Source: Neorhodopirellula pilleata (lineage in GTDB: Bacteria > Planctomycetota > Planctomycetia > Pirellulales > Pirellulaceae). From it: a stretch of DNA of 64,000 bases. This document shows positions 1 through 64,000 of the stretch, piece by piece (the stretch's first letter is position 1; every line of letters begins with the position of its first letter). The translations under genes and the position numbers were made by a program. The notes under the pieces are model-generated. The model searched no databases. It saw only the letters and a list, made by a program, of their open reading frames with translations, and was not told where the DNA came from. Location of the stretch: positions 547,502 to 611,501 of the forward strand of contig NZ_SJPM01000001.1 in NCBI RefSeq assembly GCF_007859915.1, given 5' to 3'.

Positions 1-155
1 CCGATGAACAAAAGCGACAAATCGAAGAGCATCAAGCCCACGGCCCGCATGGTGAAGGTGGACCGCCACGCGAAGATCGAGGCCCCGGCCATGGTAGCGA
101 CCGCCCAGATCGTCCAGACCGCCCGCAACGGCCTCAGTAGTTGACGCCACGACAC
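1..155 (-). CDS. Partial CDS, N-terminus of a membrane protein
   Basis: An open frame runs leftward from a GTG at 155-153 to the window edge. It encodes about 51 residues beginning VSWRQLLRPLRAVWTIWAVA, followed by a hydrophobic stretch and a second one ending DLSLLFI. A purine-rich ribosome site (GAGAGG) lies about 4 bases upstream of the GTG, which supports this start. The basic residues before the first hydrophobic segment fit an inner-membrane protein with its N-terminus in the cytoplasm. It is divergent from the PQQ-propeller gene that starts at 178. The family cannot be named from so short a piece; the start of a longer membrane enzyme is possible. Confidence 0.55.
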   Translation of the reverse strand, partial: MSWRQLLRPLRAVWTIWAVATMAGASIFAWRSTFTMRAVGLMLFDLSLLFI

Positions 156-177
156 GTAACCTCTCTCAAGCAAAAAC

Positions 178-1428
178 ATGCGACACTCCATCTTCAGCTT
201 TCTCTTTCTATTGATCTCTCCATCGTTGGCATCAGCCGGCGATTGGCCTCAGTTCCTTGGTCCTGATGGTCGCGCCCGTTCATCCGAATCGGTGCCGAAG
301 TCTTGGAGCGATTCAGAGAATCTGAAATGGAAGGTCGACCTTCCTGGGACCGGTTCATCCAGCCCCATCGTGATCGGTGACCGGATCATCGTGACGTGCT
401 ACGTCAGCGAGCCTGACCCGAAGCGTCAAGTCCTGTGCTTCGACAAGAGCAGTGGCCAACATCTCTGGTCCGTCGATTTCCCGATCGACTATCGCGAAGA
501 CGGGTATCAGGGTTACATCACCGAACACGGTTACGCCAGCAACACACCGGTGTCCGATGGAAAAGATGTGTTTGTCTTCCTCGGCAAAGGTGGCGTGCAT
601 TCGATCAGCCTGGATGGCGAGAAGAAGTGGAGTGTGGACATCGGCAAAGAGTCCAGCAATCGCCAGTGGGGTTCGGCGGCAAGTCTATTGCTGTTCGGCG
701 ATACGGTCATCGTCAACGCGGCCGAAGAGTCGCGAGCCATTATCACCCTGAACAAAGCCACCGGTGAAGAAGTCTGGCGACAGGAAGCGAACATGCTGGA
801 GTTGACCTACGGCACGCCTCGCATTGTGTCGCTCGCCGACGGCGAGCACGAACTTGTCATCAGCGTTCCGTCGGAAATTTGGTCACTCAATCCGATGACC
901 GGCAAGTTGAAGTGGTACGCCAGTTCGCCGATGACTGGCAACGTTTCGCCATCGGTGATCGTCGACGAAGAAACCGTCTACAGCTTCGGTGGATACCGAG
1001 CGTCAGGCAGCATCGCGATTCGCGCCGGTGGCAAGGACGACGTCAGCGACTCGCACGTTCGATGGACCAACCGCTCCAGTTCGTACGTTGCGACACCGCT
1101 GTTGCATGACGGTCGCTTTTACTGGATCGACGATCGCGGCATCGCCTACAGCACCCTGGCAGACGATGGCGAAGTGATTTATCGCGAGAGAGTGACGAAC
1201 CTGGAAAGCGGTCGTCCTGTTTACGCGTCACCGGTGTTGATCGGCGACAAGATATACGTCGTCACTCGCCGCAGCGGAACGTTGGTGTACGAACCAGGCG
1301 ATGCGTTCCAACCAATCGCACAAAACAAGTTCGCGAACGACGAAACCGACTTCAATGCATCCCCCGCCGTCAGCGACGGAAGACTCTACCTGCGAAGCAA
1401 TCAATCGCTCTACTGCGTGGCTCAATAA
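178..1428 (+). CDS. Secreted PQQ-like beta-propeller repeat protein
   Basis: 416 residues. A signal peptide (MRHSIFSFLFLLISPSLASA) is followed at once by DWPQFLGPDGRA, the signature that opens the planctomycete outer-membrane/periplasmic PQQ-propeller family. Several blades are visible as repeats of the form G-D-x-(I/V)-x-V-x-x-x-x-G plus W residues (LCFDKSSGQHLWSVDF, ITLNKATGEEVWRQEA, WSLNPMTGKLKWYASS). These proteins are BamB/quinoprotein-dehydrogenase-like; many lack PQQ and serve as periplasmic scaffolds or polysaccharide-related proteins, so no enzyme activity is claimed. It resembles two further paralogues in this window (18135-19727 and 55512-56801). The start is fixed by the signal peptide. 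It stands divergent to the partial gene on its left and 72 bp before the CotH gene. Confidence 0.88.
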   Translation: MRHSIFSFLFLLISPSLASAGDWPQFLGPDGRARSSESVPKSWSDSENLKWKVDLPGTGSSSPIVIGDRIIVTCYVSEPDPKRQVLCFDKSSGQHLWSVDFPIDYREDGYQGYITEHGYASNTPVSDGKDVFVFLGKGGVHSISLDGEKKWSVDIGKESSNRQWGSAASLLLFGDTVIVNAAEESRAIITLNKATGEEVWRQEANMLELTYGTPRIVSLADGEHELVISVPSEIWSLNPMTGKLKWYASSPMTGNVSPSVIVDEETVYSFGGYRASGSIAIRAGGKDDVSDSHVRWTNRSSSYVATPLLHDGRFYWIDDRGIAYSTLADDGEVIYRERVTNLESGRPVYASPVLIGDKIYVVTRRSGTLVYEPGDAFQPIAQNKFANDETDFNASPAVSDGRLYLRSNQSLYCVAQ

Positions 1429-1500
1429 ACGGGTCGTGCGGACACCAACCTCATTCACTTAAGAACTGTTTCCTCAATCGACTCACGAAGGTCTGCGTCC

Positions 1501-3282
1501 ATGGTGCGAAGATACTCATCTGCTCAAGCGATTCTATTACCGGGCATCGTTCTATGTTCACTCGCTTATTCAACGACGGTTTCGTCCCAACCGCCAAACT
1601 TCCAAGGTGGTGGTCCGGGCGGCGAAGATCGTGAGGTTCTGGAACAGTTTGACACGGACGATAACGGTTGGCTTGATCTTGAAGAACGCGAGCGAGCTAG
1701 AACCTTTTTGAAAGAGAACCAGCCGGAGCGGCGTGGTCCTGGTGGGCCGGGCTTCGGCGGTCCTGGTTTTGGTGGACCCGGTTTTGGTGGACCCGGTGGC
1801 CCGCGAGGCGGTGGCGCGCCTGATGGCGGGCGTGGGTTTGGGCCACCGCCCGGTTTTGGTGGACCGGACCTCGGTGGGCGTGGATTCGGTGGACCCAACG
1901 GTCCCGATGGTCCACAAGACGGCGGACGTCGCGGTCGCGGTGGGCCTCCCGGAATGGGTGGCGATCGCCCGGAGGCGAGCGAAGGCCAGCGAGTGGAGAA
2001 ATCTTCAGTCGCTCCGCTGCAAAATGACCTCTACGACACAACCGTTCTTCGGACAATTTTCGTCGACTTTGAAAACGCTGACTGGGAAATTGAACTCGAA
2101 GATTTTCATGGCACCGATGTCGATGTCGCGGCCACGCTGACTGTTGACGGTAAGACCTACCCGAATGTCGGTATTCACTTTCGCGGTGCGTCATCCTACG
2201 GAATGGTGCCAGCCGGTTACAAACGGTCACTGAACGTGTCGATGGACATGGCTGACGATGATCAACGATTGCTCGGGTACAAGACGCTGAACTTGCTCAA
2301 CGGTGCCAGCGACAATTCGATGATGAGCACCGTGTTGTATTCGCACATTGCTCGCAGCTACATGCCTGCGCCCAAAGCCAACTTCGTTCGCGTCGTCATC
2401 AACGGAGAGAACTGGGGTGTCTACACCAATGTCCAGCAGTTCAATAAAGATTTCTTAAAAGAAAACTATGACTCCAGCAAAGGAACACGCTGGAAAGTTT
2501 CCGGGTCGCCTCGCGGAGGCGGCGGATTGGATTATCGCGGCCAAGACCCGTCAGCATACGATCATCCTTACGAACAAAAGTCCGCCGGCAAGAAGGCGAA
2601 GGCCAAGTTGATTGAGTTGTGCCGGGTGTTAGAAGAAACGCCGACCGAAACATTGCCGGACGCACTCGAACTGATCGTCGACGTCGACGAATTATTGTGG
2701 TTCCTAGCATTGGATGTTTCGCTGATCAACTCCGATGGTTACTGGGTCCGCGCTAGCGATTACAGCATTTTCCTAGACAAGAAAGATCAGTTCCACTTCA
2801 TCCCACACGATATGAACGAAGCGTTTCGTGGTGCCGGCGGAGGGCCGGGCGGTCGTCGCGGTGGACCAGGTGGCGGGTTTGGCAGACCTGATTCCGAGAT
2901 AGCTGAGCGTGACGACCGACCGCGAACCGCGCCGCTGGAACTGGATCCGATGATCGCAGCGGAGGACTCCGACAAGCCGCTGCGAAGCAAAGTGCTGGCG
3001 GTGCCAAAGTACCGCGAACAGTACCTCGCGAATGTTCGCCAGATCGCGGAAGAATCACTCGACTGGAATAACATCGGCCCTTTCGTTCAAACGCAAGCGA
3101 ACTTGATTGACGACGCGGTCAAAACAGAAACTCGCAAACTGGGCAGCTATGAATCGTTTCGATCTGCCGTTTCGTCGGCAGTGATTAAGAAAGAAGACGA
3201 AACGGTCCAACCGGGGCGCGGCCACGGCAGCATGAATTTAAAAGAGTTTTTCGACGGACGTCGCGCCTATTTGCTGAAGTAG
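1501..3282 (+). CDS. Secreted CotH-family protein with EF-hand and Gly-rich linker
   Basis: 593 residues. A signal-peptide-like N-terminus (hydrophobic segment at residues 10-28) is followed by an EF-hand loop, DTDDNGWLDLEE, then a Gly/Pro-rich linker (about residues 75-155) made of GFGGPGF repeats. From about residue 170 the CotH-kinase-like fold starts: VDVAATLTVDGKTYPNVGIHFRG is close to the family pattern, with RxSLNV(S/D) and the LNLLNGASDNSMM motif, and later the conserved FHFIPHDMNEAF. CotH proteins are atypical protein kinases first known from spore coats; in bacteria with large secretomes they are often linked to exported proteins. A second short GGPGGRRGGPGGGFG insert lies inside the kinase-like part. 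The next gene is DUF4956, a known companion of CotH. Function here is inferred only. Confidence 0.82.
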   Translation: MVRRYSSAQAILLPGIVLCSLAYSTTVSSQPPNFQGGGPGGEDREVLEQFDTDDNGWLDLEERERARTFLKENQPERRGPGGPGFGGPGFGGPGFGGPGGPRGGGAPDGGRGFGPPPGFGGPDLGGRGFGGPNGPDGPQDGGRRGRGGPPGMGGDRPEASEGQRVEKSSVAPLQNDLYDTTVLRTIFVDFENADWEIELEDFHGTDVDVAATLTVDGKTYPNVGIHFRGASSYGMVPAGYKRSLNVSMDMADDDQRLLGYKTLNLLNGASDNSMMSTVLYSHIARSYMPAPKANFVRVVINGENWGVYTNVQQFNKDFLKENYDSSKGTRWKVSGSPRGGGGLDYRGQDPSAYDHPYEQKSAGKKAKAKLIELCRVLEETPTETLPDALELIVDVDELLWFLALDVSLINSDGYWVRASDYSIFLDKKDQFHFIPHDMNEAFRGAGGGPGGRRGGPGGGFGRPDSEIAERDDRPRTAPLELDPMIAAEDSDKPLRSKVLAVPKYREQYLANVRQIAEESLDWNNIGPFVQTQANLIDDAVKTETRKLGSYESFRSAVSSAVIKKEDETVQPGRGHGSMNLKEFFDGRRAYLLK

Positions 3283-3410
3283 TCAGCCGACGGAGGTAGT
3301 AGTCGCGGTGAAGATTTTCCAATGCGAAGGGTTCGCAGCCTCGTCCACTACACCAAAGCATAACTTGGCGTCATCTCATCCAACCATTAACGCATCAATG
3401 AAGCCTCAGC

Positions 3411-3917
3411 ATGGAGTTCCTCGAAGTCCCCCTATTTGACGACGACCTGTTCAAGCTTGGGGTGCGATTCATATTCAACATGACTTTCATGGTGCTCCTC
3501 TTGCGTCTGGCAATCATGCCACGACTGAAGGACAAAAGTGATTTTGCGTTCACCGCTGCGATGATGAATATGATGGTATTCTTCATCTGCTTTACCTTGA
3601 AAAAGTTGGAAATTGAACTCGGCATGGCGATCGGGCTGTTCGCCATCTTTGGGGTACTGCGATTTCGCACCGACACGATTCGCACCAAGGAGATGACGTA
3701 TCTATTCATCTTGATCGGCATCGCCGTCATCAATGCGTTGTCGAACAAGAAAACCAGCTACGCCGAACTGATCGTGGTCAATCTTGTCATCTTGATCGGC
3801 AGTATTGTCATGGAACAAGTCGTTCGCAAACCGACGAAACTGCCTAAGCCGGGCAAAAGCGACGCCTCTGACCCTCTCGTTTCGGATAAGATGGCTTCGG
3901 AAGGAGATACACCATGA
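3411..3917 (+). CDS. DUF4956 family membrane protein
   Basis: 168 residues with four hydrophobic segments (about residues 15-35, 45-60, 63-80 and 98-125). The central motif IGLFAIFGVLRFRTDTI is the hallmark of DUF4956 proteins. Members often sit beside CotH and VTC-type polyphosphate-polymerase genes, and a CotH gene is indeed 129 bp upstream, but no VTC domain gene is present here. The function of the family is unknown. The stop codon overlaps the start of the downstream permease (ATGA), so these two are translationally coupled. Confidence 0.82.
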   Translation: MEFLEVPLFDDDLFKLGVRFIFNMTFMVLLLRLAIMPRLKDKSDFAFTAAMMNMMVFFICFTLKKLEIELGMAIGLFAIFGVLRFRTDTIRTKEMTYLFILIGIAVINALSNKKTSYAELIVVNLVILIGSIVMEQVVRKPTKLPKPGKSDASDPLVSDKMASEGDTP

Positions 3918-5719
3918 CGGCGACAAGCTTCACACCGAACATCGCCGAGATCGATCCTGAACAATTGCCGATACCGGAGCACAAGCTGCACGGGTGGACG
4001 CACTTTGCGGGGCTGTACGCAGGTGAGCATGTCGCGGCGACAGAATTTGTCATTGGAGCGACATTCGTTGCCCTCGGTGCAACGACGATGGACATTCTCG
4101 TCGGCTTGTTGATCGGGAATGTCCTTGCCATTTTAAGCTGGACACTGATTACGACGCCGATCGCGGTGCAAACACGCCTAAGTCTTTACACCTATCTGCA
4201 CAAGATCGCCGGCGACTCGATGAGCGATCTGTATAACGCCGCCAACGTGCTGATCTTTACGGTGATCTCAGCTGCGATGATCACGGTCTCCTGCACCGCG
4301 GTTCGATTGCTGTTTGACATTCCCGCTCAATTGGAATGGTATCCGACCAGCAGCCTGTTCGTGTTGGTTGTCCTTGGCGTCGGCATGATTGTGGTTCTGG
4401 TGGCGATGTATGGGTTCAATGCCGTCGCCGAGTTCTCGGGACTGTGCGGCCCGTGGCTGATCGTGATGTTCATCAGCGGTGCGTTGGCGCTTTTTCCTGC
4501 TCTAGCCGATGCGGTGATCGGACAGACTCAGCTCACTGGATTCGCTGACTTTATTGCGATCGGTGACCAATCCATCTGGACGGGTGTCAATAGCGCGGGC
4601 GACCCCGGCATTGGTTTGTTGGAAGTAATCGGTTTCGCTTGGGCAGCCAACACGATCACTCACTTCGGTCTGATCGACATGGCGTTATTGCGTTACGCCC
4701 GGAAAACGGTGTACGGACTTTGCACCAGTGCCGGCATGTTGTTTGGCCACTACATCGCCTGGATCGCTGCTGGCATCATGGGTGCGGGCACCGCCGTCCT
4801 GCTCAAGTCAACGATCGTTGAACTCGATCCCGGCGACGTCGCTTACCGAGCATTGGGATTGTCGGGCTACGTCATCGTCATCGTTGCCGGATGGACGACC
4901 GCCAACGCGAACCTGTACCGCGCCGGCCTCGCCGCCCAAGCGATCTTCCATCGGCATTCACGAAAGAAAGTCACCTTCGCCGTCGGTGTCGCAACGGTCG
5001 CGATCGCGTGCTTCCCGTTTGTTTACAAACAGATCTTACCGCTGCTGACCTACGCGGGGTTGATTGTCGTGCCCGTCGGCGGAATCGTCTTTGCCGAGCA
5101 CGTCATCTTTCCACGAATCGGGCTGACTCGATATTGGTCCAAGTACCGCGAGCTTCGTAGCGGACGAGGTGACAAGTCTCCCGCCGAAGGACTCGCATCT
5201 TCGTCCACCAAGGTCGGGTTCGCCGACAAGCTCGCCACCGCGAACAAGGCGGCAATCGCATCATGGGCCATCGGCTTGGTGTTTGGGTTTGGACTGAATT
5301 ATCTGCAAGTGATGTCGTTCTTCTACCTGTTCCTTCCGACCTGGGCATTCACCATCGCCCTGTACACGTTCCTGGCAAGTCGATCCGGTGCGGCGGAAAG
5401 CTACCCGGCCGAAGAATCCGCCGAGCAAAAGTTGAACGTGGCGATCCGCGAATTCCAATCCGAACAAGCCATCGCCCAAGGTGAACCTGTCCACGACAAA
5501 TCGGTGTTTTCAAAAATCCTGCACACTGTCGGCTGGATCGCATTGGCGGTGACGTTGATTCAAGCATTGATTGTGATGTTCGGCAGCGGCGACATGGCCG
5601 CCTACGAACGCAACGTCGGCGTTTTCTACACCTGGGGATTTGTCTGCACGATCGTGTACTTCGGTTCCTCGTACTGGGCATTGCAACGCACGAAAAAACT
5701 TAACCGAATCCAAACATGA
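3914..5719 (+). CDS. NCS1-like purine/cytosine permease family transporter
   Basis: 601 residues with about twelve to fourteen hydrophobic segments. The start ATG at 3914 has an AAGGAG ribosome site 8 bases upstream and overlaps the DUF4956 stop by 4 bp. The layout (short cytoplasmic N-terminus, GEHVAATEFVIGATFVALGA, a helix with ANTITHFGLIDMALLRYA, and a Trp-Thr-Thr-Ala-Asn-Ala-Asn motif WTTANANLYRAGL) matches nucleobase:cation symporter-1 proteins of the APC fold, where the WTT-NAN element forms part of the substrate site. The C-terminal 150 residues carry a cytoplasmic loop and two extra helices, making it longer than typical NCS1 proteins. Coupling to a polyol-dehydrogenase gene suggests a substrate other than nucleobases is possible. 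Confidence 0.72.
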   Translation: MTATSFTPNIAEIDPEQLPIPEHKLHGWTHFAGLYAGEHVAATEFVIGATFVALGATTMDILVGLLIGNVLAILSWTLITTPIAVQTRLSLYTYLHKIAGDSMSDLYNAANVLIFTVISAAMITVSCTAVRLLFDIPAQLEWYPTSSLFVLVVLGVGMIVVLVAMYGFNAVAEFSGLCGPWLIVMFISGALALFPALADAVIGQTQLTGFADFIAIGDQSIWTGVNSAGDPGIGLLEVIGFAWAANTITHFGLIDMALLRYARKTVYGLCTSAGMLFGHYIAWIAAGIMGAGTAVLLKSTIVELDPGDVAYRALGLSGYVIVIVAGWTTANANLYRAGLAAQAIFHRHSRKKVTFAVGVATVAIACFPFVYKQILPLLTYAGLIVVPVGGIVFAEHVIFPRIGLTRYWSKYRELRSGRGDKSPAEGLASSSTKVGFADKLATANKAAIASWAIGLVFGFGLNYLQVMSFFYLFLPTWAFTIALYTFLASRSGAAESYPAEESAEQKLNVAIREFQSEQAIAQGEPVHDKSVFSKILHTVGWIALAVTLIQALIVMFGSGDMAAYERNVGVFYTWGFVCTIVYFGSSYWALQRTKKLNRIQT

Positions 5720-7209
5720 ACGAACCAATCAAGCTGAATCAAAGCAATCTTTCGCAGTTCCCCCGCGAGATCTCGCGTCCGACGTACGACCGCAGTCGAC
5801 TGACCACCGGCATCGTTCATGTGGGTGTTGGTGGCTTCCATCGGGCGCACGAAGCGTTCTATACCGACTTGCTGCTCCAATCCGAAGACGCTTCGCAGTG
5901 GGGCATCTGTGGCGTTGGACTGCGTGAAGCCGATCGGCGGATGGCGACGATCCTGGGACAGCAAGACTATCTATACACGCTAATCGTCAAACATCCCGAT
6001 GGTAAAGTGGAAACGAAGGTGATCGGATCCATCGTTGACTTCCTGTTGGGCGTCGACGATCCGGGGGCTGTCATCGACCGGATGGCCGCCCCTGAGACCA
6101 AAATCGTTTCGCTGACGATCACCGAAGGCGGTTACAACGTGGACGCCGAAACGGGTGAGTTCGACATTTCGAATCCTGACGTCCAGTACGACATCGAACA
6201 TCCGTCAACTCCTCGACTTGTGTTTGGATACTTAGCGGCGGCACTGAAGAAACGCCGTGAAGCTGGTCTACCCGCGTTCACGGTCCAATCGTGTGACAAC
6301 GTTCAACACAACGGCGATTTGATCCATAAGATCCTGGTCGCCTTTGCACGGCTGCAGGATGCCGAGCTCGCCCAGTGGATCGACAAAGAAGTTTGCTTTC
6401 CCAACGCGATGGTCGATCGCATCGCGCCGGTGACTACCGAATCAGACATCGAGTTCCTGCGAACCAAGTTCAATGTCGATGACGGGTGGCCGGTCGTCTG
6501 CGAGCCGTTTCGCCAATGGGTTATCGAAGACAGTTTTTCAGCGGGCCGCCCGAACTGGCAAAATCATGATGCCCAGTTTGTCGAGGATGTGAAGCCCTAC
6601 GAAGAGATGAAGTTGAGACTACTCAACGCTGGTCACTCCGTGCTTGGAATTCTTGGCAGCGTGTTCGGTTACCAGACGATCGACGAATGCGTCCGCGACG
6701 ATCTGTTTAGCAAATACCTCCGGAAGTTCTTCGACGTCGAGGCAACGCCCGTGTTGGATGCTGTGGAAGGAATCGACCTTGACGCGTACAAAGCGACGTT
6801 GATTGAGCGATTTGGCAACCCAAGTATCCGGGATAACCTCGCCAGAATTTGCTTGGAAAGCTCTAGCAAGCTACCGGTCTTCCTCATTCCCACGATCCGC
6901 AAAAACCTCGCCGACGGTGGCAGCATTCGTTACGCGGCTCTGGTGATTGCGGCGTGGTGTTATTACAGCGACAATCACGCCGACCGTCACGGCCAACCTC
7001 TCGAAGTGACGGACACTTTGAAAGACGAACTGCACGAGGCAGCGAAGGCAACCAGCAACGATCGTTTATCATTCATGAAAGTCAAACAGGTGTTTGGTGA
7101 TCTCGCCAACGATGAACGATTTGCGGAAACCTACACCGAAATGATCGACCGAGTGTATCGCGATCCCGATGTAACCGACCACATGCGTGAAGTCATCGGT
7201 GGTCGGTAA
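5716..7209 (+). CDS. Mannitol dehydrogenase family protein (polyol-specific long-chain dehydrogenase)
   Basis: 497 residues, the usual length of polyol-specific long-chain dehydrogenases/reductases (mannitol 2-dehydrogenase, fructuronate and tagaturonate reductase). The N-terminal Rossmann part has HVGVGGFHRAHEAFYTDLL. The catalytic signature KLRLLNAGHSVLGILG is present, with the Lys, Asn and His used for NAD-dependent oxidation of secondary alcohols or reduction of keto-sugars. The start overlaps the permease stop by 4 bp, so permease and enzyme should be made together; a polyol or hexuronate uptake-and-oxidation pair is a fair inference. Exact substrate cannot be read from sequence. Confidence 0.9.
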   Translation: MNEPIKLNQSNLSQFPREISRPTYDRSRLTTGIVHVGVGGFHRAHEAFYTDLLLQSEDASQWGICGVGLREADRRMATILGQQDYLYTLIVKHPDGKVETKVIGSIVDFLLGVDDPGAVIDRMAAPETKIVSLTITEGGYNVDAETGEFDISNPDVQYDIEHPSTPRLVFGYLAAALKKRREAGLPAFTVQSCDNVQHNGDLIHKILVAFARLQDAELAQWIDKEVCFPNAMVDRIAPVTTESDIEFLRTKFNVDDGWPVVCEPFRQWVIEDSFSAGRPNWQNHDAQFVEDVKPYEEMKLRLLNAGHSVLGILGSVFGYQTIDECVRDDLFSKYLRKFFDVEATPVLDAVEGIDLDAYKATLIERFGNPSIRDNLARICLESSSKLPVFLIPTIRKNLADGGSIRYAALVIAAWCYYSDNHADRHGQPLEVTDTLKDELHEAAKATSNDRLSFMKVKQVFGDLANDERFAETYTEMIDRVYRDPDVTDHMREVIGGR

Positions 7210-7259
7210 TAGACCCGTCTGGCAACTTGTTTTCGGAGACTTGGTCGTACAATTGACGA

Positions 7260-8939
7260 TCAGTCCAACGGTGCCTTCAGGCTTCCCAAAAAGATTAGTA
7301 ATAATTCTTTCTGGTCTTCATTGAGCCTGAGATAGTTTCGCTTGGATTCATCTGCTTCGCCGCCATGCCATTGGATCGCATCGGTCAAAGATTTGGCGCG
7401 TCCGTCGTGAAGATAGGGTTCCGAATCCGCGACACCCCATAGCGGCGGCGTTTTCCATTCCCGCTGAAGTGCATCCCATGAAAATCGGTGTCGACCATTC
7501 AGATCAGCTTGGTTGAATTCGCCACGCGGAAACCGCGGTTGCTCGGGGTAGTCCATGGCAATTGGCTGAGGCGTCCCCGCTGGAACTAAGGAGCTGACAA
7601 CTCTTGGGGTTGAACGTCTGCGATTGGGCGGTGGCCCAAGACGGTCATACGGAGACTCGGTACGGTAGGGCGGAGACAGGCTGCGATAAGATGACGTCTC
7701 GCCACGGCCATATCGACTCTGGTAAGGACTCGCAGGTGCAGTTGAACTCGTGTTAATTAACTGGTGCGCCGGAGCCGGAAATGGATCTTGCAGCTCAGGC
7801 CCCATGTCGTGCAACAACAAATCGCTATAAATGCCACCTGCGGGTGGCAGATCAGCGATGTGACAAGCGGCGCATCCAACGGTGCTGAAAACGCGTTCTC
7901 CTCGGCGAACCCGTTTGCGGTCTTCCATGGTTAGCAATTGTTTGGTGGGGGCAGGCAGGTCAGCGACGTAGCTCGTTAGATCCGCGACTTGCTCCATCGA
8001 AATATCAGGGGCCAAGCTGACGTAACGGGGGTCTGCCGGATCATTGGCTTGTCGAGCGGTGTTGGCCACGTTCAACCCCAACTCTGACGCACAAGCCCCT
8101 GCAACAAAGTCGGACAAGGTACTGACTTGGCCCCGCCAACCATACTTCCCGGCCACTCGGCCAGAGATGGTACCACCGGACGACCGTGCCTGGGCAAGCG
8201 AAACTGCTTTCAAACGATTCATGGAAATCCTCTCGATATCGCCCATGCCATGCAGCGGCGGTGAGTTGCGTTGACTGAGGTAGTAGTCGAGCGTTCCATG
8301 TCGCCCAGCAACCACCGGTTGATTCGCGATTGCATCAACGGTCCGCTCTTCCGAGTTGAACCACTCTGGCGACAAACCGTTAGGCACGCCGACGGACAAT
8401 CGTTGACGGATGAACTCATAGCCGGGCCGTGTCGAGAGGTCATGAACGATGGTGTTCAACGACAGCGCATTGCCGGACACCAGTCCCGGAAAGAAATCCA
8501 TGACTGAGTTTGCGGCAGGTCCGTGGCCGCCACGGTCAGTCGGCTGAGCAACGAATGGTGAGCGTGGGTCAACCGTAATCTGGGTCACATTGTGAGTTAC
8601 TCCCGAAGCGCCGCCGCCAGGGTGACACGCTGCACAAGAGACTGCGTTGTGCAGCGGCCCAAGTCCATCGGCTGGGAGCATGGACGTCAGCTCCCGGTTG
8701 TCGTCGCGGGGTTGCGGACGTGGACCGCGCCCCCTAACTCGACCGTGTCCTCGAGTGCTCTGGGGTGGCATCCCACGCATTGAATCAAATTCCGTGAACG
8801 TCGGTGCCCGCTCCACGAATTCCCACTCTCGCTCAAACAACTCACGACCAGCATTCGCATCCTGGGCAATCGCCTGAGGGGCACTAATCAACGCCAAGAC
8901 CAGGAACCCAGCCAATGCGTCCCGATAATTGTCACCCAT
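7260..8939 (-). CDS. Di-haem c-type oxidoreductase (DUF1111/thiol-oxidoreductase-like)
   Basis: 559 residues from the ATG at 8939, which has a GAGGAA ribosome site 8 bases upstream; an in-frame TTG at 8957 would add six residues. An N-terminal signal peptide (RDALAGFLVLALISAPQAIAQ) sends it to the periplasm. Two CxxCH haem sites are visible, SCAACHPG near the N-terminus and GCAACHIADLPPAGG about two-thirds along. The C-terminal WKTPPLWGVADSEPYLHDGRA motif is typical of DUF1111/MauG-like di-haem proteins. An Arg/Pro/Ser-rich stretch (about residues 405-460) is an insertion relative to the family core. It ends 50 bp from the convergent dehydrogenase gene. Role in peroxide or electron-transfer chemistry is inferred from the family. 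Confidence 0.85.
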   Translation of the reverse strand: MGDNYRDALAGFLVLALISAPQAIAQDANAGRELFEREWEFVERAPTFTEFDSMRGMPPQSTRGHGRVRGRGPRPQPRDDNRELTSMLPADGLGPLHNAVSCAACHPGGGASGVTHNVTQITVDPRSPFVAQPTDRGGHGPAANSVMDFFPGLVSGNALSLNTIVHDLSTRPGYEFIRQRLSVGVPNGLSPEWFNSEERTVDAIANQPVVAGRHGTLDYYLSQRNSPPLHGMGDIERISMNRLKAVSLAQARSSGGTISGRVAGKYGWRGQVSTLSDFVAGACASELGLNVANTARQANDPADPRYVSLAPDISMEQVADLTSYVADLPAPTKQLLTMEDRKRVRRGERVFSTVGCAACHIADLPPAGGIYSDLLLHDMGPELQDPFPAPAHQLINTSSTAPASPYQSRYGRGETSSYRSLSPPYRTESPYDRLGPPPNRRRSTPRVVSSLVPAGTPQPIAMDYPEQPRFPRGEFNQADLNGRHRFSWDALQREWKTPPLWGVADSEPYLHDGRAKSLTDAIQWHGGEADESKRNYLRLNEDQKELLLIFLGSLKAPLD

Positions 8940-9070
8940 GAGAATGTTCCTCGGCAATACTCGAATAGTGAAGCGGAAAAGCGGCGCAGCAATCCCTAAT
9001 AAGTAGGGACGAAAACCGTTTGCAAATTGAACGCTCGCGGGCGTCGTCCACTACCTTCCAATGCTAAGAC

Positions 9071-9718
9071 TCATGGTGGCGGATTGAGAATCGCATCGAG
9101 CGTTGTGCCCTTCGGCAAATCCAACATGCCATGGTCAGTCAGACGATCCAGTTCTTGGTAGCGGATGTCGACCAAGGAGGTCACTTTTTTGAATGCGTCC
9201 TGGACGTGCTCCTTCGCCGATTGCTGAAACGGTGCCTTCTCGGACAGCAGCTTCTTGAACAGCTTTTCATGTCGTGGGTCACTCGAAATTCGTACATGAT
9301 CGAGTTCATGCAACACCAGCCAATTCGTCCAGAACGTCTCAGTGTGGGGACGCTCGCGGAACCAAACGATGTGGTCACAGGTGAGTCCGCGGCGACCCAA
9401 ACGGATCGTTGTCACCATGTGCTGACGATTGCCTCGCCGCTGCACTCGACTTTGGGTGTGAAAGTCATAGCTCATTTTGTAAACGGTCAGCGCACCCAGG
9501 CGACGCCCGTTTGGCATCGTCATCGACGATGGTTTTTCCTGCGGGCCGTAGCAAAATCGAACGTCCGCCTGTTTCAGCAGTTCTGTTATTTCGGAGGGTG
9601 GTTGAGGCAGCTCGGAAAGCTCGATCGAGCCGGATTGTGCGAATGCGTTCGGCAAGTTGACGAGACAAATGGCCGCCAACGTGAAAGCTGCAATCGCTGC
9701 GAATCGGCGTTGTATCAT
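9071..9718 (-). CDS. Secreted HExxH protein, putative zinc peptidase-like
   Basis: 215 residues from the ATG at 9718; the longer open frame to 9859 lacks a signal sequence and runs into the upstream gene. The protein starts MIQRRFAAIAAFTLAAICLV, a clear signal peptide. In the middle it has WLVLHELDHVRISSDPRHE, an HExxH zinc-binding pattern followed by a further His, similar to what is seen in DUF922-type secreted proteins. The C-terminal part is predicted helical and charged. Protease activity is not certain: the rest does not match a classical peptidase family by eye. It is the gene downstream of the matrixin on the same strand. Confidence 0.65.
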   Translation of the reverse strand: MIQRRFAAIAAFTLAAICLVNLPNAFAQSGSIELSELPQPPSEITELLKQADVRFCYGPQEKPSSMTMPNGRRLGALTVYKMSYDFHTQSRVQRRGNRQHMVTTIRLGRRGLTCDHIVWFRERPHTETFWTNWLVLHELDHVRISSDPRHEKLFKKLLSEKAPFQQSAKEHVQDAFKKVTSLVDIRYQELDRLTDHGMLDLPKGTTLDAILNPPP

Positions 9719-9809
9719 TCTCCGTGGCTTAGCTGGAGGAAGAAAATGATCCTGGATGGACTCGTGACCTCGTCCATTGGAGTTCTTGACGGACTCGTGA
9801 CCTCGTTCT

Positions 9810-11588
9810 CTACGAAGAAAAACGGAATCGGCCCCGGCCAATGGAGGCAAAGACGGCATCAGATGCTCGGTGAGCGTGGCGATGCGAGCGGCGTTGGAAA
9901 TTGCTTCGCCCGAGTCCCTCTTCTTCGATCAACGTATCGAGTTCATCCAATGATATCCCACCGTCCTCATTCGCGTCGGCCCCTGAAATCTTTGACCAAC
10001 GACGCTCGCCTACCTCGTCTTCCATCAACAGTCCATCACCATCAGAGTCCTTGGCGTCGAACGCTGCTTGCCTCGCCGAGGCGATCAGGGTATCCAGTTC
10101 GGCGATGGTTACAAGTCCATCCGCATCCGAATCACCTTCCAAGTCAGTCAGCTTTGACCACAGCCGTTCGGATACCTCGTCTTCGGAAATTGCAGCGTCT
10201 TCGTTGGTGTCAAATCGACTGACGAAGGCTTCTGCATCGCCGGCGAAAAGTCCAGCGTTGAGAATCCCACCGTGACGATGTCGGTGCTCATGTGAGTCTT
10301 GCTCATCGTCGCTCTCCTCGACCTCATCTTCGTCATCCATTTCTTCGACCGGATCGTCGGTCATAGGGTCTTCCAAGTCGGTGTCATCCGAATCGTCAAT
10401 GACACCGCCGTCATCAATTGGGTCGGTGGTGTCCCCGGCATCATCGACCTCATCAGCCGGAGTTTCCGAATCGTCAACGGCATCAACCGATTCGTCGTCC
10501 AGTTCCTCAATGGTTTCGGCGTCTTCGTCAGTAGATGACTCATCGGTGGCATCAACATCATCCACTGTCGTAACCGAGGCGAGTGTCCTTGCGTTGCCAC
10601 GATTGAGAGAATTGATAACCGTCAACGCATCCAATGCCGTGATTGAACCATCGCCGTTAACGTCACTCAGGCCGACGGTTTCAACTTCCGACAGATTCGT
10701 CAACTGGCTCGGGGACGACTGGTTGAGCTGGTTAATCACCATCAAAGCATCCAATGCCGACGTGTGGTTGTCACCATTGACATCCGTTGTATTGACGTAG
10801 TTGTAGTCAACCAACTCCGCGTACAGCCGTCCACCAAAGCGGTGCCAGCGTCCGCCGCGTCGCCAGCGACTACGAGTAAACGGATCATCATCCGTATCGC
10901 CGGGATCGTTGGCATCGTTATCGTCGTCACTGGTGTCGGTTCCCTGGTCTGTTGGGGTTTCGTCGACTGGGTCGTCCACTATGGGCGTATCGTCGACATC
11001 GGACGTTAGCGATGCATCAGCTGCTGCGTACAGCTCTTGGACGATCGCGGCATCGAAGTCGCTGAGAGTGTCGAACGATTGATTCGCTGAAACGAACGGA
11101 GCCAGCACGCTGCCGATGCCTTCGTGGTGGTCGAGTCCCAATGAGTGGCCGATTTCGTGAACGGCGACCCAAACGAGATCGAAGGCACGGTTGCCGAGCG
11201 AGTTGCCGACTTCCCACGCCTCCGACACGTCAAACTGAATGTCGCCGGCGATCCGAGCCGGATTGATGTCGTCAGGGAAATACGCCTGAGCGAGTGTGCC
11301 GGCGCGTCCGTCAATGTTGACGAAGGAAATGTCGATGGAATCGCGCAGCCCGGTTTGATCGGTCGGCGTGAAAGTGATGTCCGCAGCACTGGACCAAGCT
11401 TCAAATGCCGTCTCAATGGCGGCATTGGTTTCAGCTTGTGACAGGGAGCTAGGCGATCCGTTGATGGTGTAGGTCAGCTCAGCGCTGCCCAATCCAGGAC
11501 CATCCCAACCAAAACTGGCCGCAAGAACGCGTCGAGCTTCGAGGGGCTGAAAAGAGAGTCGGCGACGTTTCTTGGAACGGAATTTCAT
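9810..11588 (-). CDS. Matrixin-type metalloprotease with LEPR-like N-terminus, dockerin and EF-hand repeats
   Basis: 592 residues. The N-terminus, basic then LSFQPLEARRVLAA, matches the LEPR-xLL element that planctomycete cell-surface proteins carry in place of an ordinary signal peptide. The catalytic domain (residues about 25-190) contains HEIGHSLGLDHHEG at residue 144, the HExxHxxGxxH motif of M10 matrixins. Two dockerin-like calcium loops follow (DVNGDNHTSALDAL and DVNGDGSITALDAL), then an acidic Asp/Glu-rich linker (about 345-445) and EF-hand loops (DTNEDAAISEDE, DSDADGLVTIAE, DSDGDGLLMEDE, DANEDGGISLDE). A calcium-stabilised, surface-attached protease is the likely product. Gene order suggests its own transcript, with a palindrome (11630-11686) between it and the next gene. 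Confidence 0.85.
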   Translation of the reverse strand: MKFRSKKRRRLSFQPLEARRVLAASFGWDGPGLGSAELTYTINGSPSSLSQAETNAAIETAFEAWSSAADITFTPTDQTGLRDSIDISFVNIDGRAGTLAQAYFPDDINPARIAGDIQFDVSEAWEVGNSLGNRAFDLVWVAVHEIGHSLGLDHHEGIGSVLAPFVSANQSFDTLSDFDAAIVQELYAAADASLTSDVDDTPIVDDPVDETPTDQGTDTSDDDNDANDPGDTDDDPFTRSRWRRGGRWHRFGGRLYAELVDYNYVNTTDVNGDNHTSALDALMVINQLNQSSPSQLTNLSEVETVGLSDVNGDGSITALDALTVINSLNRGNARTLASVTTVDDVDATDESSTDEDAETIEELDDESVDAVDDSETPADEVDDAGDTTDPIDDGGVIDDSDDTDLEDPMTDDPVEEMDDEDEVEESDDEQDSHEHRHRHGGILNAGLFAGDAEAFVSRFDTNEDAAISEDEVSERLWSKLTDLEGDSDADGLVTIAELDTLIASARQAAFDAKDSDGDGLLMEDEVGERRWSKISGADANEDGGISLDELDTLIEEEGLGRSNFQRRSHRHAHRASDAVFASIGRGRFRFSS

Positions 11589-11629
11589 AGTTTTGGTTTC
11601 GCTTGCAGGAATGTTTTGGGGCGGCGTGT

Positions 11630-11686
11630 CGTAGTGGACGAGGCAACGAGTCCTTCCGTTCGGGACTCGTTGCCTCGTCCACTACG
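11630..11686. repeat. Perfect 24-bp inverted repeat of the GTAGTGGACGAGG family
   Basis: Arms at 11630-11653 and 11663-11686 are exact reverse complements around a 9-base loop. The arm core is GTAGTGGACGAGGCAACGAG. Diverged relatives occur at 17233-17289 and as half sites near 3345 and 9045. It lies between two minus-strand genes and lacks a T-run, so it reads as a REP-like element, though it could slow transcription. Confidence 0.8.
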
Positions 11687-11705
11687 TCAAACTAAACGGC
11701 TTCCG

Positions 11706-12179
11706 TTACTCAAACGGGTAGGTTTCACGAACCGTGGACGCCAACATCACGCCGCTTTCGTTGCCGCTAAGCTCGCCTTCGAGTTCAGCCGCACGCTTCG
11801 CCTTCAAAGCCGCGATCCGGTCCGCTCGTTTCACGCGTTTGGCTTCCGCACGAGCCAAACGCATCGCTTGAATGCTCTGCTGTTGCTCATAGCGGGCGAC
11901 GGCCGCTTGCTGCATCTGCTGTTGCCGCATCGCGATCAACTGACGCTGCTGGGCCAACGATTGCTGTTGATACGCAAGTTGCCGTTGCGACGCAAAATTG
12001 TTTGAAGAACTCGCAAACGAGTTCAGTGGGGTGAACGATCCAGTCGCCAGAGACGTATCGCCGGGGCTGCCACCTCCGCGTCCACCGCGTGAGCATTGGG
12101 CCTGAGCATCTTCGGCCGCAACCAGCGTTAGGGCTGCGAAAGCCGCAAGCATTGAGATTCGTTTGATGTTCGATGACAT
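11706..12179 (-). CDS. Small secreted Gln/Arg/Ala-rich protein of unknown function
   Basis: 157 residues. A signal peptide (ISMLAAFAALTLVAAEDAQA) is followed by a Gly-rich piece with one Cys (CSRGGRGGG) and a long helix-prone region rich in Gln (QQSLAQQRQLIAMRQQQMQQ) and then in Ala/Lys/Arg (RLARAEAKRVKRADRIAALK). The composition suggests an extended amphipathic helix or coiled coil outside the cytoplasm. No family is recognised. Confidence 0.72.
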   Translation of the reverse strand: MSSNIKRISMLAAFAALTLVAAEDAQAQCSRGGRGGGSPGDTSLATGSFTPLNSFASSSNNFASQRQLAYQQQSLAQQRQLIAMRQQQMQQAAVARYEQQQSIQAMRLARAEAKRVKRADRIAALKAKRAAELEGELSGNESGVMLASTVRETYPFE

Positions 12180-12375
12180 GGAAGGTGTCCCTGTGCGAAA
12201 AGAAGAGAAGTGTGAAGGGAATCACGATATTCCCCCGTAGTTGAAGGACGTTTCGCTCGCGCCGCTGTCACACTTCAGTTCGCAGTTCTCGCAATGAGTC
12301 GTGACATCCCACAACAAAACTCGTCCTTAGAAGTTGGAGGCGGCAAATCTCATCCTCATCAAACGAGTCGGAACC

Positions 12376-13128
12376 ATGGTTGCTTTCAATGAATCCAACG
12401 TCGGTCAGCCAACCGGCGCACAGCTTTTTCGCGGCCAGTCACGCGGCAATTTCGACTTGGTCGACCGTGAGGTCATCGGCATCCTGGGGGCTGATTGCCC
12501 GCTCGGCGAGCAGATTGTCGCAATTTCACTGCGTTGTGGCTACGAAGTTCAAGCGTTGACTCAGGGAGAACTCGGCAGTTCGCCCGACAAAGACCTTCGA
12601 GTCTTGGCCAGCAAAACGTTTGACGCTCGTCATATCCAAACGGTCGTCCGAGGCAGCACCTGTGTGATCAACCTTTGCAACGTCAGTCACCCGCATTCGG
12701 ATCCACAACACCCCAGCAGCGAGTCAATCACTCGAAACGCTTTGGCGTCGATGAAGAACGCTCGTTCGGGTCGCTATCTCTGCGTGACTCACCAAAGCGT
12801 TCGCTCGCCCGGTGACGCTCGTTTCATCTCTCACGGTTTTGGATCTCGATACCTTTGGCCGTTGACTCATCGCGGGCGTTATCATGATTTGCAAAAGGAA
12901 GCCGATCTGCTCGCTCGATCAAGCATGGACTGGACGCTAGTTCGATGCCCGACGATCAAGACTGTCGCAAGCTTTGGCACCATCAGCGTCGATCGTCATC
13001 GACCGACCGGTAAATTCGTTTCACGCGATCGACTAGCGAGGTACCTCGTGCATCTCAAAGACAGCGAGTTGTACAGGCGAGAGGCAATGTTTGTCGCAAG
13101 TCAATCGCCACAGGTTCGGTACGCATGA
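12376..13128 (+). CDS. NAD(P)-binding SDR/NmrA-like protein
   Basis: 250 residues from the ATG at 12376; the open frame extends to a TTG at 12334 but that start is less likely. Near the N-terminus VIGILGADCPLGEQIV is a variant of the glycine motif of atypical short-chain dehydrogenases (GxxGxxG), here GADCPLG with the first Gly pattern weakened. SSMDWTLVRCPTIK is the usual segment before the end of NmrA-like/extended SDR folds. No Tyr-x-x-x-Lys catalytic pair is obvious, so a regulatory or substrate-binding role is as likely as catalysis. Confidence 0.6.
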   Translation: MVAFNESNVGQPTGAQLFRGQSRGNFDLVDREVIGILGADCPLGEQIVAISLRCGYEVQALTQGELGSSPDKDLRVLASKTFDARHIQTVVRGSTCVINLCNVSHPHSDPQHPSSESITRNALASMKNARSGRYLCVTHQSVRSPGDARFISHGFGSRYLWPLTHRGRYHDLQKEADLLARSSMDWTLVRCPTIKTVASFGTISVDRHRPTGKFVSRDRLARYLVHLKDSELYRREAMFVASQSPQVRYA

Positions 13129-13443
13129 CACGGTCAGAAAGCCGAAACGAAGACGACTTGCTTTCGCAATAGGTTGCGAGGTCACTCCGGCGTTACGGGT
13201 ACCCAACTATTTCGGTCGTCGACGTTGGTGACCGAAAGGTTTAGCTATCCGGTTCGACTGAAAACGCCGACGACCGCGCACTACTCGTGGCCATTGCCCG
13301 CACTGTACCGGGAGTCGCAAGTGTTACATTCATATGAGCAACGTCGAGCTGGGGGTCGTTGTATAGAATGCAGGCTGCATAAAGAAAGTTGACAGGAATG
13401 CAGGGCAAGTTGACGCAGCGACGCGATAGAGGAATACGAAAAG
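13129..13443. other. Intergenic stretch with no gene seen
   Basis: I find no convincing coding frame here: the open frames have no recognisable family and lack plausible ribosome sites. It separates the SDR-like gene from the convergent 57-residue gene and its terminator. Confidence 0.5.
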
Positions 13444-13472
13444 CGGCTGCATTGGATTGTCCAATGCAGCCG
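13444..13472 (-). terminator. Rho-independent terminator for the 57-residue gene
   Basis: A perfect 13-bp stem (CGGCTGCATTGGA with TCCAATGCAGCCG) around a 3-base loop. Read on the minus strand it is followed by CTTTTC and lies 28 bases past the stop of the small minus-strand gene. Confidence 0.65.
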
Positions 13473-13499
13473 TGGCGTGATTTCAGTTGTTGCGGACGA

Positions 13500-13673
13500 C
13501 TATTCTTCTTCACACTCGTAAGTTGGCGGCCAATCGTCAAGGATGCCGGGATAGGTGGACCAGTCTTCGCCCCAATCTCCCGGATGCACGAGCGGGAAAG
13601 TCATCAAACGCGAAACTTTCTGGAAAAGCGAAAAAAGCTTGTCATGAAACGGGGTGTGCGGATAAGTAACCAT
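13500..13673 (-). CDS. 57-residue conserved-looking small protein of unknown function
   Basis: An ATG-to-TAG frame of 57 codons on the minus strand, too short for usual length cut-offs. The protein starts MVTYPHTPFHDKLFSLFQKV and ends in an aromatic/acidic tail with GDWGEDWSTYPGILDDWPP followed by TYECEEE. A GGAG ribosome-like sequence lies 11 bases upstream and a strong hairpin terminator 28 bases downstream, which together make it look like a real monocistronic gene. The dense Trp/Asp/Pro content is not what a random frame gives. No family is recognised. It is divergent from the sigma-factor gene at 13700. Confidence 0.55.
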   Translation of the reverse strand: MVTYPHTPFHDKLFSLFQKVSRLMTFPLVHPGDWGEDWSTYPGILDDWPPTYECEEE

Positions 13674-13699
13674 GTAGGCACTTTCTCCGTGGAGCTATT

Positions 13700-14221
13700 T
13701 TGGACGAAACGACCCGACAAGCGACTCGACAATGGACGTTGGCCCAGCCAGCGGTCTCGGCATTTGTTGCTTCGGCGGTGCGTGACTTCCGTGATCGCGA
13801 CGATGTGCTTCAAAACGTGGCCATCGCCGTGATCGAATCTTACGAATCCTACGACGCGAATTCGCCGTTTGTCCCTTGGGCGATCGGAATCGCCAAACGA
13901 CAAGTCGGGTTGTACCTGCGACGCCGAGGCCGCGATCCGCTGGTTTTTGACGACGACGCGGTCGCTTGTCTTGCGCTCGCTTTCGACGAAGAAGCCCAAG
14001 CACGGTCAGCGGCATTTGATTTCCTCGCGGACTGCATCGGTCGGCTGGACGGTCGAGCAAGAACGCTGATTGATTTGCGATATCGTGACGACCGAAAACC
14101 GGCTGCGATCGCATCTCAGTTAGACATGACACCGAACTCGGTGGCAAAAGCGCTGCAGCGGATCCGAGATCAATTGAGAGAATGCATCCACCAAAAATCA
14201 TTCGAGGCAGACATCCAGTGA
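13700..14221 (+). CDS. Sigma-70 family RNA polymerase sigma factor (ECF-like)
   Basis: 173 residues. The start is a TTG at 13700 with GGAG five bases upstream. Region 2 is visible as VRDFRDRDDVLQNVAIAVIE, FVPWAIGIAKRQVGLYLRRR; region 4 as LIDLRYRDDRKPAAIASQLD and MTPNSVAKALQRIRDQLREC, a helix-turn-helix. It belongs with the short ECF-type factors expanded in planctomycetes. The downstream anti-sigma-like gene overlaps it by 4 bp (GTGA), which indicates a regulator pair. Its targets are unknown; the following secreted-protein genes are candidates. Confidence 0.85.
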   Translation: MDETTRQATRQWTLAQPAVSAFVASAVRDFRDRDDVLQNVAIAVIESYESYDANSPFVPWAIGIAKRQVGLYLRRRGRDPLVFDDDAVACLALAFDEEAQARSAAFDFLADCIGRLDGRARTLIDLRYRDDRKPAAIASQLDMTPNSVAKALQRIRDQLRECIHQKSFEADIQ

Positions 14222-15207
14222 GCGTTAATTACGAAGACTTGATTGACCGCTACTTCGACGATTCACTTTCGAGTGAGCAGCTGGCTCAATTGAACGAGTG
14301 GATAAAGTCGGACCCAAAGAATGCGAGGCAATTCGCGTCCCGCGCGATGCTGCATGATCGACTGCGTAGCGAATTGGCCGTCGCTGACGAGGTTGCGAAA
14401 GTCGTGCTTCCCAGCCAGTCGCAGTCAATGACACGCCGACGCTGGCCGTTTGCTCTTGCGTCGACCGCCTGTGCGGTACTGCTGGCCGTTTCGCTGCTGT
14501 GGCAAGCCGTCGATGCGCCTTCGGCGTCGGCCGCGATGACTGAATTGAATCGAATCATTGAGGCAAGCAAAATGTCCGTCGATCGCACGTTTGTGATTTC
14601 AGTTTTGGATGCAGTCGTCCCGCCAAAACATCAAGATCGTCGTTCGCCCGAACGTGGCCGCCCTCCCAAGCCTTCGCTTGAAGGCGCAGTCCTTGATGTG
14701 CGTGGACCGGATCAGTTCGTTCTGGGGCGAAAGACCGCGACGGGCGAGTGGTTCATCACGGGCAGAAACGAGACGACAAGTTGGGCAATTCGACCTGATG
14801 GGCCAGTTCGATACAGCGACGATTTGGCGGAGTTCGCCCGCGATCTTCCAGGGCATGAAGACGGATTGCCAATCAATAATCTGAGTGACGGATTGGAAGC
14901 GTTGCGGACCGCCTACGACTTGGAATTGGCCTCGGTATCGGACACTGAATCGTCTGCAAAAAACGATGGTGGGACCATTCGGCGGATGATTGCTCGCAAG
15001 AAGCCCGGTTTTCGCGGTGCCGAGCGAATTGAGATCGTCTACGACGACGCAAGCGGCCAAATCAGTGAGTTGCGATTCGATCAGATGTCATACGGTCCTC
15101 AGCAGATTTCATTGAAGATGACCGCAGTTGAAGAACAGGCATTTCCCGAAAACTACTTTGACCATTCACACCACCACGGTCCCGAACGTGTCGTGGAGTT
15201 TGAGTGA
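14218..15207 (+). CDS. Anti-sigma factor-like membrane protein
   Basis: 329 residues starting at the GTG that overlaps the sigma-factor stop. The N-terminus has the FecR/anti-sigma pattern DYFDDSLSSEQLAQLNEWIK-like (here DRYFDDSLSSEQLAQLNEWI) with MLHDRLRSEL, followed by one transmembrane helix (PFALASTACAVLLAVSLLW, about residues 80-98). The exported domain (about residues 100-329) has no known motif but ends in a His-rich tail, HSHHHGPERVVEFE. The family holds the sigma factor at the membrane until a signal arrives. The C-terminal His cluster could bind a metal, but that is speculation. Confidence 0.75.
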   Translation: MSVNYEDLIDRYFDDSLSSEQLAQLNEWIKSDPKNARQFASRAMLHDRLRSELAVADEVAKVVLPSQSQSMTRRRWPFALASTACAVLLAVSLLWQAVDAPSASAAMTELNRIIEASKMSVDRTFVISVLDAVVPPKHQDRRSPERGRPPKPSLEGAVLDVRGPDQFVLGRKTATGEWFITGRNETTSWAIRPDGPVRYSDDLAEFARDLPGHEDGLPINNLSDGLEALRTAYDLELASVSDTESSAKNDGGTIRRMIARKKPGFRGAERIEIVYDDASGQISELRFDQMSYGPQQISLKMTAVEEQAFPENYFDHSHHHGPERVVEFE

Positions 15208-15338
15208 TGGCAATGAAACCAAAACGCATTCTTCATCTAGCAGAATTCGTCACGAATTTTGATCCGAACTGGCGAGCGTCGAAAGTCTCGACGACGTCCG
15301 TTGGACCTCTTTCCCTAAAAACACGGAGGACTCCGAAA

Positions 15339-17210
15339 ATGATCACCAGGCAATTTCTGGTTCTGGCAATCGCGACACCAGCGATGCTGTTCTGCTCAAG
15401 CACGATCTTGGCACACGAAGGCCACTACCATGGTGATTCCGCAAATGCCACCGGATCGAGAACCTGGACCATCGGGGACGAAGGTGCCCATTTGCACGGC
15501 AGCTTCGTTGCAGCGACCGGCGACCAGATTCAAATTCGTTGTGACGACGACCAGCTGGTTAGCTTGAAAATCGAACGCTTGGCGGCGGCTGACCAAAAGT
15601 GGGTCACGCAACGACTTGAGACGATCAAACGACTGAATCAACAACGTCAACTACGCTTGGTGATCCAAAACACTCAAGCCAATGGCAAAACAGCAGCAGG
15701 CCAAAAAGTGACGCCAGCACCATTGATCCGCAAGCACTTTCAGCCGTTCGTCAGCACGTTGAAGCTTCGGTGGGACGACGACTTTTTCTATGTCGGTTCC
15801 AACGGAATTCCTGACCACCCGATGATGATCGGGATTCGCTCATGGCAACAACAGGTCCCGATCCCCCAGAAGTACTTTGGTGACAACGCATGGCGAATCC
15901 CTCTTAATCCGGTTCCAGCCAAAGAGCCCATGACGACGAAGAACGACTTTCTGCGTGGAGCGATCGCACTGGCAGTCAACGGTGTTCCCATTTTCAATCC
16001 GCTGAACAACCGAGGCGACGACGCGTTGCTGTTCGGCGAACTGGACGAGTACGGTGGCCACTGTGGCCGTGCCGACGACTACCACTATCACATCGCCCCC
16101 ACTCATCTCGAAAAATCAGTCGGGAAAGACCAGCCGATTGCGTACGCCTTAGACGGCTATCCGATCTTCGGATACCAAGACGAGAAGGCGAGCAATTTCG
16201 CGCCGCTCGATTCGCTCAATGGTCACAAAGACGCCGGCGGACAGTATCACTATCACGCCACAAAGACCTATCCCTATCTCAATGGCGGTTTCTATGGCGA
16301 AGTGACCGAGCGTGGTGGCCAGGTCGATCCGCAACCGCGAGCTGAACCGATTCGCCCGGACTTGCAACCGCTCCGCGATGCGAAAATCACGGACTTCACG
16401 CAGCCGAAGCCGGGCACCTATCGCCTCGTGTACGACGTTCGTGGCAAAAAGGGATCAGTTGCCTACACGCTAGCGAAAGATGGTTCAGCAACGTTCACGT
16501 TTGTTGACACTGAAGGTCGCGAGACGACCGAGAAGTACTCCGCGAATTCCGGTGGACGCCCTGGCCCGCCACCGCCACGCGATGGTGATTCGCGTCGACC
16601 TCCACCGCCCCGCGACGGTCAAAGTGGACCACCGCCGCCACCCCGCGACGGACGCCCTGGTCCTCCACCGGGATCTGGTCCTCCACCACCTCGTGGTCCC
16701 GACGGAGGTGACATGGGTCGAGTCGATCCGCCGGTCGATCTTTCCGACATGTCGCGAACGACGGTCCCTGGTTTCGAGGTCAGCAGTGCTTCGGTCAATG
16801 ACAAAAATTTTCTGTCAGTCGACTGCACTTGCGACGGTGCCGCGGAGTCACCAGAGGTCACTTGGAAAAGTGCTCCCAAGGGGACCAAGACATTCGCGGT
16901 GAGCATCTGGCACACGGCTCCAGATCAGGAAAAGTCTTACTGGCTTGTCTACAACATTCCCGTGAACGTCTCGTCGCTGAAGCAAGGCTCCAAAGACGTC
17001 GGCACTGTTGGTTTGAACGATCGAGGAAGCGGCAATTACGATCCGATGTGTTCCAAGGGTCCAGGACTGAAAAAGTATCACATCACCGTCTACGCACTCT
17101 CAAGCAAGCTGAATGTTTCTCCGCGTCAGGCGACCCGAGCGAGCTTGCAGAACGCGATGAAAAACAGCCTGCTCGGCGAGTCGACGTTCGATGTGTTGTA
17201 CGAAAGATAG
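15339..17210 (+). CDS. Secreted SHD1 / YHYH / YbhB-like multi-domain protein
   Basis: 623 residues from the ATG at 15339, which is preceded by GGAGGA and gives a signal peptide MITRQFLVLAIATPAMLFCS; the frame is open from 15204 but that leader has no signal. Domain order: SHD1-like (RTWTIGDEGAHLHGSFVAAT to about residue 90), YHYH domain with HCGRADDYHYHIAP near residue 247 and a second QYHYHATKTYPYLNGG, a Pro/Arg/Gly-rich linker (PPPPRDG repeats, about 455-510), and a C-terminal phosphatidylethanolamine-binding YbhB/YbcL domain with DCTCDGAAESPEVTW and NDRGSGNYDPMCSKGPG. YHYH proteins are exported and of unknown biochemical role. It follows the sigma/anti-sigma pair, so it may be in that regulon. 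Confidence 0.85.
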   Translation: MITRQFLVLAIATPAMLFCSSTILAHEGHYHGDSANATGSRTWTIGDEGAHLHGSFVAATGDQIQIRCDDDQLVSLKIERLAAADQKWVTQRLETIKRLNQQRQLRLVIQNTQANGKTAAGQKVTPAPLIRKHFQPFVSTLKLRWDDDFFYVGSNGIPDHPMMIGIRSWQQQVPIPQKYFGDNAWRIPLNPVPAKEPMTTKNDFLRGAIALAVNGVPIFNPLNNRGDDALLFGELDEYGGHCGRADDYHYHIAPTHLEKSVGKDQPIAYALDGYPIFGYQDEKASNFAPLDSLNGHKDAGGQYHYHATKTYPYLNGGFYGEVTERGGQVDPQPRAEPIRPDLQPLRDAKITDFTQPKPGTYRLVYDVRGKKGSVAYTLAKDGSATFTFVDTEGRETTEKYSANSGGRPGPPPPRDGDSRRPPPPRDGQSGPPPPPRDGRPGPPPGSGPPPPRGPDGGDMGRVDPPVDLSDMSRTTVPGFEVSSASVNDKNFLSVDCTCDGAAESPEVTWKSAPKGTKTFAVSIWHTAPDQEKSYWLVYNIPVNVSSLKQGSKDVGTVGLNDRGSGNYDPMCSKGPGLKKYHITVYALSSKLNVSPRQATRASLQNAMKNSLLGESTFDVLYER

Positions 17211-17232
17211 GTCGCAGGTTGCACGCGCTGCC

Positions 17233-17289
17233 GTAGTGGATCTTGCTAAAGATCCCTGAGCTTATGGATCTTTGGCAAGATCTACTATC
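17233..17289. repeat. Imperfect inverted repeat related to the GTAGTGGA family
   Basis: Arms GTAGTGGATCTTGC... (17233-17255) and ...GCAAGATCTACTAT (17266-17289) pair with small bulges. It is in the gap between the YHYH gene and the next secreted protein, with no T-run, and looks like a diverged copy of the element at 11630. Confidence 0.6.
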
Positions 17290-17316
17290 AACATTTTCAA
17301 TCCGCTGGAGTAAACA

Positions 17317-18039
17317 ATGAGAATCACCTTCCGACGCAAAGCTGGCATCCTTTTGTTCGGTGTAGCGATCGCCGCACTTGCGTCAGTGACGACGCTCGCG
17401 ATCGCACAACAACGTGGTGACCGCCGGCCGCCTCCACCACGCGGCGGTGGCGGTGCAAAACCCGAAATCGAAGACACGCAGAAACTGAACGTCTACGCGG
17501 ACAACTGGTTCTCGTTGTACATCAACGGTGAACTGATCGCCGTCGACTCGATCCGCTTCATGCCCCACAACGTGATCTCGGTCGACGTCTTTCCAAGCTA
17601 TCCCATGACGATCGCGGTCATCGCCAAGGACAACGCCGATCCTATCACTGCGATGGAATACAACAACACCCAAATCGGTGACGGCGGATTCATCCTGAAG
17701 ATGGCCGATGGAACAGTCTCGGGAACCCACTGGAAAGCAAAATCCATTTTCCACGGTCCCATCGACCGAGACACTCGCAATCCAAAAGTCAGGCGTGAAG
17801 AGATGCCGGTGAACTGGACGGCGGTCGACTTCGACGACAGCGATTGGCAGTCGGCCAAAGAGTTCGATGAACAAACCGTTGGGCCAAAACGACCTTTCTA
17901 TCAGCACGACTTTGAAGGTGCCAAGTTCATTTGGGCGGACGACCTTGAACTGGACAACACCGTCCTGTTTCGGGTGAAGGTCGATTCACCTCCGGACGGA
18001 AGCACTCCGAAACGATTCCCCATTCTCGAATCAAATTGA
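17317..18039 (+). CDS. Secreted protein of unknown function, YHYH neighbour
   Basis: 240 residues, ATG preceded by GGAG. A signal peptide (ILLFGVAIAALASVTTLAIAQ) is followed by a short Arg/Pro/Gly linker (RRPPPPRGGGGAK) like the one in the upstream YHYH protein. The mature part (about 50-240) is beta-rich with KLNVYADNWFSLYINGELIA, VISVDVFPSYPMTIAVIAKD and WTAVDFDDSDWQSAKEF, a pattern seen in galactose-binding/jelly-roll modules (the last motif in particular). Shared linker and adjacency to the YHYH gene suggest the two act together at the cell surface. Confidence 0.7.
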   Translation: MRITFRRKAGILLFGVAIAALASVTTLAIAQQRGDRRPPPPRGGGGAKPEIEDTQKLNVYADNWFSLYINGELIAVDSIRFMPHNVISVDVFPSYPMTIAVIAKDNADPITAMEYNNTQIGDGGFILKMADGTVSGTHWKAKSIFHGPIDRDTRNPKVRREEMPVNWTAVDFDDSDWQSAKEFDEQTVGPKRPFYQHDFEGAKFIWADDLELDNTVLFRVKVDSPPDGSTPKRFPILESN

Positions 18040-18134
18040 TCGTAGGCGATCTGTCTTGATCGTGGTGGACCTCGCCAGAGACTCCCCAAAGCCGAAATGA
18101 AGTTTTTCCCAAGATCCATGACTCCAAACACTCA

Positions 18135-19727
18135 ATGTTTATTATGAATTTCTTTCAATCAGTCAGGGACACCACCGTTGCATTGACGCAAATATATTTC
18201 GGTGATGTCTTCCGTGCCGATCAATTCGCTTTGCTGATCGGCCGCTTCCGTATTGTGAATCGTTGGAACGGAGTCAACTCGTCAGGCGGCCGGACCATGA
18301 TCGTCGCTCTCGCAATAGCGACATGCATTCCCGCGGTTTCGCGTGCCGACTGGACGCGATTCCGTGGTCCGAATGGCTCGGGCATTGCGACGACGAGTGC
18401 GCCGACCGAATTCAGTGAGGGTGAAAACATTAAGTGGAAAATCGAGCTACCCGGCCAGGGCACATCAAGTCCGATCGTCGTCGGCGATAAGGTCTTTGTG
18501 ACGTGTTATTCCGGCTATGGTTATGAAGCCGGTGACATTGAAGATCTTAAACGACATCTCATCTGCGTCGACCGAGTGTCCGGTAAACAGCTTTGGAAGA
18601 AGACCATCGCGGCCAAGATGCCCGAAGATCCGTGGCAAGGCCCGGGGATACCCACACACGGTTACGCCAGCAACACACCCGCCAGCGATGGAACGCGCGT
18701 CTTTGCTTTCTTCGGGAAGTCCGGCGTTTATGCTTACGATCTTGAAGGTAACGAAATCTGGAACCAAAGTGTTGGTCAAGAACCGAGCTTCAAAGGTTTT
18801 GGATCGGCCGCTAGTCCGATCGTGACCGACGAGCATGTCATCGTCAACGCGGCGGACGAATCGTTGTCGATCGTTTGGCTCGACAAAAAGACTGGCAAAG
18901 AATTGCACCGTGCCGAAGCGGATGGTTTGGGCGAATGCTGGACGACACCGGTTCTGGTGACCAATGGTGACCAAAGCGAGATTGCTCTGTCGGTGATCGG
19001 TGAAGTCTGGGGACTCGACAACGCCACCGGCAAATTGAGCTGGTTCGCCAACGGCGTGAACTCGCGGAACGCTCAGGTCAGCTTGATCGTCGACGACGGC
19101 ATCGTTTACGCAACCGGCGAAGAGAGCTATGCCATCCGCGTCGATGGCAAAGGCGATGTGTCCGAAAAAAACACGCGATGGGAAGGCCGCATGCGTACCC
19201 GATACGCAACACCAGTTCTTGTTGACGGACACCTGTTCTCGGCAAGTGGTTCGGTGGTCGAGTGCGTTGACGCGAAGACCGGCGAACGTGTCTTCCAAGA
19301 TCGGTTGCCCAGTACGAATGCCGGATTTTCAGGAGCCGACAGGCAACCAGAGGGACCCGGCGATCAGGACCGAGGCGATGGAGCCCGAGGCGATGGAGCC
19401 CGAGGCGATGGAGACCGAGGCGACCAGCGCGGCGGCGTCGGACGAGATCGAGGTATTCGTGATGCGGGTGGTTTTGATTCCGGAGGGCGAGGCGGCCGGG
19501 GTGGTGGTGGCGGCGATGATTTTGCTTCGCCGGTCGCTGCAGGAGGCAGAATCTATGTCGCCACAAACTCCGGAATGGTGCATGTGATCGAAGCCAAGCC
19601 TGAATTCAAGGTCATCGGGTCAGGTGACATGACATTCGATACCAGCGGTTTCGGTGGAACGCCGGCCATCAGCGATGATTGCCTGTTCATGCGCTCGAAC
19701 ACTCACCTGTATTGCATCGGCGAGTAG
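18135..19727 (+). CDS. Secreted PQQ-like beta-propeller protein with RGD-rich loop
   Basis: 530 residues in the longest frame. The family signature DWTRFRGPNGSG appears at about residue 71, just after the hydrophobic IVALAIATCIPAVSRA, so an ATG at 18297 (476 residues) is an equally possible start; the N-terminal 54 residues look unlike a normal leader. Blades are seen as LICVDRVSGKQLWKKT, IVWLDKKTGKELHRAE and GLDNATGKLSWFAN. Between the last blades is a low-complexity insert (about residues 395-460) with four RGD triplets and Gly-rich runs. Propeller core, HGYASNTPASDG motif and order match the genes at 178 and 55512. Confidence 0.83.
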   Translation: MFIMNFFQSVRDTTVALTQIYFGDVFRADQFALLIGRFRIVNRWNGVNSSGGRTMIVALAIATCIPAVSRADWTRFRGPNGSGIATTSAPTEFSEGENIKWKIELPGQGTSSPIVVGDKVFVTCYSGYGYEAGDIEDLKRHLICVDRVSGKQLWKKTIAAKMPEDPWQGPGIPTHGYASNTPASDGTRVFAFFGKSGVYAYDLEGNEIWNQSVGQEPSFKGFGSAASPIVTDEHVIVNAADESLSIVWLDKKTGKELHRAEADGLGECWTTPVLVTNGDQSEIALSVIGEVWGLDNATGKLSWFANGVNSRNAQVSLIVDDGIVYATGEESYAIRVDGKGDVSEKNTRWEGRMRTRYATPVLVDGHLFSASGSVVECVDAKTGERVFQDRLPSTNAGFSGADRQPEGPGDQDRGDGARGDGARGDGDRGDQRGGVGRDRGIRDAGGFDSGGRGGRGGGGGDDFASPVAAGGRIYVATNSGMVHVIEAKPEFKVIGSGDMTFDTSGFGGTPAISDDCLFMRSNTHLYCIGE

Positions 19728-19763
19728 TTGAGCGCATCCGACTGAAAGGTACGCGGATCCTGA

Positions 19764-20153
19764 CTAGACACGAGCCAACAACACGAGGATGCAACTTCCG
19801 TCGTCGATGACGGTGATGCCGGCTTCGCGTGCGGATTCGCTGGCCTGATTGTCTTCGGCTCCAGGCTGCATCCAGATGTGTTTCACTCCGGCTGCGATTG
19901 CGTCGGCGACGACTTTGCGAGTGACCTCGGGCGGTGTGATGATCGAGAGGGCTTCGGGGACGAGCGGTAGGTCGCCGATCGACGGGTAGGCTTGGTGGCC
20001 TTCGATTTCGTCTTGAGCCGGATTGAGCGGGTAGGTCTCGCGGCCGGCGGCAAGCAGGGCGCGGAAGACTTTGTTGCCGTACTTATGTTGGCGATTGGAT
20101 GCGCCGGCGACAGCGTAGGTTTTCGCAGCGAAAAACTTGTCGATTGAATTCAT
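19764..20153 (-). CDS. CoA-binding domain protein (YccU-like)
   Basis: 129 residues. The N-terminal motif AVAGASNRQHKYGNKVFRAL and YPLNPAQDEIEGHQAYPSI are typical of the single-domain CoA_binding/YccU family, a Rossmann fold related to succinyl-CoA synthetase alpha. VKHIWMQPGAEDNQASESAREAG covers the second half of the domain. The natural ligand and role of the family are not well known. It is convergent with the PQQ-propeller gene. Confidence 0.88.
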   Translation of the reverse strand: MNSIDKFFAAKTYAVAGASNRQHKYGNKVFRALLAAGRETYPLNPAQDEIEGHQAYPSIGDLPLVPEALSIITPPEVTRKVVADAIAAGVKHIWMQPGAEDNQASESAREAGITVIDDGSCILVLLARV

Positions 20154-20466
20154 CGTGGCGAGTATCTTTTGGGTTTCTCGGCGTTTGGTGAAATAGAATC
20201 ACGGTCTCGCGCATCTCCATTTTTGTAAAAGCGAGATTTTACGTGAACCATCGTGACGCGAAAGCGTCTATCTACCTGAACTACAAGTCACATTCACAGA
20301 CAAGCGAGTAACGAGCTTTCTGATGTTAACGAATATTCAATCCAGTCGACTCGAACAGATACACGAAGGCAGTCTCTTCGGCGGGCAACCGTTGAATACA
20401 GATAATGCCCCGGCGTATCCGCGTCTGATGTGACACTCGCTTTCATTAGCGAACGACTTCTTCATG
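20154..20466. other. Non-coding stretch upstream of a terminator and the tRNA cluster
   Basis: No coding frame is supported. The region ends in a strong plus-strand terminator (20467-20502) without an obvious gene before it, so a small RNA transcribed rightward is possible; no known RNA family was recognised. Confidence 0.35.
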
Positions 20467-20502
20467 AAGGCTCGGTGTCACGCAGGCACCTGAGCCTTTT
20501 TT
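20467..20502 (+). terminator. Rho-independent terminator upstream of the tRNA cluster
   Basis: The stem AAGGCTC-GGTG pairs with CACC-T-GAGCCTT and is followed by six T residues. It faces right, ending transcription that enters from 20.2-20.4 kb. Confidence 0.65.
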
Positions 20503-20545
20503 CGCGTCCGCATCGAACGGGCAACCCCAACAACGAACCCAATTT

Positions 20546-20617
20546 GGGCTGGTAGCTGAGACGGTCTAGCGGCGGTCTGAAGAACCGCAGACGAGGATTC
20601 GAGCGCCTCCCGGCCCA
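20546..20617 (+). tRNA. tRNA-Phe(GAA)-like, atypical T stem
   Basis: Acceptor GGGCTGG pairs with CCGGCCC (one G-U). D arm GCTG/TAGC, anticodon arm GCGGT-CTGAAGA-ACCGC with anticodon GAA. The T loop TTCGAGC is present, but the normally invariant 53:61 G-C pair is A and G, so the T stem has only four pairs. No CCA is encoded. First in a cluster of seven. Confidence 0.6.
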
Positions 20618-20675
20618 CTGACAAGGAAGATATGCGCCGACAGCAACCGCTGCGGCGATCGAAGCAACACAACAT

Positions 20676-20748
20676 CGGATACAGGTGCAGATGGAAGCAC
20701 GCCTGCTTTGGGAGCAGGAGGGTCTCGGTTCGACTCCGAGGTGTCCGA
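20676..20748 (+). tRNA. tRNA-Pro(TGG)
   Basis: Acceptor CGGATAC/GTGTCCG, D arm GTGC/GCAC, anticodon arm CCTGC-TTTGGGA-GCAGG (anticodon TGG), T arm CTCGG-TTCGACT-CCGAG. Position 8 is A rather than the near-universal T. CCA not encoded; a T-run follows. Confidence 0.72.
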
Positions 20749-20767
20749 CTTTTTGAAACGACAACAT

Positions 20768-20839
20768 GGTAGTCGAGGGCTGGTCGCCCAAATCCGCCTG
20801 ATACGCGGGTCGCGCTGAGTTCGATCCTCGGGGCTACCA
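20768..20839 (+). tRNA. tRNA-Ile(GAT)-like, atypical
   Basis: Acceptor GGTAGTC/GGCTACC, anticodon arm TCCGC-CTGATAC-GCGGG (anticodon GAT), T arm CTGAG-TTCGATC-CTCGG. Position 8 is G instead of T and the D loop is very short (GGGC-TGGTC-GCCC). Confidence 0.6.
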
Positions 20840-20928
20840 CTTGAAGTAGGTAACAGGTTTCAGGTCACAAGGATCAGGTAAACGAATCATGCAGACATTT
20901 TTGAAACGCATAGCCGCGACTGAACAGC

Positions 20929-21025
20929 GGGGCTGTGGTGTAACTGGCAGCATGACGGACTTCGGGCACCGACGCTTCAAGCGTTGGTCGTCGTGTAGGT
21001 GAGGGTTCAACTCCCTTCGGCCCCA
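20929..21025 (+). tRNA. 97-nt tRNA-like gene with an inserted hairpin in the anticodon region
   Basis: Acceptor GGGGCTG/CGGCCCC and T arm GAGGG-TTCAACT-CCCTT are good, and the D arm (GTGTAACTGGCAGCAT) is of the Gln/Glu type. The anticodon arm cannot be drawn normally: ACGGA followed by CTTCGGG has no partner at the usual place. Instead a 7-bp hairpin, ACCGACG-CTTCAAG-CGTTGGT, sits 3' of it and looks like a second anticodon arm with anticodon TCA. Either a pseudogene, a disrupted Gln-type tRNA, or an unusual tRNA; identity is left open. Confidence 0.45.
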
Positions 21026-21037
21026 TTGGCTACGCAT

Positions 21038-21110
21038 CGGCGTGTAGCTCAGGGGTGAGAGCGGCGTCCTTATAAGGCGACGGTCGCGGGTTCAATTCCC
21101 GCCACGCCGA
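21038..21110 (+). tRNA. tRNA-Ile(TAT)
   Basis: Acceptor CGGCGTG/CACGCCG, D arm GCTC/GAGC, anticodon loop CTTATAA (anticodon TAT, reading AUA), T arm GCGGG-TTCAATT-CCCGC. The anticodon stem has one mismatch at its base (27:43). Most bacteria read AUA with a CAT tRNA modified by TilS, so a TAT gene is unusual. Confidence 0.75.
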
Positions 21111-21138
21111 TTGAAACGAAACAACGACGACAACACAT

Positions 21139-21211
21139 GGGATTGTGGCAGACAAGGTAATGCATCGGACTCTTAATCCGAGCGATGTGAGTTCGATTCT
21201 CACCGATCCCA
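21139..21211 (+). tRNA. tRNA-Lys(CTT)
   Basis: Complete cloverleaf: GGGATTG/CGATCCC, D arm GCA-TGC, anticodon arm TCGGA-CTCTTAA-TCCGA (anticodon CTT), T arm GTGAG-TTCGATT-CTCAC. The best-formed member of the cluster. Confidence 0.82.
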
Positions 21212-21230
21212 CTTGAGACATTTTGAAACA

Positions 21231-21304
21231 AGCACTGATGGTCTAACGGCAAGACTCCTCCGTCGCGAGCGGGGTGATGCGGGTTCGATTCCGGCTCGGT
21301 GCTC
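21231..21304 (+). tRNA. tRNA-Arg(GCG)-like, degenerate
   Basis: Acceptor AGCACTG/CGGTGCT and anticodon arm CTCCG-TCGCGAG-CGGGG (anticodon GCG) are paired, but position 8 is A, position 33 is C instead of T, the T stem has a G-G mismatch and an extra T lies between T arm and acceptor. It ends 6 bp before the giant palindrome. Confidence 0.5.
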
Positions 21305-21309
21305 TTTAG

Positions 21310-21563
21310 CCCGCCTTATTCACCAAGCGCGCCTTTAGGGTAGAAACCATCGCGTGAAACGCTACGTTTATCGGTTCACTACAACCAACTCAAACGCAAA
21401 GCAGGATCACGCGATGGGTGAAGTACAACGTAACCTAGGTTACGTTGTACTTCACCCATCGCGTGATCCTGCTTTGCGTTTGAGTTGGTTGTAGTGAACC
21501 GATAAACGTAGCGTTTCACGCGATGGTTTCTACCCTAAAGGCGCGCTTGGTGAATAAGGCGGG
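21310..21563. repeat. Perfect spacer-less 254-bp palindrome
   Basis: Two 127-base arms are exact reverse complements with no loop; the centre is AACCTAGGTT at 21432-21441. The right arm contains the last codons and stop of the fucosidase fragment (21516-21563), so the left arm is a mirror copy of that gene end. Base pairing stops at 21309/21564. Long perfect palindromes are normally lost in bacteria, so a fold-back duplication, a recent event, or an assembly/amplification artefact must be considered. Confidence 0.97.
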
Positions 21564-22444
21564 ATCATACTTAACCGGCAGAGTCTTGTGATCCGGGTCG
21601 GCCAATAAGTAGGCTTTGGCGGGCTTGCCAACGATCCCGTTAAAGACAACGCCCTCTGGGTTCCATTTCATGACGTGAAGATAGACCGTCCGGTCCTTTT
21701 GGGTCATGGCTCCCCAAGGAAAATCGAAATCGACCGGGGAGTAGTCTGTGCCGTAGATCGACTCGCCGTTGAGCTTCATCCACTGGCCGATTTCCGCCAA
21801 ACGCTCGATTTCCTCTGGACAGAGTGTACCCTCTGGCATCGGTCCTACGTTAAGCAGGAAGTTCACTCCCCGTGCCGCGCTCAGCACCAGACGTTCGATA
21901 ACATCCTTGGTGCTCTTCCAGTTGGCGTCGTTTCGGTCGTAGCCCCAGTTAAGCCGCATCGTCATACAGGTTTCAACATCGCCTTCCATACGCCGAGGGG
22001 CAATGGTCCGGTCGGGCAGCGATTCGAAGTCGGCATACTTCTGCTTGTCCGTCGGCACCCGGCGACTGTAGAGTCGGCTGCAGATCACGGTGTTCGGCTG
22101 AAGCTCACGCACCCGCGCGCCTTGCCGGTCCGCTTCGATCACATCATTGCCACCGACATCAAACCACAGGACGGCCATCTCGCCATAGTTCGTCAGCAGC
22201 TCATCGAGTTGGTTCTCAACAAATTCAAGATACTCGTCGTTCGTCATCGTCCCTGGTTTGTTCCTCCCCCGACTCCGGTGGTACCAGTCCTTGAACTGCG
22301 AATAGTAAACACCAAAGTGCATGTCCTGCTTTTTGCACTCGTCCGCGAGTTCCTTGATGATGTCGCGTTTGAATGGCGTGGCGTCCATCACGTCGTAATC
22401 GGTATATTTCGTATCAAAGAGACAGAATCCATCATGGTGTTTCG
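21516..22444 (-). pseudogene. 5'-truncated alpha-L-fucosidase (GH29) fragment
   Basis: About 309 codons clearly match glycoside hydrolase family 29 from KHHDGFCLFDTKYTDYDVMD to the C-terminus. The catalytic-nucleophile segment AVLWFDVGGND and the LLNVGPMPEG motif are intact. The N-terminal part of the catalytic barrel, which should precede KHHDGF, is missing: upstream of about 22444 the frame turns into unrelated sequence (residues 1-39 of the open frame from 22559). The break lies about 110 bp from the transposase start at 22553, and the 3' end is inside the giant palindrome. GH29 enzymes release L-fucose and are common in planctomycetes that degrade sulfated algal fucans; this copy is probably inactive. 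Confidence 0.78.
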
Positions 22445-22552
22445 GGGGAAGACCATGGGGACATAGCACCGCAGAGGCTATTGACTTGGCACCCTGTAGC
22501 GGTAACCATGACCGGGTCGAGTTTGCTGAGTTGGTAACTATTGAGGTGCGTG

Positions 22553-23680
22553 ATGGCACGGATGAGTCGAGCGGAAGTTTTTGATCCGGGCGAAGTCGCG
22601 GTCGGACACGTGTTTAGCCGTACCGTTAGACGGTGTTTTCTCATGGGCGATGATCCTGTCTCTGGGAAGAACTTCGACCATCGCAAACGCTGGATCGAGG
22701 AATATTTGCAGCAATTCGCCGCGTATTTCGGTATCGATCTGCTTTGCTATAGTTTGCTAGCAAATCATTTTCATTTGATTCTTAGGTCTCGACCGGACGT
22801 CGTTGCGACTTGGAGCGATGAAGAAGTCGCCCGTCGTTGGATGATGCTGTGCCCCAACCATCGCAAGGCGGACGGGTCGCCGATGGAACCGACGCAGCCG
22901 GAAATCAACGCCATCGCCGGTTGTCCGGTGAAGCGTGAAGAGATTCGCCGTCGTTTGAGTGATCTGAGTTGGTGGATGCGGTTGCTGTGCCAGCGTGTGG
23001 CAATGCGAGCCAACCGTGAGGACGAAGAACACGGCCGCTTTTTCCAAGATCGATACAAGGCGACTCGGCTCACCGATGAGGCGTCTGTGTTGGCTTGTGC
23101 GGCTTATGTGGATCTCAATCCGATTCGGGCGGCGATGTGCGAGCGGATCGAAGACAGCGATTTCACCTCGGCTCAGCGGCGAATCCAAGCCGAGCATGAA
23201 GAAGTTCGCGAAACGCCACCCGACGAAGCGACACGTCACGAAACGCCACCCGACGAAGCCATGAGCGAGCGATCCGAACCGATCGCGAAATTGCGGCATC
23301 GTCGCGATTCGTTTCTCTCGCCTGTTTCGATCGACGAGCTGCTTGATCCGATCGGCCCGTGTGGCAGTGCCACGCCGGAGCGTTGCAGCGACAAGGGATT
23401 CTTAGCGATGTCGCTGGCGGACTACTTAGAGCTGTTGGACTGGACGGCCCGTCAGGCGGCCCCAGGCAAACGTGGCAAGACACCCGCAAATGTCCCGCCC
23501 CTTCTCCAGCGACTCGGTTTGGATCCAGCGTCTTGGTGTGAGTTGGTCAGCGACTTCGGCAAGCTGTTTTGCACCGTTGCCGGTAGTCCCGACAGTGTCG
23601 ACTCCATGCGGAGTCACGGCACTCATCGACGTTATCATTTGCGTCGGCGGGCACGCGAGCTATTCGCGGTCACGGACTAA
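22553..23680 (+). CDS. REP-associated tyrosine transposase-like protein (Y1_Tnp), copy 1
   Basis: 375 residues from the ATG at 22553, which follows GAGGTG. The HUH-type motif is LLANHFHLILRSRP (His-x-His), and the later RFFQDRYKATRLTDE and AYVDLNPIRAAM segments are the usual Y1-transposase/RAYT C-terminal core. The C-terminal 130 residues (LSLADYLELLDWTARQ onward) are specific to this planctomycete subfamily. Near-identical domain order to the gene at 29963, with the same RTVRRCFLMG and SGKNFDHRK motifs. RAYT proteins act on short palindromic REP elements; this genome region is rich in such palindromes. It contains a short repeated ETPPDEATRH/ETPPDEAM stretch. Confidence 0.85.
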   Translation: MARMSRAEVFDPGEVAVGHVFSRTVRRCFLMGDDPVSGKNFDHRKRWIEEYLQQFAAYFGIDLLCYSLLANHFHLILRSRPDVVATWSDEEVARRWMMLCPNHRKADGSPMEPTQPEINAIAGCPVKREEIRRRLSDLSWWMRLLCQRVAMRANREDEEHGRFFQDRYKATRLTDEASVLACAAYVDLNPIRAAMCERIEDSDFTSAQRRIQAEHEEVRETPPDEATRHETPPDEAMSERSEPIAKLRHRRDSFLSPVSIDELLDPIGPCGSATPERCSDKGFLAMSLADYLELLDWTARQAAPGKRGKTPANVPPLLQRLGLDPASWCELVSDFGKLFCTVAGSPDSVDSMRSHGTHRRYHLRRRARELFAVTD

Positions 23681-23701
23681 GGTCCGGGATCAGCTTCTTA
23701 T

Positions 23702-24346
23702 TTGCTTCAGCTCATCGGCCCAACAGGCCGATCGTGGATGAGGCATGCGCTTTTCTCATCGCAACCGCCGCCAGACCCGGCAAAACCAAAGCCGTCGAGG
23801 CTTCGGTGCAGGCGACTTTTGTTGAATCAGGGATGTAGCTTTGTTGAGCTACATGCGGATAGACTGGCAAAGTGTCGTGTCCCCAAGCTCCCCCGCGTAG
23901 AGCCGCGACCGGAGCAAGAATGCTGCGATGAGGCAAAGGCAGCGGGTATGTCAGATGGCGATGCGGGAGGTGTGGTGTGCTGCGATGGTCGTAAAGTGTC
24001 GTGCGTTTGGATTAGCACCGGCTATTTGATTGGTCACCCAGATCGCCCGACTGAACCAACTGCGATCAAGATCATTGATGAATGTGTCAAGAAGCATGAA
24101 GACACTCACCACGGACACATTGATGATTGCAAGGCAAAGGTTCCGTCTTTAGAGAGGCCTGATTTCAGCGCAGGCGTCGATGCGGACAAAGGCGAATGCG
24201 AGGCTTACAAAGCCGAAGAGAAGTGTATGAAAGGCAAAATAGTGAAATGCCGTGGTAGGCTGAATTGTGCAAATCAGGTCCGGCAAGTTTTAGAAATTCT
24301 TAAGAAGCGTAGAGATCGTCACTGCCGCGACTCCCTTAAACCCTAA
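23702..24346 (+). CDS. Cys-rich HExxH protein, orphan Rhs-tip-like module 1
   Basis: 214 residues in the open frame, but the first ~60 look like non-coding sequence read through, so the true start is unclear. The later part is Cys-rich (QECCDEAKAAG, GVVCCDGRKVSCVW) with KIIDECVKKHEDTHHGHIDDC, an HExxH zinc-binding pattern framed by cysteines. This arrangement is like exported metallopeptidase toxin tips at Rhs protein C-termini, and the gene directly precedes a small membrane-anchored protein (24371) and one copy of the 1.07-kb repeat. No Rhs core remains here, so it would be an orphan tip; the family name is not certain. Confidence 0.5.
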   Translation: MLQLIGPTGRSWMRHALFSSQPPPDPAKPKPSRLRCRRLLLNQGCSFVELHADRLAKCRVPKLPRVEPRPEQECCDEAKAAGMSDGDAGGVVCCDGRKVSCVWISTGYLIGHPDRPTEPTAIKIIDECVKKHEDTHHGHIDDCKAKVPSLERPDFSAGVDADKGECEAYKAEEKCMKGKIVKCRGRLNCANQVRQVLEILKKRRDRHCRDSLKP

Positions 24347-24370
24347 TGGTCTATTCAGGCAAAGCGAACA

Positions 24371-24685
24371 ATGAGCCGTGATTACTTTTTGACTCAGGTT
24401 CGGGTTTGTGTAGCAATGGCCCTAATTTTCCTGCTTATCGGGTATTGGATTTACGCTTCCCACCTGAGAACGAAGAACGTGAGTGTGCCTGAGTTGCTTC
24501 GCAAATCTGAATCCATTGTCATGGAACGCGAAAACTGGACGAGTTTCGAAATAGACCCGGAAGTCGATGTTTTGGCTGATGGATATGAGGTGTACGCACA
24601 CCGTGTCCCTCGGAGGCCTGGATCACATCGTATCTTGAGTTATGATTTAGAGGGCGAACTTACGAATTACTCGCGCGGGCGTTAG
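24371..24685 (+). CDS. Small membrane-anchored protein, candidate partner of module 1
   Basis: 104 residues. One N-terminal transmembrane helix (VRVCVAMALIFLLIGYWIYA, residues 10-29) and an outside domain of about 70 residues (NVSVPELLRKSESIVMEREN). It starts 25 bp after the HExxH gene. Position and topology fit an immunity protein guarding against a periplasmic toxin, but no family is recognised and the call is inferred from arrangement only. Confidence 0.5.
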   Translation: MSRDYFLTQVRVCVAMALIFLLIGYWIYASHLRTKNVSVPELLRKSESIVMERENWTSFEIDPEVDVLADGYEVYAHRVPRRPGSHRILSYDLEGELTNYSRGR

Positions 24686-24786
24686 TTGAAGCGGGAGAAA
24701 TCAAACGGGTCAGCGACGGTCTTAACTTTGGTCAATAGCAGATTCCAAAAACGTTTTGGAATTCCTTTCTGTGAGAAGAGTAAGGT

Positions 24787-25852
24787 GTCCAATCAAGAGA
24801 AGAATAGGAACCAGCCTATTCTGGCGGGTCATGACGGAGCGGTGGCACGACTGGAAACTTTCCTGGTTTGCCTGGGTGACGCAGCGTGCTCAGTGTGACT
24901 AATAGAAAGCGGTCACTTTTGCTTTGCCGAAGTCTTTGAGAAGTTTGCCCGCGGCGGCGTGGTAGACACGTCGGAGCGTGATTTCGATGATGCGGTGACG
25001 CTTTGCTTGAGCCGGCGCGTGCGGCGATCCCAACGCAGTTGGTGATTCTGAAAGCGAGTGAGGTGGATTCGTTGGGTGCGTGCGTTGAATCATGGTGGTG
25101 GACGCGGTTTCGTGGATACCGTGGCAGTGGCTGGACGGGGTGTGCCTGCGTGAGCATCCAAGGCGGCTTGCGAGCAGAAGTGCGACGGCATGCCGGCGGG
25201 GCGGTTGCGAGGCGCGACGGCAAGTTCACCGACTAAGTACGCCAACACCAGACGCAGCCACGGCATGAAGTGCATTGCCTGAGCGCCCGTCAGTCGACCG
25301 TGCACCACCATCGGTGTTTCGCAGTGACTGCAACGAACCCGATAAGACGTCTGACCCTCACGCTCACCAGAAAAGTCGGCTGCAATGTGATCCAGGTCGC
25401 GAGGAGGCTCGCGCCGGAGTCAGACGCGGGATTCGGGATTGACAGACGGTTGAAACCCAAATCCCGCGTTTGCCCCTTGCGAAGCAACTTTCCCGGGCTT
25501 GAGCAACTTGTTCCTCTACCCTTACGCTGAAGGCGTTGTTAGCTATTAGCCGGTGGTCGAGCGAAGCGAGTACCACCGGACAACAGAACGCCACATCTCC
25601 TTTGACCCCGAACGGGGTCGCAGCACATTCACTCCGGATGCTGCGACCCCGTTCGGGGTCGACGTTCATTCATTTCTTCGCAATCCACAGGTGCGCTGCG
25701 CGACCTGTGGCTAATCGCCTGGATCCCTTCGGGATGGTTGAGACAAGATTGCCGAGCAGCGGTTTTGATGTTTGAGAGGCTGACGGTGGGGTGAGGACTC
25801 ACTTCGGAATCTTCCTGCCAGTAAACGGATGACTTAATAAGCGATCCAATCT
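24787..25852. repeat. Repeat A: ~1.07-kb direct repeat, first copy
   Basis: From GTCCAATCAA to CCAATCTA this segment matches 27941-29020 along almost its whole length with scattered substitutions and small indels. Minus-strand frames contain conserved pieces (MHFMPWLRLVLAYLVGELAV) broken by frame changes, suggesting an eroded coding sequence. Copy A lacks the 23-bp-arm palindrome present in copy B and ends in the same Rpn-gene remnant as copy B. No gene is called in the 1.5 kb from 24686 to 26188. Confidence 0.85.
25604..25660. repeat. Perfect 22-bp inverted repeat inside repeat A
   Basis: Arms at 25604-25625 and 25639-25660 read GACCCCGAACGGGGTCGCAG... and its complement around a 13-base loop. 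The matching region of repeat B (about 28703-28759) has a slightly mutated version. Confidence 0.75.
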
Positions 25853-26188
25853 ACGGGGAGCCTGAGGGAGGCTCGCGCCGGGGTCAGGTTGGGTTTTCGG
25901 TTTTCGCGAGTCACTGAGTTACCGCACTGACGCGACGAAGTCATCGCGATCTTCCAGCACGATTCGGTTTGGCGTATCCGGCGAGATCGTCTACCTTGAT
26001 CCGCTGAGCGACGAAGTGGATGGCCGAGTCAAAGAGCTACAGGGATTCGATCAACAATATCGAATGCGCCCTGGGCCTGAAAACCGAAACCCAAACCTGA
26101 CCCCGCCGAAGCGAGTCAACGCCGGACACTGGCCAACCAGAAGACAACGCCTAGCACACCCGGGCGGCGAACTCACTACAATAGCGGG
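25853..26188. other. Intergenic stretch before Rhs module 2 with inverted repeat
   Basis: No gene is supported. A roughly 30-bp sequence at 25876-25905 (GGGGTCAGGTTGGGTTTTCG core) recurs inverted at 26083-26110, and part of it again after module 2 at 27897-27920, so it flanks the module. Confidence 0.5.
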
Positions 26189-27259
26189 ATGCTCTGCAAG
26201 TCATCCTCCCGCCGTTGTCCTTCTTCCCATCGCCCTCGCGTACGCCGGCGCGGGAGGCTCCCAACGGCGTGCCACCCTCCAACCCGAAACACCTTCCAAA
26301 ACACCAAACGTCAATACCAACGCAACCAACAGTACAGCATCACGGCGCTGACCAACGGCGGCGGATCGATCGTCGAACGCTACGCTTACGACGCCTACGG
26401 CGGGATGACCGTTCTTGACGCAAGTTTGTCGCCGCTGACGGCATCAGCCGAAGGGAACCGCTACACCTACACCGGCCGTGAGTACGACGAGGACTTGGGT
26501 CTCTACCACTACCGCGCCCGGATGTACGACGCCGATGCCGGTCGGTTCTGCTCCAGAGACCCGATTGGGTTTGGGGATAGTTGGAGTCTGTACCTTTTCG
26601 TTTTGTCAAACCCCGCAAGTTTGCTTGATGGTACTGGGAACCAAGCCACCCGTCCCACCGTTTCAATTACCGACGGCGATGGCTGTAGTGACGGTCATAA
26701 GGCTTGCATAAATGACATTAAGCGTGCGATCAAACGGATGCTGACATTGGCCGTAAGTTCCGGACGTTCCTGCTTTACTCCATCACGCCCAAAACCCAAA
26801 GAAGTGAAATGCAGGAGTCAGGTTGATCAAGCAATGCTGGACATGATCGACAAGATGCCCATCACCTGCTCCAGCGCAGGTTCGTGCGGTGATGGTCGGT
26901 ATCGTGCTGTTTCTCGCGGGGAATGCGTGGATAAAAAGGACGATGGCAGAAACCCGAGAAATTCTTGTGCTGATTGGCAAAGAGATTGCACCGCTTGTCC
27001 AGACTCGAGTATAGCCAATAGTCAAATTGAACTTTGTGTGTCTAGCCCAGGAAGCACCGGTTCACTACCGCCTGCAAGCAATGACATCCGCGTTTGGTGC
27101 AGCGACCCAAGAAAACGAAGGGATTTAGCGAGGACGATCGTGCACGAGCTAGCCCATCACATCGTTGGCGGGCACACCGATGATAACGACACGGATTCTC
27201 TCGGACGCCCCGACGCCAATGAATTGGGCGCTAACTTTATTCGCAATTGTGGTCGATAG
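26189..27259 (+). CDS. Rhs core C-terminal fragment fused to Cys-rich HExxH tip (module 2)
   Basis: 356 residues in the open frame; the first ~40 look spurious and the Rhs homology begins near QQYSITALTNGGGSIVERYA. The Rhs-core end is clear: YTGREYDEDLGLYHYRARMY then DADAGRFCSRDPIGF at residues 117-127, the conserved site before the variable tip, followed by LSNPASLLDGTG. The tip (about 152-356) has some thirteen cysteines and IVHELAHHIVGGHTDDNDTD at residue 317, an HExxH metalloprotease-like motif with an additional His and acidic residues, close to its C-terminus. The N-terminal bulk of an Rhs protein is absent, so this is an orphan C-terminal module. Stop codon and the next start are 1 bp apart. 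Confidence 0.72.
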   Translation: MLCKSSSRRCPSSHRPRVRRRGRLPTACHPPTRNTFQNTKRQYQRNQQYSITALTNGGGSIVERYAYDAYGGMTVLDASLSPLTASAEGNRYTYTGREYDEDLGLYHYRARMYDADAGRFCSRDPIGFGDSWSLYLFVLSNPASLLDGTGNQATRPTVSITDGDGCSDGHKACINDIKRAIKRMLTLAVSSGRSCFTPSRPKPKEVKCRSQVDQAMLDMIDKMPITCSSAGSCGDGRYRAVSRGECVDKKDDGRNPRNSCADWQRDCTACPDSSIANSQIELCVSSPGSTGSLPPASNDIRVWCSDPRKRRDLARTIVHELAHHIVGGHTDDNDTDSLGRPDANELGANFIRNCGR

Positions 27260-27260
27260 C

Positions 27261-27908
27261 ATGCGTGCACTTCTAATCCCGATCTGCTTGATGCACTTGG
27301 TTGTTTCTTCATGCTGCGTCACGACGGCAGATGAACTGATACCACGTCGTCCGAAGAGATTCAACGATCTGAAAACGCAGACATTCGCTTTGGGACGTTA
27401 TGAGAGCTACCTTTTCAAACCTACTGACCGACTGATCTTTATCGTCGGAAAGGCGAGTGCAAGCGAAAGCAATCGGTCCGCAGTCGGGGAAAATATTGAG
27501 CTAGAGCATCCGAACGGCGATGTCGTTTTTGTGCACAGTGGTCCTGGTATCGCTGTCGATCCAAATGATGAGATAATATGTGTCTTTCACGAGGACAGCG
27601 TGCCCGCTGATTGGCACTATGATCCCGAGGGCGGGCTGCTGGTTCTAATTCAAGACATCAGTAGTTCGCGTAAGGCGAGCTACCAAGTGAAGATACTTTC
27701 AGCTGACTTGCAGATGGCACAGAATCTGACCAACGAATTTCAGCGAGGCCTTCGTAATTTGGACATCGGACATGGAGATCGCGTGAACACTTCAATTTTC
27801 GACCGAGAGAAAAGAGTTCTTGAGTTGAGATTTAGATCTGGCGTGGTCGTAGAAGCCTTTTTCTCTAGTGATCACGTTGAAGTCGGGCTCGCACCGGGGT
27901 CCAGCTAG
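27261..27908 (+). CDS. Exported (lipo)protein, candidate immunity partner of module 2
   Basis: 215 residues from the ATG at 27261, one base after the Rhs fragment stop, so tightly linked to it. The N-terminus MRALLIPICLMHLVVSSCCV is a signal peptide with a lipobox-like VSSC. The mature part is mostly polar with beta-strand-like stretches (ENIELEHPNGDVVFVHSGPG, EIICVFHEDSVPADWHYDPE). An exported partner suits a tip acting outside the cytoplasm. The longer frame from 27165 is spurious. No family is recognised. Confidence 0.6.
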   Translation: MRALLIPICLMHLVVSSCCVTTADELIPRRPKRFNDLKTQTFALGRYESYLFKPTDRLIFIVGKASASESNRSAVGENIELEHPNGDVVFVHSGPGIAVDPNDEIICVFHEDSVPADWHYDPEGGLLVLIQDISSSRKASYQVKILSADLQMAQNLTNEFQRGLRNLDIGHGDRVNTSIFDREKRVLELRFRSGVVVEAFFSSDHVEVGLAPGSS

Positions 27909-27940
27909 GTTTTCGGTTTTCAGCGGAGAACGATTGCAAC

Positions 27941-29020
27941 GTCCAATCAAAAGAAGAATAGGAACCAGTCTATTCAGGGTGGTCATGACTGAGCGGTGGC
28001 ACGGCTGGAAACTTTCCTGGGTGACACAGCGTGCTCAGTGTGACTGATAGAAAGCGGTCACTTTTGCTTTGCCGAAGTCTTTGAGAAGTTGGCAGGCGGC
28101 GGCGTGGAAGACACGTTGGAACGTGATTTCGGTGATTTGGTGACGCTTTGCTTGAGCCGGCGCGTGCGGCGATCCCAACGCAGTTCGTGATTCTGAATGC
28201 GAGTGAGGGGGATTCGTTGGGTGCGTGTGTTGAATCATGGTGGTGGACGCGGTTTCGTGGATACCGTGGCGGTGGCTGGACGGGGCGCGCCGGCGTGAGC
28301 ATCCAAGGCGGCTTGCGAGCAAAAGTGCGACGGCATGCCGGCGGGTCGGTTGCGAGGCGCGACGGCAAGTTCACCGACTAAGTACGCCAGCACCAGACGC
28401 AGCCACGGCATGAAGTGCATTGCCTGAGCGCCCGTCAGTCGACCGTGCACCGCCATCGGTGTTTCGCCGTGACTGCAACGAACTCGATAGGACGTCTGAC
28501 CCTCACGGCGGAGGCTCGCGCTGGGATCAGACGCGGGATTCGGGATTGACGGACGGTTGAAATCCGAATCCGGAGTTTGACCTTTGCGAAACACCTTCCC
28601 GGGCTTGAGCAATTTGTTCCGCTCCCCTTACGCGTTAAGCGTTATTAGCCGGTGGTCGAGCGAAGCGAGTACCACCGGACAACAGAACGCCACATCTCCT
28701 TTGGCCCCGAACGGGGACGCAGCACATTCACTCCGGATGCTGCGCCCCCGTTCGGGGTCGACGTACATTCATTTCTTCCCAATCCACAGGTGCGCTGCGC
28801 GACCTGTGGCTAATTGCTTGGATCCCTTCGGGATCGTTGAGACGAGATTGCCGAGCAGCGGTTTTGATGTTTGGGAGGCTGACGGTGGAGTGAGGACTCA
28901 CTTCGGATTCGTCTTGCAGTTCTGGCAGGAAGATTGAGGGCAGGGAAATTGTTGCCGATCTTCTTCCTGCCCTCAATCTTCCTGCCAGTAAACGGATGAC
29001 TCAATAAGCGAACCAATCAA
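27941..29020. repeat. Repeat B: ~1.07-kb direct repeat, second copy
   Basis: Second copy of the block at 24787-25852, starting GTCCAATCAA and ending CCAATCAA. It runs into the Rpn-type gene, whose in-frame 5' remnant (SISEPINPFSYQEF) is within the repeat end; copy A carries the matching start of that remnant. No gene is called within it. Confidence 0.85.
28922..28988. repeat. Perfect 23-bp inverted repeat at the end of repeat B
   Basis: Arms CTGGCAGGAAGATTGAGGGC.. (28922-28944) and its complement (28966-28988) around 21 bases. It sits exactly at the point where the Rpn-type reading frame begins, 1 bp before the first in-frame stop, and is missing from repeat A. Confidence 0.85.
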
Positions 29021-29060
29021 CCCGTTCAGTTACCAAGAGTTTGCCGAAAGCAAACTAATC

Positions 29061-29819
29061 GTGCTCGATGTCCGGTGCCGCGACGATGCCGGCCGTTGGT
29101 TGAACGTGGAAATGCAGGTATCCGTTTATGCCGGTCTGATCGAACGGCTCGTTTACTATGCCTGCAGCATGTACGTCGACCAACTGTCTCCCGGCAGCAA
29201 CTATGCCCTGGCGTCCCCGTCGATCTCGATCTGCCTGCTCGATCGTGTGCTTTTTGCGAAATCAGAGCAGCCACACCATCGGTTCCAAATGATCGATCGC
29301 AAGAGCGGCAAGGAGTTATCCAACGCGATCGAAGTCCATACGGTAGAATTGACGAAGTTTTCACTCGACGAGCAGACGATCGCCGGCGCAAGTAAACTGC
29401 AACAGTGGTCGTTTTTGCTGCTTTTCGCACAAAACTACGATGCCGCGACGCTTCGCCGGTTGCTGCCCGGCATCGAGTTTGAGACTGCCATCTCCACGAT
29501 CGAAATCATTTCCGCCAAAACGGAGAACAAACAAATGTATGACCAACGCGAAAAAGCCCAGCGAGACTACGAATGGGCCATCTCCGGCGCCCGTGAAGAA
29601 GGACGAGAAGAAGGACGGGAGGTGGGACGAGAAGAAGGACGGGAGGTGGGACGTGAAGAAGGACTTGAACGCGGAATCATTGCCGGTCGGATCCAGACGC
29701 TGCAAGAAATCCTGGGAGATGCACCTACGACGACGGCTTCCTTAGCTGAACTTCACCTGGACGCACTTACGACCCAACTTGCCGCTTTGCAGCAACGTCT
29801 CCGCGACCGCCAAGCTTAA
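29061..29819 (+). CDS. Rpn-family PD-(D/E)xK nuclease/transposase, N-terminally truncated
   Basis: 252 residues from a GTG at 29061; the homologous frame reaches back to about 28992 (INPFSYQEFAESKLIVLDVR) where it meets a palindrome and stop. The nuclease core motif is LDVRCRDDAGRWLNVEMQVS: the D and the E-x-Q of the PD-(D/E)xK site are present, with YYACSMYVDQLSPGSNY after it. The usual first ~50 residues with the starting helix are missing. The C-terminus has the charged repeat REEGREEGREVGREEG typical of the family, then an LQEILG helix. Intact members are mobile nucleases that promote recombination; this copy may be inactive. Confidence 0.75.
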   Translation: MLDVRCRDDAGRWLNVEMQVSVYAGLIERLVYYACSMYVDQLSPGSNYALASPSISICLLDRVLFAKSEQPHHRFQMIDRKSGKELSNAIEVHTVELTKFSLDEQTIAGASKLQQWSFLLLFAQNYDAATLRRLLPGIEFETAISTIEIISAKTENKQMYDQREKAQRDYEWAISGAREEGREEGREVGREEGREVGREEGLERGIIAGRIQTLQEILGDAPTTTASLAELHLDALTTQLAALQQRLRDRQA

Positions 29820-29962
29820 CCCAACTTCACTTACGATGATCGAAGCTGGGGATCTCGGGGACAGAGCACTTTTTCAAGGGTAGCCTCGTTAACCTGTCCG
29901 ACGAATACTGATTGAAACGATTTGGACGCTCTGTTTCTTTCCCAATCCATCAAGGCTTTGCC

Positions 29963-31114
29963 ATGGTCCGTCTGGCTCGTCGTGAAACGATCGATCCCAA
30001 TGAGATTGTCGTCGCCCATGTTTGCACTCGCACGGTTCGCAGGTGTTTTCTGATGGGCCAAGACGAAACGTCTGGAAGAAATTTCGACCACCGGAAGGTC
30101 TGGATTGAGGAATATCTCAAACACTTCGCGAGATACTTCTCGATCGACTTACTAGGCTTCGCAATTCTCTCGAACCATGCTCATTTGATTCTTCGCACGC
30201 GACCCGATGTGGTGGCGACCTGGAGCAATGAGGAAGTCGCTCGGCGGTGGATGATGCTCTGCCCGCATCGAAAGAATGCGGATGGATCACCCTGCCAGCC
30301 GACTGAGCCCGAAATCAAGTCCATCGCAGGGTGTCCAGTGAAAACCAAAGAAATCCGCGAGCGACTTTCAAGCATCTCGTGGTGGATGCGGTTGCTATGC
30401 CAGCGGGTCGCGATGAGGGCAAACCGCGAGGAAGATGAGGCGGGCAGATTTTGGCAGGATCGATTTCACGCAACGATTTTGACCGACGAGGCCGCGTTGT
30501 TGGCCTGCGTGGCATACGTGGACTTGAACCCGATCCGGGCGGCGATGTGTGAAAAGCTTGAGGACAGCGATCACACTTCGGTGCAGCGGCGGATCGAAGC
30601 CCAACGTTCAGAAGACCAGAGTTCAGAAGACCAGAGTTCAGAAGACCAGAGTTCAGAAGACCAACGTTCAGAAGCCCAACGTTCAGAAGACCAGAGTTCG
30701 GAAGCCCAGTGTGTTGAAGAATCAAATCCCGATCGCGAGACTGCTGATTCGTTTTTGGCCCCGCTGAGCATCGACCAGCAATCCGATCCGGTAGGGCCTT
30801 GTGTTTCGTCGAGCGCGTTTCGGTGTAGCGACAGGGGTTTTCTGGCGATGTCGTTGGAGGATTATCTGTTGCTATTAGACTGGACGGCCCGTCAGTCGGT
30901 CGACGGAAAGCGAGGCACGACACCGGTCTGTGTTCCGCCGATTTTGCAGCGTCTTGGGATTGCCCAGTCTAGTTGGTGCGAACTGGTCAGCGACTTTGGC
31001 AAATTGTTTTCTTGCGTCGCAGGCAAGCCCACGGTGGTCGATTCGATGCGAACGCCGCACGGACATCGACGAATGTACCTTCGCCGCCGCGCCCGCGAAT
31101 TGATGACGGCATAA
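29963..31114 (+). CDS. REP-associated tyrosine transposase-like protein (Y1_Tnp), copy 2
   Basis: 383 residues from the ATG at 29963 (MVRLARRETIDPNEIVVAHV); the frame extends to 29912 without family support. HUH motif LSNHAHLILRTRPDVVATW, then WWMRLLCQRVAMRANREEDE, FWQDRFHATILTDE and AYVDLNPIRAAM as in copy 1. Between the catalytic part and the C-terminal domain is an expanded run of SEDQ/SEAQ units (residues about 213-250) coded by a 15-bp tandem repeat. The C-terminal DYLLLLDWTARQ domain is shared with copy 1. Overall similarity is high but with enough differences to be an older paralogue, not a recent transposition. Confidence 0.85.
   Translation: MVRLARRETIDPNEIVVAHVCTRTVRRCFLMGQDETSGRNFDHRKVWIEEYLKHFARYFSIDLLGFAILSNHAHLILRTRPDVVATWSNEEVARRWMMLCPHRKNADGSPCQPTEPEIKSIAGCPVKTKEIRERLSSISWWMRLLCQRVAMRANREEDEAGRFWQDRFHATILTDEAALLACVAYVDLNPIRAAMCEKLEDSDHTSVQRRIEAQRSEDQSSEDQSSEDQSSEDQRSEAQRSEDQSSEAQCVEESNPDRETADSFLAPLSIDQQSDPVGPCVSSSAFRCSDRGFLAMSLEDYLLLLDWTARQSVDGKRGTTPVCVPPILQRLGIAQSSWCELVSDFGKLFSCVAGKPTVVDSMRTPHGHRRMYLRRRARELMTA
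30601..30710 (+). repeat. 15-bp tandem repeat inside transposase copy 2
   Basis: About seven units of CAGAGTTCAGAAGAC and variants (AACGTTCAGAAGCCC), in frame, giving S-E-D-Q-S/R repeats. Copy 1 has no such run at this position. Confidence 0.85.
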
Positions 31115-31437
31115 CCGCCGTTTTTCGATTCCTCTTCCTGCGGTCGCTCTTCCGGTTTCGTTAATTTCTCGGAGCTTGGCGGTTCCACCTTATCGATCCG
31201 CGCTGATCGACACGATCAGCTTCCCGACGGGCGGATGTTCAGGCCGATATTCGTTACCTGAGCGAGGGCAATCGGCGCACAAAAACTGCAGTACCACCGT
31301 CGGGTGGCTGTCAACATTATGCGAAAGTAGTATATCCCTTTGCTCGCTTTCCATGCGAAAGTCGTATGTCCCTTTGCTCGCTTTCCTTTGCTCGCTTAAA
31401 TCGCCGACGACGCCATTCGGTTGTAAAGGGCATTATT

Positions 31438-31614
31438 CCAAAGCTTAAACTTAAACCTCAACTTATACTTAAACCCGCTCCTCATACGACGACCGACGGA
31501 TTGAGATTCGTGCTCGGTTTAGGTTTAGGTTTAGGTTTAGGTTTAGGTTTAGGTTTAGGTTTAGGTTTAGGTTTAGGTTTAGGTTTAGGTTTAAGTTTAA
31601 GTTTAAGTTTAAGA
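31438..31614. repeat. (GGTTTA)13 telomere-like array with inverted counterpart
   Basis: Thirteen exact GGTTTA units (31516-31593) are followed by three AGTTTA units (31594-31611). Upstream at about 31440-31475 lie TTAAACTTAAACC units in opposite sense, so the whole can fold into a long hairpin. It begins the 514-bp gap after the transposase and ends 14 bp from the flhB stop; the rest of 31115-31437 shows no gene. Confidence 0.9.
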
Positions 31615-31627
31615 GCCGACCCGCCGC

Positions 31628-32707
31628 TTACGCGGCTCGTTGGGCTTGGGGGATGGATTTGCCTTGCAACTGATACACGTAACGCAACACTTCGGCGACG
31701 GCTTGGTACTGGTCGATCGGGATTTCTTGTCCGACATCGACGGTTTTGTAGAGCAACTGGGCTAGCGGTTTTCGCTCGACGACGGGGATGCCATGCTCCA
31801 ACGCCGTGCGACGGATCTTTTGCGCGATCACGCCGGCCCCTTTCGCAACGACGATCGGCGCGGGCATGGAGTGTGGATCGTATTTAATCGCGATCGCCAG
31901 TTCCGTTGGATTGCTCACGACCACGTCCGCCGTTGGGACATCGTTGCTCGCCCGGCTCATCGCCAACTGGCGGGCGACTTGACGCCGACGCGCCGCAACC
32001 TGAGGGTCACCTTCGGTGTCCTTCATTTCGTCGCGGACTTCTTGGTCGGTCATCTTCAAGTCTTCTTCGTGCTTCCACTTCTGAAACGCCCATTCCAAGA
32101 GTGCCAAGACGAACAACCCCGATCCGATCCACAAGCAGACCCCGACTAACGTATGAAACATTCCCGCCGCGATCTGCGGTACCGACAAAGCGGCCATCGA
32201 CATGACTTCGTCCATGTGGGTCTTGAGCGCGAAGTACGCGACAACCCCGATCAGGGTGATCTTGAACATCCCAAAGATCAACCGCATCACACCTTGCAGC
32301 GAAGCAATCCGCTTGGCGCCCGACAACGGATCGATGTTGCTCAGTTTGGGAATCAGCTTGTCTGGGGACAAGATCAAACCCGCTTGGGTGACGTTGATGA
32401 TGATCGCACCGATGAACATCAATAGTAGAATGGGGGCCGTCGCGATCGCGAGACGATATGCCAAACGTAATAATTCGTTCGTAGCTTCCTGCGGCGTGTA
32501 AGCGATCAACCGAGAATTAGACAGCGCCGCTTCGATCCCCCCCGCCATCGCCGCCGAAGTGCGAGCGCCGATCGTTTTCATCGCGAACAACGCGGCTAAC
32601 AGCAACGCCGCCGACGTCAGGTCTTGGCTCTTAGCGACTTGCCCTTTCTCTCTCGCCTGACGTCGCTTGCGTTCAGACGCGAAATGCTTCTTATCTCCAT
32701 CAGCCAT
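31628..32707 (-). CDS. flhB: Flagellar type III export switch protein FlhB
   Basis: 359 residues, normal for FlhB. N-terminal SERKRRQAREKGQVAKSQDL is the conserved cytoplasmic start; four membrane helices follow (for instance ALLLAALFAMKTIGA, LLLMFIGAIIINVTQAGLIL). The autocleavage site is VVVSNPTELAIAIKY (Asn-Pro-Thr-Glu), after which the C-terminal switch domain has AQKIRRTALEHGIPVVERKP. FlhB changes export from rod/hook to filament substrates. It is last in a fliP-fliQ-fliR-flhB operon, 3 bp after fliR. Confidence 0.96.
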   Translation of the reverse strand: MADGDKKHFASERKRRQAREKGQVAKSQDLTSAALLLAALFAMKTIGARTSAAMAGGIEAALSNSRLIAYTPQEATNELLRLAYRLAIATAPILLLMFIGAIIINVTQAGLILSPDKLIPKLSNIDPLSGAKRIASLQGVMRLIFGMFKITLIGVVAYFALKTHMDEVMSMAALSVPQIAAGMFHTLVGVCLWIGSGLFVLALLEWAFQKWKHEEDLKMTDQEVRDEMKDTEGDPQVAARRRQVARQLAMSRASNDVPTADVVVSNPTELAIAIKYDPHSMPAPIVVAKGAGVIAQKIRRTALEHGIPVVERKPLAQLLYKTVDVGQEIPIDQYQAVAEVLRYVYQLQGKSIPQAQRAA

Positions 32708-32710
32708 CGC

Positions 32711-33604
32711 TTAGTTGTCCGCCACAGCGAGATCGGCTGGCGCATTCACCGGTAGCGTTTCGCTTTGAAGCCACACCGCCGACAAGCGGTCCACGCCATT
32801 GGTGAGATCGTCTTGGAAAATCCAAGTCACCGAACCGATCGTCAATGCGGTCACAACTAGTAACGCTAGGGCGTTGACGCTCAGCCCGATCGCGAGAACG
32901 TTGATCTGCGGCATGGTGCGGCTGATCAAACCGGTGACGAGGTTGCTGAGCAACAACGCGGCGACGACCGGGGCGGAAACCCGCACGCCCGACGCCATCG
33001 CGCCGCTCATGCACTCGATCACCGAATCCATGATCGAAGAATGAAATACGATGTTCCCCGCCGGCAAGCGATCAAAACTTTCCACCAACAAACTCAGCAC
33101 GACCCGGTGTCCACCCGAGATCAGCATGATCGCTGTGACCAACATGCCGACAAACTTCGCGATGGCGGGCATGCTTGCTTGGGTCGTGGGATCGACTGCG
33201 TCGCCGAGCTGCATCCCGCCAGTGCTTGTGATCGCTTCGCCTGCCAATTGGACGCCTGTGATGATGATTTGAACCGTCGCACCGATCAGCATCCCGATCA
33301 CGCCTTCGCGAACGACCGCGAGCGCTAGATCAATTAAGTTGGTGATCTCGGGCAACGTTTCCATGCCGGGACGCTCGGCGAGCGTCGGCATCAACAGCAT
33401 GGTCATGGTGATTGCGAGCAACAACCGCACCCGCCGTGGCACGCCCGAACCGATCGCGGGCAACGCCATCAAGACCATTCCCAAACGTGTCAACACCAGG
33501 ATGCCGACGACCATGTGAGTCATCAACCAATCAAAGAACGGCTGCAGTGCGAACGGCTGCAGGGCGGGCGGGCCGTCGAGATTCGCGACCACTTCGATCA
33601 TCAC
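32711..33604 (-). CDS. fliR: Flagellar type III export protein FliR
   Basis: 297 residues with six to seven hydrophobic segments, including LTRLGMVLMALPAIGSGVPR and GVIGMLIGATVQIIITGVQL, the standard FliR pattern, with ISTGGMQLGDAVDP-like loop (here ITSTGGMQLGDAVDP). A member of the core gate together with FliP and FliQ in the flagellar basal body. It overlaps fliQ by 4 bp. The C-terminus is some 30 residues longer than many homologues (QDDLTNGVDRLSAVWLQSET). Confidence 0.95.
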   Translation of the reverse strand: MMIEVVANLDGPPALQPFALQPFFDWLMTHMVVGILVLTRLGMVLMALPAIGSGVPRRVRLLLAITMTMLLMPTLAERPGMETLPEITNLIDLALAVVREGVIGMLIGATVQIIITGVQLAGEAITSTGGMQLGDAVDPTTQASMPAIAKFVGMLVTAIMLISGGHRVVLSLLVESFDRLPAGNIVFHSSIMDSVIECMSGAMASGVRVSAPVVAALLLSNLVTGLISRTMPQINVLAIGLSVNALALLVVTALTIGSVTWIFQDDLTNGVDRLSAVWLQSETLPVNAPADLAVADN

Positions 33605-33882
33605 AATCCACCAGCATCTTCGAACACGCGTCGGGTGAACTCGAGCATCCGAGTCATTAGCCAGGGCAAACAGGCGACCAGCACGGCCGCCATCGCAAGC
33701 AACTTGGGCACGAACGATACCGTTTGATCTTGAATCTGGGTCAACGCTTGTATCAAGCCGATCGCCAATCCGGCCGCCATACCCACGATCAACATCGGAG
33801 CCGCGATCACGATCGCGATGATCAACGCTTCTCGAGCAAGGTCCACCGCGGCCGAGGTTTCCAACATCGCCAACAACATCAT
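33601..33882 (-). CDS. fliQ: Flagellar type III export protein FliQ
   Basis: 93 residues, two membrane helices (LIIAIVIAAPMLIVGMAAGL and LLAMAAVLVACLPWLMTRML) joined by the conserved IQALTQIQDQTVSFVPK loop. A structural gate component with FliP and FliR. Overlaps both neighbours by 4 bp, so translation is coupled. Confidence 0.95.
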   Translation of the reverse strand: MMLLAMLETSAAVDLAREALIIAIVIAAPMLIVGMAAGLAIGLIQALTQIQDQTVSFVPKLLAMAAVLVACLPWLMTRMLEFTRRVFEDAGGL

Positions 33883-34805
33883 CCGATCGTCCCGAAGCTG
33901 TTCATCAACATCTCAACGACCAACCGCCAGCCGTCGACCAACACGAACAACAGCAATTTAAACGGCAGCGAAATCACCGCCGGGGGCAACATTAACATGC
34001 CCATCGAGATCGTGACGCTCGCGACGACCAAATCCACGATCAAGAACGGCAAATAAATCTGAAACCCCATCAAGAACGCCGTTTTTAATTCGCTCAAGAT
34101 GTAGGCGGGCAACAACACCCGCATCGGGACATCCGAGAACGTGCTCGGCAGTGGTGCGTCTGGGTCCATGTAGCTGTAGAACAAATGCACGTCATCGTGG
34201 TTGCCGGCCACGTCGATTTGCCGCGACATGAATTCCCGGATCGGAATCGCGCCGGCGTCGTAGGCTTCCTCGAGTGTCATTGAAATCTCAGGGTCCGTAT
34301 ACGGCGCGATCGCATCGTCGTACACGCGGTTCCATACGGGGGTCATCACAAACAACGTCATGAACAACGCCACACTCGTCATCACCTGACTGGGCGGTAA
34401 AGATTGCAAACCGATCGCCTGTCGCAGCAATCCCAACACGATGATGATGCGAACGTAACACGTCGTCATCAGCAAGATCGCCGGTGCCATCGACAGGACC
34501 GTCAACAGCAACATGATTTGCAGACTGCCCGTCATGCCCTCCGGGCTGGTCCATTGTTCCGGGCCACCGGCAAGAAAATCGAGCGGTTTGGTTTCATCGT
34601 TCGCTTCGTCGGGCGGATCCAGATCGTTGCCTTGGCCGACGCGAACGGGCTCGCGGCCCAATACCTTCACGGTACCGTCGTCTTCAGTGGTTGCTTCCTC
34701 ACCGACGGTCTGTGACCAAACGGGTGACTGGAAAGACCCGACGAGGCACGCGAGCACCACAAGCGAACAGCGAAGAAGCGTAAATGATTTCAGATTCGGA
34801 AACAC
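33879..34805 (-). CDS. fliP: Flagellar type III export protein FliP
   Basis: 308 residues from a GTG at 34805, chosen because it gives a proper signal peptide (FTLLRCSLVVLACLVGSFQS) as FliP needs; the open frame continues to 35024 but there overlaps the divergent TolC-like gene. Core motifs: PAILLMTTCYVRIIIVLGLL, GLQSLPPSQVMTSVALFMT, PEISMTLEEAYDAGAIPIRE and LKTAFLMGFQIYLPFLIVDL. A 70-residue acidic segment sits between signal and core (TTEDDGTVKVLGREPVRV). No fliO is present next to it. First gene of the operon. Confidence 0.93.
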   Translation of the reverse strand: MFPNLKSFTLLRCSLVVLACLVGSFQSPVWSQTVGEEATTEDDGTVKVLGREPVRVGQGNDLDPPDEANDETKPLDFLAGGPEQWTSPEGMTGSLQIMLLLTVLSMAPAILLMTTCYVRIIIVLGLLRQAIGLQSLPPSQVMTSVALFMTLFVMTPVWNRVYDDAIAPYTDPEISMTLEEAYDAGAIPIREFMSRQIDVAGNHDDVHLFYSYMDPDAPLPSTFSDVPMRVLLPAYILSELKTAFLMGFQIYLPFLIVDLVVASVTISMGMLMLPPAVISLPFKLLLFVLVDGWRLVVEMLMNSFGTIG

Positions 34806-34945
34806 TGGAAAGAGACCGCCGGTACAAAAACCATTGACGAGAGACCGCCGGACTTTAAAGAAATTCGCTACTTTGCCGAAAGATCGGAATTGCCGGAAGT
34901 TTCGCTGGATACGTTTGTGCGGGTTTGTCGAATAACTAGAGGATT

Positions 34946-36916
34946 GTGGATTGTGTCGTTCACAACGTTTCGTCGTTTGCGCAGCGATTGACCTTGAACT
35001 CCAGCCCTCCGTATCCCGTTGCAACGGAACGACCTCGCAATCGAGCGGGGCGCGGTGGAGTGTCGCGCCGTCGAAAATGCGGATCGTGGCTGTCCACCGT
35101 TTTGTTCGTTGCGACTTGGTCGGTCATCACGGGTGTCTTGTTGATGACGATCGCCAGCGTGATCGGATGTCGTCACCCCAGTTCGAGCTCCCTGAAAGTT
35201 TGGCAGGAAACACTCGGAAACCGGACGACCGAGATCGACGCGATCATGGCGAAAGTCGATGCCGGTGCTCCGCCTGTTGAAATTCCGACCGTTCCTTCGC
35301 CGCCGATCACGATCCGTGACGCCGAATCGCTCAAAACAGCCCGATATCGCGATCTGACGCTCAGTGAAACGATCCGGATTGCCTTATCCAACGCGGAGGT
35401 GCTCCGTGACCTCAATGCCACCGTGCTGCGGGCGCCCGATCAATTGGCAACCGATGAAACCTTGCCCTTGGTTCAACTGAATCCACAAACCGGCATCGAG
35501 GCGGCCCTGTCGGCGTACGATGCTCAGGTCTACGCATTGGGCAAATGGCAAAACAACGACCGCCAGTTCAACAACCGATTCTTTGGCGGCGGGGCCAACG
35601 CGTTCCAACAAGATACCCATGACTACGTTTTGCAGTTGAGCAAACGAACCGCCACGGGGGCTCAGATCGCCATCCGCAGCATCACGGATTACGATTCGAA
35701 CAATGCCACCGGGAACGAAACACCTAGTGCCTGGCAGACGCAGTGGCATGCCGAGCTTCGCCAACCGTTGTTGCAAGGTGCCGGCTTGACGTTCAATCGC
35801 ATCGGTGGTCCCGCAGCACTGCCGGGAGTCTACAACGGTGTCCTGATCGCCAAAACCAATAATGACATATCGGTTACCGAGTTCCGACGCGACGCGAGGA
35901 ATTTCGTAAGCAACGTGATCAACGCGTACTGGGATTTGGCGTACGCCTACCGCGACGCGGACGCTCGTGCCGAAGCCTTGGAACGTGCCCGCACGACTTG
36001 GCGGAGCTACGAAGCGCAAAAAACGTCCAATCGTCGTGGCGGGGCGGCCGAGGCTCTCGCACGCGAGCAGTACTATCGATTCAAATCCGAATATCAAGAC
36101 GCCGTAGCCGGCAAACTCGTCGGTCGCACCCAAGTCAACAATGCTTCCTCGGGCGGAACGTTTGCCGGGATCGGCGGCGTGCTTGCCACTGAACGCCGCC
36201 TGCGACTTTTGGTGGGGCTGCCGATAAGTGACGGTGAGTTGCTACGCCCGATCGACGAACCGATCACTGCACCGGTGATTTTCGACACCGAATCGCTCAG
36301 CGTCGAAGCGATCCGAATGCGGGAAGAGTTGCAGCAACAGCGTCTCCAAGTACAAAAGCGGGAAATGGAATTGCTCGCCGCCAAGAACTTCTTATTGCCT
36401 TCTCTGGATCTCGTCTCGATCTATCGCGTCCGAGGTCTCGATTCGCAACTGGCCGGTTCGGGTAGCGCGTTGTCCGAACTCGGTGACATGGACTTTCAGG
36501 AATACGAAGCGGCGTTGGAGTTCAAAATGCCTGTCGGATTCCGGCAAGCTCACGCGGCGGTCCAGCACGCTAAACTACAAATCGCCCGCGAGCGTTCGGT
36601 ACTGCATGAACAAGAACGGCAAATTCTGCACGACCTGTTGTCCACCGTCGCCGAGGCCGACCGCGCGTTTGCCTTGGCCGAAACCAGCCTGAACCGATAT
36701 CTCGCCGCGAAGGATGCCTTGGATTCACTCGACGCGAATCGACAAGCAGGGCTGCCGATCAGCTTGGAACAATTGCTCGACGCCCAGCGGCGATTGAGCG
36801 AATCGCAGACACGTTATTACTTGGCGGTGACCGAGTACATGGTGGCGATCAAAAATGTGCAATTCGAAAGTGGCACGCTGCTACAAGACGCACGCGTGAT
36901 GGTCGCCGAGCTGTGA
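34946..36916 (+). CDS. TolC-family outer-membrane efflux lipoprotein-like
   Basis: 656 residues from a GTG at 34946; a start further in is possible. A hydrophobic segment near residue 60-73 ends in IASVIGC, a lipobox. The TolC/OEP pattern shows as RDLTLSETIRIALSNAEVLR, VTEFRRDARNFVSNVINAYW and, in the second half, LPISLEQLLDAQRRLSESQT with YYLAVTEYMVAIKNVQFESG, plus long helical repeats. These proteins form trimeric outer-membrane ducts for efflux or type I secretion. The inner-membrane partners are not in the window. It is divergent to fliP, with 140 bp between them for promoters. Confidence 0.85.
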   Translation: MDCVVHNVSSFAQRLTLNSSPPYPVATERPRNRAGRGGVSRRRKCGSWLSTVLFVATWSVITGVLLMTIASVIGCRHPSSSSLKVWQETLGNRTTEIDAIMAKVDAGAPPVEIPTVPSPPITIRDAESLKTARYRDLTLSETIRIALSNAEVLRDLNATVLRAPDQLATDETLPLVQLNPQTGIEAALSAYDAQVYALGKWQNNDRQFNNRFFGGGANAFQQDTHDYVLQLSKRTATGAQIAIRSITDYDSNNATGNETPSAWQTQWHAELRQPLLQGAGLTFNRIGGPAALPGVYNGVLIAKTNNDISVTEFRRDARNFVSNVINAYWDLAYAYRDADARAEALERARTTWRSYEAQKTSNRRGGAAEALAREQYYRFKSEYQDAVAGKLVGRTQVNNASSGGTFAGIGGVLATERRLRLLVGLPISDGELLRPIDEPITAPVIFDTESLSVEAIRMREELQQQRLQVQKREMELLAAKNFLLPSLDLVSIYRVRGLDSQLAGSGSALSELGDMDFQEYEAALEFKMPVGFRQAHAAVQHAKLQIARERSVLHEQERQILHDLLSTVAEADRAFALAETSLNRYLAAKDALDSLDANRQAGLPISLEQLLDAQRRLSESQTRYYLAVTEYMVAIKNVQFESGTLLQDARVMVAEL

Positions 36917-36979
36917 TGCCCGGCTGTACTGTGAGCGCTGAGGCTTTGATACGAACTGCTCAATGAATCGCTTGTCGAT

Positions 36980-37669
36980 TCAAACGAAGTCGTCAGTGTC
37001 GTGATCCTCGTCTCCTTCACCTTCTCCCTCGCCTTCAAAAAACTCGTCTGCGTCGGGGGTGCGGGGGTCTCCGGGGGCGCGTTTTCGTAACTTGCGTTGC
37101 AACGACCGGCGGTGAATCCCTAACCGTCGTGCGGCTTCGGAAATGTTGTTATTGCAGTCTGCGAGGACCCGATGAATATGTTCCCACTCATTGCGAGCGA
37201 GCGATGGGGCGGGAAACGCCAAGCCTCCCTCGGGGATCAACGGCTCGTCGCCACGGACGAATGCGGACAAAATGTCGTCCGCGTCGGCGGGCTTGCTCAA
37301 AAAATTAACGGCACCGGCACGAACGGCGTCGATCGAAGCGGGGATACTGCCGAAACCCGACAACATGATGATGCGGCAATCGGGTTTGATTTCCAGCAGC
37401 TTGCGTAATAAATCCAGGCCACTGCGTCCGGGCATCCGCAGGTCGAGAACCGCCAAATCGGTCGGCGCGCGAGTGAAGATACTCACCGCTTCTTCATAAT
37501 TCGAGGCCGTTCGGACGGCCAGACCACGGCTTTGCATCGCGATCGCCAAGCGATCTCGCAAGATTTCCGTATCGTCGACCAGCAGGATCGACTCCGCGCC
37601 GACCATCTCAGCCGTGCAGACGAGGTTACCGGATTGAGGAGGATCAGAAGGGGTGGAAGGGATGCTCAT
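36980..37669 (-). CDS. Response regulator with REC and Fis-type HTH (PrrA/ActR-like)
   Basis: 229 residues from the ATG at 37669; the frame goes further upstream without support. REC domain: SILLVDDTEILRDRLAIAMQ, phospho-acceptor Asp in LAVLDLRMPGRSGLDLL, Thr/Ser switch in IIMLSGFGS and Lys in NFLSKPADADD. After a linker, a Fis-type helix-turn-helix (NISEAARRLGIHRRSLQRKL). The arrangement is that of the RegA/PrrA/ActR redox response regulators. An unusual acidic tail (EGEGEGEGDEDHDTDDFV) ends the protein. No sensor kinase gene is adjacent; the Mrp operon starts 237 bp away in the other direction. Confidence 0.87.
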   Translation of the reverse strand: MSIPSTPSDPPQSGNLVCTAEMVGAESILLVDDTEILRDRLAIAMQSRGLAVRTASNYEEAVSIFTRAPTDLAVLDLRMPGRSGLDLLRKLLEIKPDCRIIMLSGFGSIPASIDAVRAGAVNFLSKPADADDILSAFVRGDEPLIPEGGLAFPAPSLARNEWEHIHRVLADCNNNISEAARRLGIHRRSLQRKLRKRAPGDPRTPDADEFFEGEGEGEGDEDHDTDDFV

Positions 37670-37906
37670 GAGCACAAATGGGGGCATGGACAGAGTGACA
37701 TCGTCGTGACACGGTGATTGCACAGACGCAGAACACTCATCGTAACGAAAATCGTCACCAACGCGTAGTCTGGCCGCGTTCGATCGTCGAGTCCCACCGC
37801 CGGTCCGCCAAACAGAATATTGCGATTGGCCTTGCAATGTTTTTGACGACAGGTTAACTCTGCCGCATACGGATATCCATCTTTTATTTGCAATGAATGC
37901 TCGGCC

Positions 37907-38458
37907 GTGAAGTTCGCCGTCTCCCTCCTCGCCATTCTCGTCGCCAACTGGTTGTTGTGGTCAGGTCACTTCGACAACCTGTTCTTGATCGCACTGGGGA
38001 TGGGTTCATGCGTTTTGTGTTTGTTGTTGGCACTACGGATGCGAATCGTCGACGACGAAGGCACTCCGATCCAGCTTGGATTGATTCGCCCCTTTCTTTG
38101 GTACGCCCCCTGGCTGGCCAAAGAAATTGTGAAGTCCAACGTCGAGGTCGCCAAGATTATTCTGTCGCCGGTTATGCCGCTGCGGCGGAACCTGATTCGC
38201 GTCCCGACGAAACAGAAGTCCGAAATCGGCCGGGTGATCCTCGCCAACTCGATCACGCTCACGCCGGGAACGGTTTCGGTGCGTTTGCAAGACAAGACGA
38301 TCCTCGTGCACGGTTTGAACGTGCAAGGCAGCGCCGACGACATCAGCGGTGAAATGGGGGATCGGATCTGCAAACTAGAAGGTTGCGACCGAATCGATAA
38401 AACGGGTGTTGGCGGCGCGAGTGCTGGCACCTCGAGTGACAATGGAGCCAACACGTGA
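37907..38458 (+). CDS. mrpE: Mrp-type cation/proton antiporter subunit E
   Basis: 183 residues from a GTG. Two to three N-terminal helices (LLAILVANWLLWSGHFDNLF, LIALGMGSCVLCLLLALRMR) and the family motif RVPTKQKSEIGRVILANSIT with LTPGTVSVRLQDKTILVHGL, exactly the MnhE/MrpE pattern. First gene of an operon in which nearly every junction is an ATGA or GTGA overlap. The complex exports Na+ or K+ in exchange for protons across the inner membrane. Confidence 0.92.
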   Translation: MKFAVSLLAILVANWLLWSGHFDNLFLIALGMGSCVLCLLLALRMRIVDDEGTPIQLGLIRPFLWYAPWLAKEIVKSNVEVAKIILSPVMPLRRNLIRVPTKQKSEIGRVILANSITLTPGTVSVRLQDKTILVHGLNVQGSADDISGEMGDRICKLEGCDRIDKTGVGGASAGTSSDNGANT

Positions 38459-38808
38459 GCACTGGGTTTACCGAGTTGACTAACGGCATCCTCGCGGTGA
38501 CTTCGTTTGCGGTGCTAGTCACGATGACGTTGGCGTTGATCCGCGCGACGCTTGGGCCAACCGTGTTCGATCGTGTTCTGGCATTGAACATGTTTGGAAC
38601 GAAGACCGTGTTGTTAATTTGCGTGGTCAGCTTCATGAGCGGACGCAGCGACTTTCTCGATCTGGCATTGTTGTACAGCTTGATGAATTTCATCGGCATG
38701 GTCGCGTTGCTGCGATTCACTCAGTACAACGACTTCGGTGGCGAGCAACATGACGAGCTTGGGCAGCGGATTCCCGAATCTTCCGCCAAGCGAAAGGTCT
38801 CGGCATGA
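38455..38808 (+). CDS. mrpF: Mrp-type antiporter subunit F
   Basis: 117 residues from GTG 38455 overlapping the E stop. Three helices; TLALIRATLGPTVFDRVLAL matches the RxxxGPxxxDRxxA motif of MrpF. The end is a polar tail (QHDELGQRIPESSAKRK). Confidence 0.92.
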   Translation: MSTGFTELTNGILAVTSFAVLVTMTLALIRATLGPTVFDRVLALNMFGTKTVLLICVVSFMSGRSDFLDLALLYSLMNFIGMVALLRFTQYNDFGGEQHDELGQRIPESSAKRKVSA

Positions 38809-39161
38809 TCGTTCTGGAATTCATAGGCTGTTTCTTTTTGATCGCCGGTGCGGTTTTTTCGATCATCGGCGGTGTGGGTTTGGTGCGGCTACCCGAGTTT
38901 TTTTCTCGGATGCACGGCGGCGGTATCACCGACACGATGGGGGCCGGGTTGGTCGTCATTGGGTTGATGTTTCTGGCCGGTCCGAACCTGATTGCGTTCA
39001 AGCTAGTTGTTATTTTGTTCTTCTTGACGGTCACCAGTCCGAGTTCCTGTCACGCGCTTGCGAAGTCCGCGATTACGCACGGCTTGAAGCCTGAATTGGA
39101 CGTCGAGTGCGATACGCCGTTGGATGAAACGGTCGCCTTGGATGAGGTCCGGCGAAAATGA
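38805..39161 (+). CDS. mrpG: Mrp-type antiporter subunit G
   Basis: 118 residues, overlapping F by 4 bp. Three helices and GGVGLVRLPEFFSRMHGGGI with TDTMGAGLVVIGL, the typical G(L/V)xRxPDxxxRxHA-like signature of MrpG, ending with SPSSCHALAKSAI, where family members have TxPVxAHxxARAA. Confidence 0.92.
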   Translation: MIVLEFIGCFFLIAGAVFSIIGGVGLVRLPEFFSRMHGGGITDTMGAGLVVIGLMFLAGPNLIAFKLVVILFFLTVTSPSSCHALAKSAITHGLKPELDVECDTPLDETVALDEVRRK

Positions 39162-39721
39162 ATTTGATTGTATTTGCCATCTTGGCGTTATTGGCGATCA
39201 CCGCCGTCGCGATCGCCCAATTGCGAGAATTGTGGGCGGTGATCATGTTCACGGGGATCTACAGTTTTCTGTCTGCGAGCTGGATGCTGATTCTCGACGC
39301 ACCCGACGTGGCGTTTACCGAGGCGGCCGTGGGAGCTGGAATCTCGACGGTTCTTATGCTCAGCACTGTATCGCTGACCGGCAAAGCCGAAGACATTCCG
39401 CGGAAGTCTTCTTGGTTGCCGTTGATTACCGTGCTGTTCACCGGCGCAGCGTTGATCTACGGCACCTTGGATATGCCACATTTTGGGTCGCCCGATGCAC
39501 CCGTCCAGGTTTACCCAAGCCCAACGTTTGTCGAGCGATCTCAAGATGACATGCACGGACTGCCCAACGTCGTGACGGCGTTGTTGGCCAGTTACCGTGG
39601 TTACGACACACTCGGTGAGACGACGGTGGTCTTGACCGCCGGAATCGCGGTCTTGTTGATCCTGCGCCGCGAGGACGAGAGCCAAATCGACAGTGACACG
39701 ACGAACGAGGAAATACTGTGA
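39158..39721 (+). CDS. DUF4040 / MbhD-E-like antiporter subunit (MrpA C-terminal counterpart)
   Basis: 187 residues with about five helices. ALLAITAVAIAQLRELWAVI and DVAFTEAAVGAGISTVLMLS are the DUF4040 (MbhD) motif; the second half with YRGYDTLGETTVVLTAGIAV resembles MbhE. In classic Mrp complexes these parts are the end of the large MrpA protein, so here MrpA is split. Overlaps both neighbours by 4 bp. Confidence 0.85.
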   Translation: MNLIVFAILALLAITAVAIAQLRELWAVIMFTGIYSFLSASWMLILDAPDVAFTEAAVGAGISTVLMLSTVSLTGKAEDIPRKSSWLPLITVLFTGAALIYGTLDMPHFGSPDAPVQVYPSPTFVERSQDDMHGLPNVVTALLASYRGYDTLGETTVVLTAGIAVLLILRREDESQIDSDTTNEEIL

Positions 39722-40212
39722 AGTCATTTCCGATCATTCGGGTCATCACCAAGTTATTGATCCCGTATATTTTGCTCTTTGCGTTCTACGTTCAATTCCA
39801 CGGCGACTATGGGCCCGGTGGCGGTTTCCAAGCGGGCGTGATCTTTGCCTCCGCGTTGATTCTTTACGGCTTGGTATTCGGTCTCGGATCGATCAAACGG
39901 GTCGCTCCGCCGATCGTGATCGAGAAGTGCATGGCGTTGGGTGTCATGGTGTACGCGGGGACCGGTGTGTTAACGATGGCGTTGGGTGGGAAGTTCCTCG
40001 ACTACAACGTTCTAGAACATCACGTCTTGCCGAGTTGGCACTTGCCGTCCGGGCAACATCTCGGCATTTTCTTGGTCGAGATGGGCGTGGGCATCACGGT
40101 GACCTCTGTGATGACGATGATTTTTTACGCATTTGCTTCACGCGGTCGAACGGAATTCAACGGATCGGCGACCACAAGCCGGGCGAATCACGGAAGGAAA
40201 TCGGTTCGATGA
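39718..40212 (+). CDS. mrpB: Mrp-type antiporter subunit B
   Basis: 164 residues, GTG start overlapping the preceding stop. HGDYGPGGGFQAGVIFASAL is the invariant MrpB motif, with LEHHVLPSWHLPSGQHLGIF and VEMGVGITVTSVMTMIFYAF. Four helices. Coupled to mrpC by 4 bp. Confidence 0.93.
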   Translation: MKSFPIIRVITKLLIPYILLFAFYVQFHGDYGPGGGFQAGVIFASALILYGLVFGLGSIKRVAPPIVIEKCMALGVMVYAGTGVLTMALGGKFLDYNVLEHHVLPSWHLPSGQHLGIFLVEMGVGITVTSVMTMIFYAFASRGRTEFNGSATTSRANHGRKSVR

Positions 40213-40697
40213 ATTGGGAACAAGTCTCCGGACTGTACAACTACTGGGTTGTGATCTTCTTGATGATGACCGGCTTCTACATCGTTCTTGCACGCAAGAA
40301 TTTGGTGAAGTCGGTAATCGGGTTGAACATCTTTCAAACCTCGGTGTTCTTGCTGTACATCACGATGGGCAAGGTCGACGGCGGAACGGCCCCGATTATC
40401 CCCCCGGAAATCGCTGCTGCTGCCGCACACGGGCATCAAGAGCACGCCGTCGATGCGGCTCATGACGCACACATCGCTGATGCAGGGCATGTTGCCGACG
40501 TGATTCATGATGCTGGCTTGACGCACGATGCGATCGAGATCGTTTATTCGAATCCGTTACCGAGTGTCTTGATGCTCACGGCGATTGTGGTCGGGATTGC
40601 GACAACGGCACTTGCGTTGGCGCTCGTCGTTCGGATCCGCGAAGACTACGGTACGATCGACGAAGAACAAATTTTACGATTGGACCGCGGCGAATGA
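40209..40697 (+). CDS. mrpC: Mrp-type antiporter subunit C with His-rich loop
   Basis: 162 residues from the ATG at 40209; the longer frame from 39693 is spurious. NuoK-like helices: FYIVLARKNLVKSVIGLNIF, then VFLLYITMGKVDGGTAPII, and the final LPSVLMLTAIVVGIATTALA. Between helix 2 and 3 there is an insert of about 45 residues rich in His/Asp/Ala (HGHQEHAVDAAHDAHIADAG plus GHVADVIHDAGLTHD), about ten His in all, that ordinary MrpC proteins lack. It could bind metal or act as a proton buffer outside the membrane. Confidence 0.92.
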   Translation: MNWEQVSGLYNYWVVIFLMMTGFYIVLARKNLVKSVIGLNIFQTSVFLLYITMGKVDGGTAPIIPPEIAAAAAHGHQEHAVDAAHDAHIADAGHVADVIHDAGLTHDAIEIVYSNPLPSVLMLTAIVVGIATTALALALVVRIREDYGTIDEEQILRLDRGE

Positions 40698-42202
40698 TGG
40701 ACGCGATTCTGACTCATTTGCCCGTTCTGGCGATCGTGCTTCCGATGTTGGCCGCGCCGCTGTGCGTGGTTCTGCATCATTCGCGGGCCGCGTTCGTGCT
40801 CGCACTCGTGGTTTCGGCACTGACGTTTGCGTGCAGCGCCGGATTGCTCAGCCAAGTCTGGTCGCTCAATCAATCAGGACTTCCTGCATTTATCAGTTAC
40901 GAGTTGGGCAACTGGGCTCCGCCGTACGGGATCGAGTACCGTGTCGATCTGTTGTCGGGGTTTGTGATGACCTTCGTGTCTGGGATCGGCATGATTGTAC
41001 TCGCCTATGCTCCTGCTAGCGTGGACGATGAAATTCCGCGATCGAAACACTATCTGTTCTATGCGACGTACTTGTTATGCATGACCGGGTTACTCGGCAT
41101 GTGCGTGACGGGTGACTTGTTCAATGTTTTTGTATTCCTTGAAATATCGTCGCTATCCTCGTACGCGCTGATCAGTTTGGGTCGTTCACGGCGTGCACCC
41201 TTGGCGGCGTTTCAGTATCTGATCTTGGGCAGTATCGGGGCGACCTTCATTTTGATCGGCATCGGTTTGCTGTATCAAATGACCGGTACGTTGAACATGG
41301 CTGACATTGCCGCACGGCTTCCGCATGATCACGCGCCGCGAACGATCTTGGTTGCTTTCTCGTTCTTGATAATCGGGTTATGCGTCAAGATGGCGGTTTT
41401 TCCGCTTCACACGTGGTTGCCCAATGCTTACACCTACGCTCCATCGGTCGTCACCTGTTTTGTAGCCGCTACAGCAACCAAGGTATCCGTCTATGCGTTT
41501 ATTCGATTGATCTACGGCATAATCACACCGGGGTTTGCGTTCGATACATTGCCATTGGACAGCGAACTGATGTTCTTTTCTTTGGTCGGAATCTTCATCG
41601 CTTCGATCGCGGCAATTTACCAAGACAACGTCAAGCGTTTGCTCGCTTACTCCAGTGTGGCTCAGATCGGATACATGTTACTCGGTATTTCAATGGCCAC
41701 CCCGACAGGATTGACCGGGGGAATCGTTCACATGTTCAATCACGCCCTGATCAAAGGCGGACTGTTCATGGTTGCCGGTTGCTTTGCGTTGCGACTAGGC
41801 AGTGTCCAGTTGTCAGATTGGAGGGGTGCTGGCCGCACGATGCCGTGGACGTCCTTGGCGTGGGCGATCGGCGGTTTGGGACTCATCGGCGTCCCGTTGA
41901 CGGTCGGGTTTGTTAGTAAGTGGATGTTATTAACCGGCGCGTTCGAGTCAGGCCGTTGGTCGATCGGATTGATGATGTTGTTATCGTCATTGCTAGCAGT
42001 AGTTTATGTGTGGCGCGTGGTGGAGACGCTGTACTTTACCGAACCGAGCGCGGCAGCCAAGAGAGCGACCGAGGCACCGCTAAGCATGTTGATCCCGACC
42101 TATGTCTTGATCTTCGCCACACTCGTCTTTGGCGTTTGGACACCCTGGTCCGCTGGAATCGCTCATCAGGCCGCGATCGCGTTGTTGGGAGTCACGCCAT
42201 GA
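40694..42202 (+). CDS. mrpD: Mrp-type antiporter subunit D
   Basis: 502 residues with about fourteen helices, overlapping mrpC by 4 bp. Proton-transport motifs of the NuoM/NuoN/MrpD family: GDLFNVFVFLEISSLSSYAL, MAVFPLHTWLPNAYTYAPSV, RLLAYSSVAQIGYMLLGISM and MFNHALIKGGLFMVAGCFAL, including the conserved Glu and Lys in the membrane. Confidence 0.93.
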   Translation: MMDAILTHLPVLAIVLPMLAAPLCVVLHHSRAAFVLALVVSALTFACSAGLLSQVWSLNQSGLPAFISYELGNWAPPYGIEYRVDLLSGFVMTFVSGIGMIVLAYAPASVDDEIPRSKHYLFYATYLLCMTGLLGMCVTGDLFNVFVFLEISSLSSYALISLGRSRRAPLAAFQYLILGSIGATFILIGIGLLYQMTGTLNMADIAARLPHDHAPRTILVAFSFLIIGLCVKMAVFPLHTWLPNAYTYAPSVVTCFVAATATKVSVYAFIRLIYGIITPGFAFDTLPLDSELMFFSLVGIFIASIAAIYQDNVKRLLAYSSVAQIGYMLLGISMATPTGLTGGIVHMFNHALIKGGLFMVAGCFALRLGSVQLSDWRGAGRTMPWTSLAWAIGGLGLIGVPLTVGFVSKWMLLTGAFESGRWSIGLMMLLSSLLAVVYVWRVVETLYFTEPSAAAKRATEAPLSMLIPTYVLIFATLVFGVWTPWSAGIAHQAAIALLGVTP

Positions 42203-43731
42203 TGTCGCCCGAGAACATGATTTGGATTTCACTGCTGCTTCCATTGATCGCGGTCGGATTGATCGTCTTGTTCGGCAAGGTACCTGACCTGCGTGACGGT
42301 TGCTCGGGTACGGTGGCGGGTTTGTTGTTCATCGTGGTTTGCTCATTGGCGGTGGGCGTGTTCGATGGCGAGCGTCCGGCCTGGTCGATCGGCGAGATGT
42401 TGCCAGGCTTCGAAATCGCATTCCGGGTCGAACCGCTCGGAATGCTGTTCGCGATCGTCGCATCCGGTTTATGGATTTTGACCACGGCATACGCGGTTGG
42501 GTACATGCGTGGTCATCATGAAGAGCATCAGACACGATTTTTCGCATGCTTCGCGATCGCAATTTTTGCGGCGCTGGCGGCAGCATTTTCGGCGAACTTG
42601 TTCACCTTGTTTGTTGCCTACGAACTGATGACGATTTCGACGTATCCATTGGTGACGCATCATGGGACGGAGGAGTCCAGACGAGGCGGTCGCATCTATC
42701 TCGGCATTTTGCTGTCGACGTCGATCGCATTTTTCATGTTGGCAATCGTATGGACCTGGGCGCTCGCCGGAACGCTTGACTTTCAGCTCGGTGGTATCTT
42801 GGCCGATGCGTACCAAAGCGACCGTATTTCCGACACGGGGTTGGGCGTTCTTGTCGGCCTGTTTGCCTTCGGTATCGGCAAAGCGGCATTGATGCCTTTC
42901 CATCGATGGCTACCCGCCGCCATGGTGGCTCCGACACCGGTTAGCGCCCTATTGCACGCCGTCGCGGTGGTCAAAGTCGGCGTGTTCTCGGTCATGAAGG
43001 TATGCGTTTACATTATCGGCATCGACTTGTTGCGAGACACCGGCGTGAGCCTTTACTTAGCGTACGTCGCAGGTTTCACTCTAGTGGTTGCATCGTTTGT
43101 GGCGATGACGAAGGACAACCTGAAAGCCCGTCTTGCCTATTCGACGATCGGTCAGCTCGCTTACATCACGTTGGGCGCGTTCTTGGCAACGCCTAGTAGC
43201 GTTATAGGTGGTGGAATGCACATCGCGATGCACGCGGTCGGCAAGATCACGTTGTTTTTCTGTGCGGGTGCGATCTACGTTGCCGCCCACAAAAAGAACA
43301 TCTCGGAGATGGAGGGTCTCGGTCACAAGATGCCGTTCACGTTTGCGGCATTTCTGATCGCGTCGGTCAGTATCATCGGCTTGCCGCCCGGCGGAGGTGC
43401 CTGGAGCAAGTGGTTGCTCGCGGTCGGAACCGTCGAGACCGATCAGTTAATTCTCACGGCCGCTTTAATGCTCAGTTCTCTGTTAAATATCGCTTACCTT
43501 ATTCCGATTCCCATGCGGGCATTCATGCCGGCAAGAAACGGGAAGGCAGCATCGACGTCCCATCACGCCGCTGGAGAGGCGGTCAATCGTGAAGGATGGA
43601 TTTCGCAAATCGACGAAGCCCCGCTGATGTGCGTTGTGCCATTGTGCATCACAGCCCTGGGCAGCGTTGCTCTGTTCTTCGCGGCGCAATGGATCTACGA
43701 AGTGCTCTTACCGATCACCCTACAGCCATGA
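42199..43731 (+). CDS. Second MrpD/NuoL-like antiporter subunit
   Basis: 510 residues from the ATG at 42199 (ATGA overlap); the open frame to 41920 is not real. SANLFTLFVAYELMTISTYP, LMPFHRWLPAAMVAPTPVSA, LLHAVAVVKVGVFSVMKVCV and KARLAYSTIGQLAYITLGAF are the proton-channel motifs of the antiporter-like NADH-dehydrogenase subunits. Sequence is clearly different from the D gene upstream, so it is an additional channel subunit and may stand in for the MrpA N-terminal part. Confidence 0.9.
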   Translation: MMSPENMIWISLLLPLIAVGLIVLFGKVPDLRDGCSGTVAGLLFIVVCSLAVGVFDGERPAWSIGEMLPGFEIAFRVEPLGMLFAIVASGLWILTTAYAVGYMRGHHEEHQTRFFACFAIAIFAALAAAFSANLFTLFVAYELMTISTYPLVTHHGTEESRRGGRIYLGILLSTSIAFFMLAIVWTWALAGTLDFQLGGILADAYQSDRISDTGLGVLVGLFAFGIGKAALMPFHRWLPAAMVAPTPVSALLHAVAVVKVGVFSVMKVCVYIIGIDLLRDTGVSLYLAYVAGFTLVVASFVAMTKDNLKARLAYSTIGQLAYITLGAFLATPSSVIGGGMHIAMHAVGKITLFFCAGAIYVAAHKKNISEMEGLGHKMPFTFAAFLIASVSIIGLPPGGGAWSKWLLAVGTVETDQLILTAALMLSSLLNIAYLIPIPMRAFMPARNGKAASTSHHAAGEAVNREGWISQIDEAPLMCVVPLCITALGSVALFFAAQWIYEVLLPITLQP

Positions 43732-44078
43732 AGACTCCCAAACGAACCGGCAAACGGAATGCTCCGACGCCGCAGAATGCAATCGCGGGCGAATACCACG
43801 ACGCCGACACCCATCGGCATGTCACGCCGGCGGATGCGTCTTGGTTCGAACGCCCCGAGAACGTTAAGAAGATAATCGTTGCGTTGGTGATCGTTTGCGT
43901 CGCGTTGGTTGCAGCCGAATTTTTCTACACGAACCATCATCCCCACTTCGGTATCGAATCGAGTTTTGCGTTTCAGGCGTGGTTCGGTTTCGTCACCTTT
44001 GTCGTGATCGTTTTCTTGGGGCGAATGCTACGTTTGATCGTATCGCGACCGGAGGACTACTATGACCGTGATCGCTAA
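43728..44078 (+). CDS. Small membrane protein of the Mrp operon
   Basis: 116 residues from the ATG at 43728. Polar, His-containing N-terminus (EYHDADTHRHVTPADASWFE) followed by two helices (KKIIVALVIVCVALVAAEFF and AWFGFVTFVVIVFLGRMLRL). It overlaps both neighbours (4 and 17 bp), so it belongs to the operon, but it matches no standard Mrp subunit. A lineage-specific accessory subunit is a reasonable guess. Confidence 0.78.
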   Translation: MKTPKRTGKRNAPTPQNAIAGEYHDADTHRHVTPADASWFERPENVKKIIVALVIVCVALVAAEFFYTNHHPHFGIESSFAFQAWFGFVTFVVIVFLGRMLRLIVSRPEDYYDRDR

Positions 44079-45777
44079 TCTGCCACCGGGATTCGTGATG
44101 ATGGTGGGTGCGTTATTCGTACCGCTGTTTTCACGTCGGATACAACCCTGGGTGGTGCTAGTTCTCTCGTCGATTAGCTTGGCCTTGTTCGTGATGACGC
44201 CGGCCGATATTTACGGCAAGATGGAACTGTTCGGTGCGGAACTCAACATCGTTCGTATTGACAACCTTTCAAGACCGTTCGGTTTGGTGTTTCATCTCGC
44301 GGCGATCGTCTCAGCGATCTATGCCCTGCACGTTCAAGACACTCGCCAACATGTGGCAGGCGTGCTGTACGCGGGTGCGGCGATCGGTGCTGCGTGTGCC
44401 GGTGATCTGATCACGTTGTTCGTGTTCTGGGAACTGACCGCGATCTCGAGTGTGTTTCTGGTTTGGGCGAGTGATTCGGAAAGTTCCTACCGAGCCGGCA
44501 TGCGTTATCTGATCATTCAGGTTGGGTCAGGCGTTTTGTTGCTATCCGGTGCGATCGTTCAGTATGTAGAAACAGGTTCGGTATTGTTTGTACCGTTCGT
44601 CGAAAATGGCTCAGGCGATCGATTGACGTTGGCCGGACAATTGGTACTCGTCGCATTTGGAATCAAGTGCGCGTTTCCGTTGTTGCACAACTGGTTGCAA
44701 GATTCGTACCCCAAGGCAACGGTCACGGGCACCGTGTTCTTGAGCGCATTCACGACGAAACTTGCGGTCTACTCGCTCGCTCGCGGATTCGCGGGATTTG
44801 AGCCTCTGATCTATGTCGGGTGCACGATGACGTTGTTTCCGATCGTTTTTGCGGTGATCGAAAATGACTTGCGTCGGGTGCTCGCCTACAGCCTCAACAA
44901 CCAACTCGGCTTCATGGTTGTCGGCATCGGGATCGGGACCGAGTTGGCCATCAACGGGACCGTGGCACACGCGTTTTGTCACATCATTTATAAGTCGTTG
45001 CTATTCATGTCGATGGGAGCGGTCTTGTATCGAGTGGGGACAACGAAAGCAACAGAGTTGGGCGGATTGCACAAGTCGATGCCATGGACGACCGGATTTT
45101 GCCTGATCGGTGCGGGAGCCATTTCGGGATTCCCTCTGTTGAGTGGATTCGTGAGCAAGTCGATGATCATTTCGGCGGCCGGTGAAGAGCATTTACTCGG
45201 TGTTTGGATTGTGTTGTTGATCGCGTCGGCCGGTGTGATGGAACACTCGGGGATCAAGATTCCATTCTTTGCGTTCTTTGCCCACGACAGCGGCAAGCGT
45301 CCCAAGGAAGCACCGTGGAACATGTTGCTCGCCATGGGGATCGCTGCGGTCGGATGCGTCACGTTGGGAATTGCCTATCCGTTGCTTTATGCATTGCTTC
45401 CCAATGATGTTGAGTACCACCCCTATACTGCGGCCCACGTGGTGACGATGTTGCAACTGTTGATGTTCGCGACGCTCGCGTTTGTGGTTTTGATGAAGAC
45501 CGGGCTGTATCCGGAAGAGAAACGTGCGACGGTCTTAGACACGGATTGGTTTTATCGCGTAGCCTCGCCAACGATTCTGGGCGGCTTGATCGGAGGTATT
45601 GCCGCCGTGGACCGCAGCATTCGTTGGGCATTCTTGGCCGCACTCAGGGGCGTGCTACAGACTGTGGAGGAGGGATTTAACGAAACAGGCCTATTCGGAC
45701 GAACTTGGTCGACCAACACGATGGCGTTTTGGGCCACGGTACTGCTGGGCGCCTCGTTGATCGTCTACTACCTGTAG
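44062..45777 (+). CDS. Third MrpD/NuoL-like antiporter subunit
   Basis: 571 residues, overlapping the small membrane gene by 17 bp. LITLFVFWELTAISSVFLVW, KCAFPLLHNWLQDSYPKATV, LRRVLAYSLNNQLGFMVVGI and HAFCHIIYKSLLFMSMGAVL are family motifs. The C-terminal 100 residues add a helix and an extended tail with a last membrane segment (FWATVLLGASLIVYYL), as in NuoL/MrpA-type subunits. It ends the operon. Confidence 0.9.
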   Translation: MTVIANLPPGFVMMVGALFVPLFSRRIQPWVVLVLSSISLALFVMTPADIYGKMELFGAELNIVRIDNLSRPFGLVFHLAAIVSAIYALHVQDTRQHVAGVLYAGAAIGAACAGDLITLFVFWELTAISSVFLVWASDSESSYRAGMRYLIIQVGSGVLLLSGAIVQYVETGSVLFVPFVENGSGDRLTLAGQLVLVAFGIKCAFPLLHNWLQDSYPKATVTGTVFLSAFTTKLAVYSLARGFAGFEPLIYVGCTMTLFPIVFAVIENDLRRVLAYSLNNQLGFMVVGIGIGTELAINGTVAHAFCHIIYKSLLFMSMGAVLYRVGTTKATELGGLHKSMPWTTGFCLIGAGAISGFPLLSGFVSKSMIISAAGEEHLLGVWIVLLIASAGVMEHSGIKIPFFAFFAHDSGKRPKEAPWNMLLAMGIAAVGCVTLGIAYPLLYALLPNDVEYHPYTAAHVVTMLQLLMFATLAFVVLMKTGLYPEEKRATVLDTDWFYRVASPTILGGLIGGIAAVDRSIRWAFLAALRGVLQTVEEGFNETGLFGRTWSTNTMAFWATVLLGASLIVYYL

Positions 45778-45784
45778 TGGTTCG

Positions 45785-46018
45785 TCAAAATCTAATTTTA
45801 GGGTGAGCCGAACGCGCTAGCGTCGGGCGTTGAGCAATGCCCGCGGCTAGCGGGCTGTTGATTTAATCGTAACCCGAAGCGTCAGCGAGGGATTCATCAC
45901 CATTAAGTCCTTTGTATGTATCCCTCGCTCACGCTTCGGGTTTCGATGAGGACTAAATCAACAGCACGCTAGCGCCGTCGGCTCACTTCACTAACCCTAA
46001 TTTTAGGGTTTGACGAAG
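45785..46018. repeat. Nested palindromic element with REP-like core
   Basis: Outer arms (GTCAAAATCTAATTTTAGGG and its near complement at 45994-46018) enclose GCGCTAGCG-containing arms, then TGTTGATTTAATCGTAACCC/..GACTAAATCAACA, and an inner pair AACCCGAAGCGTCAGCGAGG/CCCTCGCTCACGCTTCGGGT. The inner core is shared with the elements at 58211 and 63361. It is immediately after the Mrp operon. Confidence 0.82.
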
Positions 46019-46160
46019 CAGTAGTTTTTCGCCGCGTGTTCGCCGTAAAGCCTCGTTCACCCGGCCTAGATCAGCTAGCGTCACGTTCGGGGTTCCGAGA
46101 ACGCAATTGATACAAGCCCGACGCGCGCGTTTTGAAGTTGTGCTAATCGCGAGTCAAGCG

Positions 46161-46295
<135 letters not shown>

Positions 46296-46525
46296 TGCCC
46301 GGCTCAACGGGAGATTCCGGCCCCTTGGTTTGCGTTGCGTAATTTCAAAGCTCACACATCGGGTTACGAGAAAAGGTTGGAAAACTTTGACGATTGGGGG
46401 GACGATGGAGGGTTCAGGAAGATCGACCCAATCTGCGAGCCTGGATCGTCGATCTTGACCTAGGTGTTGTTGCGTTGACGTGTTGGTCAGCGTCGTGCGT
46501 CTTAGGGAAAAGGATTTCAATCGCG

Positions 46526-47089
46526 ATGGCTTTCACATTTCAACGAAAATCGACCATCTTGATGTTCTTGGCCATGGCAACGGTCTCGGCGACCGCGACG
46601 GCTGATTTCGGCAGCTGGTTACATCGCCAGAAGATGACCTACTTCCGTAATAGTGCATGGCCGGATCCATTTACCGAAGCCGACGCTTTGGATGTGGTGG
46701 AGCCGTTCGAGATCATGAAGCAAAACGGATGGCGTTCGCACAATACGATCGGCAACAACCTATTCCGTGCTGAAGACGGCGCGTTGCTCGCATCGGGCCA
46801 GAATCGCGTTCGTTGGATTGCGACCCAATGTCCTGAGGCGCATCGTGAAATCCACGTTCTTGAGGGACGCTCGGCGGAGGAAACGGCAAACCGCATCGCT
46901 TCGGTTCGTGAGGCGATCAAATTGCTTGACCAGGAAGGTGCACAACCACGTGTTTTCGTAACGAGCATTGTGCCTTCAACGACTCCAGGTGCGATCGCCA
47001 CGAAGATCAATCGTGATCGCTTGGAACAGATGGCTGCACCGAAACTGCCGACGACAACGGCATCAGGCCAAGCTGGTGTGACCGAGTAG
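46526..47089 (+). CDS. Secreted protein of unknown function
   Basis: 187 residues from the ATG at 46526; the frame runs open from 46394. A signal peptide (STILMFLAMATVSATATA) precedes DFGSWLHRQKMTYFRNSAWP and DPFTEADALDVVEPFEIMKQ, then a moderately charged region with IHVLEGRSAEETANRIASVR, which resembles the outer-membrane/peptidoglycan-binding style of some planctomycete surface proteins, but no family is certain. It is convergent with the methyltransferase. Confidence 0.72.
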   Translation: MAFTFQRKSTILMFLAMATVSATATADFGSWLHRQKMTYFRNSAWPDPFTEADALDVVEPFEIMKQNGWRSHNTIGNNLFRAEDGALLASGQNRVRWIATQCPEAHREIHVLEGRSAEETANRIASVREAIKLLDQEGAQPRVFVTSIVPSTTPGAIATKINRDRLEQMAAPKLPTTTASGQAGVTE

Positions 47090-47094
47090 ACCGT

Positions 47095-47934
47095 TTACGA
47101 ATCGGGTAACCACAACGTACCCGCACGTTCGCTGCGAAATGTTCGATCGGCTTGTCGCCGTCTCGCTTTGATCCTGACGTAGGGCGGTACATAGTTCGCT
47201 CGGTCGGCGAACGAATTCGGGCTTGCTTTAGGATCCGCATGCATCGGTTCGATCAGATCCTCGATGACAAAGCCCGACCGGCAAAGACCGCCGATCATGT
47301 CTTCCCAACGGTGCAAGAACTCGGTGGCACCGGGTTCTCGCAAACGATTGGCAACGGAACTCGAGATTTTCGGATCGGGCACCGGCGCGGACCGATAATA
47401 AGCGTGATCGATCGCATAACGTCCTGAAGGACGATCGATCGACGTCTGCAGACTGACGGGCGACTTGTGCTGGCTGATGTAGAGGCCGCCATCGCGCAAC
47501 ACGGTCGCGACCTGCTGGTAAACGACGACGATGTCGGGCAGGTAGCAGGTGCTAACTGGATGGACGACCAGATCAAAGTCTGCACCGGCGAGCATCGAAA
47601 GATCGTCCATCGACCCTTCGATCAAGCGGACCGAATAACCTCGTTTTCGGGCCGCTTCGCGATCAAGTTCCAGCATCGCAGGGCTCAGGTCGACGACCGT
47701 GACATGCGCCCCTGCGGCCGCGTAGAGGCAACTTTGCCGTCCGCCTCCTCCGGCGAGGCAGAGCACTTTCCAGCCCTGAATCGAGCCTCCGAGCCATCCG
47801 ATCGAATCGACCGTTCGCAGCGGGTCGGCGAGTTCCGCATCCGAGACAATCCGGCAAAGTGGCGCGTCGGCGGCGGCCATTTTTTGATAGCACTGCCGGT
47901 TGGCCTGCAAAATCGTTTCGCGAATTGGTTTCAA
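47095..47934 (-). CDS. Class I SAM-dependent methyltransferase
   Basis: 279 residues. Motif I WKVLCLAGGGGRQSCLYAAA, acidic loop AHVTVVDLSPAMLELDREAA, the EGSMDDLSMLAGADFDLVVH segment and LRDGGLYISQHKSPVSLQTS give a clear Rossmann-type methyltransferase (methyltransf_11/25-like). N- and C-terminal extensions are family-specific; the small-molecule or protein target is unknown. Confidence 0.87.
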   Translation of the reverse strand: MKPIRETILQANRQCYQKMAAADAPLCRIVSDAELADPLRTVDSIGWLGGSIQGWKVLCLAGGGGRQSCLYAAAGAHVTVVDLSPAMLELDREAARKRGYSVRLIEGSMDDLSMLAGADFDLVVHPVSTCYLPDIVVVYQQVATVLRDGGLYISQHKSPVSLQTSIDRPSGRYAIDHAYYRSAPVPDPKISSSVANRLREPGATEFLHRWEDMIGGLCRSGFVIEDLIEPMHADPKASPNSFADRANYVPPYVRIKARRRQADRTFRSERAGTLWLPDS

Positions 47935-48189
47935 GGGACTGGTTTTGTCGTGAAAATCATGGTTTCGGGGCCGCTACGCACGGTCCCAGGGCTGGTTCAT
48001 GGGCTAATTTACCTAATCTAGGAACTTTCCGCCCGTTGACGGCATCTCACCCTTGGCAACGATCCCGTTGCCCCGGCGCAAGGATCCCCACTCTACCCGC
48101 ATGGATGCACCGCGTCGTTCCTTTTCGAATTGACCTTTTTTTCGAATATTAAGTTCATTGACGCGTCCCGATGATCGAGACCAGACACT

Positions 48190-49509
48190 ATGTCAGATCC
48201 TAAAATTGATTTTCAGCAGCTTCTGAGCGACCATCTCGACGGATGGCTGGCGGGGGAAGATCTGGAAACACTTCAAAAACAACTTCACGACGACGCCGGA
48301 TTGCGAGAACAGTACGAGGCGATGCTTGGCGACCGCAAAGCACTTCGTGCGATGTTTTCCCAGCCGCACCCGAAATCTCTTCCACCAGACTTTGCCCGCA
48401 CAGTAGCTGCCCAAGCTGCCCGCCGACGAGACGAAGTGGATGGATTGAATGCACCTGCGAGTCCGACCGAAACGCATCGATCATGGCGACGTCGTATGGT
48501 AATCGCAACGGTCGTTGCCACTGCTGCGGCGGTGCTGGCGATGATCTCGATTCCGTCCGGCGTTGGCATTACACCGCCCCGGTTGGCCAATAGCGAGAGT
48601 GGCTTAACAGGCGTGATGCCGCTTTTGCCGAACGGCGATTCGAAAACGAATGATTCCGATCCAAGTTCGCTCGAGCGATCCACGCTCATTCCGATGGAAC
48701 AATTGGCCGATGCATCGGTGGATTCGGATTCGCCAGTCGCATCGAAAAGACCAAACGCAATGCCTGACGTGGCAGAGCAGACCAAACCGGAAGAACGTAT
48801 CGCATCGATTCCCTCTAAGGAGCCACGCTCGATCGCGTCGACCGGAACTGGCCAGCCCGAAACACGCCGAGCAATGGATGTTTCGACCGCTGTTGCCATC
48901 TCACAAACACCGGATGATACGCTGTCGGGTGCAGTCTTGGTTTACGACGTACGTTTGACCTCGCGTGGTCGCATCACACAACCGCTTAGTCTGGCGATGC
49001 AACGGGTTGGTTTAGCCGAAACGACGCGGCAACCGATCGATCGTTCGTTGATCGAAGCTGCTAAAAGCGTTGACACGTTCGATCCCGAATCGAACTTTCA
49101 AGTTCTCTACCTGCGTGCATCCGCCAAGCGATTGGATCGATTGTTCGAATCGTTGCTTCGTGATAGGGAGAATGTTAGCTCGGTGGCGTTGTCACTGGTG
49201 ACGGATTCGCCGATTTTAAAGTTGACCGACAATTTGGAACGTGTCGACTCGACGTTGATTCGACGTGAAGATCGCGGCGTCGTCCGTCAACGTGCGGCGA
49301 GCTACCAATTGGAATCGAACGAGGGAAGCGAGTTAGCAGTGCTGCGTCGTTTGCTTGATGGCCAGACCTTCGTTCCAGTGACTCCCGGATTAACTGGATT
49401 TCCACGATCTGGAAACGGCGATGCTGGAGCCGAAACGGACGGACGTTCGGATCTGGACGGTGCAACTGATCGCGACATCATGAGTCGCGTGCTAGTCATC
49501 ATCCGATAG
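48190..49509 (+). CDS. Anti-sigma factor-like membrane protein
   Basis: 439 residues. N-terminal DFQQLLSDHLDGWLAGEDLE and LREQYEAMLGDRKALRAMFS form the short cytoplasmic anti-sigma-type domain; one membrane helix follows (MVIATVVATAAAVLAMISIP, about residues 102-121). The outside part has a long Ser/Thr/Pro-rich linker and a C-terminal domain (VLVYDVRLTSRGRITQPLSL). The partner sigma gene is not in the neighbourhood, unlike the pair at 13.7-15.2 kb. Confidence 0.68.
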   Translation: MSDPKIDFQQLLSDHLDGWLAGEDLETLQKQLHDDAGLREQYEAMLGDRKALRAMFSQPHPKSLPPDFARTVAAQAARRRDEVDGLNAPASPTETHRSWRRRMVIATVVATAAAVLAMISIPSGVGITPPRLANSESGLTGVMPLLPNGDSKTNDSDPSSLERSTLIPMEQLADASVDSDSPVASKRPNAMPDVAEQTKPEERIASIPSKEPRSIASTGTGQPETRRAMDVSTAVAISQTPDDTLSGAVLVYDVRLTSRGRITQPLSLAMQRVGLAETTRQPIDRSLIEAAKSVDTFDPESNFQVLYLRASAKRLDRLFESLLRDRENVSSVALSLVTDSPILKLTDNLERVDSTLIRREDRGVVRQRAASYQLESNEGSELAVLRRLLDGQTFVPVTPGLTGFPRSGNGDAGAETDGRSDLDGATDRDIMSRVLVIIR

Positions 49510-49514
49510 GGTTC

Positions 49515-50504
49515 TTATTTTGGTGGCGACATCCATAGTGCCGCGCCTTGAATGACTCGCAGTTCACAGGCCGACATTGCCGCAGGCAATAACGTAGTCG
49601 CTCCCGTGTCGATGACGGTCGTCTTGCCGTCATGAATTAAACTCGCCTGACCGGCGATCACGGATATTAAATGGCACCGGTCGTCTCCACCAATGGTCGC
49701 ATCGCCCGTGATCCGGTGCAGGTCGAAACGATCACATCGCACCAGTGTTTCTACTTCCCCAGACCTAGCCAAATCGCTGGAGCGAAGAGGCGTGACCGGG
49801 TCAACCGGACCACGATCGAAATCAGTTACGGCGAGTGATGATTCGATATGCAACGGTCGGGATCGACCTGTCGCGTCGGTGCGGTTCCAATCGAATAGTC
49901 GGAAAGTCGTGTTGCTGGACTGTTGAATTTCGGCAACGAGAAGACCGCCTCCCAAAGCGTGTACGGTGCCGGCGGGGATGAAGATGCAATCCCCGACGTT
50001 CGGATGAAAGGCATGGAGAGCTTTTTCCGTAGTCCCGGATGCGATGTGAGTGGCAAGGGATTCGCGATCGATTCCCGCCTTCAATCCGGCGTAAATGACG
50101 CTTTCCGGTTCGCTATGAAGGATGACCCATGCCTCGGTCTTGCCCAGATCCGGGGGCGTTAACTTCGAACCCTGTTCGTCGTTCGGGTGAACCTGCACCG
50201 AAAGGACCTGGTTGCAATCGAGGAACTTGAACAACAACGGAAACGTTTCACTGCGGTTTGGATTCATCGCCCAAGCGTTACCCATCAACTCAGCCGTTCG
50301 CTCGCGATATAAACCGCCGAGGGTCGATCCGGAGAGCGGGCCTTCGGCGACGACGCTTTGATCAGCCCCGTGATCAACGATCTCCCAAGACTCCGCGTAA
50401 TCGTTGGCGTCGCCGATGGTTTTGCCTAACGAATCGTTCAACCGCCGCCCTCCCCAAATCGCTTGTTTGATCAAAGGGCAAAAACGCAGAGGTTCAGTAA
50501 GCAT
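49515..50504 (-). CDS. manA: Mannose-6-phosphate isomerase, class I type
   Basis: 329 residues from the ATG at 50504 (MLTEPLRFCPLIKQAIWGGR); nine more codons are open upstream. Zn-binding cupin motifs NQVLSVQVHPNDEQGSKLT and the GKTEAWVIL glutamate, then NVGDCIFIPAGTVHALGGGL with the catalytic-site His, match short bacterial type I phosphomannose isomerases. It interconverts fructose-6-phosphate and mannose-6-phosphate, feeding GDP-mannose or mannose breakdown. It is convergent with the anti-sigma gene (5 bp apart). Confidence 0.93.
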   Translation of the reverse strand: MLTEPLRFCPLIKQAIWGGRRLNDSLGKTIGDANDYAESWEIVDHGADQSVVAEGPLSGSTLGGLYRERTAELMGNAWAMNPNRSETFPLLFKFLDCNQVLSVQVHPNDEQGSKLTPPDLGKTEAWVILHSEPESVIYAGLKAGIDRESLATHIASGTTEKALHAFHPNVGDCIFIPAGTVHALGGGLLVAEIQQSSNTTFRLFDWNRTDATGRSRPLHIESSLAVTDFDRGPVDPVTPLRSSDLARSGEVETLVRCDRFDLHRITGDATIGGDDRCHLISVIAGQASLIHDGKTTVIDTGATTLLPAAMSACELRVIQGAALWMSPPK

Positions 50505-50546
50505 GAGATCGCATTGGAAAGAGATGGACAAAGACGCAAGTCGAAT

Positions 50547-51428
50547 TCATTCGCCTTGGAAAATGATCGATTGAAGTCGATCGATCGACGCTTGCGTTTG
50601 TCCGTGGTTTCGCAGCGGTGGAATCCGATCGCAGAATTTTGCGTTGACACCTTTGGTGCGCAGATAGCGTTGGAGTTCACGTGGGTCACCGTCGCGGTAC
50701 GCTTCGGCGTCATGATAGATTCGCGGTCCGTAGGTCGCGTCGACCAATCGCTCGATCACCATCGTCCACCAATTCAGCCAATCAAGACTCTCAGGGGACC
50801 CTTGGCTAACGTTTTCTTGCGAGGCTCGAGTGAGCGACTTGAGTTGTTTTTGGACAGCCGGTGGCAAACATGGGTCGAGCGTCGTTGCTTCAAACTGCAT
50901 CGCACTGAGCAGGCTGTCTTTCGGGCAGCGTTGCACGTACGCGTCCAACAAAGATCCTCGCCAACTGCCTTTTTCGATCGGAGTTCCCGCAGTGATTTCC
51001 ATCGCGATGAGATCGGCCAACTCGACATAGATGGCTTCGACGGTTGCTTCGAAAATCGCCGACGCGGGCGGAGCCGATTTGGCCGTCAGCAGAGAAACCG
51101 TCACCCGCTCGAGCAACCAGATTTGTTGCTCGGGTTCCCACATCGAATACCAATGCGGCGTTTCAAAACCGAATCCATCCGACGAGTCATCTGCATCCGA
51201 ATGGTCGATCGCAAAATTCTCGGGATCGTGAAGCGGATCCCTCAACCATGCCGCCAATTCCTCGGCGAGCGGGTTGGCGGTGGCGGAATCGTCAAGCCCG
51301 TCTTGTTCGTCATCGATCCGGGCGTTGATATCGATCACCAATTGATCGACCATCATGCCGACCGCGCCGCGAAACAAATTCGCTTCATCTCCTTCGAGGC
51401 ATCGCAAGCCATTGGTCAGAGGCCACAT
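50547..51428 (-). CDS. Protein of unknown function
   Basis: 293 residues, acidic and Trp-rich (FGFETPHWYSMWEPEQQIWL), probably cytoplasmic and mostly helical (VSLLTAKSAPPASAIFEATV, WLNWWTMVIERLVDATYGPR). No signal or membrane segment and no known motif. Opposite-strand frames are Arg-rich and look like shadows. It lies 42 bp upstream of manA on the same strand, so may be co-transcribed with it. Confidence 0.72.
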   Translation of the reverse strand: MWPLTNGLRCLEGDEANLFRGAVGMMVDQLVIDINARIDDEQDGLDDSATANPLAEELAAWLRDPLHDPENFAIDHSDADDSSDGFGFETPHWYSMWEPEQQIWLLERVTVSLLTAKSAPPASAIFEATVEAIYVELADLIAMEITAGTPIEKGSWRGSLLDAYVQRCPKDSLLSAMQFEATTLDPCLPPAVQKQLKSLTRASQENVSQGSPESLDWLNWWTMVIERLVDATYGPRIYHDAEAYRDGDPRELQRYLRTKGVNAKFCDRIPPLRNHGQTQASIDRLQSIIFQGE

Positions 51429-51715
51429 AGGCGGTCACCGAAAGGAACTAAGAAGAGAAGCAGACGACGTACTATTTTATCTAGCTCAAAAGTAATCAAC
51501 AGTCGCCAGCGAAGCAAATGTTTCAACGGAGTCAAATTTCTCAGGAAAGACGATTCTAGCAATTATGATGTTCAGCAGATCGACAGAGCAAGGTTTTGTC
51601 CACACTTTGCGATCATCGCCGTCGAATCCGCCGCCAACGGTAATTAACGTGAGTCCGTGACACGATTCCCTGGCTTTCCCTTCCCTGTTCATGATCGTCG
51701 AAAGATTAGCTGAAA
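51429..51715. other. Divergent intergenic region
   Basis: 288 bp between a minus- and a plus-strand gene, so it must hold two promoters; none could be assigned with confidence. The frame at 51486-51776 on the minus strand has no features of a gene. Confidence 0.4.
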
Positions 51716-52390
51716 ATGAAGATTCACTCATGCGCCTCGCTGTTTGCTTTGGTTGCGATCGCCGCCGCCGTGTCATTGCCCGGCATGATCCAGGCTCAAG
51801 AAACTCCGAAGGCGGAACCGGGCAACACTGAACCCGCTAAGGCGGAACCAGTCAAGGCAGAACCGACCCGAGCTAAACCGCTGTCCCCCGCTAATCCGAC
51901 CGTCCGCCCGCTAAGTGTCACCGTCGGCCTGGTCAGCGCCGACGAGATCGAGGGGACCCTGACGGACACGACGCAGTTGCAGATGCAAACCTCATTCGGC
52001 ACCGCCAGCATCCCACTCTCGGAAGTCGCCGGCATTCGTTTCGCATCCGCCAACGATGCAACGACAACGGTCGTGATGCTTAACGGCGATTCGATCACCG
52101 GGGCCACCGATGTTAAGCTAATCACCGTGGAAACCGAATGGGGCACGGCTTCGATCAATGGACCAAGCATCACGTCTATCATGCTCGTTCCTGGTCTGAA
52201 ATGGAACCCTCAATCGGGGCTCAATGGGAATCGTTGGAGCCTTTCGGACGAAAAGGAAGAGACGCCGCCAGCCCCTAAACCGTCTGCAACCCCCGCACCG
52301 GCTCCCCGGTCGACGCCTGTCCCGAGCAATCAGGCTTTCCCTTCGCAAGGCAGTTTCAATAGCAGCGGCCAGTTCTTCCCAGGAAACTAG
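51716..52390 (+). CDS. Secreted Pro/Ala/Glu-repeat protein of unknown function
   Basis: 224 residues. Signal peptide (ALVAIAAAVSLPGMIQA), then a short AEPxKAEP repeat (EPAKAEPVKAEPTRAKP), then a small domain (about 60-165) with paired GD-I-x-G units: VSADEIEGTLTDTTQLQMQ, FGTASIPLSEVAGIRFA, LNGDSITGATDVKLITVET. This is the pattern of small beta-barrels with repeated GDxxxG that planctomycetes use in secreted proteins. The C-terminus is Pro/Ser-rich. No function known. Confidence 0.7.
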   Translation: MKIHSCASLFALVAIAAAVSLPGMIQAQETPKAEPGNTEPAKAEPVKAEPTRAKPLSPANPTVRPLSVTVGLVSADEIEGTLTDTTQLQMQTSFGTASIPLSEVAGIRFASANDATTTVVMLNGDSITGATDVKLITVETEWGTASINGPSITSIMLVPGLKWNPQSGLNGNRWSLSDEKEETPPAPKPSATPAPAPRSTPVPSNQAFPSQGSFNSSGQFFPGN

Positions 52391-52407
52391 TGCTTCATCC
52401 ACATTTG

Positions 52408-52501
52408 ACTTGAGGGTGTTAACAACGTGGCTCGACGGTCCTCCGTCGAGAATCACGGTGGGGACCACCGTGCCACGTTTTCAGCCAACCCTCATTTTAA
52501 G
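52408..52501. repeat. Nested inverted-repeat element
   Basis: Outer arms ACTTGAGGGT / ACCCTCATTTTAAGT (imperfect), inner AACGTGGC (52424) / GCCACGTT (52479) and two small hairpins (CTCGACGG-CCGTCGAG and CGGTGGGGACCACCG). It fills the gap between two plus-strand genes. Confidence 0.65.
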
Positions 52502-52597
52502 TAATGACGGAGCACGATCGCTTATCCCGTCGGCTTGCCGGGTTGGAAAATCGGGCGTGATTCGTCACGCTAAGGGGAGTTTGTTTGTTCCCTCAGA

Positions 52598-53314
52598 ATG
52601 AGACGTCTCATGCCTTTGGTTCTGACTTGGCTTTCGCACGCCTCCTGGCTGGTCGAGACCGATTCGTATCGCGTGTTGCTCGACCCGTTTTTCACCGACA
52701 ATCCGGCCGCGGCCGTGAAGGCGGATTCGTTCGATTCCATTTCCCATGTCCTGGTCTCACACGGGCATTTTGACCACATCACCGACGCCGAATCGATCGC
52801 GCGACGGAACCGATGCCCGATCGTGTCGAATTTCGAGATCGCCGAGTGGTTTGCCGCCAAAGGGTTCGGATGCGATGATTTGCCGGCCCCGATCGGGATG
52901 AATATTGGTGGCCAAACTTCGCTGCCATTTGGGAGCCTGCGAATGGTACCGGCGGTCCATTCGAGCGGATTGCCGGATGGAAAATATGGCGGGCAGGCTG
53001 CCGGATTCGTGCTCACCGTCGGCAAACAGCGCGTCTATTTCGCCTGCGATACGGCTTATTTCAGCGACATGAAGTATTACGCCAAAGGCGTCGACGCGGC
53101 GGTTTTGCCGATCGGCGATCTGTACACGATGGGCGTCGACGATTGCATCCAATCGATCCGCCTGATCGAACCAACGTTGGTGTTGCCGACTCATTACGGT
53201 ACCTGGCCACCGATCGATCAAAATCCGCAAACTTGGGCCAAGAAAGTCCGCGAACAAACCGCCGCGAAACCGATCGTGTTGAACGTCGGTGAGCGTTACG
53301 AGGTGGGAACTTGA
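52598..53314 (+). CDS. Metallo-beta-lactamase-fold hydrolase (UPF0173/UlaG-like)
   Basis: 238 residues; an alternative ATG four codons in (52610) is possible. LTWLSHASWLVETDSYRVLL at the start, the metal site HVLVSHGHFDHITDAESIA (HxHxDH), AVHSSGLPDGKYGGQAAGFV and YFACDTAYFSDMKYY, with VLPTHYGTWPPIDQNP at the end, are the marks of the small UPF0173/UlaG-type hydrolases. Substrate unknown. Its stop overlaps the hisC start (TTGA). Confidence 0.9.
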   Translation: MRRLMPLVLTWLSHASWLVETDSYRVLLDPFFTDNPAAAVKADSFDSISHVLVSHGHFDHITDAESIARRNRCPIVSNFEIAEWFAAKGFGCDDLPAPIGMNIGGQTSLPFGSLRMVPAVHSSGLPDGKYGGQAAGFVLTVGKQRVYFACDTAYFSDMKYYAKGVDAAVLPIGDLYTMGVDDCIQSIRLIEPTLVLPTHYGTWPPIDQNPQTWAKKVREQTAAKPIVLNVGERYEVGT

Positions 53315-54369
53315 ACTACCGCAGCGCACTAGCGCAGATGAAACCTTACACGCCCGGCGAACAACCGCCGCCGGGCAAGTTCATTAAGCTCAATACGAAC
53401 GAGAACCCTTACCCGCCAGCACCTGCGGTCGTCGAGGCGATTCGGGCGGCGGCTTCGGGCCCGCTGAATCGGTACCCCGATCCGGTCGCGACTAGTTTTC
53501 GCCGAGCTGCGGCCGATGCCCTTTCGTTGCCGGGACCGGAATGGATCCTGGCGGGCAACGGGAGTGATGAGATTCTGACGATCCTCGTTCGCGGATTCGT
53601 AGGCGAAGGACAGAAACTGCGTCTGCCGTACCCCAGTTATATTCTGTATCGAACCTTAGCGGACATCCAAGGTGCCGCTTGGGAACAGACTCCGTTTGTC
53701 GACGATTGGAAGTTACCCGCCGCATTCGGTCACAGCGATGATGACTTGAAGTTGGTGTTGTTGCCGAATCCGAATTCGCCCAGCGGCACGATCGTCCCGC
53801 CGGATGAAGTCGCTGCGATCGCCGATTCACTCACGTGTCCGCTCGTCGTCGATGAAGCCTACGTGGATTTTGCCGACGATGATTGCCTCGACTTGGTGCG
53901 GCAGAACGAGAACGTCCTGGTGACCCGCACGATGTCGAAGTCTTACGGCTTGGCGGGCGTGCGATTTGGGTTCTTGGTCGCCCAACCACAAGTGATCGCC
54001 GAACTTGCCAAGATCAAAGACAGCTACAATTGCGACGCGATTTCGATCGCCGCAGCCACCGCCGCGATCTCGTCACAAGATTGGCTTGCAGACGTGGTCG
54101 CCAAGATGAACACGACGCGCGATCGGATGGCATCCGAACTGTCCGCGATGGGTTTTCGCGTTACACCGTCACACGCGAACTTCGTATGGTGCCAACATTC
54201 CTCCGGCCGACACTCGGAGATTTACGAGTATCTCAAACGTAATCAGATCCTGGTCCGCTACATGGCGTTTCCCGACTGGGGCGACGGCTTGAGAATCAGT
54301 GTCGGAACGGACGACCAAATCGACGCCTGTTTGCTCATGATCGGCCGAGCCATCGGATCGTTAGGTTAG
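53311..54369 (+). CDS. hisC: Histidinol-phosphate aminotransferase
   Basis: 352 residues from a TTG at 53311 that overlaps the preceding stop by 4 bp. Fold-type I PLP enzyme: KLNTNENPYPPAPAVVEAIR, NRYPDPVATSFRRAAADALS, LLPNPNSPSGTIVPPDEV, LVVDEAYVDFADDD and the PLP-lysine segment TRTMSKSYGLAGVRFGFL. The reaction gives histidinol phosphate from imidazole acetol phosphate with glutamate. hisB follows 467 bp later, across two repeat elements. Confidence 0.94.
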   Translation: MNYRSALAQMKPYTPGEQPPPGKFIKLNTNENPYPPAPAVVEAIRAAASGPLNRYPDPVATSFRRAAADALSLPGPEWILAGNGSDEILTILVRGFVGEGQKLRLPYPSYILYRTLADIQGAAWEQTPFVDDWKLPAAFGHSDDDLKLVLLPNPNSPSGTIVPPDEVAAIADSLTCPLVVDEAYVDFADDDCLDLVRQNENVLVTRTMSKSYGLAGVRFGFLVAQPQVIAELAKIKDSYNCDAISIAAATAAISSQDWLADVVAKMNTTRDRMASELSAMGFRVTPSHANFVWCQHSSGRHSEIYEYLKRNQILVRYMAFPDWGDGLRISVGTDDQIDACLLMIGRAIGSLG

Positions 54370-54453
54370 CCGTATCGTAACCCGCAGCGTGAGATCAATA
54401 AGTGAAGTATTTGTAGTGGATGATCCAGCGATGCTTAGTGACGTATTATTAAG

Positions 54454-54736
54454 GTGGCATAGGCTTCCAGCCTCTTTATACCCCACATCTTTTTGACCCC
54501 CACGAGCTCGTCTCGTGGGTGAATAAGGTTCGCAAGCTAGACAACGACGCCCTCCCAACCTTCCGATTTTCACTTGTGCTCGCCGCTTCAAGCGGCGAGC
54601 ACAAGTGAAAATCGGAAGGTTGGGCGAATTGCGGCTCGTGTCTAGCTTGCCAACCTGGGCTTCCTGTCAGACGAGCTGGCAGGGGAGCATTACACAAGGA
54701 CTTGTGGGGTATAAAGAGGCTGGAAGCCGATGCCAC
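54454..54736. repeat. Composite palindromic element between hisC and hisB
   Basis: Outer arms of about 34 bp (GTGGCATAGGCTTCCAGCCT.. and ..AGGCTGGAAGCCGATGCCAC) enclose a perfect 35-bp hairpin with a 1-base centre (54554-54624, core GCTCGCCGCTTCAAGCGGCG). Additional stem pieces (GTCTAGCTTGC-type) lie between. No coding frame crosses it. It looks like a non-autonomous mobile element. Confidence 0.85.
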
Positions 54737-54770
54737 GTATTGTTCACGCGATCCTCAACGGGTCGTCAAC

Positions 54771-54833
54771 TTCAATCTTCAATCTTCAATCTTCAATCTT
54801 CAATCTTCAATCTTCAATCTTCAATCTTCAATC
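54771..54833 (+). repeat. Nine TTCAATC heptamers directly before hisB
   Basis: Nine exact heptamers end 3 bases before the hisB ATG, so the place of a Shine-Dalgarno sequence is filled by repeat. Because 7 is not a multiple of 3, any change of copy number would shift frame for an upstream start and would move spacing for the 54837 start. Confidence 0.95.
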
Positions 54834-54836
54834 AGA

Positions 54837-55424
54837 ATGCCAAGAACCGCCACGATTCAGCGCCGAACCGGCGAAACCCAAATCGAGCTTTCCGTTGACC
54901 TTGACGGCACGGGCAGTGGTTCGCGTCGAACCGGCGTCGGTTTTTTCGACCACATGCTTGATCTGTTCGCGAAACATTCGTTGATCGATTTGACCGTTCA
55001 AGCCACCGGCGACCTTCACGTCGACGACCACCACACGACCGAGGACGTGGGCATCGCGTTGGGAACAGCGATCGACCAAGCACTCGGGGATCGAGCGGGC
55101 GTTTATCGCTACGGCCATTTCACGTTGCCGATGGACGAATGCCTGGTCACCTCGGCGGTCGACATGGGAGGACGGTATGCGTTCGAATACCACGCGCCGA
55201 TCGGGGCTTCGAAGATCGGAACGTTTGACAGCGAACTGGTGGAACATTTCTGGCAATCCTTCGCGGCGAACGCGAAGTGCAATTTGCACGTCGTTTTGCA
55301 CCACGGCAAGAACGCTCACCACATCTCCGAGTGCGTCTTCAAAGCAACCGCCCGAGCGATCCGGATGGCGGTCGAAAAAGATCCACGAAACACCACTATC
55401 CCGTCGACCAAGGGTGTGCTTTAG
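54837..55424 (+). CDS. hisB: Imidazoleglycerol-phosphate dehydratase
   Basis: 195 residues from the ATG at 54837 ([20 protein letters not shown]), the family length for single-function HisB. Both Mn-binding His motifs are present: [18 protein letters not shown] with [18 protein letters not shown], and [20 protein letters not shown]. It converts imidazole glycerol phosphate to imidazole acetol phosphate, the substrate of HisC upstream. The open frame extends to 54702 through the heptamer repeats; the first part is not homologous. Confidence 0.95.
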
Positions 55425-55511
55425 AATACCGTCAACGGGCAGGGAAGCCTGAAGTTCGATTTGACGCAATTCATGTCTCTGCCAACTGATCCAAAAACAA
55501 ACTCCAACGCC

Positions 55512-56801
55512 ATGACGAAGTCTCGATTAATTGCCTTGTTACTGTTGTTCACCGGTATGTCGACCGGTTTCGTGAACGCCGCCGAAACGGATTGGCCTCA
55601 GTGGCGAGGTCCGCAACGCGACGGACATGCCGCCCCGCAGTTGTTGGCCCAATCTTGGCCAACCGATGGACCGGCGTTGAAGTGGGAATCGAGCCAAATG
55701 GGTCGAGGCTACAGCAGCATGTCGATCGTCGACGGGCGCTTGTTCACGATGGGTGCCGACGAACAGAACTGCTTCGCCGTGTGCTTGGACTCACAAACCG
55801 GTAAGAGTCTTTGGAAAACGAACGTCTCGCGAGCCGGTGCTAACGGTGACTACAACGTCGGCTGGGGCGCGGGACCACGCAGTACACCGACGATCGACGG
55901 CGATCAAGTGTTTGTGCTCTCGGACGTCGGCACCGTCGCCGTATTGAAAAAGGATTCCGGCGACGTCTTGTGGTCCGTTGATTTGGTCAAAGAGTACGGT
56001 GGCCAGATTCCCAAGTGGGGATACAGTGAATCGATTCTCATTGACGGCGACCGTGTGATCGTTTGCCCCGGTGGAGCGAACTTCATGGTCGGATTGGACC
56101 GGCAATCCGGACGATTAGTTTGGCAATCGCGGGGTTACGACGCGCCCTCGCATTATGTCTCGGTGATCAAAGGCAACTTTGGCGGCGTGAACTATTACGT
56201 CACCGCATCGAATAAAGGGGTGGTCGCATTTGATTGTCAGAACGGAAACAAGCTGTTCGAGAATCCGACCACTGGCAATGACGTCGCCACGATCCCAACT
56301 CCGATCGTGACCGGCGATTTGGTCTACCATACGAGCGACTACGGGGCCGGGAACGTGTTGCTGAAACTGACCGCCTCGGGGAACACCCTTCGCGCTGATC
56401 AAGTCTATCACCTCGACGGCAAGACCATGATGAATCATCACGGTGGCGTCGTCTTAGTCGACCAAGTCATCTACGGATTCACGAAAGCCAACGGGGGAAC
56501 CTGGATGGCCCAAGACCTTCCCTCCGGCGACACGTTGTGGGAAGAAAAACTGCGTGGCAATAAGAGCGGATCGATCGCCTATGCCGACGGTCGATTGTAT
56601 TGCTACAACGACGGTGACGGAACGGTGATGTTGGTCGAACCGAGTCGCAAGGGTTTCCTAAACAAGGGGACGTTGACCCTGCCCAAACAAACGTCGATTC
56701 CGCGTGATCGCGGAGCGATCTGGGCGCACCCGGTGATTGCCAATCAAACCTTATTCATCCGTGACCAAGATTTGCTGTTCGCGTTCGAGATCAAGCGATA
56801 A
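55512..56801 (+). CDS. Secreted PQQ-like beta-propeller repeat protein
   Basis: 429 residues from the ATG at 55512, which gives the signal peptide LIALLLLFTGMSTGFVNA followed by the DWPQWRGPQRDG signature. Propeller blades: CLDSQTGKSLWKTNVSR, VLKKDSGDVLWSVDLV, GLDRQSGRLVWQSRGY and MLVEPSRKGFLNKG. More compact than the two related genes at 178 and 18135. Probably periplasmic; cofactor use unknown. Confidence 0.87.
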   Translation: MTKSRLIALLLLFTGMSTGFVNAAETDWPQWRGPQRDGHAAPQLLAQSWPTDGPALKWESSQMGRGYSSMSIVDGRLFTMGADEQNCFAVCLDSQTGKSLWKTNVSRAGANGDYNVGWGAGPRSTPTIDGDQVFVLSDVGTVAVLKKDSGDVLWSVDLVKEYGGQIPKWGYSESILIDGDRVIVCPGGANFMVGLDRQSGRLVWQSRGYDAPSHYVSVIKGNFGGVNYYVTASNKGVVAFDCQNGNKLFENPTTGNDVATIPTPIVTGDLVYHTSDYGAGNVLLKLTASGNTLRADQVYHLDGKTMMNHHGGVVLVDQVIYGFTKANGGTWMAQDLPSGDTLWEEKLRGNKSGSIAYADGRLYCYNDGDGTVMLVEPSRKGFLNKGTLTLPKQTSIPRDRGAIWAHPVIANQTLFIRDQDLLFAFEIKR

Positions 56802-56813
56802 AGGATCGGTCGT

Positions 56814-58169
56814 TTGAATGGCCAGTCCATGACGCCGTCGCCGAAGACGTTTCCGTTGCGATTGGCGACCGCGATTGCGGCGTTGATGCTGGTCTGTTTC
56901 GTTAGCGGACGGATGACACCCCACTTGGTGTCTGATACACCAAGCTACATCGACTATCGGTTCGCTTCAGCCGATGAAGTCGCTCGTTCGGTCCGCACAC
57001 CCGGTTACCCGTTACTGATTCGGGCGAGCGAGTTGCTTTTCTCGTCGGGTGAGTCTTCGTTGCAGGCACTGGTGATTTTCCAGATCGTCGTGCATGCGAT
57101 CGCCGTCACCGTTTGGCTTGACGAGTTGTTCCGATGGTCGGTGCCACGCCGCGCCGCCATTGTCGGCTGTATCGCCTTCGCCGTTACCAATACCTTTTGG
57201 GACCACATCAATACGATCGCGACGGATTCAATTTCCATGTCGCTTGGGATGATCATCGCGGCACTCGTCGTGCGAGTGTGGAGAGTCGGGAACTCATGGC
57301 GAACAACAATCGCGATCGGAACGCTGGTGATCGCGGTGATTGCGATTCGTCCCGCCTATCTTTTTCTGATGCCGTGGATGTTTGCGGCGATGATGTTTCG
57401 CCCTGCCGGTTCAGCTTATGTGGTTGGACGAACGCGATGGTTCGACGCGATCGGGATAATCATGCTGCCGCTGGTCGCGTTGATTGTCTGGTGTGGATTC
57501 CGCGGGTCGGTCACCGGTGACTATGGAATCTTGCCCTTCGGTCATCAGAACATGGCCGCCGTCACCACTCAATTGCTCGACAACGATGAACTCGCTGATC
57601 TGACGAAGGAGCGATTCGATCCGCCGCTTGCCGATCTCGGAGCCGCCATCGGCCGCGCCCGCTGGGAGGTGATGGACATGCATTCTCGAGCGGACAGTTA
57701 CATGTCGTTGGAAAACCGCTGGGACGAAATGACCTATTCAATCGTCATCCCGGCAGCGGAAAGGGTGATCGGCGGGGATGTCGTGGTCCAGCATCGAGCG
57801 TTGTCAAAGCTCGACTCGGCGATTGTTGCCGAGTATCCCTGGCGATATGCCAAATGGCTTGCATTGGCGATTCGACGCGGAGTTTGGGGGTCGGCCGCGA
57901 ACATGGTGATGCATCCGGTTTATTTTCCATGTTGGATTGCGTTGGCGGTTTGGGCTTTCGTCTGGTCAACCCGTAGTTCGGTACAAAAGAACGCGATCGA
58001 TTGGTCTCCGATCAAGCCACTCGTGATGGTCACCGTCAGCTACGCGCTCATGAAAATCACATTCGTCGCACTCACGAGCCCGCCGATCGGACGTTTCTCC
58101 GACGCGGCGATGGCGCTCGTTCCGATGTTGGTTGGCGTTGTGGTTGCTCAGCTGAATTCATCGCGTTGA
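56814..58169 (+). CDS. Polytopic membrane protein, glycosyltransferase-39-like
   Basis: 451 residues from TTG 56814, with AAGGA 8 bases before it (an ATG at 56829 is the alternative). Around ten hydrophobic helices. The first outside loop has SDTPSYIDYRFASADEVARS and RTPGYPLLI, reminiscent of the Asp-containing loop and (R/G)xPxYP motif in GT39/ArnT-type lipid-linked sugar transferases. A large loop (TQLLDNDELADLTKERFD, residues about 250-320) separates two helix groups. Substrate unknown. Confidence 0.68.
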   Translation: MNGQSMTPSPKTFPLRLATAIAALMLVCFVSGRMTPHLVSDTPSYIDYRFASADEVARSVRTPGYPLLIRASELLFSSGESSLQALVIFQIVVHAIAVTVWLDELFRWSVPRRAAIVGCIAFAVTNTFWDHINTIATDSISMSLGMIIAALVVRVWRVGNSWRTTIAIGTLVIAVIAIRPAYLFLMPWMFAAMMFRPAGSAYVVGRTRWFDAIGIIMLPLVALIVWCGFRGSVTGDYGILPFGHQNMAAVTTQLLDNDELADLTKERFDPPLADLGAAIGRARWEVMDMHSRADSYMSLENRWDEMTYSIVIPAAERVIGGDVVVQHRALSKLDSAIVAEYPWRYAKWLALAIRRGVWGSAANMVMHPVYFPCWIALAVWAFVWSTRSSVQKNAIDWSPIKPLVMVTVSYALMKITFVALTSPPIGRFSDAAMALVPMLVGVVVAQLNSSR

Positions 58170-58210
58170 TACGCAAGTCGTCCAACGTAGCGGCTATTCT
58201 TGACGGAACC

Positions 58211-58400
58211 GACAATCGTAACCCGCTGCGTAAACGAGGGATTCCTGTTTATCCCTCGCTTGCCGGGCTGTTGATTGAGTGCACGATTGGGCGTTTTCGT
58301 TTAACGGCAAGCCGCAGGCATCGGCGTTCTCAAACTCTGTCGCCTGCGGCTTGCCGTTAAACGACTAAATCAACAGCCCGTTGCGCTGCGGGTTACCGTA
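58211..58400. repeat. Nested palindromic REP-like element
   Basis: CGTAACCCGCTGCG..CGCTGCGGGTTACC outer arms, then ATCAACAG pieces, and a perfect 22-bp pair at 58298-58319/58342-58363 (core CGTTTAACGGCAAGCCGCAG). It also holds the ATCCCTCGCTT core seen in 45785 and 63361. It separates two convergent genes. Confidence 0.8.
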
Positions 58401-58416
58401 GGATCAAGCTCGGAAT

Positions 58417-59676
58417 TCAATTCATTTTGACGGGTCGCGATTGACGGATCGATTCGTCTAACGCCGCAAGAATCCGCATGTCTGCGAGTCCTTCTTTTCC
58501 TGGCGTGCGGTTGGCTTGGTTGTTGATGATGCACTGTGAAAAGTGATCCATCTCGGATGCAAATTGGTTGACGGCCGAAAGCTCGTGCTGGATCACCACG
58601 TTCGGTTCGTCGGAACCGGACGGCTGGTGAGTCATCAGTCGCTGTCCGTTGTAGCTGAACGCGGGCGATAGTTCGATCACGCCGTCGGCGCACGCAACGC
58701 GATAGAAGTCGCTGCGATGGGTATTAAAACTGCAGTCCAAGTTCGCCAGGACTCCTGAGGGAAACTTCAGCAAGCACGACACACTTTCGGGGACTTCGCG
58801 AAACCGCGGATCGTCGCCGGGTTGATGAGCGTGAGCGAACACCTCGACGGGTTCTTCGCCGGTCACGTATCTCGCCGCATTGATCGGATAAACACCGACA
58901 TCGCCGACCGGCCCGCCTCCGAGCTCACGTGCCAAGCGAATGTTAGGGGCATCGACATTGATGCAAAAGCTACCGCTGAATGTCTTGATCTCGCCAAACC
59001 GCTTTTCGTCGCACATTTGCATCACTTTGCGATTGAAGGGTTCGTAGTGCAACCGATAAGCGATCATCAGTTGCCGATTGACTTGCTCGGCGGAGTCCAT
59101 CATCCGTTGGCACTCGTCGATCGAAACCGCCATTGGCTTTTCACACAAGACATGCTTGCCGGCCTCAAGGGCTCGGATGGTGTACTCGGCGTGCATCGAG
59201 TTGGGCAGCACGATGTAGACGATGTCGATCCGATCATCGTTGGCGATTTCATCAAAATTGTCATATTGGTAGATCGCGTCTTTAGCGACATCGTAGGCCT
59301 TTGCGACCGTTTTGGCTTTGGCAGGATGACCGCTGACCAACGCCCGCGGTTCACTGTAGTCGCACAGGCCGAACGCCGGCATGATTTGGCCCAGTGCGAG
59401 TTGCCCCAGACCGACGACGGCCCAGCCCATTTTCTTTTTGGGAACTTCCGGGATCGGCAGGTTGGGCGGCTGATCGTTGGGCGGAGCGAGCGGAATCTTG
59501 TTTCCGGTCGTTTCGATCGTGTTGCCGCCGACGGGCTGAATCTGCGAGGAGCTGGCTGAGTTGGACGGTGACGGAGAAGACGAATCGCTAGCTCCTGCTT
59601 GCTGACTCGCGGTCGCTGCGACGGCCGCAAGGCTGGCGAATTGCGTGAAGTTGCGGCGTGACATGGGCTGGGTCAT
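58417..59676 (-). CDS. Gfo/Idh/MocA oxidoreductase with Tat signal
   Basis: 419 residues from the ATG at 59676. The N-terminus MTQPMSRRNFTQFASLAAVA is a Tat leader, as in many exported planctomycete members. After a Ser-rich linker the Rossmann part starts (MGWAVVGLGQLALGQIMPAF), with GKHVLCEKPMAVSIDECQRM, the conserved EKP, and IAYRLHYEPFNRKVMQMCDE. The GGGPVGDVGVYPINAARYVT segment belongs to the catalytic domain. Such enzymes oxidise or epimerise sugars with a bound NAD(P). Substrate unknown. Confidence 0.9.
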   Translation of the reverse strand: MTQPMSRRNFTQFASLAAVAATASQQAGASDSSSPSPSNSASSSQIQPVGGNTIETTGNKIPLAPPNDQPPNLPIPEVPKKKMGWAVVGLGQLALGQIMPAFGLCDYSEPRALVSGHPAKAKTVAKAYDVAKDAIYQYDNFDEIANDDRIDIVYIVLPNSMHAEYTIRALEAGKHVLCEKPMAVSIDECQRMMDSAEQVNRQLMIAYRLHYEPFNRKVMQMCDEKRFGEIKTFSGSFCINVDAPNIRLARELGGGPVGDVGVYPINAARYVTGEEPVEVFAHAHQPGDDPRFREVPESVSCLLKFPSGVLANLDCSFNTHRSDFYRVACADGVIELSPAFSYNGQRLMTHQPSGSDEPNVVIQHELSAVNQFASEMDHFSQCIINNQANRTPGKEGLADMRILAALDESIRQSRPVKMN

Positions 59677-59878
59677 TTTCAGTCTCGGCTTTGAGTGGAG
59701 TTGCTTTCGAATAGAAGCTGTCTGCAATCATCGCGCCGATTGTTCAGTTGGAACCTTCTGACCAATGGAACGGTCTTTGCGAACCCATTCCGTTGACGCC
59801 CCCGTTCTTTCGTAGTCGCGATCGTTTGCGACTCGATCGATGTTGGGTGGATGAACTTGTTTGAACAGGCGATGCAAA

Positions 59879-60499
59879 ATGGACCAATGGATTCAGAACA
59901 CACTCGAACAATTTGGCGTTATGGGCGTCGCTTTTTTGATGTTGATCGAGAACATCTTTCCGCCGATTCCATCGGAAGTGGTCATGCCTTGGGCAGGCTA
60001 TTCGGTGAGTCAGGGCGACCATTCGTTGTTGGCGGTAGTCGCCGCAGGAAGCATCGGATCGTTCCTCGGCGCGCTGTTGTGGTATGGCGTTGGGCTATGG
60101 ATCGGCAAAGATCGACTTTCACGATGGGTCGACCATCACGGGGCTTGGTTGACGATCTCGCCCAAAGATATCGATCGCGTCGACCAATGGTTTGATTCCT
60201 GGGGTGGTTGGGCCGTATTGATTTGTCGATTGATTCCTGGATTAAGAACGTTGATCAGTCTGCCGGCTGGATTTTCGAACATGAGCTTCCTTCCGTTCGC
60301 GATCTACACGGCCATCGGCACCGTCGCCTGGACCGCGTTGTTGGCGTCGCTGGGTTGGTGGCTGGGTAACAACTATGCTGACTTAACCGGTCCGCTCGGT
60401 TGGGTCAGCACGGCGGTCGTCGTCGGGCTCTTCGTGTGGTGGTTGTTCCGTTTGTTGTCTCAGAAACGCTGGTCTAAGAACGCCGCGAATGCTCGTTGA
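59879..60499 (+). CDS. DedA family membrane protein
   Basis: 206 residues from the ATG at 59879. LIENIFPPIPSEVVMPWAGY and SWGGWAVLICRLIPGLRTLI with SLPAGFSNMSFLPFAIYTAI are the DedA signature motifs (E, PxPSE, R-x-x-P-x-x-R). DedA proteins are proton-dependent lipid carriers or scramblases affecting undecaprenyl phosphate or phospholipid turnover. The usual five hydrophobic segments are present. Confidence 0.92.
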   Translation: MDQWIQNTLEQFGVMGVAFLMLIENIFPPIPSEVVMPWAGYSVSQGDHSLLAVVAAGSIGSFLGALLWYGVGLWIGKDRLSRWVDHHGAWLTISPKDIDRVDQWFDSWGGWAVLICRLIPGLRTLISLPAGFSNMSFLPFAIYTAIGTVAWTALLASLGWWLGNNYADLTGPLGWVSTAVVVGLFVWWLFRLLSQKRWSKNAANAR

Positions 60500-60571
60500 G
60501 AACGACTAGGCCGCCGTTTCCCTCAGGTTGCGAATCGGTTCTAATGACGTCCTCAACGGGGGAATGAATCC

Positions 60572-61903
60572 TTGGAAGAATTATCATCTCGAGCGGCCTG
60601 CCTAATCGGCATTGTCGTTTTCGTCGGCCTCGCGTGGTCGATCAGCACCGATCGTCGTCGGTTTCCTTGGCGGGTCGTCTTGGGCGGTTTGTTCTTGCAA
60701 GTCGTCTTGGCCTATCTCGTAACGGGCACGCGTGCGGGACGTTGGCTGTTTTCACGGATCGGAGATGCCTTCACTTCCGTAATGAGCAATGTCGATGTCG
60801 GAAGCGGCTTTCTATTTTCAACGAGCGATTCCTCGTCCGGCGGATTGTTGGCCACGTTCGCATTCGGCGTCTTGCCGACGGTGATTTTCTTTTCCTCGTT
60901 GATGAGCGTTCTGTATTACCTCGGCGTGATGCAGCGTTTGGTGGCCGCCATGGCTTGGGTCATGCGTTTCACGTTGGGCACGAGCGGCCCCGAAACGCTC
61001 GCCGCCGCCGCGAATGTCTTCGTCGGCCACACCGAAGCACCGCTGGTTGTGCGACCTTATCTGGACACGATGTCCCGCAGCGAATTGTGCGCGATGATGA
61101 CCGGCGGATTTGCGACCGTGACGGGCGGATTGCTGGGTGCGTATGCCGGGATGGGGATCGACATCGGACACCTGCTGACCGCGTCGGTGATCAGCGCCCC
61201 GGCGGCTTTGTTGATCGCGAAAGTGATGGTTCCCGAGACCGATCGATGCGATTCGACGAACCTTCCCCTCGAACATGATGCGGAGGAATCGCCCGCCGTC
61301 TCGAACGATCCGGATTCGATGGTCGACTTAGTTTCCCCGTCGAGCGAGTCGCTATCGTCGACCAACGTGATCGGTGCCGCTGTCGAAGGGGCCAGCGAAG
61401 GGATGAAATTGGCCATCAACGTGGCGGCGATGCTGATCGCATTCTTGGCCTTGATCGCTTTGATCGACACGTTGCTTGCGGGCACATGTCAAGCGATCGG
61501 TTGGGTCGGCCCAGACGGCGAGGCACTTGTGTCGTTAGGCTTGATCCTCGGTTACCTCGGGGCACCGTTGGCGTGGCTGATCGGCATTCCGGCGGGAGAA
61601 TGTTTGGTCGCCGGACAATTGATCGGCATGAAAACCGTCGCCAACGAGTTTGTCGCGTTTCAACAACTCGGCGAAATGATGCGTCGAGACGAACCACCGA
61701 TCAGCGCTCGATCGGCTCAAGTACTGACCTACGCGTTGGCCGGATTTAGCAACTTTGCCGCGATCGGCATTCAAGTCGGCGGCGTGGGCGGTTTGGCACC
61801 GAAACGCAAAGCGGAACTGGCCCAGCTTGGATTGCGTGCCATGTTCGGCGGACTGCTCGCGTGCTGCATGACCGGAGCGGTCGCCGGTTTATTATTGCGT
61901 TAG
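60572..61903 (+). CDS. Concentrative nucleoside transporter (CNT/NupC family)
   Basis: 443 residues from TTG 60572, preceded by GGGGGA. Typical CNT motifs: FAFGVLPTVIFFSSLMSVLY, GTSGPETLAAAANVFVGHTE (G-x-x-E-x-x-x-x-x-x-N), APLVVRPYLDTMSRSELCAM, and the C-terminal AGFSNFAAIGIQVGGVGGLA. It should import nucleosides with Na+ or H+. A cytoplasmic acidic/Ser loop of about 45 residues (DAEESPAVSNDPDSMVDLV) is inserted between the two halves. Confidence 0.93.
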   Translation: MEELSSRAACLIGIVVFVGLAWSISTDRRRFPWRVVLGGLFLQVVLAYLVTGTRAGRWLFSRIGDAFTSVMSNVDVGSGFLFSTSDSSSGGLLATFAFGVLPTVIFFSSLMSVLYYLGVMQRLVAAMAWVMRFTLGTSGPETLAAAANVFVGHTEAPLVVRPYLDTMSRSELCAMMTGGFATVTGGLLGAYAGMGIDIGHLLTASVISAPAALLIAKVMVPETDRCDSTNLPLEHDAEESPAVSNDPDSMVDLVSPSSESLSSTNVIGAAVEGASEGMKLAINVAAMLIAFLALIALIDTLLAGTCQAIGWVGPDGEALVSLGLILGYLGAPLAWLIGIPAGECLVAGQLIGMKTVANEFVAFQQLGEMMRRDEPPISARSAQVLTYALAGFSNFAAIGIQVGGVGGLAPKRKAELAQLGLRAMFGGLLACCMTGAVAGLLLR

Positions 61904-61985
61904 CAAACCGTACCGGCGACTTTTAGACGCCGAATCTAAAACGCGCGAGCGATTAGCGACCTTCAATGATTCCATGCTAACGTCT

Positions 61986-62085
61986 AAACGCAGAGTTCAC
62001 CGAGGCGCAGAGGGCCGCAAAAGTTGGCATTCAACATACGGCATCAAACTCCGCGATTCTCTGCGTCTCAGCGTGCTCTGCGTTT
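61986..62085. repeat. Imperfect inverted repeat with AACGCAGAG ends
   Basis: AAACGCAGAG (61986) is mirrored by CTCTGCGTTT (62085); inner GAGGCGCAGAGG/ATTCTCTGCGTCTC also pair partially. It fills most of the gap between the transporter and the small minus-strand gene. Confidence 0.65.
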
Positions 62086-62131
62086 GAAGAAAACGACGAT
62101 TGTGCCTACCACCATCTGCTACTTGGCGTCT

Positions 62132-62347
62132 TTACGCGTAGTGATGATCGATCGCTGGGCGGACCATCACGTTCGGGCGAGCGGTGCTGGTCTTGTAGAA
62201 ATCCGGCGCCCAACGGTTCAACTCCATGTACATCGCGATCACCGCGATCAACATGAACAAAGTCGCCAACAACAACATGACCGTGAAAACCGATGGTGGT
62301 TGTTTGGTCGAGCGGACGCCAGGTTCATTCGATAGTTGTGTCGACAC
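62132..62347 (-). CDS. Small membrane protein overlapping the coiled-coil gene
   Basis: 71 residues from a GTG at 62347 inside the end of the upstream gene (23-bp overlap). One clear helix (VFTVMLLLATLFMLIAVIAM) preceded by a polar stretch and followed by ELNRWAPDFYKTSTARPN and a short C-terminal tail ending HHYA. The overlap and shared orientation point to translational coupling with the coiled-coil protein. No family recognised. Confidence 0.65.
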   Translation of the reverse strand: MSTQLSNEPGVRSTKQPPSVFTVMLLLATLFMLIAVIAMYMELNRWAPDFYKTSTARPNVMVRPAIDHHYA

Positions 62348-63161
62348 GATCGCCCTCCGTAATGTTACCTTCGCTGTAGTCACGCAAAATTTCGGCGACC
62401 GCCCGATCGGGCTCGGTCTCTCGAACTCGCAAGCGAGTGACATAACGACCACCGCGAGTGACCTCGAGAAAATGACCGGCTCGCAATCCATCGTCATAAC
62501 CGATCGACACTTCGACCAACTTGCGAGGATGATTGACGACCAAAACCTTTCCGTTTCGCTCTGGCGGAGCACCATCAAGCGGATCGTTCATGTTCAATCC
62601 AGCCGCGTCGACGACTTCCTTGTACCGGGTCACCTGGGTCATCAATTGATCGTTCCGATCTTGTTGAAGCTGAACGATCCCTCGCAGGCTATTCATTTGG
62701 TCGGTCAACGACAGAGTTTCGGCAAACAGATTGTCGCGATCTTGCTGCTCGTCACGAATCGCCTGCCGTAGTTTCGCGGTTTCCGCAGTTAACTTTTCGA
62801 GTTCTTCGGCTCGACTACGGTCCAATTGAGCCAACTCGGTGTTCTTAGCTTGGAGTTGTTGTACGGTCGATTCACTCTCACGAAGTTGCGATTCGAGCTG
62901 ATCGAGCTGGGTTTGCAATGCCGCCAAGGCGGTTCGTCGAGCGGCTTGCTCACGATCGAGTGCCGCTTGGGTGCGAGCCCGTGAGTCGCGCAGTTCGTTG
63001 TTGGTTCGCGCGATCGTTTCGATTTGAGCTTTCAGACCGTCATCGGCCAGGACTACATCCCGCCAATTGCGGTGCGAAGCGTTGACCGCGAGGGCCAAAA
63101 CCATGAACACGACGCTGAGCAGCAAGATCAAAACCGAGAAGGATTTCCCGAGGAGATTCAT
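62325..63161 (-). CDS. Membrane-anchored coiled-coil protein
   Basis: 278 residues from the ATG at 63161 (MNLLGKSFSVLILLLSVVFM); the open frame to 63455 runs into repeat sequence. One N-terminal membrane helix, then a long coiled coil (about residues 45-190: LRDSRARTQAALDREQAARR, LQTQLDQLESQLRESESTVQ), then a small beta domain (PERNGKVLVVNHPRKLVEVS, GHFLEVTRGGRYVTRLRVRE). The layout is like MreC-type or periplasmic scaffold proteins, but the terminal domain is different. Exposed to the periplasm by topology. Confidence 0.78.
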   Translation of the reverse strand: MNLLGKSFSVLILLLSVVFMVLALAVNASHRNWRDVVLADDGLKAQIETIARTNNELRDSRARTQAALDREQAARRTALAALQTQLDQLESQLRESESTVQQLQAKNTELAQLDRSRAEELEKLTAETAKLRQAIRDEQQDRDNLFAETLSLTDQMNSLRGIVQLQQDRNDQLMTQVTRYKEVVDAAGLNMNDPLDGAPPERNGKVLVVNHPRKLVEVSIGYDDGLRAGHFLEVTRGGRYVTRLRVRETEPDRAVAEILRDYSEGNITEGDRVDTTIE

Positions 63162-63360
63162 GGGAAAAGGGTTCCGAAGGGACGAGTGAAGAGAAGGTGG
63201 GGAGTGCAATCCAAGAGTATAATTGGGCTCGAAAATGGGTGTCAACAAAATTGGCGATTTTGCGAGCCTCCACGCAACGGCCTTATACGCACCGAGGAAT
63301 ATAACGGTTGTGCCGATTGCCCGCCTTCGAGTGCAATCGGCCACAACGCGATAACGCCGT

Positions 63361-63726
63361 GTTGATTGAATCGTAACCCGACGCGTCAGCGAGGGATTGA
63401 ACGCCATTAAATCCTTTGTAAGTATCCCTCGCTCACGCTTCGGGTTACGATGCAAACCAAATCAACCGCCCGATAGCGCCGTGTTGATTGAATCGTAACC
63501 CGACGCGTCAGCGAGGGATTGAACGCCATTAAATCCTTTGTAAGTATCCCTCGCTCACGCTTCGGGTTACGATGCAAACCAAATCAACCGCCCGATAACG
63601 CCGTGTTGATTGAATCGTAACCCGACGCGTCAGCGAGGGATTGAACGCCATTAAATCCTTTGTAGGTATCCCTCGCTCACGCTTCGGGTTACGATGCAAA
63701 CCAAATCATCGGCCCGATAGCGGCGT
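63361..63726 (+). repeat. Three tandem 122-bp REP-like units
   Basis: Units begin at 63361, 63483 and 63605 (GTTGATTGAATCG). Each unit is itself an inverted repeat: CGTAACCCGACGCGTCAGCG with CGCTCACGCTTCGGGTTACG, enclosing ATTAAATCCTTTGTA. Units one and two are nearly identical; the third diverges at its end. The longer frames that cross it (with NPKRERG/TRSVSEG strings) are spurious. The rest of 63162-63807 shows no gene. Confidence 0.93.
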
Positions 63727-63807
63727 CGGCTCACTAAATCAACACGCCGATAGCGTTCGTTTATCGACGATACCGCACGCGATCGCGTTGCGACAGATTG
63801 CACTCCA

Positions 63808-64000
63808 TCACCGGCGTGATCGTTTTGCAGCCGTTCCTTGCAGTTTGGCAATGATTTCACCGACGATTGGCCCCACCGAATGGTTGCCAATAACCCACCG
63901 CGCGGCGGAATCGACCTGGAATCTTCCATGTTCCGAATCCTCGACAAATTGCAACAATGCAAGCGAAAGCGAGTTCGGGTCGCCTGGGTCGGCCCAAAAA
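63808..64000 (-). CDS. Partial CDS, C-terminal end of an unknown protein
   Basis: An open frame enters from the right edge and ends at a TGA at 63808-63810, coding about 63 residues (FWADPGDPNSLSLALLQFVE, then SEHGRFQVDSAARWVIGNH and VGPIVGEIIAKLQGTAAKRS). It has gene-like composition and a basic C-terminus; the family is not recognisable. A different frame here (63651-63962) reads through the repeat and is rejected. Confidence 0.5.
   Translation of the reverse strand, partial: FWADPGDPNSLSLALLQFVEDSEHGRFQVDSAARWVIGNHSVGPIVGEIIAKLQGTAAKRSRR

What the first reader, a model, noticed from the sequence alone, without database searches (positions are those of the whole stretch)
21310..21563. Perfect 254-bp palindrome with no spacer
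Both 127-base arms are identical mirror copies, with the centre AACCTAGGTT. The right arm contains the real end of a fucosidase gene and the left arm duplicates it. Such palindromes are cut by SbcCD and lost in most bacteria. Its position between a tRNA cluster and a truncated gene suggests either a recent fold-back (template-switch) event, a hairpin end of a former linear element, or a chimera from assembly or amplification.
Basis: seen in the sequence. Interest (0 to 1): 0.72.

Follow-up and report, generated by a model that had tools for sequence, protein, structure and literature searches.

The report
Assembly artefact at transposon ends
The perfect DNA palindrome is most likely not in the living cell: assembly software appears to have glued together, head to head, the first 127 bases of two separate copies of one jumping gene, so it is an artefact.

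Summary
The palindrome is in the window exactly as described (21310-21563, two 127-nt arms, 100% complementary, no spacer), but it is very probably an assembly artefact. Each arm is the first 127 bp of a 1,849-bp IS1380-family insertion sequence. One copy is intact in the assembly; 16 other left ends and 15 other right ends are cut after 119-129 bp, at contig ends, N gaps or abrupt joins. Of 55 contig ends examined, 25 share terminal sequence with another, always at least 127 bases; 127 is the largest SPAdes k-mer (PMC5481147). Five-base target duplications show that the arms belong to two insertions. The one beside tRNA-Arg has its other end on contig C14: nine loci from eight relatives continue from this tRNA array into the C14 flank, none into the fucosidase side. 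The one in the fucosidase gene has its other end on C2, where the reading frame resumes and matches three of three orthologues. Five of seven other abrupt joins butt an IS end against another contig-terminal repeat of about 127 bp. The palindrome is the case where both ends are the same k-mer. No reads were available, so this is a strong inference.

The parts
21310..21436 (+). Left (5') 127 bp of an IS1380-family IS, copy A (inserted in the tRNA array); identical to the first 127 of the 1849 bp of the intact copy L017:3008-4856
21437..21563 (-). Left (5') 127 bp of another copy of the same IS, copy B (inserted in the fucosidase gene)
21436..21437 (.). Inferred false join between two contig ends that finish on the same 127-mer in opposite orientation
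   Evidence: inference
21305..21309 (+). TTTAG, 5-bp target duplication of copy A; partner TTTAG at the end of contig C14 (L043), chosen over C56 by synteny in relatives
21564..21568 (-). ATGAT (read on the - strand), 5-bp target duplication of copy B; the only matching right end is C2:958171-958296 (L046)
20546..21304 (+). Part of a long tRNA array (Phe, Pro, Ile, Ile, Lys, Arg by ARAGORN, plus one Rfam tRNA match at 20929-21025); 12 further tRNAs lie on the last 3126 bases of C14
21564..22443 (-). Fragment of an alpha-L-fucosidase gene (PF01120); its 3' part continues on C2, its 5' part is missing (boundary about 22443, where a multi-copy repeat begins)

Best explanation
The palindrome is a misassembly. 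The genome carries about 17 copies of a 1,849-bp IS1380-family insertion sequence. A de Bruijn-graph assembler working at k=127 got through only one of them, so contigs end on the 127-mer at the left or right edge of the IS. A later scaffolding or gap-closing step butted such ends together, here without a gap. At 21436/21437 it joined two left ends, one from an IS in a tRNA array and one from an IS in a fucosidase gene, and one k-mer meeting its own reverse complement reads as a perfect spacerless palindrome. Shown: arm = IS end, truncation near 127 nt across the assembly, partner flanks on other contigs, empty sites in relatives, similar joins elsewhere. Inferred: the assembler and the step that made the join, and the absence of the palindrome from the real chromosome.
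For: Arm = first 127 bp of the intact IS L017:3008-4856, TTCAA on both sides; transposase NF033539, E 6.6e-84. Of 17 left ends, 12 hold exactly 127 IS bases (the window's two among them), 2 hold 125, 1 holds 122, 1 holds 121, 1 is intact; 7 of 17 are at a contig end, 4 before 100 N, 3 at abrupt joins, 2 in the palindrome. Of 16 right ends, 7 hold 125, 5 hold 127, one each 119, 123 and 129, 1 is intact; 8 are at a contig end, 3 beside N, 4 at abrupt joins. For the 9 right ends under 127, the deficit equals a flank length shared with another copy in 9 of 9 cases, for the 4 short left ends in 3 of 4 (a pattern seen before it was counted). Of 55 of 146 contig ends, 25 share at least 20 terminal bases with another; all 25 share at least 127, 13 of them without any IS1380 end. 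Target duplications: 15 pairs of a possible 16; 0 of 20,000 random draws of the same composition reached this (mean 5.9, maximum 12). tRNA side: 9 of 9 relative loci (8 genomes, one a single contig) match the C14 flank and none matches window 21564-24563 or the other 15 right flanks at E 1e-6; 8 of 9 align through the insertion point. Fucosidase side: the C2 flank, the only one with ATGAT, continues the frame and matches 3 of 3 orthologues at their 3' end. Of 7 abrupt joins, 5 (L012, L014, L042, L047, L050) put an IS end against a stretch that is also the terminal 125-127 bases of another contig.
Against: No reads, coverage or assembly graph were available, so the join was not tested directly; the assembler is unknown and k=127 is inferred. 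TTTAG occurs on two right ends (C56 and C14), and the choice of C14 rests on relatives. L018 (left, TTGAC) and L044 (right, ATGAG) have no partner, and TTTAA occurs on two left ends but one right end. C56's left end is one base short of the simple rule, and most left ends keep 127 IS bases although they share flank bases with other copies. Abrupt joins L018 and L044 were not explained by the contig ends at hand. Two other right flanks also gave weak matches in one orthologue locus, L039 (22 aa, E 9e-5) and L050 (62 aa, E 1.5e-10), both beyond the fucosidase gene.
Confidence: 0.96

Rival explanations
1. A real rearrangement: two IS copies came to lie head to head and their interiors were lost, leaving two 127-bp ends as a true palindrome.
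For: The assembled contig reads that way; IS copies can mediate deletions and inversions (recalled).
Against: Both flanks find partner right ends with the matching 5-bp duplications elsewhere in the assembly; leaving exactly 127 bases on both sides would have to coincide with the length at which 29 other ends of this IS are cut (119-129) and with the overlap of unrelated contig ends.
Confidence: 0.02
2. A fold-back or template-switch duplication in the cell, or a hairpin telomere of a former linear element.
For: Perfect symmetry without spacer.
Against: The arm is the multi-copy end of an IS, and the symmetry stops exactly at the IS edge on both sides, next to different target duplications. 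No search for telomere resolvases was made.
Confidence: 0.01
3. A chimeric molecule made during library amplification rather than by software.
For: Would also give a head-to-head join of IS ends (inference).
Against: Does not explain the cut near 127 bases shared with contig ends and N gaps.
Confidence: 0.01

Closest known systems
IS-induced misassembly in short-read (de Bruijn graph) bacterial genomes
   Same: Contigs end at IS copies, share terminal k-mers and are wrongly joined there. The Unicycler paper (PMC5481147; passages seen) gives 127 as the largest SPAdes k-mer, mentions overlapping sequences at contig ends made by SPAdes, and reports that in simulated hybrid assemblies SPAdes made many errors in Shigella genomes rich in IS-associated repeats.
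   Different: Here the wrong join happens to unite two ends of the same kind, which gives a perfect palindrome. Whether SPAdes was used here is not known.
IS1380-family insertion sequences
   Same: Transposase matching NF033539, 18-bp terminal inverted repeats with one mismatch, 5-bp target duplications.
   Different: Nothing unusual seen. Relatives of the transposase at 63-80% identity (best segment) lie in records named Rhodopirellula sallentina SM41, R. europaea 6C and Aporhodopirellula aestuarii.

Membership tests
IS1380 family insertion sequence (the element behind the arms) | IS1380-type DDE transposase | tested here: met
   NF033539 281.9 bits against a cut-off of 180; PF13701 E 1.7e-70
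IS1380 family insertion sequence (the element behind the arms) | Short terminal inverted repeats | tested here: met
   First 18 bases match the inverted last 18 with one mismatch in the intact copy (read)
IS1380 family insertion sequence (the element behind the arms) | Target duplication of 4-5 bp (family value recalled) | tested here: met
   TTCAA on both sides of the intact copy; 15 matching 5-mers among 17 left and 16 right ends
Genuine long palindrome in the chromosome | Both flanks contiguous in the cell | tested here: inconclusive
   Not testable without reads; synteny and target duplications speak strongly against
Hairpin telomere | Telomere resolvase and the end of a linear replicon | not tested
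   No search was made; the arm's identity as an IS end made it unnecessary

The most novel reading that the evidence does not exclude
Some cells really carry a truncated head-to-head pair of IS ends as a stable 254-bp perfect palindrome between the tRNA array and the fucosidase gene.
Probability: 0.02. Interest if true: 0.4.

Novelty: not a real feature. Interest (0 to 1): 0.05.

Why it matters
It matters as a warning: a perfect spacerless palindrome whose arm equals an assembler's k-mer length should first be tested as two identical contig ends glued head to head. It also means that in this record the gene order across 21436/21437 is very probably wrong: the tRNA array continues on C14 and the fucosidase gene on C2.

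Tried and rejected
I first took the arms for long terminal inverted repeats of an element, because both orientations matched across the assembly; the intact copy showed that the arm is only the left end and that the inverted repeats are 18 bp. A reading of the flanks as a 3-bp TNA duplication was dropped for the 5-bp duplication seen at the intact copy.

Literature: searches on palindromes and chimeric contigs, IS1380 with target duplication or Planctomycetes, SPAdes with insertion sequences and contig ends and IS1380 with ISfinder terms were seen as listings only; of these papers I looked into one, PMC5481147, by passages. 'tRNA array' with 'Rhodopirellula' gave 0 papers. The genome-contig scan gave 3 loci, used only for names; one search says that records of the window's own genome may be left out.

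Parts not used: contig starts were fetched for 40 of 73 contigs, and 15 further ends came from the IS loci, so 55 of 146 contig ends were compared; 3 of the 15 IS ends (L021, L023 start, L049) showed no long terminal identity there because they stop a few bases off the others. Of 13 genomes, the window's own and four relatives with weak tRNA matches only (G001, G002, G006, G008) were left out; a second match in G004 was not fetched. In one search the abrupt joins were compared with 54 loci at contig ends, not with all ends.

Full report
Observation. The palindrome is exactly as described: arms 21310-21436 and 21437-21563, 127 nt each, 100% complementary, no spacer.

What the arm is. A search of the window's own assembly (8,502,319 bases, 73 contigs) found the arm at 15 further places. 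Of the 17 arms, seven stop at the end of a contig, four are followed by 100 N, three run into other sequence, two make up the palindrome, and one continues into a complete element. That copy, L017:3008-4856, is 1,849 bp long, has 18-bp inverted ends with one mismatch, has TTCAA on both sides, and encodes a 514-aa transposase that matches the IS1380 model NF033539 at E 6.6e-84 and PF13701 at 1.7e-70. Related elements lie in three of twelve same-genus genomes among the 40 genomes (G005, G009, G012; the window's own is listed besides). In G005 five contig ends stop 91 bases into a related element, so the cut length differs between assemblies.

Why 127. Twelve of 17 left ends hold exactly 127 IS bases, the other cut ones 121, 122, 125 and 125. 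The right end of the IS occurs 16 times, and 15 of these are cut at 119-129 bases, at contig ends, N gaps or abrupt joins. Where fewer than 127 IS bases are present, the deficit equals a number of flank bases shared with another copy in 9 of 9 right ends and 3 of 4 left ends. This pattern was noticed before it was counted, and most left ends keep 127 bases although they share flank bases, so it is support, not proof. Among 55 of the assembly's 146 contig ends, 25 share terminal sequence with another end, always at least 127 bases; 13 of these 25 have nothing to do with this IS. This is what a de Bruijn graph with k=127 leaves behind. [quoted passage not shown] Which assembler was used here is not known.

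Whose ends they are. Five-base target duplications pair left and right ends: 15 of a possible 16 pairs, against a mean of 5.9 and a maximum of 12 in 20,000 random draws of the same composition. The window's left arm follows TTTAG; the right arm, on its own strand, follows ATGAT. So the arms are left ends of two different insertions. ATGAT has one partner, on C2 at 958171-958296. Joined there, the fucosidase frame continues (PVKYD, then ASGHITTIEVPAIAPDP) and aligns with three of three close orthologues. When all 16 right flanks were compared with the three orthologue loci, only the C2 flank matched the 3' end of the gene, in all three; L039 and L050 gave matches in one locus (L066) beyond the gene. 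TTTAG has two candidate partners, C56 and the end of C14. Nine loci from eight same-genus genomes carry the tRNA array, and all nine match the C14 flank; none matches the fucosidase side of the window or another right flank at E 1e-6. Eight of nine align through the insertion point. The last 3,126 bases of C14 hold 12 more tRNA genes, in an order like that of the relatives. So the window's two halves belong to different places in the genome.

The same fault elsewhere. On C1 two right ends of the IS, of different insertions (TTGAG and ATTAG), face each other across N (27502-27627 and 27729-27854). Of the seven abrupt joins, five (L012, L014, L042, L047, L050) put a cut IS end against a stretch that is also the terminal 125-127 bases of another contig. 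The palindrome is the special case in which both butted ends are the same k-mer. The abrupt joins L018 and L044 were not explained by the ends at hand.

Limits. No reads were available. L018 (TTGAC) and L044 (ATGAG) have no partner, TTTAA occurs twice on the left and once on the right, and C56's left end is one base short of the simple rule.

Verdict. Very probably an assembly artefact made of two left ends of an IS1380-family element; not a fold-back event and not a hairpin telomere.

Noticed in passing
20546-21304, continued on L043 (C14 end): A long tRNA array: ARAGORN finds 6 tRNAs in the window and 12 more on the last 3126 bases of C14; six relative loci scanned hold 13-19 tRNAs each, in similar order. 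In this genome the array is split by the IS1380 copy. Related sequence also lies on C14 near 78.8-79.3 kb and 115.2-115.4 kb.
   Followed up: partly
22444-23890: A repeat of about 1.45 kb with eight further near-full-length copies at 94-97% identity and similar ends, encoding a 379-aa protein weakly like REP-associated tyrosine transposases (NF047646, 36.7 bits, below the cut-off of 80). It begins where the fucosidase gene is cut off; the missing N-terminal part has only distant matches (at most 54% identity) elsewhere in the assembly.
   Followed up: partly
54554-54624: A perfect 35-bp inverted repeat with a 1-nt spacer, inside a pair of 34-bp inverted arms at 54454-54487 and 54703-54736 (97%).
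   Followed up: no
63349-63726, with 45845-45978: Three copies, 122 bp apart, of a 134-bp reference repeat; a further copy at 84% identity lies at 45845.
   Followed up: no
31492-31623: A run of GGTTTA and AGTTTA units; a similar run lies beside the intact IS copy in L017 near 5050-5110.
   Followed up: no
24787-25818 and 27941-28917: Two direct copies of about 1 kb, 3.1 kb apart, with listed stretches at 85-93% identity.
   Followed up: no
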